Assembly: GCA_015066845.1 (NCBI GenBank)
Contig: SVNO01000021.1
Coordinates: 1-32,280, forward strand
DNA: 32,280 bases
Direction of reading: 5' to 3'
DNA from: Ruminococcus sp.
GTDB taxonomy: Bacteria > Bacillota > Clostridia > Oscillospirales > Ruminococcaceae
Positions 1 through 32,280 of this stretch are shown piece after piece. How positions within the stretch are numbered: position 1 is the first letter of the stretch; every line of letters starts with the position of its first letter. The translations under genes and the position numbers were made by a program. The notes beneath the pieces were generated by a model. The model was not told where the DNA came from and ran no database searches. It saw nothing but the letters and a program-made list of their open reading frames with translations.

Positions 1-93
1 CCGAAAAATAGCCCCTCCCCCTTTGGGGGAGGGGTTGGGGTGGGGGCAGTTACAGGGGTGCCAACCCCAGAAAAAGACTTTTTCGACAAGCTG
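1..93. repeat. Terminator-associated hairpin element, copy A (left part outside window)
   Basis: The first 93 bases are identical, base for base, to 5491-5583, the right part of complete element B. Visible modules are a ten-pair G/C hairpin with a TTT loop (12-34), a small GGGGT/ACCCC hairpin (55-68) and the right terminal repeat TTTTTCGACAAGCTG (79-93). A terminator hairpin follows directly at 94. The left end, about 70 bases plus a second copy of the 94-119 hairpin, is expected just outside the window. Non-coding. Confidence 0.85.
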
Positions 94-126
94 AGGACGG
101 CGTATTTTCGCGCCGTCCTTTGTTTT
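94..126 (+). terminator. Rho-independent terminator (right flank of element A)
   Basis: Nine-base-pair stem AGGACGGCG (94-102) / CGCCGTCCT (111-119) with an eight-base loop, followed by a T-rich run on the + strand. It would end a + strand gene lying left of the window and lies in the convergent gap with the dockerin gene. It abuts the last base of element A. Confidence 0.8.
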
Positions 127-139
127 TGCAGCTATTGTA

Positions 140-754
140 TCAGAAGAGTTGAATGGTATACTTGAGAATGTCGAGTACATCAGCAGAGTCCAGTCTGCCG
201 TCACGGTTCATGTCCCCGTTGAGTGTTCCGTATTCGCTGAGCTTTTCACCAGTCAGCAGGTTTTTGTTCAGTGCCAGTGCGTCCAGAATATCAACGCTGT
301 CATCACAGTTGGCATCACCTTGGATGACAGTATCCGTTCCATCCGTGACAATCACCCCGAAAGTATCCATGGCTTTACCGAAATAGACATGAATCGGGTA
401 GATTCCCATCTTGGTATTATCAAATGCAGAGGTGTCTACAGAAAATTCAGACGAGCCTCCAAGATGTGAGAGCAGTTCATCACCAAAAATATCTCCCAAA
501 ACACTGTAGTCATTCATGCCGAAGCCGGCGAAGATGCAGACTCCTGACAAATCCAGTTCTTCGCCGAGGAGATACTCCAGTTTTGCCTCAGTGGTACTGA
601 CTGAAACATGGTACTGATCATACATATATTGTTTTTCGGCGATGGCTTCATCGGTTTCCACCGCATTGACAGGAAACGCCGCAAGTCCAGCGTGTAGGGC
701 AAGTGCCGCACATGTCAGCGGTACAGTGATGTTTCTGAAAAAATTCTGTTTCAT
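140..754 (-). CDS. Secreted dockerin protein with an Ig-like domain
   Basis: A 204-residue protein. Residues 1-32 form a signal peptide (basic start, hydrophobic core, cleavage probably after VNA). The middle (about 50-140) resembles the short Ig-like module found in ruminococcal dockerin proteins, with a conserved TSAFDNTKMGIYPIHV segment. Residues 146-204 are a type I dockerin: two calcium-binding F-hand repeats starting GDANCDDSVDILDA and GDMNRDGRLDSADV. Known role of dockerins: calcium-dependent docking onto scaffoldin cohesins outside the cell. No catalytic domain is present, so it is a small accessory or structural cellulosome component, or a binding protein of unknown ligand. The start is supported by a GAGGAAAGG ribosome site. 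It lies 65 bases downstream of the 820-1194 gene with a hairpin between them and no clear promoter of its own, so it may depend on read-through. Confidence 0.85.
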   Translation of the reverse strand: MKQNFFRNITVPLTCAALALHAGLAAFPVNAVETDEAIAEKQYMYDQYHVSVSTTEAKLEYLLGEELDLSGVCIFAGFGMNDYSVLGDIFGDELLSHLGGSSEFSVDTSAFDNTKMGIYPIHVYFGKAMDTFGVIVTDGTDTVIQGDANCDDSVDILDALALNKNLLTGEKLSEYGTLNGDMNRDGRLDSADVLDILKYTIQLF

Positions 755-778
755 GGTTCACACATCCTTTCCTCATGT

Positions 779-808
779 ACAAAACGCTGCCCAAAGACAG
801 CGTTTTTG
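779..808. terminator. Hairpin between small membrane protein and dockerin gene
   Basis: Stem AAAACGCTG / CAGCGTTTT with an eight-base loop. On the minus strand it follows the stop of the 820-1194 gene and ends in a short TTTT run, so it probably terminates or attenuates transcription into the dockerin gene. Confidence 0.6.
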
Positions 809-819
809 CATATTCTCAA

Positions 820-1194
820 TTACGCTTCTTCGATCTTCTCCACTGCATCCTCAACCGCGTCCTTGGCATCCTCTGCCATCTCCTCGACTGCATCCACAGC
901 GTCCTCCACTGTATTCTCTACAGCGTCTGCGATGTCCTCAAACACCGCGCCAGCGTCAGCTGCCAGTTCCTCCGCAGCTTCTACAGCTTCTTCCGGCAGT
1001 GTGATATCCAAGTCCTGACCGCAGCAGGTGCACTGCTCACCACATGCAATATCGTCCAGACAATCATCGTCAAATTCTGCACTGTCAAAACGCATCTTGC
1101 GCTTATTCTGCTGCTTCTGAAGCAGAACGACAACCGCAGCAGCAGTAGCAACCGCAGTTGCACCGATAATGGCAATCAATTTCCAATTCTTCAT
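820..1194 (-). CDS. Small membrane-anchored acidic protein, unknown function
   Basis: A 124-residue protein with one N-terminal membrane helix (residues 5-26, rich in Ala/Val), a basic stop-transfer patch (QKQQNKRK), then a soluble part. The soluble part has a cysteine cluster (CGEQCTCCGQ, about residues 51-60) and a long acidic Ala/Glu/Asp/Val helix (68-124) with heptad-like spacing typical of an amphipathic helix or coiled coil. The architecture recalls YtxH-like general stress proteins, but I see no specific family motif. The cysteine cluster could bind a metal or form disulfides; that is inference. It has its own promoter at 1290-1318 and an untranslated leader of about 90 bases with short inverted repeats. 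Confidence 0.75.
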   Translation of the reverse strand: MKNWKLIAIIGATAVATAAAVVVLLQKQQNKRKMRFDSAEFDDDCLDDIACGEQCTCCGQDLDITLPEEAVEAAEELAADAGAVFEDIADAVENTVEDAVDAVEEMAEDAKDAVEDAVEKIEEA

Positions 1195-1289
1195 AATGTT
1201 TCCTCATTTCTCCGCAGATACTGCCGCCGTACAGCTGCGGTTCTTGCCGGAGTGAATTCCGGAAAACGGCGACTTGCTATGATACTACT

Positions 1290-1318
1290 ATTATACCACA
1301 TTCATTTGCGAATTTCAA
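1290..1318 (-). promoter_or_regulatory. SigA-type promoter for the 820-1194 gene
   Basis: On the minus strand: -35 TTGAAA (1313-1318), 17-base spacer, -10 TATAAT (1290-1295), with TGG directly before the -10 (extended -10). Confidence 0.75.
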
Positions 1319-1335
1319 CACTTTTCAGATAATTT

Positions 1336-2058
1336 TCAGAGATTTTTTGTCAGATACATCAAAACGGAAAGCGCAGCAGTCGGTGCAGTTTCACAGCGCA
1401 GGATCCGGCTGCCCAGCCATACGCGGTGCAAACCGGCATCCACAGCCTGTTCTGCTTCCTCTGCGGAAATACCGCCCTCGCTGCCGATGAACAATCCAAT
1501 GCGCGTTTTGCCCTCCAGCGGTACTTCCCCGAAGTTCACACCGCCCTCTTTTTCATAGAGCATGACTGCAATGTCCTGCTGCTGCATCTCCTGCAAGGCT
1601 TCCTTCCAGCTGAGCAGGGGAGCAACCTGCGGAATGCTGCCGCGACCGGATTGTTTTGCCGCAGAAACGGCAATTTTCTGGAGTCTTTGGCGTTTTTTCT
1701 CAAAATCTGCCTTCGTTGCACGAACCACACAGCGCGAGGTCAGCACGGGCACGATGGTACATGCGCCAAGCTCCACGGCTTTCTGCACGATTTCCGCAAG
1801 CTTGTCCTGCTTGGGGAGAGCCTGATAGAGCGTGACATGTACGGAGGGTTCAGCCGCACAGGGGGTAATGGTATGGGGGCGCAGGTAGACTTCACTGTCG
1901 GTAATGCGTGTAATTTCGCACTGGTAGTCCATTCCCTGTGCACAGACGGTCAGTTCCTCACCGGTACGCATACGAAGTGCACGGCCGATATGGTTGGCAT
2001 CCTCTCCGGTGATGATGATTTCATGTTCATCCGCGTGTTCCACGAAAAATCTGGGCAT
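1336..2058 (-). CDS. rsmE: 16S rRNA (uracil-1498-N3)-methyltransferase RsmE
   Basis: A 240-residue protein of normal RsmE length. The N-terminal PUA-like barrel begins MPRFFV and contains the typical DANHIGRALRM segment. The C-terminal SPOUT methyltransferase domain carries the knot motifs GSEGGIS (usually GPEGG) near residue 192 and LGSRILRCETAPTAAL near residue 215. The enzyme methylates N3 of U1498 in the decoding centre of the 30S subunit using S-adenosylmethionine. In many Firmicutes rsmE follows prmA; here it follows a lipoprotein gene by 11 bases and is most likely read from that gene's promoter. The neighbour swap is unremarkable and no key residue is missing. No terminator is visible between its stop and the next promoter. 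Confidence 0.95.
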   Translation of the reverse strand: MPRFFVEHADEHEIIITGEDANHIGRALRMRTGEELTVCAQGMDYQCEITRITDSEVYLRPHTITPCAAEPSVHVTLYQALPKQDKLAEIVQKAVELGACTIVPVLTSRCVVRATKADFEKKRQRLQKIAVSAAKQSGRGSIPQVAPLLSWKEALQEMQQQDIAVMLYEKEGGVNFGEVPLEGKTRIGLFIGSEGGISAEEAEQAVDAGLHRVWLGSRILRCETAPTAALSVLMYLTKNL

Positions 2059-2069
2059 GATAATTCTCC

Positions 2070-2684
2070 TTACATGACGCAGTAATACTCGCCTTCGATC
2101 TCGAACAGATAGATCAGACGGTCCTCGACAATTGCAGTAGAGCTGCCGTTATAGCGAATCATCCAGTCCATGCGGACAGTCCAGCAATTGGTGAGTGTCT
2201 GTTCAAAATCGGCATTGCCGCTGATGTCTGCGAGCAGTTCGATCATGGTATTCATACCGGAAGAAACGCGTTCCTGAGAGAATCCGGTGACGGTGATCAT
2301 GTTGAACTGGAAGTCATCCGCGGTGGAATTGGCAATGGAAGTATGCATATCGGCGAGCATTTCGTCAAAGGTTTCATAAGTATCCTGATAGACTTCATTG
2401 AGCTGATAATCGGCATAGAAGTCGATGGTGTTATTGGCATAGGCTTCGCCGTCGCAGTTCTGGATGGAGGACAGGTAATCAGTGATGGCAGTGATCTGCG
2501 CATCATTGAGGAAGCGGCGGTCATAGGATACGGGGAGTGCAAAGGTCGTCTTGGATTCGCGCATCGTTGCACCATAGGGCAGGTCTTCTTCTGCGACGCT
2601 CGGCCCATTGGACATACAGCCTGTAAGGGTGACAGCCATGACGAGGGCAGAGAAGAACGCAGTCAGTTTACGGAATTGATACAT
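2070..2684 (-). CDS. Lipoprotein of unknown function
   Basis: A 204-residue protein with a lipoprotein signal peptide: basic start, hydrophobic core and lipobox LTGC, placing the modified cysteine at residue 23. The mature part is acidic, with no repeats or second membrane segment. Residues about 45-200 contain alternating helices and strands, ending in a hydrophobic strand-rich stretch (IVEDRLIYLFEIEGEYYCVM). I do not recognise the family. Expected location is the outer face of the cytoplasmic membrane. First gene of a two-gene transcript with rsmE, 11 bases apart, behind a strong promoter at 2724-2752. The pairing with rsmE does not obviously say what it does. Confidence 0.8.
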   Translation of the reverse strand: MYQFRKLTAFFSALVMAVTLTGCMSNGPSVAEEDLPYGATMRESKTTFALPVSYDRRFLNDAQITAITDYLSSIQNCDGEAYANNTIDFYADYQLNEVYQDTYETFDEMLADMHTSIANSTADDFQFNMITVTGFSQERVSSGMNTMIELLADISGNADFEQTLTNCWTVRMDWMIRYNGSSTAIVEDRLIYLFEIEGEYYCVM

Positions 2685-2723
2685 AGTGGTTTACCTCCGG
2701 TGGGGAAAATAATCTTTATTATC

Positions 2724-2752
2724 AATATACCATAAAACTATAATAATGTCAA
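2724..2752 (-). promoter_or_regulatory. SigA-type promoter for the lipoprotein-rsmE transcript
   Basis: Minus strand: perfect -35 TTGACA (2747-2752), 17-base spacer, -10 TATATT (2724-2729) preceded by TGG. Confidence 0.8.
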
Positions 2753-2872
2753 GCGCGGAACTCCGCTGGTGATTCGCGTGGGTGATAACAACGGCAGGAA
2801 GAATTTCCGATTCGCGACGTGGGTGCAGTGCGCCCTTGCTTTCAGCAGCCGGTGCAAAGCCATTGGGGGGAA

Positions 2873-2891
2873 TCGGGGACGAAATCCCCGA
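2873..2891. repeat. Stray hairpin module near the 3' end of sigG
   Basis: Stem TCGGGGA / TCCCCGA with loop CGAAA, nearly the same as the 5475-5495 module inside element B. It sits in the 2753-2910 gap between the lipoprotein promoter and the sigG stop. That gap also holds a GCGGA/TCCGC mini-hairpin (2755-2766). No T-tract follows on the sigG strand, so it is not a classical terminator. Possibly a remnant of the same hairpin family. Confidence 0.4.
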
Positions 2892-2910
2892 ACCTGCCCC
2901 ATCGCCGCGC

Positions 2911-3687
2911 CTACTCTATTGCCGCCTTTATCTTAGAAATCGCTCCCTTCTCCAGCCGCGATACCTGCGCCTGTGAAATTCCTATCTCTTTCGCCACTTC
3001 CACCTGCGTCCTGCCGCACAAAAAACGTAAACACAATATCGTCTTTTCCCTCTCTCCCAATGCGCGCATTGCGTCACGCATCGAAAACTGCGCGATCCAG
3101 CTTTCTGCACTGCTCTTGTCGCTGAGCTGGTCCATCACATACAGCGTGTCGCCGGCATCCGAATAGACCGGCTCATATAACGATACCGGATCGCTGATGC
3201 TTTCCAGGGCAATGACCACATCCGCGCGTTTTTCCCCGATCTCTGCCGCGATTTCATCCATGGTCGGCTCACGCTGCAATGTGTTCGTCAAACGTTCCTT
3301 TGCCTGAATCGCACGGTATGCAAGGTCGCGCAGAGAACGGCTCACCTTGATCTGACTGTAATCACGCAGATACCGCCGCAGCTCGCCGTTGATCATCGGC
3401 ACACAATAGGTCGAAAAACGTACTTCCTTGCTCAGGTCGAAATTGTTGATGGCTTTTATCAGCCCCACAACTCCAATCTGGAATAAATCATCCACATCCT
3501 CTCCACGCCCCGTGAATCGCTGAATCACCGACAGCACCAGCCGCAGATTGCCCTGTATCAGCTTGTCCCTCGCTTCCTTGCTGCCCGTTTCCTTGAACTG
3601 CCGCAGCAGTGCCATTTTCTCCTCCTCGCGCAGTACTGTCAGTTCCGCGGTGTTAATGCCGGAAATTACTACTTTATGATATGCCAT
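2911..3687 (-). CDS. sigG: Sporulation sigma factor SigG (late forespore)
   Basis: A 258-residue sigma-70 family protein. The N-terminal segment (KVVISGINTAELTVL) is the SigG-specific CsfB/SpoIIAB-responsive region found in Bacillus SigG (ICGVDTSKLPVL). Region 2 (about residues 35-105) has NLRLVLSVIQRF and DDLFQIGVVGLIKAINNFDL; region 3 follows; region 4 ends in the helix-turn-helix VAKEIGISQAQVSRLEKGAI. It directs late forespore transcription after engulfment. The start is fixed by an AAGGAG site 8 bases upstream of ATG. In Bacillus and most clostridia sigG lies just after sigE on the same strand; here it is divergent from spoIIGA, leaving a 173-base gap between the two starts. I looked for a SigF/SigG promoter in that gap and found no convincing match. 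Confidence 0.95.
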   Translation of the reverse strand: MAYHKVVISGINTAELTVLREEEKMALLRQFKETGSKEARDKLIQGNLRLVLSVIQRFTGRGEDVDDLFQIGVVGLIKAINNFDLSKEVRFSTYCVPMINGELRRYLRDYSQIKVSRSLRDLAYRAIQAKERLTNTLQREPTMDEIAAEIGEKRADVVIALESISDPVSLYEPVYSDAGDTLYVMDQLSDKSSAESWIAQFSMRDAMRALGEREKTILCLRFLCGRTQVEVAKEIGISQAQVSRLEKGAISKIKAAIE

Positions 3688-3802
3688 ACCCTGACTCCTT
3701 TCGGTGGTTTATGGGGAGTATGGGCATAGTCGGGGGAATTATTCTCTTTGCCGTATGGTGCAGGGGGAACGTGTGCGTTTTTTTATGCCGCATCCGTCCA
3801 AC

Positions 3803-3834
3803 CGACAAAATCCGCGTGGACAATGGTGTATAAT
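3803..3834 (+). promoter_or_regulatory. Probable spoIIG promoter with Spo0A-like site
   Basis: A perfect -10 TATAAT (3829-3834) lies 26 bases before the spoIIGA ATG. No TTGACA-like -35 exists at 17 bases. At the -35 position, 3803-3812 reads ATTTTGTCGG on the minus strand, close to the Spo0A box TTTGTCRAA. That resembles the known Bacillus spoIIG arrangement, where Spo0A overlaps the -35 of an atypically spaced SigA promoter. The Spo0A site is inferred from one imperfect match. Confidence 0.45.
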
Positions 3835-3860
3835 AGAAGTGGAAAGGGGGGCGGTGGTTC

Positions 3861-4667
3861 ATGCAGACGATTTATCTGGATGTGCTGCTTGTGTTCAACC
3901 TGTATGTGAATTACATACTGCTGCGGCTGACCGCAGGGCTGACCCATAGCCGGCTGCGTATGGGCAGATGTCTTGGTATGTCCGCATTGGGCAGCCTGAG
4001 TACATTGCTGATTCTTCTGCCGCCCATGCCCGTACTCCTTTCCGTTCTCTGTAAACTGCTGCTTGCCGTGCTGCTCTGTATGGGCGCGTTCGGCTGGCAT
4101 GACCGCAGGCGGCTGTTCCTTTGCACAGTCTGCCTGTTCAGCAGCAGCTTTGCAATGGCAGGAATTATGCTGGCTTTGTCCACGATGTGCAGCGTCAGAG
4201 TCGTGCATTCCAATTCCTGCTGGTATCTGGATGTATCCCTCCTGCATCTGATTTTGTTTACCATTGCCGCATATATTCTCCTGCATACTGTGCAGTATCT
4301 GCATGAACGAATGCATACAGCGGACGGGGGGTATCGGGTTTGCATCCGGTACCGCTGCTGCACAGTTCAGCTCAGGGGACTTGCGGATACGGGCAATTCC
4401 CTTGTCGATTTCTTTACCGGAAAGCCGGTCATCGTCTGTGACGCAGCCGGATTTGCAGGCATTGACACTGATGCATTCCCGCCCAAGGGCTTCCGGCTTC
4501 TGCCCATTGCCACAGTCAGCGGCAGCGGCATGATTCCGGTATTTCAGCCGGATGAGGTTGTCATCTACACCGAGCAGACGGGACGCTGCCAGCAGGTGGA
4601 TGCATTGGTAGGGCTTGGGGAACGTGGAAACGGGATGGCGATTTTCCATCCCCGTGTGTTATGTTAG
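3861..4667 (+). CDS. spoIIGA: Sporulation sigma-E processing peptidase SpoIIGA
   Basis: A 268-residue protein with five hydrophobic membrane segments in residues 1-150 (starting IYLDVLLVFNLYVNYILL) and a C-terminal aspartic-protease domain. The catalytic motif is DTG at residues 176-178 in the context LADTGNS, followed by the expected strand-rich domain ending GLGERGNGMAIFHP. SpoIIGA is a membrane protease in the septum that removes the pro-sequence of SigE in the mother cell when triggered by forespore SpoIIR. Somewhat shorter than Bacillus SpoIIGA (about 309 residues). Its stop overlaps the AGGAGG ribosome site of sigE, 9 bases upstream of the sigE ATG, so the two are co-expressed. Confidence 0.93.
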   Translation: MQTIYLDVLLVFNLYVNYILLRLTAGLTHSRLRMGRCLGMSALGSLSTLLILLPPMPVLLSVLCKLLLAVLLCMGAFGWHDRRRLFLCTVCLFSSSFAMAGIMLALSTMCSVRVVHSNSCWYLDVSLLHLILFTIAAYILLHTVQYLHERMHTADGGYRVCIRYRCCTVQLRGLADTGNSLVDFFTGKPVIVCDAAGFAGIDTDAFPPKGFRLLPIATVSGSGMIPVFQPDEVVIYTEQTGRCQQVDALVGLGERGNGMAIFHPRVLC

Positions 4668-4676
4668 GAGGATACT

Positions 4677-5369
4677 ATGTTCAAACAACTTTATCTGTGG
4701 TTCTCGCATCTGTTTCCGTCCTGTCGTGTGGATTATATCAACGGTTCGGACGCATTGCCGCCGCCGCTGACGCGTGAGGAGGAAGCGGAAGTATTCCGCC
4801 GGCTGGCGCAGGGGGATGCGGCAGCAAGGGAAGAACTGATCACGCACAATCTGCGGCTTGTGGTATATTTATCGAAGAAATTTGAAACCTCCGGCGTTGG
4901 TCTGGAGGATTTGATTTCCATAGGGACGATCGGACTGATCAAGGCGGTCAATACCTTTGTACCGGAAAAGAACATCAAGCTTGCAACCTATGCGTCACGG
5001 TGCATTGAAAATGAAATTCTCATGTTTCTGCGGAAAGCGTCGCAATATCGGGGTGAAATTTCAATTGACGAGCCATTGAACACGGACTGGGACGGCAATG
5101 AGCTGCTGCTTTCGGATATTCTGGGAACGGAGGAGGATATTGTGAACCGTGGGATTGAGTGGGAGGCAGAATGCGAGATGCTCCATGCCGCGGTACGCGC
5201 CTTACCGCCAAGGGAAAGGGAAATCATGGAGATGCGGTTTGGATTATGCGGCGGCGGTGAACGGACGCAGAAGGAGGTGGCAGAAAAAATCGGCATCTCG
5301 CAGTCGTATATTTCACGGCTGGAGAAGAAGATTATCAAGAAACTGCGGATTGTGTTGGAGAATGTATAG
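4677..5369 (+). CDS. sigE: Sporulation sigma factor SigE precursor (early mother cell)
   Basis: A 230-residue sigma-70 protein. Residues 1-20 ([12 protein letters not shown]...) form a hydrophobic/amphipathic pro-sequence, followed by [15 protein letters not shown], which matches the start of mature SigE in Bacillus. The pro-sequence is shorter than in Bacillus. Region 2 includes [14 protein letters not shown] and [32 protein letters not shown] and [19 protein letters not shown] are hallmark SigE blocks; region 4 ends [19 protein letters not shown]. It directs early mother-cell transcription after cleavage by SpoIIGA. Ribosome site AGGAGG overlaps the spoIIGA stop. Followed 20 bases later by the first hairpin copy flanking element B. 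Confidence 0.96.
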
Positions 5370-5389
5370 AGGAATATCCCCCAAAAACG

Positions 5390-5420
5390 AAATTCCCTTG
5401 GCTTCACACCAAGGGAATTT
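5390..5420 (+). terminator. Left copy of the sigE terminator hairpin, without T-tract
   Basis: A 12-base-pair stem (AAATTCCCTTGG / CCAAGGGAATTT) with a 7-base loop, 31 bases in total. It is followed directly by CTGTCTGTCG, the left end of element B, so the T-tract is missing here. Identical, loop included, to 5584-5614. Confidence 0.85.
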
Positions 5421-5583
5421 CTGTCTGTCGAAAAACCTAAAATCAAACGCGGAGCGATAGCTCCGCACAAGGGGTTCGGGGACGAAGTCCCCGAAAAATA
5501 GCCCCTCCCCCTTTGGGGGAGGGGTTGGGGTGGGGGCAGTTACAGGGGTGCCAACCCCAGAAAAAGACTTTTTCGACAAGCTG
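5421..5583. repeat. Terminator-associated hairpin element, copy B (complete, 163 bp)
   Basis: A non-coding element with imperfect terminal inverted repeats CTGTCTGTCGAAAAA (5421-5435) and TTTTTCGACAAGCTG (5569-5583); 12 of the 15 positions pair, plus one G-T wobble. The interior is a series of hairpins: GCGGAGC/GCTCCGC with loop GATA (5449-5466), TTCGGGGAC/GTCCCCGAA with loop GAA (5475-5495), a 10-pair C/G stem with loop TTT (5502-5524), and GGGGT/ACCCC (5545-5558). It is flanked by perfect 31-bp direct repeats that are the local terminator hairpin. Its last 93 bases equal 1-93, and copy C differs at only a few positions. Confidence 0.85.
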
Positions 5584-5619
5584 AAATTCCCTTGGCTTCA
5601 CACCAAGGGAATTTTTGCA
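5584..5619 (+). terminator. Right copy of the sigE terminator, with T-tract
   Basis: Second copy of the 31-base hairpin (5584-5614), running into a TTTTT tract. It is the functional-looking terminator for sigE, and the stem may also stop the convergent LRR operon that ends at 5624. Confidence 0.85.
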
Positions 5620-5623
5620 GGAA

Positions 5624-7168
5624 TTATTCATCATCCTCACTTGCGTCAGGCGTTTCCTCGCTGACCTGTTCATAATCTGTATTGTCCTCCTCCTGCGGTT
5701 CTATTCCCATAGAATCGAGGATGTTGACATATACCTTGTCCTCTTCCTGAAGCTCCGCTTCTTCCTGTGCAGCTTTCTGTTCCTGCTGCTCCTCGCGGCT
5801 GAGCTGATTCTTGCGGATAACGCGTACCAGCAGGAATATCACCACCGCCAGTACTGCCGCTGCGCCGACAATGACTGCAATCGCCATCGGAGAAAGTCCC
5901 TTGCCGCCGTGCAGCTTGAAGCCCTCGATTTTCACCGGAATCGGTCTGTCCTGCTCGTCAAGCTCCGTGCCGTCCGTGTAGCCGAATGCATAATCACCCA
6001 GCATATTCTTGTCCATGTGCGCCGGAAGTGTCACGCTCAGCAGCTTCGGACATGCATAGAATGCATACTGCCCGATTTTTGTCAGGCTGTCAGGTAAGCT
6101 GACCTGCGAGAGATTGATGCAGTCTGCAAATGCATTTTCCGCAATCGACTGCAAGCCCATGGGCAATGTGATTTGTGTCAGGGATTCGCAGTATTCAAAT
6201 GCAGCCGGTCCGATGGATTTGAGCGTGGACGGGAATTCCACCGATTTGAGCTGATAGGATGCGAAGAATGCACCCTCCTGCACCATGGTCACACCCTCCG
6301 GAATGGTAAAGCTCTCACTTTCCTTTCCGGCAGGATACGCATAGAGAATCTGCATGTCCTTGTCATACAGAACACCGTCCTCCACGCGATAGCTTTCGTT
6401 GCCCTCCTCCACATGGTAGGCGGTAAAACTCGAACAGCCCATGAACGGCATATAGCCCATGTGCTCCATCTCCTTGGGAATCGTGAATTCTTTGATATTC
6501 ACGCAGCCGTAATACGCGCCCGTGCCCAGTGTGGTGACGGATTCCGGAAGCTTGACTTCCTCAATGGACGGACAGAATGCAAAGGCATAATCGCCGAGTG
6601 TTGTCAGTGTTTCGGGAAGCTCCGGTGTCGGCAGCAGCTCGCAGTTGTAGAATGCAGTTGTGCCGATACTTGTCAGATCCGGCGGAAAATCGACATTCTG
6701 CAAGTACTTGCAGTCATAGAACATACCGTCCGGAATCTCCGTCATGCTGTCGGGGAGATTGATGGTATCCAGTGAAGTACAGCCTAAAAATGCGTAATCT
6801 CCGATATTTTCAATCGTTTCCGGCAGACTCACATTGATGAGGGAAACGCAGTCGGCAAATGCATAATCGCCGATGCTCTTGACATGTGCGCCAAGCTCCA
6901 CCTTTTTCAGATTGGCGCAGCCATAGAATGCGCCCTCTGCAATGGAAACGATTTTGTAGCCGTCCGTCATATCCGGCAGGGAAACTGCCAGTGCCGAGGT
7001 ATCGCAGCCGTACAGCTCTACACCGCCGTCCACATAGGCAAATGTGAACATGCCGTCCTCATAGGTATCCGGCTGGGATTGCGTGGGTTCTTCTGCGCCA
7101 GCCGGCAGCGCGGTCATAGTGCACAGTCCGGCAAGAAAGGCTGTCAGTATCTTTTTCATCTGAAGCAT
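5624..7168 (-). CDS. BspA-like leucine-rich-repeat membrane protein 5 (acidic cytoplasmic tail)
   Basis: A 514-residue protein, start chosen at MLQMKKILTAF because AAGGAC lies 8 bases upstream; an in-frame extension to 7309 would overlap the preceding gene. Residues 1-24 form a signal peptide. About residues 60-410 hold LRR_5 (BspA-type) repeats of about 23 residues with the pattern LPxSLTxIGxYAFxxC. They are interrupted by the BspA-type insert YRVEDGVLYDKDMQILYAYP. A membrane helix near residue 430 (PMAIAVIVGAAAVLAVVIFL) is followed by a basic stop and a cytoplasmic tail of about 70 residues rich in Glu/Gln/Asp. LRR_5 domains generally bind proteins or host and matrix ligands; ligand unknown. 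Last gene of the five-gene LRR run and the only one with a long acidic tail. Confidence 0.88.
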   Translation of the reverse strand: MLQMKKILTAFLAGLCTMTALPAGAEEPTQSQPDTYEDGMFTFAYVDGGVELYGCDTSALAVSLPDMTDGYKIVSIAEGAFYGCANLKKVELGAHVKSIGDYAFADCVSLINVSLPETIENIGDYAFLGCTSLDTINLPDSMTEIPDGMFYDCKYLQNVDFPPDLTSIGTTAFYNCELLPTPELPETLTTLGDYAFAFCPSIEEVKLPESVTTLGTGAYYGCVNIKEFTIPKEMEHMGYMPFMGCSSFTAYHVEEGNESYRVEDGVLYDKDMQILYAYPAGKESESFTIPEGVTMVQEGAFFASYQLKSVEFPSTLKSIGPAAFEYCESLTQITLPMGLQSIAENAFADCINLSQVSLPDSLTKIGQYAFYACPKLLSVTLPAHMDKNMLGDYAFGYTDGTELDEQDRPIPVKIEGFKLHGGKGLSPMAIAVIVGAAAVLAVVIFLLVRVIRKNQLSREEQQEQKAAQEEAELQEEDKVYVNILDSMGIEPQEEDNTDYEQVSEETPDASEDDE

Positions 7169-7197
7169 AAAACTTCGTCCTTTCTGGAAATTTTCAG

Positions 7198-8364
7198 TTA
7201 TCTGCGCTTTTTCAGCACAACAGCAATGGCGATGGACAAACCGAGAATGGCAGCAACCGCCGCACCAATGAGCAGATAATAGGTCAGATTGGGATAGTAC
7301 AGCTTCCATGCAATGTCATTGCTTGACGCAAATCTGTATGCCGGTGAAGCTCTTGTGACAAGTGCCGTGAAATTTTCCTGCACCACATTGCCCTGCGCTG
7401 CCTCGTCATAACAGTAGCCGATGCAGCAGCTTGTCATGGTGACGACCGAAGGGGGAATGGTCAGGGATTCGAGGGAAATGCAGTGGAAAAATGCGTAAGG
7501 GCTGATGGCTTCCAGTCCCTCTGGCAGTGCAATGTCCGTCAGGGATGTGCAGGAGAAAAAGCAGTTTTCCCCGATGCTGCGCAGCGTTGAGGGAAGTGTC
7601 ACGCTCTGCAAGCCTGCACAATAGCAGAATGTACCGTCCGCAAGTGCTGTAATTCCTTCCGGAACGGTGATATGCTTCAGCCCGACACAGTAATAGAATG
7701 CGTCCTCACCAATGGAAGTTACACTGCCAAGGTCAATTTCCTCCAAATACTGTGCGCCGATAAATGACCAGTTTGCGATAGTTTTGCATTCCTGCGGTAC
7801 AGTGTATGCAGTATCCGGACGGGATTCCGGATATTTCAGGAGCGTTGCCATGTCCTTGGTGAACAGTACGCCATCCTGCGATGCGTAGGCAGTATTTTCC
7901 GCAGCAACGGTGATTTCCGTCATCAGCTCGCAGTTGTCGAACACATAATCGCCAATCTGCGTCACGCTTGCCGGAATGGTAAACTCCGTCAGAGCCGTGC
8001 ATCCGCTGAATGCGATTGCGTCAATGGTCGTCACGCTCTCCGGAATGGTCACGCTTTCCAGTGCAGTGCAGCCAAAAAAGGCGGATTCGCCGATGGTGGT
8101 CAGGCTGTCCGGCATTGTAACTGCGGTCAGGTCTGTAAATTCCGCAAAGCAGCCCTCTGCCAGTGCAGTGACTGGATAGCCGTTGAGCGTGGCAGGAATT
8201 TCGACCGTCTGGAGGGTTTTGTTGATGCAGGTAATCTGCGCCGTGCCATCCTCCAGAAGCGTCATGGAAAAATCCTCATCCGCCGCCGCTGCCGGCAATG
8301 CCGGAAGTGCCGCGGTCAGCGTCCATGCCGCAAGCAGCATGGCTGAAAGTCGTTTCAGATGCAT
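7198..8364 (-). CDS. BspA-like leucine-rich-repeat membrane protein 4
   Basis: A 388-residue protein. Signal peptide 1-27 ending PAAAA. A short strand-rich region (EDGTAQITCINKTLQTVEIP) leads into about ten LRR_5 repeats (for example LTTIGESAFFGCTALESVTI), with the insert YASQDGVLFTKDMATLLKYP in the middle. A cap region ending YRFASSNDIAWKLYYP precedes one membrane helix (YYLLIGAAVAAILGLSIAIA) and the short basic tail VVLKKRR. Predicted topology: repeats outside, tail inside. Lies 15 bases downstream of protein 3 and 29 bases upstream of protein 5, consistent with one transcript. Ligand and function unknown. Confidence 0.88.
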   Translation of the reverse strand: MHLKRLSAMLLAAWTLTAALPALPAAAADEDFSMTLLEDGTAQITCINKTLQTVEIPATLNGYPVTALAEGCFAEFTDLTAVTMPDSLTTIGESAFFGCTALESVTIPESVTTIDAIAFSGCTALTEFTIPASVTQIGDYVFDNCELMTEITVAAENTAYASQDGVLFTKDMATLLKYPESRPDTAYTVPQECKTIANWSFIGAQYLEEIDLGSVTSIGEDAFYYCVGLKHITVPEGITALADGTFCYCAGLQSVTLPSTLRSIGENCFFSCTSLTDIALPEGLEAISPYAFFHCISLESLTIPPSVVTMTSCCIGYCYDEAAQGNVVQENFTALVTRASPAYRFASSNDIAWKLYYPNLTYYLLIGAAVAAILGLSIAIAVVLKKRR

Positions 8365-8379
8365 GGTAGACCTCCGTCC

Positions 8380-9552
8380 TTATCGTCTTTTGCGTTCCTG
8401 TCTGCGAACGCGCTTTTCTTCCTGTTTTTTGGCAAGCTGTTCGAGTGCCTCACGGCAAGCGCGCTCTTGTCGGCGGTAATAGATGAAAATAGCGGCTGCC
8501 GCAGAGAGTACGGCAATTGCAATGACCACCCAGAGCGTGATAAAACCGGCGGTGGCTTTGGCAGAATACCGGATGCCGTTGCTTCGCGCGTAATTGGATG
8601 CCTTACTGCCAGTCAGGGTTTTCATTTTGAAATCCTTGATGATGGTGTTTTCGTTCGTTTCCGGATCAACGCTGTAGCCGATGCCCATTTCACCAATTTC
8701 CTTGACGGTGGAGGGCACGAGTAGTTCTTTCATCTGCACACAGCCGTAAAACGCCATTTCGCCGATGCTTTCCAGACCATCCGGCAATGCAATGACCTGC
8801 AAATTCACACAGCCGTAAAAACACTTTTGTCCGATGGATTTGAGCGTGGAGGGAAGCTCCACCTTTTTCAGCGAGGTGCAGTAGGCAAAGCTCGGCCCGA
8901 TCAGCTCTGTGATTCCCTCGGAGAGGTAGACCTCCTCAAGGGCTGTCGCATAGAAAAATGCGTCCGCACCAATGGCATTGACCTCGGACATGGCAAGCGT
9001 CTGCAAATACGCGCAGTCGGTAAAGCACCACGGCTCAATGGTTCTGCACTCCGGTGCAACCGTGTAGCTCTCGTCCGTTTTTGCCGCAGGATAGCGAATC
9101 AGCAGCGATTTGTCAAAGTTGTACAGCACCCCGTTATCGGAACAGAACGTTGTGCTTTCCGGTGCAACGGCAATTTCCGAAAGAGAAGTGCAGCCCTCGA
9201 ATACAAAAGAGCCGATTTCCATGATATGCGCCGGAATGGTGATGGAATCGAGCGCAGAACAGCCGGAAAATGCCGAATCATTGAGTTTTTTGATGCTTGT
9301 CGGGAATGTTACCGTTTCCAGTGACGTGCAGTCGAGAAAGCAGTCCTCCGCAAGCGCAGTTACCATATAACCGTCGATTTCTGCCGGAATTTCGGCATTA
9401 ACAATGTTTTTATCCTTGCATGTCACCGCAAGAGAACCGTCATTCTGCACGGTGTAGGCATACACGTCGTGGGATGCCTGTGCCGACAGGGGGACGGCAG
9501 GGATCGCCAGACCTGCACAAAGCAGGCAGGCAAGGGATTTCCAAAATTTCAT
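8380..9552 (-). CDS. BspA-like leucine-rich-repeat membrane protein 3 (basic tail)
   Basis: A 390-residue protein. Signal peptide 1-26 (ends SAQASHD). N-terminal strand region (NDGSLAVTCKDKNIVNAEIP) shared with proteins 2 and 4. LRR_5 repeats follow, with the insert SDNGVLYNFDKSLLIRYPAA, then a pre-membrane module (MGIGYSVDPETNENTIIKDF) also seen in protein 2. One membrane helix (FITLWVVIAIAVLSAAAAIF) is followed by a strongly basic cytoplasmic tail of about 40 residues (many Arg/Lys, helical, coiled-coil-like). The basic tail contrasts with the acidic tails of proteins 1 and 5; an electrostatic pairing of tails is conceivable but only inference. The gap to protein 2 is 10 bases, and the start has an AGGAG site. 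Confidence 0.88.
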   Translation of the reverse strand: MKFWKSLACLLCAGLAIPAVPLSAQASHDVYAYTVQNDGSLAVTCKDKNIVNAEIPAEIDGYMVTALAEDCFLDCTSLETVTFPTSIKKLNDSAFSGCSALDSITIPAHIMEIGSFVFEGCTSLSEIAVAPESTTFCSDNGVLYNFDKSLLIRYPAAKTDESYTVAPECRTIEPWCFTDCAYLQTLAMSEVNAIGADAFFYATALEEVYLSEGITELIGPSFAYCTSLKKVELPSTLKSIGQKCFYGCVNLQVIALPDGLESIGEMAFYGCVQMKELLVPSTVKEIGEMGIGYSVDPETNENTIIKDFKMKTLTGSKASNYARSNGIRYSAKATAGFITLWVVIAIAVLSAAAAIFIYYRRQERACREALEQLAKKQEEKRVRRQERKRR

Positions 9553-9562
9553 CAGGATGCTC

Positions 9563-10798
9563 CTATCTCAATTCATAACGTTTCTGAATGCGCTTCTGGA
9601 TGATGATCAGCGCAATGGTCGCTCCGATCACCAGTACGATAATGACAATGATTACTGTCAGAAAAACACTGCTCTGTGTGATGCCGGCGGTGCATTTTAC
9701 ACCGTAAGTTGAACAGTACTGGTGTGCGGCAGTGTTTTTGTCCGTTTCCACCTCGAAATCCGGTGCAAGCTGGTATTTCTGCGTTTCCGCGTCCACATAA
9801 AAGCCGATGGCATGGTCGCCGATGTTCTTCACAGCGTCATACAGGGTAATGCGCCTCAGCTCCGGACAATTGAGGAACGCGCTGTCCCCGATGGTGTCCA
9901 CTCTGCCGGGAATCTGGATTTCTTTCAGTGCAAGACAGTTGTAGAAGCAATGCTCCCCGATTTCGTCAAGCATCGGGGAAAGCTGAATGCTTTCCAATGC
10001 CATGCAATTGCCGAATGTACGCGGCTCAAGGACAGTGACCGTTTCCGGAATGGTAATCGTTTTCAGGGAGGTGCAGTGATAGAATGCATCCTCACCGATT
10101 TCCGCAACATTGGACAGGTCGATCGTTTCCAGACTGGTATTGCCAATGAATGCCCAGTCCTCGATACGCGTACAGCCTTCCGGTACGGTATAGCTTGTCC
10201 CCTCCTTGGCAGGGGGATAGAACATCAGTGTTGCCATGTCCGCGGTGAACAATACGCCGTCCACGTCCACATAATGCTTGTTCCCGTCGGAAACATTGAC
10301 TGCTTTCATCGAAGTACAGCCCTCAAAGATGAATTTCTCGATCTGGTTCACACTTGCCGGAATGGTAATTTCTTCCAGAGAGGAGCAGCCATGGAATGCC
10401 TGCCAGTCAATGGCTTCCAGTCCGTTGGGCAGGTTAATGCTTTTCAGGCTCGTACAGCCGGAAAATGCCCAGTCATTGATATGGGTAATGGTTTTGGGGA
10501 GCACGACCGACTCCAGCTGGGTATTTTCCAGAAAGCAGTCCTGCTCGATGGTGGTAATGGTGATGCCGTTGATTTGTTCAGGAACTTCTGCATGGGTAAT
10601 CGTCTTGTCCTTGCAGGAGAGGAACACCTCGCCCGTGCCATCGTCCACATATGACCACATACCATCAAGGGATACGCCTGTGCTCGGCTCATAGCCGCCC
10701 GGAAACAGGGGTGCGGCAAGGGCTGCCAACGGCTGCGCCGCCATCCATGCTGCCGCACAGGAAAGCGCGATAGTTCTGCAAAATTTCTTCATACTCAT
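9563..10798 (-). CDS. BspA-like leucine-rich-repeat membrane protein 2
   Basis: A 411-residue protein. Signal peptide of about 28 residues ending LAALA. Strand-rich N-terminus (GTGEVFLSCKDKTITHAEVP), then LRR_5 repeats such as HINDWAFSGCTSLKSINLP, with the insert YVDVDGVLFTADMATLMFYP. The pre-membrane module (IGFYVDAETQKY) is shared with protein 3. One membrane helix (FLTVIIVIIVLVIGATIALI) and a short basic tail (QKRIQKRYELR) close the protein. The ATG overlaps the TGA of protein 1 (ATGA), which suggests translational coupling; GAGG lies 7 bases upstream. A second ATG two codons in is possible. Function unknown beyond ligand binding at the cell surface. Confidence 0.88.
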   Translation of the reverse strand: MSMKKFCRTIALSCAAAWMAAQPLAALAAPLFPGGYEPSTGVSLDGMWSYVDDGTGEVFLSCKDKTITHAEVPEQINGITITTIEQDCFLENTQLESVVLPKTITHINDWAFSGCTSLKSINLPNGLEAIDWQAFHGCSSLEEITIPASVNQIEKFIFEGCTSMKAVNVSDGNKHYVDVDGVLFTADMATLMFYPPAKEGTSYTVPEGCTRIEDWAFIGNTSLETIDLSNVAEIGEDAFYHCTSLKTITIPETVTVLEPRTFGNCMALESIQLSPMLDEIGEHCFYNCLALKEIQIPGRVDTIGDSAFLNCPELRRITLYDAVKNIGDHAIGFYVDAETQKYQLAPDFEVETDKNTAAHQYCSTYGVKCTAGITQSSVFLTVIIVIIVLVIGATIALIIIQKRIQKRYELR

Positions 10799-12156
10799 AC
10801 TGATTCCTCATCGGACGCGGACTTTGTTTCCTCCGCAGCTTCCGGTTTCTGTTCGGGCACAGATTCCGTATTCTTGGGTTTCTTCAGCAGCAGAGCTGCC
10901 AGTACGCCTGCCAATGCGACCACAACGCCGCCGCAGATGCCCAGAATCACGCCCAGACGGTTTCCGCTATTCTGTGCAGGGGCAGCGGAAACGGAGGATG
11001 TTTCGGTTTCCTGTTCCGCAGCGGGGGTATTTTCCTTGGACGGAACGGGGATATCCTCCGCCTCGTCCTCGATTTCCAGAAATACAAAATCGTTCTTGTA
11101 ATCGTTCTCGCTGTCCTCGGTCGTGCAGTAGGTCTGTGCCGCAGAGCCGACATAGCCGCGAATCACAAAGTCCGAAATTGCAAACATATCCTCCGTATAG
11201 CCGAACGAGCAGTATTCGAGTACCGACACTGTGGGGGGGATGGTCACTTCACGCATTCCTGCGCCGGCAAATGCGTACTGTCCGACACGCGTCAGGGATG
11301 CGGGGATGGTGATTTCTGTCAGGGATTCACAGGCAAGGAAGCTGGCATTGTAAATCTGTACCAGTCCTTCGCCGAAATCAATGTCTTTCAGGGATTTGCA
11401 GTATGCAAATGCATAGTCGTCAATCTCTGTAACGCTGTCTGCAAGGGTGATGGTTTCAAGATTGGAATAGGCAAAGCCCCAGCCGGGGATGAAACCAATG
11501 CTGTCCGGAATGTTCATGTGTTTCAGATTCTCTGCATAGGCAAAGCAGGACGGGGAAAGCTTGTTCACTGTGTCCGGAATGGTGTACTGTGTATCCGCCT
11601 TTGCAGCCGGATAGCAGTAAAGAGTTTTGCCGTCCGCTGTAAAGAGGATGCCGTCCTCGCTCTTGTAGGCAGTATTGCCCTCCTCTACGCGGATGGATTC
11701 AAGGGAAGAACAGCCGAAAAATACGCTGTCCCCCAGCTCCGTCAGGCTTGCCGGAAGTACGACAGAAGTGATGGCGAATGCATTCATAAAGGTCGCATTG
11801 CTCAGCTTTGTGACAGGTCTGCCGTCAATTTCAGAAGGTACGACAACCTCGCCCGGAAAGCCCGTGACATTGTAATTGAAGATGCGCACACTTCCGTCCT
11901 CATTGATTTTGTAGCTGAACATGCCATCCTCTGTCTTGAACTTTTCTTCCGTGGTTTCTTCCGTTTCTTCCTCGGTTTCTTCCTCAGTTTCAGCCTCGGT
12001 TTCTGTTTCGGCAGCTTCTTCCGTGGTTTCCTCCACGGTTTCCGCAGCAGTTTCTGTCTCCGTGGGCGGTTCGGTAACGTCTGTTTCTGCGTATGCCGTC
12101 AGCGGCGATACACCAAGCAGCATGGCAGCTGCCAGTAAGGATGCCTTGATTTTCAT
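10795..12156 (-). CDS. BspA-like leucine-rich-repeat membrane protein 1 (Glu/Thr stalk)
   Basis: A 453-residue protein from the start MKIKASLLAAAML, which has GAGGAAGG upstream; a longer frame to 12192 would begin inside a hairpin. Signal peptide 1-24 (ends AYAE). Residues about 25-75 are a low-complexity Thr/Glu stretch (ETEEETEEETEETTEE), probably an extended linker at the N-terminus of the exported part. LRR_5 repeats with the insert YKSEDGILFTADGKTLYCYP follow, then a variable linker, a membrane helix (LGVILGICGGVVVALAGVLA) and an acidic tail of about 30 residues (PEQKPEAAEETKSASDEESV). First of the five LRR genes, 53 bases downstream of glmS with a strong hairpin in between and no obvious promoter of its own. 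Confidence 0.88.
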   Translation of the reverse strand: MKIKASLLAAAMLLGVSPLTAYAETDVTEPPTETETAAETVEETTEEAAETETEAETEEETEEETEETTEEKFKTEDGMFSYKINEDGSVRIFNYNVTGFPGEVVVPSEIDGRPVTKLSNATFMNAFAITSVVLPASLTELGDSVFFGCSSLESIRVEEGNTAYKSEDGILFTADGKTLYCYPAAKADTQYTIPDTVNKLSPSCFAYAENLKHMNIPDSIGFIPGWGFAYSNLETITLADSVTEIDDYAFAYCKSLKDIDFGEGLVQIYNASFLACESLTEITIPASLTRVGQYAFAGAGMREVTIPPTVSVLEYCSFGYTEDMFAISDFVIRGYVGSAAQTYCTTEDSENDYKNDFVFLEIEDEAEDIPVPSKENTPAAEQETETSSVSAAPAQNSGNRLGVILGICGGVVVALAGVLAALLLKKPKNTESVPEQKPEAAEETKSASDEESV

Positions 12157-12179
12157 ATGATTCCTTCCTCTTTGTTTAC

Positions 12180-12204
12180 ATTGCCCCACCAATGGTGGGG
12201 CAAT
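12180..12204. promoter_or_regulatory. Strong hairpin between glmS and the LRR operon
   Basis: An 11-base-pair perfect stem ATTGCCCCACC / GGTGGGGCAAT with a three-base loop, in the 53-base gap. On the glmS/LRR strand it is followed by TGTAAACAAAG, not a T-tract, so it is more likely an attenuating or processing/stabilising hairpin than a full terminator. Confidence 0.55.
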
Positions 12205-12209
12205 CAGAA

Positions 12210-14039
<1,830 letters not shown>

Positions 14040-14114
14040 AAATGGATTCTCCTCTCAGATTGACAGCCGTTGGGCTGCCGGATTTGTCAGGGCAGGAAAT
14101 TGCCCCTATTAAGA

Positions 14115-14135
14115 ATATGTATGTTCCATACATAT
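14115..14135. promoter_or_regulatory. Palindrome in the glmS leader, candidate operator
   Basis: Perfect inverted repeat ATATGTATG / CATACATAT with a TTC centre, starting about 13 bases downstream of the glmS -10. It could be a repressor operator or an RNA hairpin. No regulator is identified. Confidence 0.4.
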
Positions 14136-14147
14136 CAATACACAATC

Positions 14148-14176
14148 ATTATACCATATCGGGGGTATAAATGCAA
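14148..14176 (-). promoter_or_regulatory. glmS promoter
   Basis: Minus strand: -35 TTGCAT (14171-14176), 17-base spacer, -10 TATAAT (14148-14153) with TGG directly before it (extended -10). Between it and the candidate RNA promoter (14177-14340) I see nothing recognisable. Confidence 0.7.
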
Positions 14177-14340
14177 CACTTTTCATGAAGTTTTCCAATT
14201 TTTTCAGTAGTTTCACACAAAAAGAAAAAAGTAAAGGCACATTGCGGTTCGCTGTACCCACACCGCGGGCAGTGCACGTTTCTTTCCGGTGTACTCCCCT
14301 ACGCGAAATGCAGGCGCGCGCTATCCCCATACATTCCCAG

Positions 14341-14368
14341 TTGCAAAACCGGAAAATCTGCATAGAAT
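14341..14368 (+). promoter_or_regulatory. Promoter of candidate small RNA
   Basis: Plus strand: -35 TTGCAA (14341-14346), 16-base spacer, -10 TAGAAT (14363-14368). It points into the structured segment 14375-14517. Confidence 0.45.
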
Positions 14369-14374
14369 AGAGTA

Positions 14375-14517
14375 GCGGAGAAAGCCTTTGCCGGAAAAGG
14401 GTGGCATCCTCTGCGGCTCGCAGAAGATGTCCGCAGAACAGCCCTTTTTACAACGCGGAGGGACTGTTCTGCTTCAGAATAGATGAAAAGCCCCTGTTTT
14501 ACGGGGCTTTTCTTTTG
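14375..14517 (+). ncRNA. Candidate structured small RNA, about 143 nt
   Basis: No open frame of note lies in this part of the glmS-rnhA gap, but it folds well. Hairpin 1: GGCATC...GATGTC and TCTGCG...CGCAGA with loop GCT (14403-14431). Hairpin 2: GCAGAACAG/CTGTTCTGC extended by CCCT/AGGG (14433-14472). A terminator hairpin, GAAAAGCCCC/GGGGCTTTTC with a T-rich tail (14485-14517), closes it, and a promoter-like sequence precedes it. I cannot assign it to a known class; it is not a glmS ribozyme or SRP RNA by any motif I can see. The stems alone would also form on the minus strand, so the direction is an inference from promoter and T-tail. Confidence 0.45.
14485..14517. terminator. Terminator downstream of rnhA / end of candidate RNA
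   Basis: Ten-pair stem GAAAAGCCCC / GGGGCTTTTC with an eight-base loop, T-rich on the + strand (CTTTTCTTTTG) and TTTTC on the minus strand. It can serve both rnhA (-) and the + strand RNA. Confidence 0.7.
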
Positions 14518-14520
14518 TCT

Positions 14521-14958
14521 TTACTGATATTTCATGCGCTCCTGCACTGCCAGCTGGTCGCAGCGTTCATTCTCCGGATGTCCGGCATGACCTTTCACCC
14601 AGACAAATGTCACCCGATGCTTGTCAAGCAAGGGGAGGAGCTGTTCCCAGAGGTCAGCATTCAGTGCCGGTTTGTTGTCCGCTTTCACCCAGCCGCGCTT
14701 CTGCCAGCCGTATACCCAGCCCTTGGTGATGCTGTCCACGACATACTTGCTGTCCGTGGTGAGGGTGACTGCGCATGGTTCTTTGAGTGCGGCAAGACCT
14801 GCAATCACAGCGGATAATTCCATGCGGTTGTTGGTGGTATCGGGTGCGCCGCCGGATAATTCCTTTTCCGCAGTCCCATAGCGCAGAATTGTCCCCCAGC
14901 CGCCCGGTCCGGGATTGCCGCTGCAAGCACCGTCCGTGAAAATCTGTACTTGTTTCAT
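14521..14958 (-). CDS. rnhA: Ribonuclease HI
   Basis: A 145-residue protein, start at [10 protein letters not shown] with AGGAG upstream; an upstream in-frame extension to 15084 crosses the promoter and is not used. All four catalytic acidic residues are present in their motifs: Asp in [15 protein letters not shown], Glu in NRMELSA, Asp in TTDSKYV and Asp in [18 protein letters not shown] carries the conserved His loop. It degrades the RNA strand of RNA-DNA hybrids (R-loops, replication primers). It has its own promoter (15001-15029) and terminator, a single-gene unit. Confidence 0.96.
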
Positions 14959-15000
14959 GTGTCTGCTCCTTTTTATGATAATGCCTTTGCTCCTGCTCCT

Positions 15001-15029
15001 ATCATACCATATTTTTGCAGGAATTGCAA
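15001..15029 (-). promoter_or_regulatory. rnhA promoter
   Basis: Minus strand: -35 TTGCAA (15024-15029), 17-base spacer, -10 TATGAT (15001-15006), TGG before the -10. Confidence 0.65.
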
Positions 15030-15068
15030 CCGAAACCATGAACACAAAATGAAAAAATGAAAAAAGAC

Positions 15069-15097
15069 TTGCAATCGGGTGCATATTCTGGTATAAT
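15069..15097 (+). promoter_or_regulatory. purA promoter
   Basis: Plus strand: -35 TTGCAA (15069-15074), 17-base spacer, -10 TATAAT (15092-15097), extended by TGG. Confidence 0.75.
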
Positions 15098-15159
15098 AAT
15101 AGGTGTCTGTTTCCGCATCAGCGCGGAACACAAAAAAATAACAGAAAAGAGGAACATTC

Positions 15160-16434
15160 ATGCCTGCAAATATCGTAATCGGAACCCAGTGGGGTGATGA
15201 AGGCAAGGGCAAGGTCATTGATATTATGGCATCCCGTGCGCAAGTCGTAGTTCGTTCTCAGGGCGGCAACAATGCCGGTCATACTGTCGTCAGCAATGGA
15301 CAGGTGTACAAGCTGCATCTTGTACCTTCCGGCATTCTGTATCCGGATACCCAGTGCCTGATCGGTGCTGGCGTTGTACTTGACCCGAAGGATTTCATTG
15401 GTGAGCTTGACGAAATGGAGCAGCGCGGCGTATCCACAGCCAATCTGAAGATCGACCCCCGTGCCCATGTCGTTATGCCGTGGCATCTGACACTGGACGG
15501 ACTGTCCGAGCAGTTCCGCGGCAACAGTGATATCGGCACGACCAAGCGCGGCATTGGCCCGACATATATGGACAAGTATGAGAGATGCGGCATCCGTGTC
15601 TGCGACCTTGTCAATCCCGCAGTTTTTGCAGAAAAGGCAAGAGCAACCGGCATTCTCAAAAACAAAATCATTACTGAGGTATACGGCGGTCAGGCACACG
15701 ACCTTGACGCGGTAATTGCAGAATACACGGCATATGGCGAGCGTCTGCGTCCGTATGTAGCGGATGTATCCGTACTGACCTATGAAGCATACAAGGCAGG
15801 CAAGACCATTCTGTTCGAGGGTGCGCAGGCAACCCTGCTGGACATTGATTTTGGTACTTACCCCTATGTCACAAGCTCCCATCCGGTATCCGCAGGTGTT
15901 TGCGTCGGTACAGGCGTAGGCCCGCGCATGATCGACAATATTATCGGTGTTGCAAAGGCATACACAACAAGAGTGGGCAAAGGCCCGTTCCCGACAGAGC
16001 TGTTTGATGAAATCGGCGACCAGATTCGTGAAAAGGGCGGCGAATACGGTACAACCACAGGCAGACCGCGCCGTACAGGCTGGTTTGACGCGGTCATTGT
16101 ACGTCATTCTGTACGCGTGAATGGTCTGGACGGACTTGCCATCAACAAGCTGGACACACTCAGCGGACTTGGAACGCTGAAGGTATGCGTAGGCTATGTC
16201 AAGCCCGATGGCACAACGCTGCATGATTTCCCGTCCTCACTGGAGGAGCTTGCAGAATGTGCACCGATTTACGAGGAAATTCAGGGCTTTGACGAGGATA
16301 TCACCGGCTGCCGCACATTTGAGGAGCTGCCCAAGGCTTGTCAGGATTACATCCTGCGTCTGGAAGAACTCTGCGAATGCAAGGTAGCAATGGTAGGCGT
16401 AGGCCCTGACCGCGACCAGATGATCGAACGATAA
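15160..16434 (+). CDS. purA: Adenylosuccinate synthetase
   Basis: A 424-residue protein of normal length. The N-terminal GTQWGDEGKGK loop contains the catalytic Asp13, and NNAGHT contains the catalytic His41. Further blocks: RGIGPTYMDKYER, GAQATLLDIDFGTYPYVTSS, and TTTGRPRRTGWFD (IMP/aspartate binding), with the GTP-binding NKLD motif (AINKLDTLSGL). It joins IMP and aspartate using GTP to give adenylosuccinate, the first committed step to AMP. The ribosome site is AAGAGG about 8 bases upstream. Followed 42 bases later by the 16477 gene without a terminator, so they may be co-transcribed. Confidence 0.98.
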   Translation: MPANIVIGTQWGDEGKGKVIDIMASRAQVVVRSQGGNNAGHTVVSNGQVYKLHLVPSGILYPDTQCLIGAGVVLDPKDFIGELDEMEQRGVSTANLKIDPRAHVVMPWHLTLDGLSEQFRGNSDIGTTKRGIGPTYMDKYERCGIRVCDLVNPAVFAEKARATGILKNKIITEVYGGQAHDLDAVIAEYTAYGERLRPYVADVSVLTYEAYKAGKTILFEGAQATLLDIDFGTYPYVTSSHPVSAGVCVGTGVGPRMIDNIIGVAKAYTTRVGKGPFPTELFDEIGDQIREKGGEYGTTTGRPRRTGWFDAVIVRHSVRVNGLDGLAINKLDTLSGLGTLKVCVGYVKPDGTTLHDFPSSLEELAECAPIYEEIQGFDEDITGCRTFEELPKACQDYILRLEELCECKVAMVGVGPDRDQMIER

Positions 16435-16476
16435 GCCGCTGCAACACACTATTTTTAACAAACGAGGTGAATGACG

Positions 16477-17637
16477 ATGCCGGATAAATTTGACGGGCTG
16501 GAGGATTTTGCACAGCCCACCTATACCGCACCCGAACGCAAAGGCGCACCCCAGATCGCTGCGCCGGAGCTGGATGATGTATTAGCACCGCCGCCGGCGG
16601 CATGGTCTGCACAGACAGAGAAAAAAGGCGCACCCGTTGTGGATGAGCCTGTGCTGCTCGATGACCCTGCTGCTGTATGGAAAAAGGAAGAAAAGAAAGG
16701 TGCACCGCAGGTGGATGAACCCGTACTGCTGGAAACACCGACTGCTTACACAGAACAGCCGAAAACTGCGGCTGTACAGGAAGTTGCATCCGCGGCAGAT
16801 ATTTTAGGCGATGCCAATACTGCCTATGATCCGGTGGAGGAATTCTACCAGAAATTACAGTTAACTGACGACCTGAAAGCTGTTTTTTCCCAGCTTGACG
16901 CGGAAAAACAGATGCAGGTAACACAGATGCGCGCAAATCAGATGGGTATTCCCGTACCTGCCATTCCGCGTGAGCTGCGTCCGAAGCTGGAGCAGACTGC
17001 ACCTGCCGGCGAGGAAGCAGAAGCCCCCGTTCTTGAAGAAGCCCCCAAGCCGCAGGCATATGTGCCGAAATTCAAGGACGAGGATTTGGAACGTGCGAAG
17101 GAAGAATCCAAGAAGCCGCAGAAGTACACACCCCCTCCGCAGATGGAAATGACGGAGGAGCAGAAGCAGGAAAACCGCCGTATTATGGCGATGCTGCGTG
17201 AGGAGCGCGAGCGCGAGCTGGCGAAAAAGGGCTTCAGGCAGCTGATTCTGCTGACGGTGTTCGGTACGATTGCAGGCATTGCGTTTGCACTGTTCGTTTC
17301 CGGCGCACTCGGTGCCGGCTATAGAATGGAGGAAGAACTGGGATGGCTTGCCATGGTCAAGGAATATGGTGTCTATCTCGGTGCAGCAACAGCGATCGCT
17401 TCACTGGTGATCTGTGCTCCCCTCCCTGCTCTCCGCGGAATTGCAAAATTCCTCAACGGATTGACATTCGTGTTATGCCTGTTCCCGGGCATTCCATTGC
17501 TGATTCAGAAGGAAGCCGGACATGGACTGCTTAATGGGCTGCTGTATGTAGCTGCGATTGTACTCAGCGGTCTTTGTGCGTTTATTCTGACGACCAGCGA
17601 AAATATCAGCATGTACAACAAATACGGGAATTCATAA
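16477..17637 (+). CDS. Proline-rich multi-pass membrane protein with KGAP repeats, unknown function
   Basis: A 386-residue protein. I chose MPDKFDGLEDFAQP (16477) over an ATG two codons earlier because GAGGTG then sits 7 bases upstream. Residues 1-105 are a soluble Pro/Ala/Glu-rich region with three degenerate repeats of about 25-30 residues built on KKGAPxVDEPVLL (ERKGAPQI, EKKGAPVV, EKKGAPQV). Residues 115-165 contain a helical segment (EEFYQKLQLTDDLKAVFSQL). A charged helical region (EQKQENRRIMAMLREERERE) precedes four membrane helices in the last 135 residues. No enzyme motif is seen. The long tail is predicted cytoplasmic by the positive-inside rule and could be a protein-docking region. 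Follows purA, probably in the same transcript. Confidence 0.8.
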   Translation: MPDKFDGLEDFAQPTYTAPERKGAPQIAAPELDDVLAPPPAAWSAQTEKKGAPVVDEPVLLDDPAAVWKKEEKKGAPQVDEPVLLETPTAYTEQPKTAAVQEVASAADILGDANTAYDPVEEFYQKLQLTDDLKAVFSQLDAEKQMQVTQMRANQMGIPVPAIPRELRPKLEQTAPAGEEAEAPVLEEAPKPQAYVPKFKDEDLERAKEESKKPQKYTPPPQMEMTEEQKQENRRIMAMLREERERELAKKGFRQLILLTVFGTIAGIAFALFVSGALGAGYRMEEELGWLAMVKEYGVYLGAATAIASLVICAPLPALRGIAKFLNGLTFVLCLFPGIPLLIQKEAGHGLLNGLLYVAAIVLSGLCAFILTTSENISMYNKYGNS

Positions 17638-17644
17638 AGAGGGC

Positions 17645-17678
17645 GGAGCCGCACTGCACAGTGCGGCTCCGGTAATTT
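17645..17678 (+). terminator. Strong hairpin after the membrane protein gene
   Basis: A 12-base inverted repeat, GGAGCCGCACTG / CAGTGCGGCTCC, just 7 bases after the stop. Only a weak T-run (AATTTTC) follows, so termination is probably partial and the next gene may be reached by read-through. Confidence 0.6.
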
Positions 17679-17775
17679 TCGGGGAATTGTCGGTACAGGT
17701 TGCATGAAAACGTGCAACTTTTCCAGAATTGCGGCTCTTATGCAGGAGGGAAACCCTTCGGAAAGGAGCAGAACT

Positions 17776-18432
17776 ATGGTACTCAAGGCAATTGGAAAGT
17801 ATATCGACACCCTGCCCATTCACGACCTGCTCAGGCAGGAGGAACAGCTGGCAGATGATGTCACGATTGAGATCGACCGTTTTTACGGCAGGCATGACCT
17901 TGCAGAATTCCGGTTTTTCATGCGCGGACTTACCCAATCCGGCGGTGAGGCACTGGTGGAAATTCCGGCAATTGTGGAAGAAACCGTGCTGCGCCTGCAA
18001 TGGCGCGTGGACAGCACTTTCACCACAGAAGCCGGTACACTTGCACTGGATCTGTTCGCAGCTGCTTTGGATGAAACGGAAGAACCGCAGGTCATTGTGC
18101 GCTATCTGCTGCCGCCGGTGGAGGTGCAGGCATTTCCGGAGAGCGAGAGCGTACTGGACAGCCACAGCTACACGGAATTTCTGCTGGAGGTACGCGCGGC
18201 AGCCAATGACGCGGTAAGGATGATTGAGCAGACCGCGGAGGAAGTGCAGGCAGAGATTGCGGGATATGACGATGCAATGGCGCAGATGCAGAGAAATCTG
18301 ATGGTATTGACGGAAAAAGTCGCAGCACTTGAACAGCGGCTTGAGGGCGTCAAGCCCGTGGTCACGCTGACGCGCAGTGAATTTGAGGCACTTGAAACAC
18401 CGGATGAAGATACGTTGTATGTGGTGACATAA
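17776..18432 (+). CDS. Phage-tail-like protein with coiled coil, unknown role
   Basis: A 218-residue protein; start at MVLKAIGKYI because AAGGAG lies 8 bases upstream (a 17704 start has no ribosome site). Residues 20-125 are strand-rich and resemble baseplate/tail structural domains of the BppU kind (DDVTIEIDRFYGRHDL; LRLQWRVDSTFTTEAGTLAL). That fold assignment is tentative. Residues 135-195 are a long coiled coil (ending NLMVLTEKVAALEQRLEG). The C-terminal TRSEFEALETPDEDTLYVVT is a motif common at the ends of phage tail and fibre proteins (xxEYxALxxxDxxTLYxV). No other phage gene is near, so it is a phage remnant or a domesticated structural protein. A clear terminator follows. Confidence 0.7.
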   Translation: MVLKAIGKYIDTLPIHDLLRQEEQLADDVTIEIDRFYGRHDLAEFRFFMRGLTQSGGEALVEIPAIVEETVLRLQWRVDSTFTTEAGTLALDLFAAALDETEEPQVIVRYLLPPVEVQAFPESESVLDSHSYTEFLLEVRAAANDAVRMIEQTAEEVQAEIAGYDDAMAQMQRNLMVLTEKVAALEQRLEGVKPVVTLTRSEFEALETPDEDTLYVVT

Positions 18433-18443
18433 GGCAATTTTCC

Positions 18444-18474
18444 CCCCCTTGCTGACGGCAAGGGGGATTGTTTT
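18444..18474 (+). terminator. Rho-independent terminator
   Basis: Stem CCCCCTTGC / GCAAGGGGG, loop TGACG, followed by ATTGTTTTG. Ends the purA-17776 region before the glycan operon. I see nothing else between 18475 and 18625. Confidence 0.8.
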
Positions 18475-18625
18475 GTCCCCAAGAAATGCCCCTCTTTTCT
18501 GAACATTCCATGAATTGATACAATTTCCTTATACAAACCTGTCACAATTCCCAAATTCGCCAGTAATTCGGCAATATTTCTAACCTCTGACACCGGATTG
18601 TCACCGAATTTACCCATAGAACCTA

Positions 18626-18654
18626 TTGACAGTATTGTGTGGGTTTGGTATAAT
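18626..18654 (+). promoter_or_regulatory. Consensus SigA promoter of the glycan operon
   Basis: Perfect -35 TTGACA (18626-18631), 17-base spacer, perfect -10 TATAAT (18649-18654) extended by TGG. The strongest promoter in the window by sequence. Confidence 0.9.
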
Positions 18655-18705
18655 AAAAGATGTGGTATTGATTCCCAACAGAAAAAGAAGAAAAAAAGAG
18701 AGGCG

Positions 18706-20117
18706 ATGCAAAAAGTGCGTGAAGAAAAACAAGAAACCGCCGTGCATCACAGAGAACAATATAAGCGTATGGTGCAGTTCTTCTCCGCAGTCATCCTGCT
18801 GGGGCTTCTGACGCTGCAATTTGCAAATATCTGGTATACCTACTACTCCGACCGGATGGTGCTGCCCTTCTACAGGCGCGGCAACTGGGTGGTGATCGCC
18901 ATTTATGCAGCCGTACTCTTTTTGTTCTTTCAGGTTTACGGCGGCTTTAAAATTGGCTACCTGCGCCGGACGGATGTATTATTCTCCCAAATCCTGTCCA
19001 TACTTGGTTCAAACGTCATTACCTACCTGCAAATCAGCTTGATCCTGCGTGATTTCGCACTTGTTCCCCCCATCCTCCTGCTGACTGCGGTGGAACTGGT
19101 GATTCTGTTGTGCTGGACATTCCTGTCCGGAAAGATCTATTTCATGCTCTATCCCCCGCGCCGCCTTGCCATTGTCTACGGCAGTCCGGCTGCGGCGGCT
19201 CTTGTCATGAAAATGAGCTACCGCGTGGATAAATACATGATTTGTGAATCCGTCAGCGCGGAACAGGGCTTTGCTACCATTGTCGAAAAAATCCAGCAGT
19301 ATGACGGCGTGATTATCTGCGATATTCCGGCGCAGCTGCGCAATGATCTGCTCAAACACTGCTTCGATGTGCAGCAGCGCACCTATATTGTCCCGAAAAT
19401 TTCGGACATCATCCTGCGCGGCGCGGATGAGATCCGGCTCTTTGATACCCCCTTGCTCCTTTGCAGAAACTATGGGCTGACCTTTGAACAGCGGCTGATG
19501 AAGCGCGCCTTTGATTTGCTGTTCTGCTTTGTCGTGCTCATTTTTGCATCCCCCATCATGCTCGGCTGTGCGCTTGCCGTCAAGCTCTGTGATGGAGGCC
19601 CTGTCATTTACAAGCAGAGAAGACTGACGCAGGGCGGCAAGGAATTCGATGTCTATAAATTCCGCAGCATGATCATCAATGCCGAACCCAACGGCGCACA
19701 GGTCTGCTGCGACAATGACCAGCGCGTCACGCCCGTGGGCAGGTTTATGCGCAAGTGCAGGCTCGATGAGCTGCCGCAGCTGCTCAATATCCTGCGCGGC
19801 GATATGTCCGTTGTCGGGCCGCGTCCGGAACGTCCGGAGCTTTGCGAGGAGTATGAACGGCAGTTTCCGGAATTCCGCTTCCGCCTGCATGTCAAGGCAG
19901 GTCTGACGGGCTATGCACAGGTAACTGGTGTGTATGATACAACACCCTATGATAAATTGAAAATGGATCTGATGTACATAGAGAATTATTCTCTGCTCAA
20001 GGATATTCAGATCGTGCTGATGACCTTGAAAACCACCATGTTCCCCATCCAGAAAAGCAATGCGGAGCTTTTGCATCCGGAGCAGATCGGAGAGAGGAAA
20101 ACAAGAGAGGAGAACGA

Positions 20118-20121
<4 letters not shown>
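18706..20121 (+). CDS. Exopolysaccharide-type polyprenyl glycosyl-phosphotransferase (priming enzyme)
   Basis: A 471-residue protein. The frame is open from 18598, but the promoter lies inside that stretch, so ATG 18706 (MQKVREEKQE) is the first usable start; its ribosome site (AGAGAGG) is rather close. Residues 20-140 hold about four membrane helices; the middle is a nucleotide-binding-like domain (LAIVYGSPAAAALVMKMSYR). From about residue 270 comes a bacterial sugar transferase domain: KRAFDLLFCF membrane re-entrant helix, PVIYKQRRLTQGGKEFDVYKFRSM, the catalytic CRLDELPQLLNILRGDMSVVG and GPRPERPE. The family (WbaP/CpsE) loads the first sugar-1-phosphate onto undecaprenyl phosphate at the inner face of the membrane. 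First gene of the glycan operon; its stop overlaps the manC start (ATGA). Confidence 0.92.
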
Positions 20122-22249
<2,128 letters not shown>

Positions 22250-22256
22250 TGTATGA

Positions 22257-22273
22257 GGGGGACAGCGTCCCCC
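22257..22273. repeat. Small intergenic hairpin
   Basis: GGGGGAC / GTCCCCC with triloop AGC between gmd and the first glycosyltransferase. No T-tract. Similar in style to the hairpins inside the terminator elements. Might modulate expression or be a remnant. Confidence 0.5.
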
Positions 22274-22299
22274 CATAACACGAGCGAAGGAGGGATACT

Positions 22300-23448
22300 G
22301 TGAAGATTGCATTTGACGCTTTGCCTTTGATGGGCAGAATGACGGGCATTGGCTATTGCGAAGCCGGACAGGTTTCCGCGATGACGGCGATGCATCCGGA
22401 GGATGCATTTACGCTCAACTATTTCGCCATGCGGCATCTGAATGACAGAAAAGCCGATATTCATCCCTATCTGCGTGAAAATGTACGGGCAAAGCATGTG
22501 TTCTGCCATCCCTACCTGTACCGGCTTGTATCCACCTTTCTCCCCTTGCCGTATCGTTGGTTTTTCGGGAAAAAGGCGGATGTCACGCATTTTTTCAATT
22601 ATATCGTCCCCCCCTTTGTCCATGGAAAAACGGTGGTGACTGTCCATGATATGGTGTACCGCGCCTATCCTGAAACTGTGCGCGGACGGACAAGGCATAT
22701 GCTCGATCTGGGGCTTGTCAGTTCCATGCGCCGTGCCGACTGCATTGTCACGGATTCGGAATTCTCCAAAACGGAGATTATCAAGTATTACCCCGAATTT
22801 TCCGGCAAAATCCGCGTTGTTCCCTGTGGTGTGGATATGCAGAAATTCCATCCGGAGCAGGATGCTGCGAAAATTGCGGCAATGCGTGAAGCCTACGGCA
22901 TTCCGGAGGAATATTTCCTCTATCTTGGCACACTCGAACCGCGCAAGAATCTGGAACGGCTCATTGACGCATACGCGGCATTTGCAAAGAACCACGAAAA
23001 TCCGCCTGCACTGGTACTTGCCGGCGGCAAAGGCTGGCTGTATGACGGCATTTTTGCAAGGGTGCAGGAACTCGGACTGGAACAGAATGTCCTGTTCACC
23101 CAATACATAGACGCGCACGACCTGTGCGCACTGCTCTCCGGTGCACTCGCTTTCACATTCCCCTCGCTCTATGAGGGATTCGGAATGCCGCCGCTTGAGG
23201 CAATGGCTTGCGGTACGCCAGTGCTCGTGTCCGATGCAGCCTCCCTGCCGGAGGTGACGGGGGACTGCGCTGTCATTGTCAAAGCAGACAGCACGGCATC
23301 CATTGCCGATGGACTCGAACGCCTGTATACCGATGAAGCACTGCGCCGCCGCCTGTCCGTACAGGGGCGCGAACGTGCAGAGGGCTTTTCATGGGAACGC
23401 AGTGCACGGATGCTGTATGAAATTTACGAGGAAATTGTAAATGGATAG
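22300..23448 (+). CDS. Glycosyltransferase family 4 (GDP-sugar type), first
   Basis: A 382-residue GT-B glycosyltransferase starting at GTG (AAGGAGGG lies 5 bases upstream; no nearby ATG). The N-terminal domain opens with FDALPLMGRMTGIGYC. The C-terminal nucleotide-sugar domain has YLGTLEPRKNLERLIDAYA and the EX7E motif in FPSLYEGFGMPPLEAMACG. The EPRKN loop is typical of WbaZ/mannosyltransferase-like GT4 enzymes using GDP-mannose or a relative, which fits the GDP-D-rhamnose genes around it. Acceptor and linkage cannot be read from the sequence. The next gene starts 8 bases before this one stops. Confidence 0.9.
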   Translation: MKIAFDALPLMGRMTGIGYCEAGQVSAMTAMHPEDAFTLNYFAMRHLNDRKADIHPYLRENVRAKHVFCHPYLYRLVSTFLPLPYRWFFGKKADVTHFFNYIVPPFVHGKTVVTVHDMVYRAYPETVRGRTRHMLDLGLVSSMRRADCIVTDSEFSKTEIIKYYPEFSGKIRVVPCGVDMQKFHPEQDAAKIAAMREAYGIPEEYFLYLGTLEPRKNLERLIDAYAAFAKNHENPPALVLAGGKGWLYDGIFARVQELGLEQNVLFTQYIDAHDLCALLSGALAFTFPSLYEGFGMPPLEAMACGTPVLVSDAASLPEVTGDCAVIVKADSTASIADGLERLYTDEALRRRLSVQGRERAEGFSWERSARMLYEIYEEIVNG

Positions 23449-24580
23449 AAAACTGCGAATTTTAGAGGTAAATAAATTTTATTTTCCCCATATCGGCGGC
23501 ATCGAAACCGTCATTGAACAACGCGCGGCATATTTTTCCGGTCTTGCAGATGTGGAAGCAAAGGTGCTTGTCTGTCAGGAAAAGGGCAAGGGCTGTACGG
23601 AAACCATTGACGGTACGGAAATTACACGCGCCGGCAGTCTGGGAACGTATTTTTCCTGTCCGCTGTCCTTTGAGTTCCTGTGGAAATTCCGCAAAATGGC
23701 GAAATGGGCAGACGTGATCGAATTTCACACCCCCTTTCCGCTGGGCGACCTTGCATTGCTGCTGTCGGGCTATCGGGGGCGCGTGGTGATTGCATGGCAC
23801 AGCGATGTCATCAAGCAGAAAAAACTGCTCCGCTTTTATAAACCCATCCTGCATCGTTTTCTCAAACGTGCAAACGCGATTATCACAGCAACACAGGGGC
23901 ATATTGACAGTTCTTCGTTTTTGCCGGAATTTCGTGAAAAATGCCACATCATCCCCTATGGACTGGACGAAAAGCCCTACCGCAGCGCGGAGGTTTTCCC
24001 CATTCTCACGAGGCAGTGTGGAAATTTCGGTTTCGTCAAATTCCTCTTTGTCGGGCGGCTGGTCTACTACAAGGGCGTGGATGTCCTGCTTGACGCATTC
24101 CGCAAGGTGCGCGGCTGTGAGCTGTTCATCTGCGGTACAGGGCCGCTGGAGGAGGAGCTGAAAGCCAAAGCAGCGGATCTGCCGGTGCATTTTCTGGGCA
24201 GACTGACGGATGAGGAGCTGAAATCCGCATTCGCCGACTGTGATGTGTTCGTTCTTCCCTCCGTGGAAAATTCCGAAGCGTTCGGCATTGTCCAGCAGGA
24301 AGCGATGGTGTACGGAAAGCCCGTCATTAACACATCCATCCCTACAGGCGTACCCTATGTGAGCATTCACGGCGAAACGGGATTGACCGTACCGCCGCGC
24401 GATGTCGATGCACTGGCACAGGCGATTACAACACTGGCAAAGGATGTGCCGCTGCGCCGGAAGTACGGTGTCAATGCGAGGAAACGTGTGCTGACGGAAT
24501 ATGATTACCAGAAGAATATGGAGAAAATTCTTGCGGTGCTGCGCCCGGCGGAGTTCGCAAGTGACGAAAATGAGGTATAA
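23441..24580 (+). CDS. Glycosyltransferase family 4, second
   Basis: A 379-residue GT-B enzyme. N-terminal domain with KFYFPHIGGIETVIEQRAAY (acceptor-side loop), C-terminal domain with FLFVGRLVYYKGVDVLLDAF and VLPSVENSEAFGIVQQEAMV carrying the EX7E pair. It probably adds the next sugar to the lipid-linked product, with GDP-D-rhamnose or GDP-mannose the likely donor by context. It overlaps the preceding gene by 8 bases and the next gene starts 3 bases after its stop, so these genes are tightly coupled. Confidence 0.9.
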   Translation: MDRKLRILEVNKFYFPHIGGIETVIEQRAAYFSGLADVEAKVLVCQEKGKGCTETIDGTEITRAGSLGTYFSCPLSFEFLWKFRKMAKWADVIEFHTPFPLGDLALLLSGYRGRVVIAWHSDVIKQKKLLRFYKPILHRFLKRANAIITATQGHIDSSSFLPEFREKCHIIPYGLDEKPYRSAEVFPILTRQCGNFGFVKFLFVGRLVYYKGVDVLLDAFRKVRGCELFICGTGPLEEELKAKAADLPVHFLGRLTDEELKSAFADCDVFVLPSVENSEAFGIVQQEAMVYGKPVINTSIPTGVPYVSIHGETGLTVPPRDVDALAQAITTLAKDVPLRRKYGVNARKRVLTEYDYQKNMEKILAVLRPAEFASDENEV

Positions 24581-24583
24581 TAT

Positions 24584-25537
24584 ATGGATTCACTCGTGAT
24601 TGGTGCCGGTGGATTTGTCGGCAGCTATCTGATACAGGAGCTTTTGTCCGCCGGAAAATCCGTGGGCGCAACCAAGCTCCCCCATGAGAGCATCCGCGTG
24701 GGCGGATGTGAGGTATTTGACCTTGACTTGGCAAAAGAGGGCGATATCCGGATGCTCCTCCAGACGCACAGACCGGCGCAGATTTACCATCTTGCCGCAC
24801 AAAGCTCCGTTGCGGTTTCATGGAAAGACCCTGAGCTGACGGTGGATGTGAACATCAAGGGGACATTGCACCTGCTCGAAGCCATCCGCAGCGTGGAGGA
24901 TTATTATCCGCGCATACTGCTTGTCGGTTCGGGTGAGGAATACGGTTATCTGCGCGGCGGTGCTTGTCCGATTCCGGAAACCGAGGCACTGCATCCGGGC
25001 AATCTGTATGCGGTGACAAAGGCATGTCAGAACATGCTCGGCAGCGTGTATGCAAGAGCCTACGGCATGGGCATTGTCATGGTGCGCGCGTTCAATCACA
25101 TCGGTGTGGGACAGTCGCCGCAGTTTGTCGCAGCGGATTTTGCCCTGCAAATTGCAGAGATGGAGGCAGGTTTCCGTGCACCGGTCATGAAGGTCGGAAA
25201 CTTGGCGGCAAAGCGTGATTTTTCTGATGTGCGTGATGTGGTCAGAGCCTATGTGATGCTGATGGAAAAGGGCAGATCCGGCGAAACCTACAATGTCGGC
25301 AGCGGTCATGCGGTATCCATACAGGAACTTCTGGACATTCTGCTCATGCAGAGTACGGAGTCGATTGCCGTGGAGCAGGATGCAGCGAGAATGCGCCCGT
25401 CCGATGTACCGATAATCGAAGCGGATATTTCCAAGCTGCGCGAGGATACAGGCTGGACGGCAGAATATACACTGGAAGAAACACTGCGGACGATGCTCAA
25501 CCACAACCGGCGGAATTTCGGCGTTCCGGTAAAATGA
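24584..25537 (+). CDS. rmd: GDP-4-dehydro-6-deoxy-D-mannose reductase (GDP-D-rhamnose forming)
   Basis: A 317-residue short-chain dehydrogenase/reductase. N-terminal VIGAGGFVGSYL dinucleotide site, YHLAAQSSVAVSW, catalytic region LVGSGEEYG and YAVTK (Tyr, Lys), NHIGVGQSPQFVAADFA and, near the C-terminus, MRPSDVPIIEADISKLRE. That last block is the signature I associate with RMD rather than with GDP-fucose synthase. It reduces the 4-keto group of the Gmd product to give GDP-D-rhamnose. Together with manC and gmd the pathway from mannose-1-phosphate is complete. The exact product is inferred from motifs; GDP-6-deoxy-talose is the main alternative. Confidence 0.85.
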   Translation: MDSLVIGAGGFVGSYLIQELLSAGKSVGATKLPHESIRVGGCEVFDLDLAKEGDIRMLLQTHRPAQIYHLAAQSSVAVSWKDPELTVDVNIKGTLHLLEAIRSVEDYYPRILLVGSGEEYGYLRGGACPIPETEALHPGNLYAVTKACQNMLGSVYARAYGMGIVMVRAFNHIGVGQSPQFVAADFALQIAEMEAGFRAPVMKVGNLAAKRDFSDVRDVVRAYVMLMEKGRSGETYNVGSGHAVSIQELLDILLMQSTESIAVEQDAARMRPSDVPIIEADISKLREDTGWTAEYTLEETLRTMLNHNRRNFGVPVK

Positions 25538-25574
25538 GGGGGTACAGCGGCTGAACCGTAACACCTATCAGGAC

Positions 25575-25850
25575 ATGGCAGGGTTTGGAAAAACTGGTCA
25601 GAATCTCAAGGACTTCGGCGAACGGCAGAATGCGATGAATGCACAGCTGACGGAAAAGCTGGAGCTTTTGACGCATCAGCTCGGACAAGCTCTCGACACG
25701 ATTGCCGGACTGGAGCTGGAGCAGCGCAGGAATTTGCAGCGATTTGCGGCATATGAAGCGGAAATTGCGGATCTACACAAGGAACTTGACCGCCTGCGCC
25801 TGACCGTGAAGCTCAATTCCAACACCATCGACCGGCTTGCAAAGCAATAA
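25575..25850 (+). CDS. Small coiled-coil protein at the end of the glycan operon
   Basis: A 91-residue protein, soluble and almost wholly helical, with heptad spacing of Leu/Ile from about residue 22 to the end (LTEKLELLTHQLGQALDTIA ... ELDRLRLTVKLNSNTIDRLA). I do not recognise it. The ATG lacks a good ribosome site, but GAGGGGG overlaps the region after the rmd stop and sits 9 bases before an in-frame CTG at 25551. The true start could therefore be upstream, adding LNRNTYQD. Coding is supported by its place in the operon and the amphipathic pattern. It may scaffold the glycosyltransferases; that is speculation. Confidence 0.6.
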   Translation: MAGFGKTGQNLKDFGERQNAMNAQLTEKLELLTHQLGQALDTIAGLELEQRRNLQRFAAYEAEIADLHKELDRLRLTVKLNSNTIDRLAKQ

Positions 25851-25889
25851 AACAGGATGCACTGTCCTTTGTGCGTGCCAATAAGAGTA

Positions 25890-25915
25890 GATCCCATGGA
25901 GAAATCCATGGGATT
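25890..25915 (+). terminator. Left copy of the glycan-operon terminator hairpin, without T-tract
   Basis: A 26-base hairpin: ten-pair stem ATCCCATGGA / TCCATGGGAT plus a G-T pair, loop GAAA. Followed by CAGTCTGTC, the left end of element C. Identical to 26078-26103. Confidence 0.85.
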
Positions 25916-26077
25916 CAGTCTGTCAAAAAACCTAAAATCAAACGCGGAGCGATAGCTCCGCACAAGGGGTTCGGGGACGAAGTCCCCGAAATATAGCCCC
26001 TCCCCCGTTGGGGGAGGGGTTGGGGTGGGGGCAGCTTTGGGGTGCTAACCCCAGAAAAAGACTTTTTTGACAAGCTG
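25916..26077. repeat. Terminator-associated hairpin element, copy C (complete, 162 bp)
   Basis: Close relative of element B with the same ends and the same hairpin order. Differences include the left repeat CAGTCTGTCAAAAAA and right repeat TTTTTTGACAAGCTG: relative to B, one G-C pair has become A-T on both sides, and the second position now pairs. The interior loop of the C/G stem is GTT instead of TTT. Flanked by perfect 26-bp direct repeats equal to the local terminator hairpin. The gap 25851-26256 holds this element, its two hairpins and the metG promoter. Confidence 0.85.
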
Positions 26078-26107
26078 GATCCCATGGAGAAATCCATGGG
26101 ATTTTTG
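26078..26107 (+). terminator. Right copy of the glycan-operon terminator, with T-tract
   Basis: Second copy of the 26-base hairpin, running into TTTTTG. The functional-looking terminator before metG. Confidence 0.85.
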
Positions 26108-26115
26108 TGTATTGG

Positions 26116-26158
26116 AAAAACTGTTCTCCTATGCCGGAGATCCCACGGAAAATTTACG
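26116..26158. repeat. Possible decayed left-end fragment of a type-D element
   Basis: Shares GAAAAACT, then a CTC-TATGCCGGAG core, then GGAAAA-TTT, with 28276-28315, the first 40 bases inside element D. It lies between the element C terminator and the metG promoter. Similarity judged by eye. Confidence 0.35.
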
Positions 26159-26176
26159 CTTTTTTTCTCCCACCTG

Positions 26177-26205
26177 TTTACAAATCCCAAAAACTGTGGT
26201 ATAAT
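26177..26205 (+). promoter_or_regulatory. metG promoter
   Basis: -35 TTTACA (26177-26182), 17-base spacer, -10 TATAAT (26200-26205) extended by TGG. About 45 bases of leader precede the ribosome site; no T-box motif is seen. Confidence 0.8.
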
Positions 26206-26256
26206 AAAAGTGCGCCGTTTCATACGGCGGACATCCAATCAAGGAGGAAAACCCCT

Positions 26257-28203
26257 ATGTCTAAACCGTTTTATATCACCACCCCGATTTATTACCCGTC
26301 CGGTAATCCCCATATCGGACATTGCTATACAACCGTTGCGTGTGATTCCATCGCACGTTACCGCCGAATGCAGGGCTATGATGTCATGTTCCTGACAGGT
26401 ACGGACGAGCATGGTCAGAAAATTGAACAGAAAGCAGCAGAAGCCGGCGTAACCCCCAAGGAATATGTTGACAAGATCGTTGCCATTTTCAAGAACCTCT
26501 GGGAATACATGAACATCAGCTACGACCGCTATATCCGTACTACTGACGATTACCACGAGGAATCCGTACAGAAGATTTTCAAGGCTCTCTATGATAAGGG
26601 CTATATCTACAAGAGCAAGTACACAGGCAAATACTGCACACCCTGCGAGAGCTTCTGGACATCCTCTCAGCTCAAGGATGGCAAGTGCCCCGACTGCGGA
26701 CGTGATGTTGTGGATGCAGAAGAAGAGGCATATTTCTTCAAAATGTCCGTCTTTGCGGAACGTCTGGAAAAGCTCCTGACGGAAACGGACTACCTCCAGC
26801 CCAAAACCCGTGCAACGGAGCTGGTGAATAATTTCATCAAGCCCGGTCTTGAGGACCTCTGCGTATCCCGTACCTCCTTCAAGTGGGGCGTACCGGTATC
26901 GTTTGACGAAAAGCATGTGGTTTATGTCTGGATCGACGCGCTTTCCAACTATATCACCGCGCTGGGCTATGAAAACAGCCAGTACGATGATTTTGCAAAA
27001 TACTGGCCGGCAAACACCCACATGGTAGCCAAGGATATTATGCGATTCCATGCGATTATCTGGCCGGCAATCCTAATGGCACTGGAACTTCCCCTGCCCG
27101 ACCATCTTGCCGTGCATGGCTGGATCACGTTCAACGGACAGAAGATGTCCAAGTCCATCGGCAATGTCGTAGACCCGTTCATTCTCGGTCAGCGTTACAG
27201 CCCCGATGCCATTCGTTACCACATTCTGCGCGAGATGGCTCTGGGTGCGGACAGCGATTTTTCCAATGAAATTCTCATCAACCGCATCAATTCCGACCTT
27301 GCAAACGGTTTCGGCAACCTCGTTTCTCGTACCGTTGCAATGGCGGACAAGTATTTCGGCGGTACAATTCCCACGGAGCGCGAGGCTGCACCGGTGGATG
27401 AGGAGCTGAAAGAGCTTGCATGTTCCATCCGTGAAAAGGTGGATGATTTCATCGACAAGACGCAGATCAAGCAGGCTTTGGAAACCATCTTCACACTGGT
27501 GGACAGAGCGAACAAGTATATTGACGAAACAGAGCCGTGGAAGCTTGGCAAGGATGACAGTCAGAAAGCAAGACTTGCGGCTGTACTGTACAATCTGCTT
27601 GACACCATTCGTATCATCTCCACGCTGCTTTCCCCCTACATGCCCACCACCATGCCCAAGGTATGGGAGCAGATTGGTGCAAAGGCAGAGGATGTGACCT
27701 ATGAGAATGCGGCAAAATTCGGCGTACTTCCGGAAAATGTGACCGTATGCAAGGGTGAGATTCTGTTCCCGCGTATTGACGTGGAAAAGGAGATCGAGGA
27801 GCTGAACCAGATCATCCGCAATTCCCTGCCTGCACAGGAAGCGGAAGAACCGGAATTCACACCGGAAGCACAGGGCGAGCAAATCGAATTTGATGATTTC
27901 ATGAAGGTTGACCTGCGTGTTGCAAAGGTACTGGAATGTGAGAAGGTGAAGAAATCCAAGAAGCTGCTGCGCTTACAGCTGGATGACGGCATGGGCGGCA
28001 GACAGGTGGTTTCCGGCATTGCACAGTGGTATGCGCCGGAGGATCTGATTGGCAAAAAGGTTGTAATTGTGGCAAACCTCAAGCCTGTAAAGCTCTGCGG
28101 CGAGGAAAGCTGCGGTATGATTTGCGCAGCGGATATGCCCGATGGCAGTGCACAGGTAATGTTTGCAGATGAAAGTTTCCCCTGTGGAGCGAAGCTGAGA
28201 TAA
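26257..28203 (+). CDS. metG: Methionyl-tRNA synthetase
   Basis: A 648-residue class I synthetase. Start at MSKPFYITTPIYYPSG with AAGGAGG upstream; the frame is open further upstream, but that crosses the promoter. The HIGH motif is in GNPHIGHCYTT, the zinc-type knuckle in CTPCESFWTSSQL...CPDCG, and KMSKS in NGQKMSKSIGN. The helical anticodon-binding domain follows (about 390-520). The C-terminal 110 residues form a tRNA-binding OB domain (FMKVDLRVAKVLECE ... VVIVANLKPVKLCG) that also mediates dimerisation. It charges tRNA(Met) for initiation and elongation. Single-gene unit. Its terminator is the one split by element D. Confidence 0.97.
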   Translation: MSKPFYITTPIYYPSGNPHIGHCYTTVACDSIARYRRMQGYDVMFLTGTDEHGQKIEQKAAEAGVTPKEYVDKIVAIFKNLWEYMNISYDRYIRTTDDYHEESVQKIFKALYDKGYIYKSKYTGKYCTPCESFWTSSQLKDGKCPDCGRDVVDAEEEAYFFKMSVFAERLEKLLTETDYLQPKTRATELVNNFIKPGLEDLCVSRTSFKWGVPVSFDEKHVVYVWIDALSNYITALGYENSQYDDFAKYWPANTHMVAKDIMRFHAIIWPAILMALELPLPDHLAVHGWITFNGQKMSKSIGNVVDPFILGQRYSPDAIRYHILREMALGADSDFSNEILINRINSDLANGFGNLVSRTVAMADKYFGGTIPTEREAAPVDEELKELACSIREKVDDFIDKTQIKQALETIFTLVDRANKYIDETEPWKLGKDDSQKARLAAVLYNLLDTIRIISTLLSPYMPTTMPKVWEQIGAKAEDVTYENAAKFGVLPENVTVCKGEILFPRIDVEKEIEELNQIIRNSLPAQEAEEPEFTPEAQGEQIEFDDFMKVDLRVAKVLECEKVKKSKKLLRLQLDDGMGGRQVVSGIAQWYAPEDLIGKKVVIVANLKPVKLCGEESCGMICAADMPDGSAQVMFADESFPCGAKLR

Positions 28204-28238
28204 AGGAAATTCCCGATTTTTAGGTGAATCATAATCAA

Positions 28239-28267
28239 AAACCCGTGAAGGCTCTCTTCACGGGTTT
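28239..28267 (+). terminator. Left copy of the metG terminator hairpin, without T-tract
   Basis: A 29-base hairpin: 12-pair stem AAACCCGTGAAG / CTTCACGGGTTT, loop GCTCT. Followed by CTGTCTGTCG, the left end of element D. The stem is identical to the right copy (29985-30013), but the loop differs there (AATCA). Confidence 0.85.
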
Positions 28268-28499
28268 CTGTCTGTCGAAAAACTATCCTCTTATGCCGGA
28301 GGCAATGGAAAAGTTTTTGGTCGAGCTTTTTTCAAAAAGCTCGTGGGTGTCCAGAGGGCAACGCCCTCTGGTCGCGCACCGCAGTGCGCGAAATCTCTTT
28401 AAGCCGTCGCTTTTTTCAGGGGTGAATCAAAAAAATAGTCCTGTGGACTGTTTTGAACCGACCCCAAAAAGTTAGACAAAAAATTTTAAACAAACCCAT

Positions 28500-28534
28500 G
28501 CAAAGTGACCAAGCGACAAGCTTGGTCGCTTTGC
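28500..28534 (-). terminator. Hairpin downstream of the transposase gene
   Basis: Fifteen-pair stem (one G-T) GCAAAGTGACCAAGC / GCTTGGTCGCTTTGC with loop GACAA, between the OrfB stop and the IS end. On the minus strand a T-rich region follows at a distance of several bases. Confidence 0.6.
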
Positions 28535-28535
28535 A

Positions 28536-29375
28536 TTAGGCGGCAGACTCACGATACTGAACAGGCGACATGCCGTTCAGCCGCAGTTTGATCCGCTCGT
28601 TGTTGTACCACTCAATGTATTCCTCAAGCTCCGCAATGAAATGCTCAACAGAGGAAAACTCCTGTAAATAGAGCAATTCTGTTTTTAGCAAAGAGAAGAA
28701 ATTCTCTGCACAGGCGTTATCCAAACAATTTCCCTTACGGGACATGCTCTGACGAATGCCCTTTTCTTTCAGCATTTTCCGATAACGCTTATGTTGATAC
28801 TGCCAGCCCTGATCCGAGTGCAGGATCAGATTCGTTCCATTAGGAATCTTGGCAAACGCCTTTTCCAGCATGTCTGTTATCTGCATAAGATTGACATGAT
28901 AGCTCAGGTTATAAGACACGACTTCACCGTTGAAAAGATCAATAATTGGTGATAAATAGAGCTTTACGCCAAATAACGAAAACTCTGTTACGTCCGTCGC
29001 CCACTTCTGGTTCGGCTTGTCTGCCTTGAAATCACGTTCCAGCAGATTGGGAGCGATCTTTCCAACCTCTCCCTTATAGGAGTTATATTTCCGCATACGA
29101 ACCTTGCAGAATATGCCCATCTTTCGCATTAAACGCTGTACTGTCTTGTGATTGACATAGTAAGGTGTGCCACGTAGCTTTTCCGTGATGCGGCGATATC
29201 CGTAACGTCCCTTACTCTCATCGTAGATTCGGCGGATTTCTGTTTCTACTTCGGCATATTTGTTAGGCTTATCTGCTTTAAACTGCTTGCTGTAATAGTA
29301 GTAAGTGCTGCGAGGAATTCCGGCAATATCAATGAGCAGCACCAGCTTATGTTCATGCCTCAGCTCCCAGATCAC
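28536..29375 (-). CDS. IS3-family transposase OrfB (DDE integrase domain)
   Basis: A 279-residue protein. N-terminal HTH_21-like region (IPRSTYYYYSKQF; GRYGYRRITEKLR) and a retroviral-type integrase core. The catalytic triad looks intact: Asp in KWATDVTEFSLFG, Asp in LILHSDQGWQYQHKRY, Glu in NACAENFFSLLKTE, with the C-terminal YIEWYNNERIKLRLNGMSPV block. It begins at GTG overlapping the OrfA stop (GTGA). An A5G run (29381-29386, minus strand) just before allows a -1 frameshift to give the usual OrfAB fusion transposase. It cuts and joins IS ends, usually via a circular intermediate. Confidence 0.92.
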   Translation of the reverse strand: MIWELRHEHKLVLLIDIAGIPRSTYYYYSKQFKADKPNKYAEVETEIRRIYDESKGRYGYRRITEKLRGTPYYVNHKTVQRLMRKMGIFCKVRMRKYNSYKGEVGKIAPNLLERDFKADKPNQKWATDVTEFSLFGVKLYLSPIIDLFNGEVVSYNLSYHVNLMQITDMLEKAFAKIPNGTNLILHSDQGWQYQHKRYRKMLKEKGIRQSMSRKGNCLDNACAENFFSLLKTELLYLQEFSSVEHFIAELEEYIEWYNNERIKLRLNGMSPVQYRESAA

Positions 29376-29719
29376 TTGTGCTTTTTCTCTTGCCGTACCC
29401 TCTCGGCAACCAAGGCATTCAATTTTTTTAGGTATGCATTCTCCGCACGAAGCCGCTGTACTTCGGCAATTAAGTCCTCTTTTACGTCCTTTTTGGGCTT
29501 CTGCGATTTCCCTGTTGATTTTCGCCCACGTCGTTCAATCCGCAATCCTTCTGCTCCTTCTTCGATGTAGATGCGTTCCCATCTGGCTACAACATGATGC
29601 TCACTTACATCAAATTGACGGGCTGCTTCATGATAGCTCAACTTCTCTCTTCTCATTGTTTCTACTACCATGATTTTGAACTCTGGTGTATACCGCTTGT
29701 TTGGTACTCCTTTTGGCAT
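29372..29719 (-). CDS. IS3-family transposase OrfA (helix-turn-helix)
   Basis: A 115-residue protein. Residues about 8-60 form the HTH DNA-binding domain (RYTPEFKIMVVETM; LSYHEAARQFDVSEHHVVAR). A basic linker and a leucine zipper follow (DLIAEVQRLRAENAYLKKLN, residues about 81-100), used for multimerisation in IS3 elements. It binds the IS ends and regulates transposition, alone or as the N-terminal part of the OrfAB fusion. Its stop overlaps the OrfB start. Confidence 0.9.
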   Translation of the reverse strand: MPKGVPNKRYTPEFKIMVVETMRREKLSYHEAARQFDVSEHHVVARWERIYIEEGAEGLRIERRGRKSTGKSQKPKKDVKEDLIAEVQRLRAENAYLKKLNALVAERVRQEKKHK

Positions 29720-29984
29720 TTAAATGCCCCCTTTCGTTAGACTTGGTTTGGGGTATATCTTTATTATACCACATTGTCTAACAAAAGGGGAGCATTTCAT
29801 TTTTTTGAGAGGGGGAGTTTTTTGCAAAAAACTCCCCCTACCCGTTCTCTTAGTATGCCTTTCCTTTGTGCCCTTGGGCACAAACACGCGCTGCCGCTTG
29901 CGCGAAGCGCAAAGGCAGCAAATCACCAGCGCGGGTTCCACGCCTTTGTGCCCTTGGGCACAAAAAGACTTTTTTGACAAGCTG

Positions 29985-30018
29985 AAACCCGTGAAGAATC
30001 ACTTCACGGGTTTTTTGT
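29985..30018 (+). terminator. Right copy of the metG terminator, with T-tract
   Basis: A 12-pair stem identical to the left copy, loop AATCA, followed by a six-T run. The hairpin with its T-tract is now about 1.8 kb from the metG stop. Confidence 0.85.
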
Positions 30019-30079
30019 GCGGTATTGTGTAGGAACGATTGCAAGGGCAGGTCTTGCGAAATTTGCCCCCAAAGGGAAG

Positions 30080-31456
30080 TTATCTCTCCACCACGATTTC
30101 CGCCGTCGGCTCTGCTGCGGTTTCCTCTTCTGCCATGGTTTCCTCTGCCGTTGTCGGCTCTACAGTGGTTTCCTCTTCTGCCGTGGTTTCTTCTGCCGTT
30201 GTCGGCTTTACAGTGGTTTCCTCTTCTGCCATGGTTTCTTCTACCGTTGTCGGCTCTACAGTGCTTTCCTCTTCTGCTATGGTTTCCTCCGGCGCAGCAG
30301 TCGGAGAAATGAGGAAAACATCCGTCAGTGCAGTCGGTGCTGCAAAGTAATAATCGCCGTTCTTGATTTTCTGCCCGATCATGTACGGATGTGTGATTTC
30401 GGCATCCGCACCGAATTTCAAATCATTGAGCTGTATTTTGTCAAGGGCATTCCCGTCCTTGTCAAGATTCTCCACCTTCAGCCAAATACCCGTTTCTTCA
30501 TCGACATATACCCGATGGCTTGCAGCTTCCAGTTGATCCTGAAATACACCGTCTGCAATCTCCAGCACGATACAAGCACGTTCTGTTTCCTGACCGGAGC
30601 CGTCATCGGCACGATGGCAGTAGACATCCGTTCCAATGATTTCCCATGCGCCGAAATCGGACAGGTAGGTTTCCGTATAGAACGGCGTATTGCAAACAAT
30701 ATCGCCGTTTCCGCGTCCTTCAAACAGGAAAGCCTGCTCTGTCTGGTTGAATTGTCCGAAATCTTCCGTGCTGGTGTCCGGATACTGATAGTCGATCAGC
30801 CAAAGCTCACAGCCGTCAGCATAGTACCACTGATTTTCCTGTATTGTGATGGAATCGTTCTGATAGCCGTCAAACAGACTGGCACAGCTATTGTAGGTCT
30901 GTGTTGTAAAATCCAGCTCGACCACACCCTGCATTTTCAGCTCACTGGCATTTTCGGTGTAGAAAACCTCCGAAAAATCGCAGGAAAAGCGTCCGTGTTC
31001 CATCAGGTTTTCGTGCGACTTCATGCACAGATTCCAGACCTCGTCCTGCGTCCATGCGTGTTCGGGCAGGACTTCTGTTTCGGGCACAGCTTCCGCATGG
31101 GTTTCCTCCGGCTCGGAGATGTCCTGCGCTGTTTCCTCCGCGTACTGTGATGCCGCAAGCTCCTCCTGCACGGGGGACTGTGACGGAAAGCCGCGCGTGA
31201 GGACTGCGCCCCCGATGCCGATGGCAAGAAGCAGGCTGGCGGCGGCTGCGGCATATTTCTTCCACGGACGATGCACTGTCGTGACGGTGAAATGCTCCTC
31301 TGCCTGACTTTCCGGTGTGCCCATGCGTTCCTGAATCTGTGCAAAAATGCGGTCTTTTGTTGCAGCATCCGCAGGCGGTGAAAGCTCTGCAATGCGTTCT
31401 GCGGTCGGCTCGTCCGCGCCGCGCAGGATCTCTCCGATATGTCGTTTCTCTTTCAT
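30080..31456 (-). CDS. Membrane anti-sigma-factor-like protein with Glu/Thr repeat tail
   Basis: A 458-residue protein, start MKEKRHIGEILRG with AAGGAGG 7 bases upstream. Residues 1-66 are cytoplasmic and helical and would be the sigma-binding part. One membrane helix spans 67-86 (KYAAAAASLLLAIGIGGAVL). Residues about 130-380 are an extracytoplasmic, strand-rich sensor-like domain with a possible lipoprotein-carrier-like fold (GVVELDFTTQTYNSCASLFD; VYVDEETGIWLKVENLDKDG). The last 69 residues hold four 16-residue repeats (EETMAEEETTVKPTTA type). It follows the sigma gene by 13 bases, the usual arrangement for an anti-sigma. No zinc HxxxCxxC (ZAS) motif is seen, so the inhibitory role rests on context and topology. 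Confidence 0.75.
   Translation of the reverse strand: MKEKRHIGEILRGADEPTAERIAELSPPADAATKDRIFAQIQERMGTPESQAEEHFTVTTVHRPWKKYAAAAASLLLAIGIGGAVLTRGFPSQSPVQEELAASQYAEETAQDISEPEETHAEAVPETEVLPEHAWTQDEVWNLCMKSHENLMEHGRFSCDFSEVFYTENASELKMQGVVELDFTTQTYNSCASLFDGYQNDSITIQENQWYYADGCELWLIDYQYPDTSTEDFGQFNQTEQAFLFEGRGNGDIVCNTPFYTETYLSDFGAWEIIGTDVYCHRADDGSGQETERACIVLEIADGVFQDQLEAASHRVYVDEETGIWLKVENLDKDGNALDKIQLNDLKFGADAEITHPYMIGQKIKNGDYYFAAPTALTDVFLISPTAAPEETIAEEESTVEPTTVEETMAEEETTVKPTTAEETTAEEETTVEPTTAEETMAEEETAAEPTAEIVVER
30098..30289 (-). repeat. Four in-frame 48-bp tandem repeats in the anti-sigma-like gene
   Basis: Four units of 48 bases code 16 residues each, of the type EETxAEEETTVEPTTx. The repeats preserve the reading frame, so copy-number changes would shorten or lengthen the extracellular tail without a frameshift. 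Confidence 0.85.
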
Positions 31457-31469
31457 ATTGATTCCTCCT

Positions 31470-31994
31470 TTAAGCTTGCAGATCCCAGTCAGAGAGTTCT
31501 TCTCTGAGTCGTTTGATGGCACGGCTGCAACGCTGTCTGACTGCTGCTGCTGACAATCCTGTGCGCCTTCCGATTTCCTTGGCATCACAGTCATAATAGT
31601 ATTTCTGGATGATGATGGTCGTATCCGGTTCGCCCAGCTCCGCAATTTTCTGCAAAAGCAGGGTGCGAAGCTGTGCATCCTCGACATTCTCCTCCACCGC
31701 CTGCGGTGCAGACAGCTCTGTGATGCTGTCCATCGGTACACTGCGGCTGCGCTGGCGTGAGAGCGAACGTGCCATATTCAGTGCACGGTGCTTTGCAGCA
31801 GTACCAAGGTAGGCTCGCACAGCGTCCTCCCGTATCTCCGGCAAGCGCGGCAGTACCTCGGCGAAGGTGTCGATTACACATTCTTCTACATCCTCTGTAC
31901 TGCCGCTGTCACGCAGGATGCGCAGAGCGATGGCATAGACATAATTGAAGTAGGTATCGTATACCATCCTCTGGCGTGTAGTTTCCTCGTTCAT
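31470..31994 (-). CDS. ECF-type RNA polymerase sigma factor
   Basis: A 174-residue sigma-70 family protein with regions 2 and 4 only. Region 2: YDTYFNYVYAIALRILRDSG, then STEDVEECVIDTFAEVLPRL. Region 4: TTIIIQKYYYDCDAKEIGRR and the helix-turn-helix TGLSAAAVRQRCSRAIKRLR. It would direct RNA polymerase to an extracytoplasmic-stress or surface regulon when released by the membrane protein encoded downstream. A possible autoregulatory promoter is at 32043-32074. Ribosome site AAAGGA. Target genes cannot be read here, but other ECF-like promoters were not seen in the window. Confidence 0.92.
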   Translation of the reverse strand: MNEETTRQRMVYDTYFNYVYAIALRILRDSGSTEDVEECVIDTFAEVLPRLPEIREDAVRAYLGTAAKHRALNMARSLSRQRSRSVPMDSITELSAPQAVEENVEDAQLRTLLLQKIAELGEPDTTIIIQKYYYDCDAKEIGRRTGLSAAAVRQRCSRAIKRLREELSDWDLQA

Positions 31995-32042
31995 GGCAGG
32001 ATTCCTTTCCGTTTCTTTTTTTCCTTATGAAAGCTTTCACCC

Positions 32043-32074
32043 ATACAGACACAGGAGGCTTTGAAAGTGTGACA
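32043..32074 (-). promoter_or_regulatory. Possible ECF-type autoregulatory promoter
   Basis: Minus strand: TGTCACACTTT (32064-32074) resembles ECF -35 elements of the form TGAAACnnTTT. After 13 bases comes GTCTGTAT (32043-32050), near CGTC-type -10s. It lies about 50 bases before the sigma gene. Single-site match. Confidence 0.4.
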
Positions 32075-32114
32075 TGTTTTTTCAAAAAATTTGCTGATTC
32101 AAAAAATCCTGTTT

Positions 32115-32280
32115 CTGGAGCAGCATCGGCTCTGTTTCAAGAAGAAAGGACGGCTGTTACACCGTCCTTAAACTTGCTCCAGTTATACCCCCTCCACCAA
32201 CGGGCAATGTCATCAACTTAAGCGGGGGTAAGGGGCGGCAGCCCCAAAAAACCGCCGCAGGCGGAAGCGGGGATCGGGGG
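32115..32280. repeat. Hairpin-rich non-coding segment at the right edge (cut)
   Basis: An outer inverted repeat CTGGAGCA (32115-32122) / TGCTCCAG (32175-32182) encloses an 8-pair hairpin AAGGACGG / CCGTCCTT (32146-32169). After it come GGGGC-GGCA-GCCCC and CCGCC-GCA-GGCGG hairpins up to the window end. None of the CTGTCTGTC / GACAAGCTG ends is visible. It may be another hairpin-type repeat or the start of one. Confidence 0.45.

Follow-up and report, generated by a model that had tools for sequence, protein, structure and literature searches.

Hairpins and inserted elements in the window

The window, i.e., the whole stretch of 32,280 nucleotides that was analysed, belongs to a draft Ruminococcus genome (G000) which is 93% complete and comprises 106 contigs (2.21 Mb). 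Sporulation genes occupy positions 2911-5369 (spoIIGA, sigE and, on the opposite strand, sigG; assignments by NCBIfam, the SpoIIGA match being under its cut-off). The gene at 4677-5369 on the forward strand encodes the sporulation sigma factor SigE (NF006158, 349.4 bits for a cut-off of 339; 337 bits with TIGR02835, under the cut-off of 348.6). Its terminator hairpin, AAATTCCCTTGGCTTCACACCAAGGGAATTT, is present twice, at 5390-5420 and 5584-5614, as identical 31-bp copies with a 12-bp stem and a 7-base loop. Exactly 163 bp of non-coding DNA (5421-5583, forward strand; element B) lie between the two copies, and further T's are found only beyond the right one, none beyond the left one, just as described in the initial annotation. 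The 163-bp element is bounded by terminal inverted repeats, the left one CTGTCTGTCGAAAAA (5421-5435, forward strand; the common form starts with CAG) and the right one CAGCTTGTCGAAAAA, read inward (5569-5583, reverse strand). The element taken with its hairpins has a fold far more stable than its shuffles (z = -10.2). An Rfam search of the window at gathering thresholds gave no match. The gene adjoining the element on the other side (5624-7309, reverse strand) encodes a protein with BspA-type leucine-rich repeats.

The same layout had been said to recur at two further sites. This is exact for the first of them, where 26-bp hairpin copies (25890-25915 and 26078-26103, the right one followed by T's) enclose a 162-bp element (25916-26077, forward strand) which shares with the 163-bp element an interior called family A. 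At the metG terminator the recurrence is imperfect: the 29-bp copies (28239-28267 and 29985-30013, the latter followed by T's) match at 26/29 positions, all three mismatches falling in the loop. The element between them (28268-29984, forward strand; family B) has the same ends, an interior unlike that of the first two, and is split by an insertion sequence of the IS3 family (28454-29799, reverse strand), which we take to be IS150-like and whose limits were set by eye against an uninterrupted family-B copy on contig C69. The nested insertion sequence has open reading frames at 28536-29375 and 29372-29719; the former, on the reverse strand, encodes an IS3-family transposase (NF033516, 335.5 bits for a cut-off of 160). 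It was rejected as a partner of the surrounding element, which it interrupts. A fourth copy is truncated by the window start (1-119, forward strand): the right part of the element (1-93) is followed by its own right hairpin (94-119), and the left side lies beyond the window.

The search of the genome with the 163-bp element, proposed in the initial annotation, gave at least 40 blastn matches in G000 (of 184 candidates 40 were scored, all of them matching), with identities of 88-100%. The right-end motif has 105 matches in G000 with up to two mismatches, versus 2 for a reversed-pattern control. With up to one mismatch it is found in 17 of 25 Ruminococcus genomes, including that of the window, with up to 76 matches per genome. 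Outside the family, 3 of 16 genomes from other families of the order have one match each; the reversed motif gives single hits in 5 of 41 genomes, so that single hits carry no meaning. Several G000 contigs terminate within a copy of the element. A 34-bp relic (L045, C38:10427-10460) consists of the two element ends alone, without hairpin duplication. The elements are thus short, multi-copy, bordered by terminal inverted repeats and target duplications, and too small to encode a transposase, i.e., they have the features of MITEs.

Direct repeats and dyad symmetry

Facing pairs of ends (up to 2 mismatches per end, 30-2500 bp apart) were collected from fetched stretches of G000 and of two other genomes (G008, the closest by sequence, and G003), giving 94 pairs. 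Ungapped direct repeats lie next to the ends in 68 of them (11-36 bp, median 26; 38 of 68 perfect), so the opposite outcome, in which most copies would lack the duplication, was not observed. In most of the analysed copies the element is enclosed by two full hairpins; T's usually come after the right one and A's ahead of the left one (on average 4.4 T's among the 8 bases after the right copy and 4.3 A's among the 8 that precede the left copy).

The empty target of each MITE site was modelled by joining the flanks, and the best palindrome was then sought. The duplication is centred on the dyad within half a base at 61 of 68 sites, versus 9.1% of shuffled sites, and chance is therefore excluded as the source of the hairpin duplications. 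A stem score of at least 7 with a centre shift of at most 1 base is found at 60 of 68 sites (2.4% for shuffled ones). The correlation between duplication length and the span to the outermost G-C pair is only moderate: r = 0.57 (62 of the 68 sites), rising to 0.85 after removal of outliers (55 sites). For the autonomous insertion sequences described below it is 0.58 (27 of 31 sites), a value of 0.85 or above being reached only without outliers (0.91, 24 sites). Dyad symmetry is thus the firm result, and the idea put forward initially, that duplication length follows hairpin length, holds moderately. It was also considered that the hairpin copy devoid of T's could decay faster; this is unsupported, since among 30 imperfect pairs the left copy has more broken pairs in 6, the right copy in 11, and both are equal in 13.

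The remaining 26 of the 94 pairs have no clean duplication. In some of them the repeats are decayed or contain gaps, in several the hairpins on the two sides are not the same, and a few pairs probably consist of chance ends. Among the 68 pairs with repeats, one (L306) has an 11-bp duplication and no clear hairpin. Copies placed between two different hairpins are seen in G000 at C6:16160-16381, C13:2818, C77:3253, C21:144 and C44:8193, and at L296:1040. Different hairpins at the two ends could result from mis-joining at repeats, from recombination between copies or from intramolecular transposition.

IS1182-type ends, autonomous relatives and empty sites

Insertion sequences (IS) with ends of the same type were found within the genus. 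IS left ends read CAGnCTGTCgAAAAAGtC (68 ends) and IS right ends CAGnCTGTCnAaaAAcCC (61 ends). The two ends can be told apart: one continues as ...AAAAAGTC and the other as ...AAACCC. Among the IS, AGTC is present in 38 of 68 left ends and ACCC, at the same positions, in 31 of 61 right ends. The MITEs carry one end of each IS type, i.e., the GTC-type and the other, in 84 of 94 cases; for the 163-bp element, the left end matches the IS right-end type and the right end the IS left-end (GTC) type. Pfam DDE_Tnp_1_6 is detected in 11 of the 38 genomes of the genus that were searched (9 over the cut-off), G000 not being among them, and at least several of these loci share the MITE-type ends. One IS of about 1.5 kb (L105, in G011), with a transposase in two overlapping frames, has a perfect 31-bp palindrome on each side; another (L108 = L153, in G021) measures 1473 bp and stands between perfect 33-bp copies. 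With the NCBIfam model of the IS1182 family transposase (NF033551, cut-off 270), L108 scores 357 bits and L104, from G008, 272 bits; the two frames of L105, taken singly, score 201 and 184 bits, both below the cut-off.

The IS1182 transposases above the cut-off are thus located in Ruminococcus genomes other than that of the window. Searches with PF13751 and with protein sequences found none in G000 (106-contig draft, 93% complete), and a putative autonomous element at the end of contig C53 was rejected, as it proved to be the end of a host gene adjoining an element end. Since no transposase was found in this draft, the G000 elements are either orphans or have a partner that was not assembled. 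As judged from the sequence of its ends, which are different from one another and match both ends of in-genus IS1182-family IS, the element is a non-autonomous relative (MITE) of the IS1182-family insertion sequences. That this family assignment and the hairpin duplication are both correct is almost certain.

The search for autonomous relatives was widened by scanning named genomes once for matches to the transposase of G021; of the 94 relatives obtained, 80 confirmed loci were kept. A repeat of at least 16 bp lies next to the IS in 33 loci, contig ends truncate 21, and in 26 the flanks are present but show no such repeat, i.e., 59 loci could be assessed. The 33 repeats represent 31 distinct sequences (17-39 bp), of which 24 are dyad-centred within half a base (8.3% for shuffled sites). 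The 33 loci include 11/11 full-length copies of Chakrabartyella piscis, the one complete genome in which copies were counted; their direct repeats measure 17-31 bp, two copies sharing one repeat. All three fetched copies of Clostridium neonatale have a repeat as well. Such repeats were also found in Ruminococcus, Gemmiger, Anaeromassilibacillus and Christensenellaceae assemblies.

Of the 26 assessable loci devoid of such a repeat (16 bp or longer), 17 could be examined at both ends, and in 11 of these a hairpin abuts each end and the two hairpins differ (score of at least 7, a threshold reached by 6.5% of shuffled flanks, the best end being taken where several were possible). These 11 loci (L178, L191, L192, L194, L198, L202, L204, L205, L208, L218 and L220) are all, according to their titles, in draft or metagenome assemblies.

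Two empty sites could be compared with their filled counterparts. In an Enterococcus faecium plasmid, ISEfa7 (annotated as IS1182-like) lies between two copies of a 23-bp palindrome. A single copy of this palindrome is present in 6/6 fetched IS-free plasmid records of the same species (98 records match the right flank), where it sits between six A's and six T's, and the compared flanks (45 and 37 bases) are identical. This filled locus is one of three that were examined for ISEfa7; the other two (same neighbours, with an IS256 against the left side) lack any repeat of at least 12 bp within the ranges searched. In five further records, the neighbours of the match are an ABC-transporter permease and a fragment annotated as transposase.

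The second case is within the genus of the window. A single 31-bp palindrome stands in G015 at the place that is taken, in G011, by an IS with a palindrome on either side. The left flanks are 92% identical over 448 bp and the right ones 95.5% over 111 bp and divergent beyond, so that this empty site, which belongs to another species, is matched on its right side over only 111 bp. At both loci, then, the element-free site has one hairpin and the filled site two. This agrees with the insertion and whole-hairpin target duplication suggested initially, as do the repeats of the 68 MITE pairs; the reverse situation, element-free loci still carrying two hairpins, was not encountered. Nor was deletion of the hairpin without duplication, as for IS1272.

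Orthologous loci were also inspected. In G008, inspection by eye showed no element behind the orthologues of metG, of sigE and of the gene at 25575-25850: those of metG and of the 25575-25850 gene are directly followed by one hairpin with T's, of a different sequence, and the sigE orthologue by a G+C-rich hairpin of its own. A usable empty site for the 1473-bp IS of G021 was sought and none was found. It must be noted that the sigE terminator is occupied elsewhere by other elements of this type: in G009 (L269) with the whole hairpin on both sides, about 42 bp by eye, and in G021 (L291), where the contig ends inside the element.

Proposed mechanism and comparison with known systems

The reading that we favour, with a probability of roughly 0.85, is that element B is a MITE which a DDE transposase of the IS1182 family would mobilise in trans, the whole hairpin being copied at the target. 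MITEs and autonomous copies alike are placed at the foot of hairpins that resemble terminators. The target duplications made by DDE transposases are normally of one fixed length or vary within narrow limits. Here this length appears to be set by the fold of the target, which is rebuilt. The following steps may be proposed. The transposase would recognise the target hairpin in its extruded form, as a cruciform or stem-loop. The element would then be joined through its two 3'-OH ends, one per target strand, at the 5' foot of the hairpin, as expected for a DDE transposase, which links two 3' ends to 5' phosphates of opposite target strands. Filling of both gaps would leave the whole hairpin on either side, and the duplication length would be set by the target structure, not by a fixed enzyme spacing. 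The cruciform-foot step, for which symmetry about the dyad speaks more strongly than duplication length, is probable, with less assurance than the reading as a whole.

The alternative which survives best is that the transposase reads a linear symmetric sequence, either an A-tract on one side with a T-tract on the other or the palindrome in duplex form, and makes its cuts beside the tracts, with no cruciform; duplication and hairpin would then be equal only because of how terminators are built. A and T are strongly enriched at the boundaries of the autonomous IS (A in 0.81 of sites just outside the left edge, T in 0.94 and 0.90 across the right edge), so linear sequence may contribute. The MITE sites fit this less well, as A occupies the position immediately outside the left edge in only 0.53 of them, yet the dyad is centred in 61 of 68, and some sites are almost without an A-tract. 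Moreover, the relative IS1272 targets hairpins without sequence conservation, according to the available text of Furi 2016 (PMC4923244) and Wan 2017 (PMC5678879). A linear reading is thus rather unlikely, although it deserves more weight than the two explanations below.

The two hairpins could also come from a local tandem duplication or recombination, the element merely lying between them. Copies with a different hairpin on each side indicate that recombination or mis-joining may occur, but the single hairpin of the two empty sites, within the same or closely similar flanks, refutes this origin at these two loci, and 99 analysed sites (68 of MITEs, 31 of IS) each have their own local repeats; it is very improbable as a general explanation. 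Slighter still is the chance that the mobile unit includes the hairpin and carries it along: most copies do carry hairpins at their ends, but the hairpin sequence varies by locus while the listed element matches are 88-100% identical, and the presence of the hairpin already in the two empty sites refutes it.

Returning to transposition with whole-hairpin duplication, an intact hairpin with its tract would be kept for each direction of transcription, and the insertion would be nearly harmless; this would explain about 100 copies in 2.2 Mb. The stop signal of the gene probably survives the insertion, and the element would become a 3' untranslated segment. On a broader scale, it is somewhat likelier than its contrary that a widespread clade of IS1182-type transposases and MITEs reads DNA secondary structure, that this structure sets the duplication length, and that a complete terminator is regenerated at each insertion, so that an element could colonise the terminators of a genome at little cost. 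If so, the sites would be evidence for hairpin extrusion in living cells and would give a simple reason for the tolerance of insertions in terminators. Doubled terminators in Clostridia may mark old insertions. The contrast between duplication and deletion of the hairpin (the latter in IS1272) within one family would also be of use for finding the residues that decide between them.

Direct repeats of 0-60 bp are recorded in ISfinder for the IS1182 family. The window elements share with this family, including ISEfa7, the same kind of ends and a palindromic target, and differ from it by having no transposase. The initial remark that no described mobile element with this behaviour was known needs correcting as far as the kind of element goes: the elements are relatives of a family for which palindromic targets have been reported (Siguier 2015, cited in the consulted parts of PMC4923244 and PMC5678879), and a pathway with the same outcome was drawn, as a hypothesis, in 2017 (PMC5678879). 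Other short, non-coding, structured, many-copy intergenic elements are known, i.e., BOX, RUP and SPRITE; the available parts of a review (PMC10969869) describe for them no duplication set by a terminator hairpin, unlike what is seen for element B. In the literature searched, as far as its text was accessible, no publication demonstrating systematic duplication of a whole hairpin was found. The family is thus known, and the novelty, within these sources, would lie in the target outcome.

The closest comparison is with IS1272 and TnSha1 of staphylococci, members of the IS1182 family that target hairpins, some of them confirmed terminators, and require no conserved sequence at the target (accessible parts of PMC4923244 and PMC5678879). 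Furi 2016 reports hairpin targeting with partial deletion by both (PMC4923244, same parts). IS1272 thus deletes or replaces the hairpin without duplication, whereas the window elements keep and copy it. In the sections available of Wan 2017 (PMC5678879), the pathway favoured for IS1272 is an attack at the 3' feet, by which the hairpin is lost. Pathway b of Figure 13 in the same paper, a hypothetical one, is an attack at the 5' feet of the cruciform, which duplicates the whole stem-loop; it is drawn without examples in the Discussion text. Its predicted outcome is the one observed here, and the elements described above look like natural instances of this pathway.
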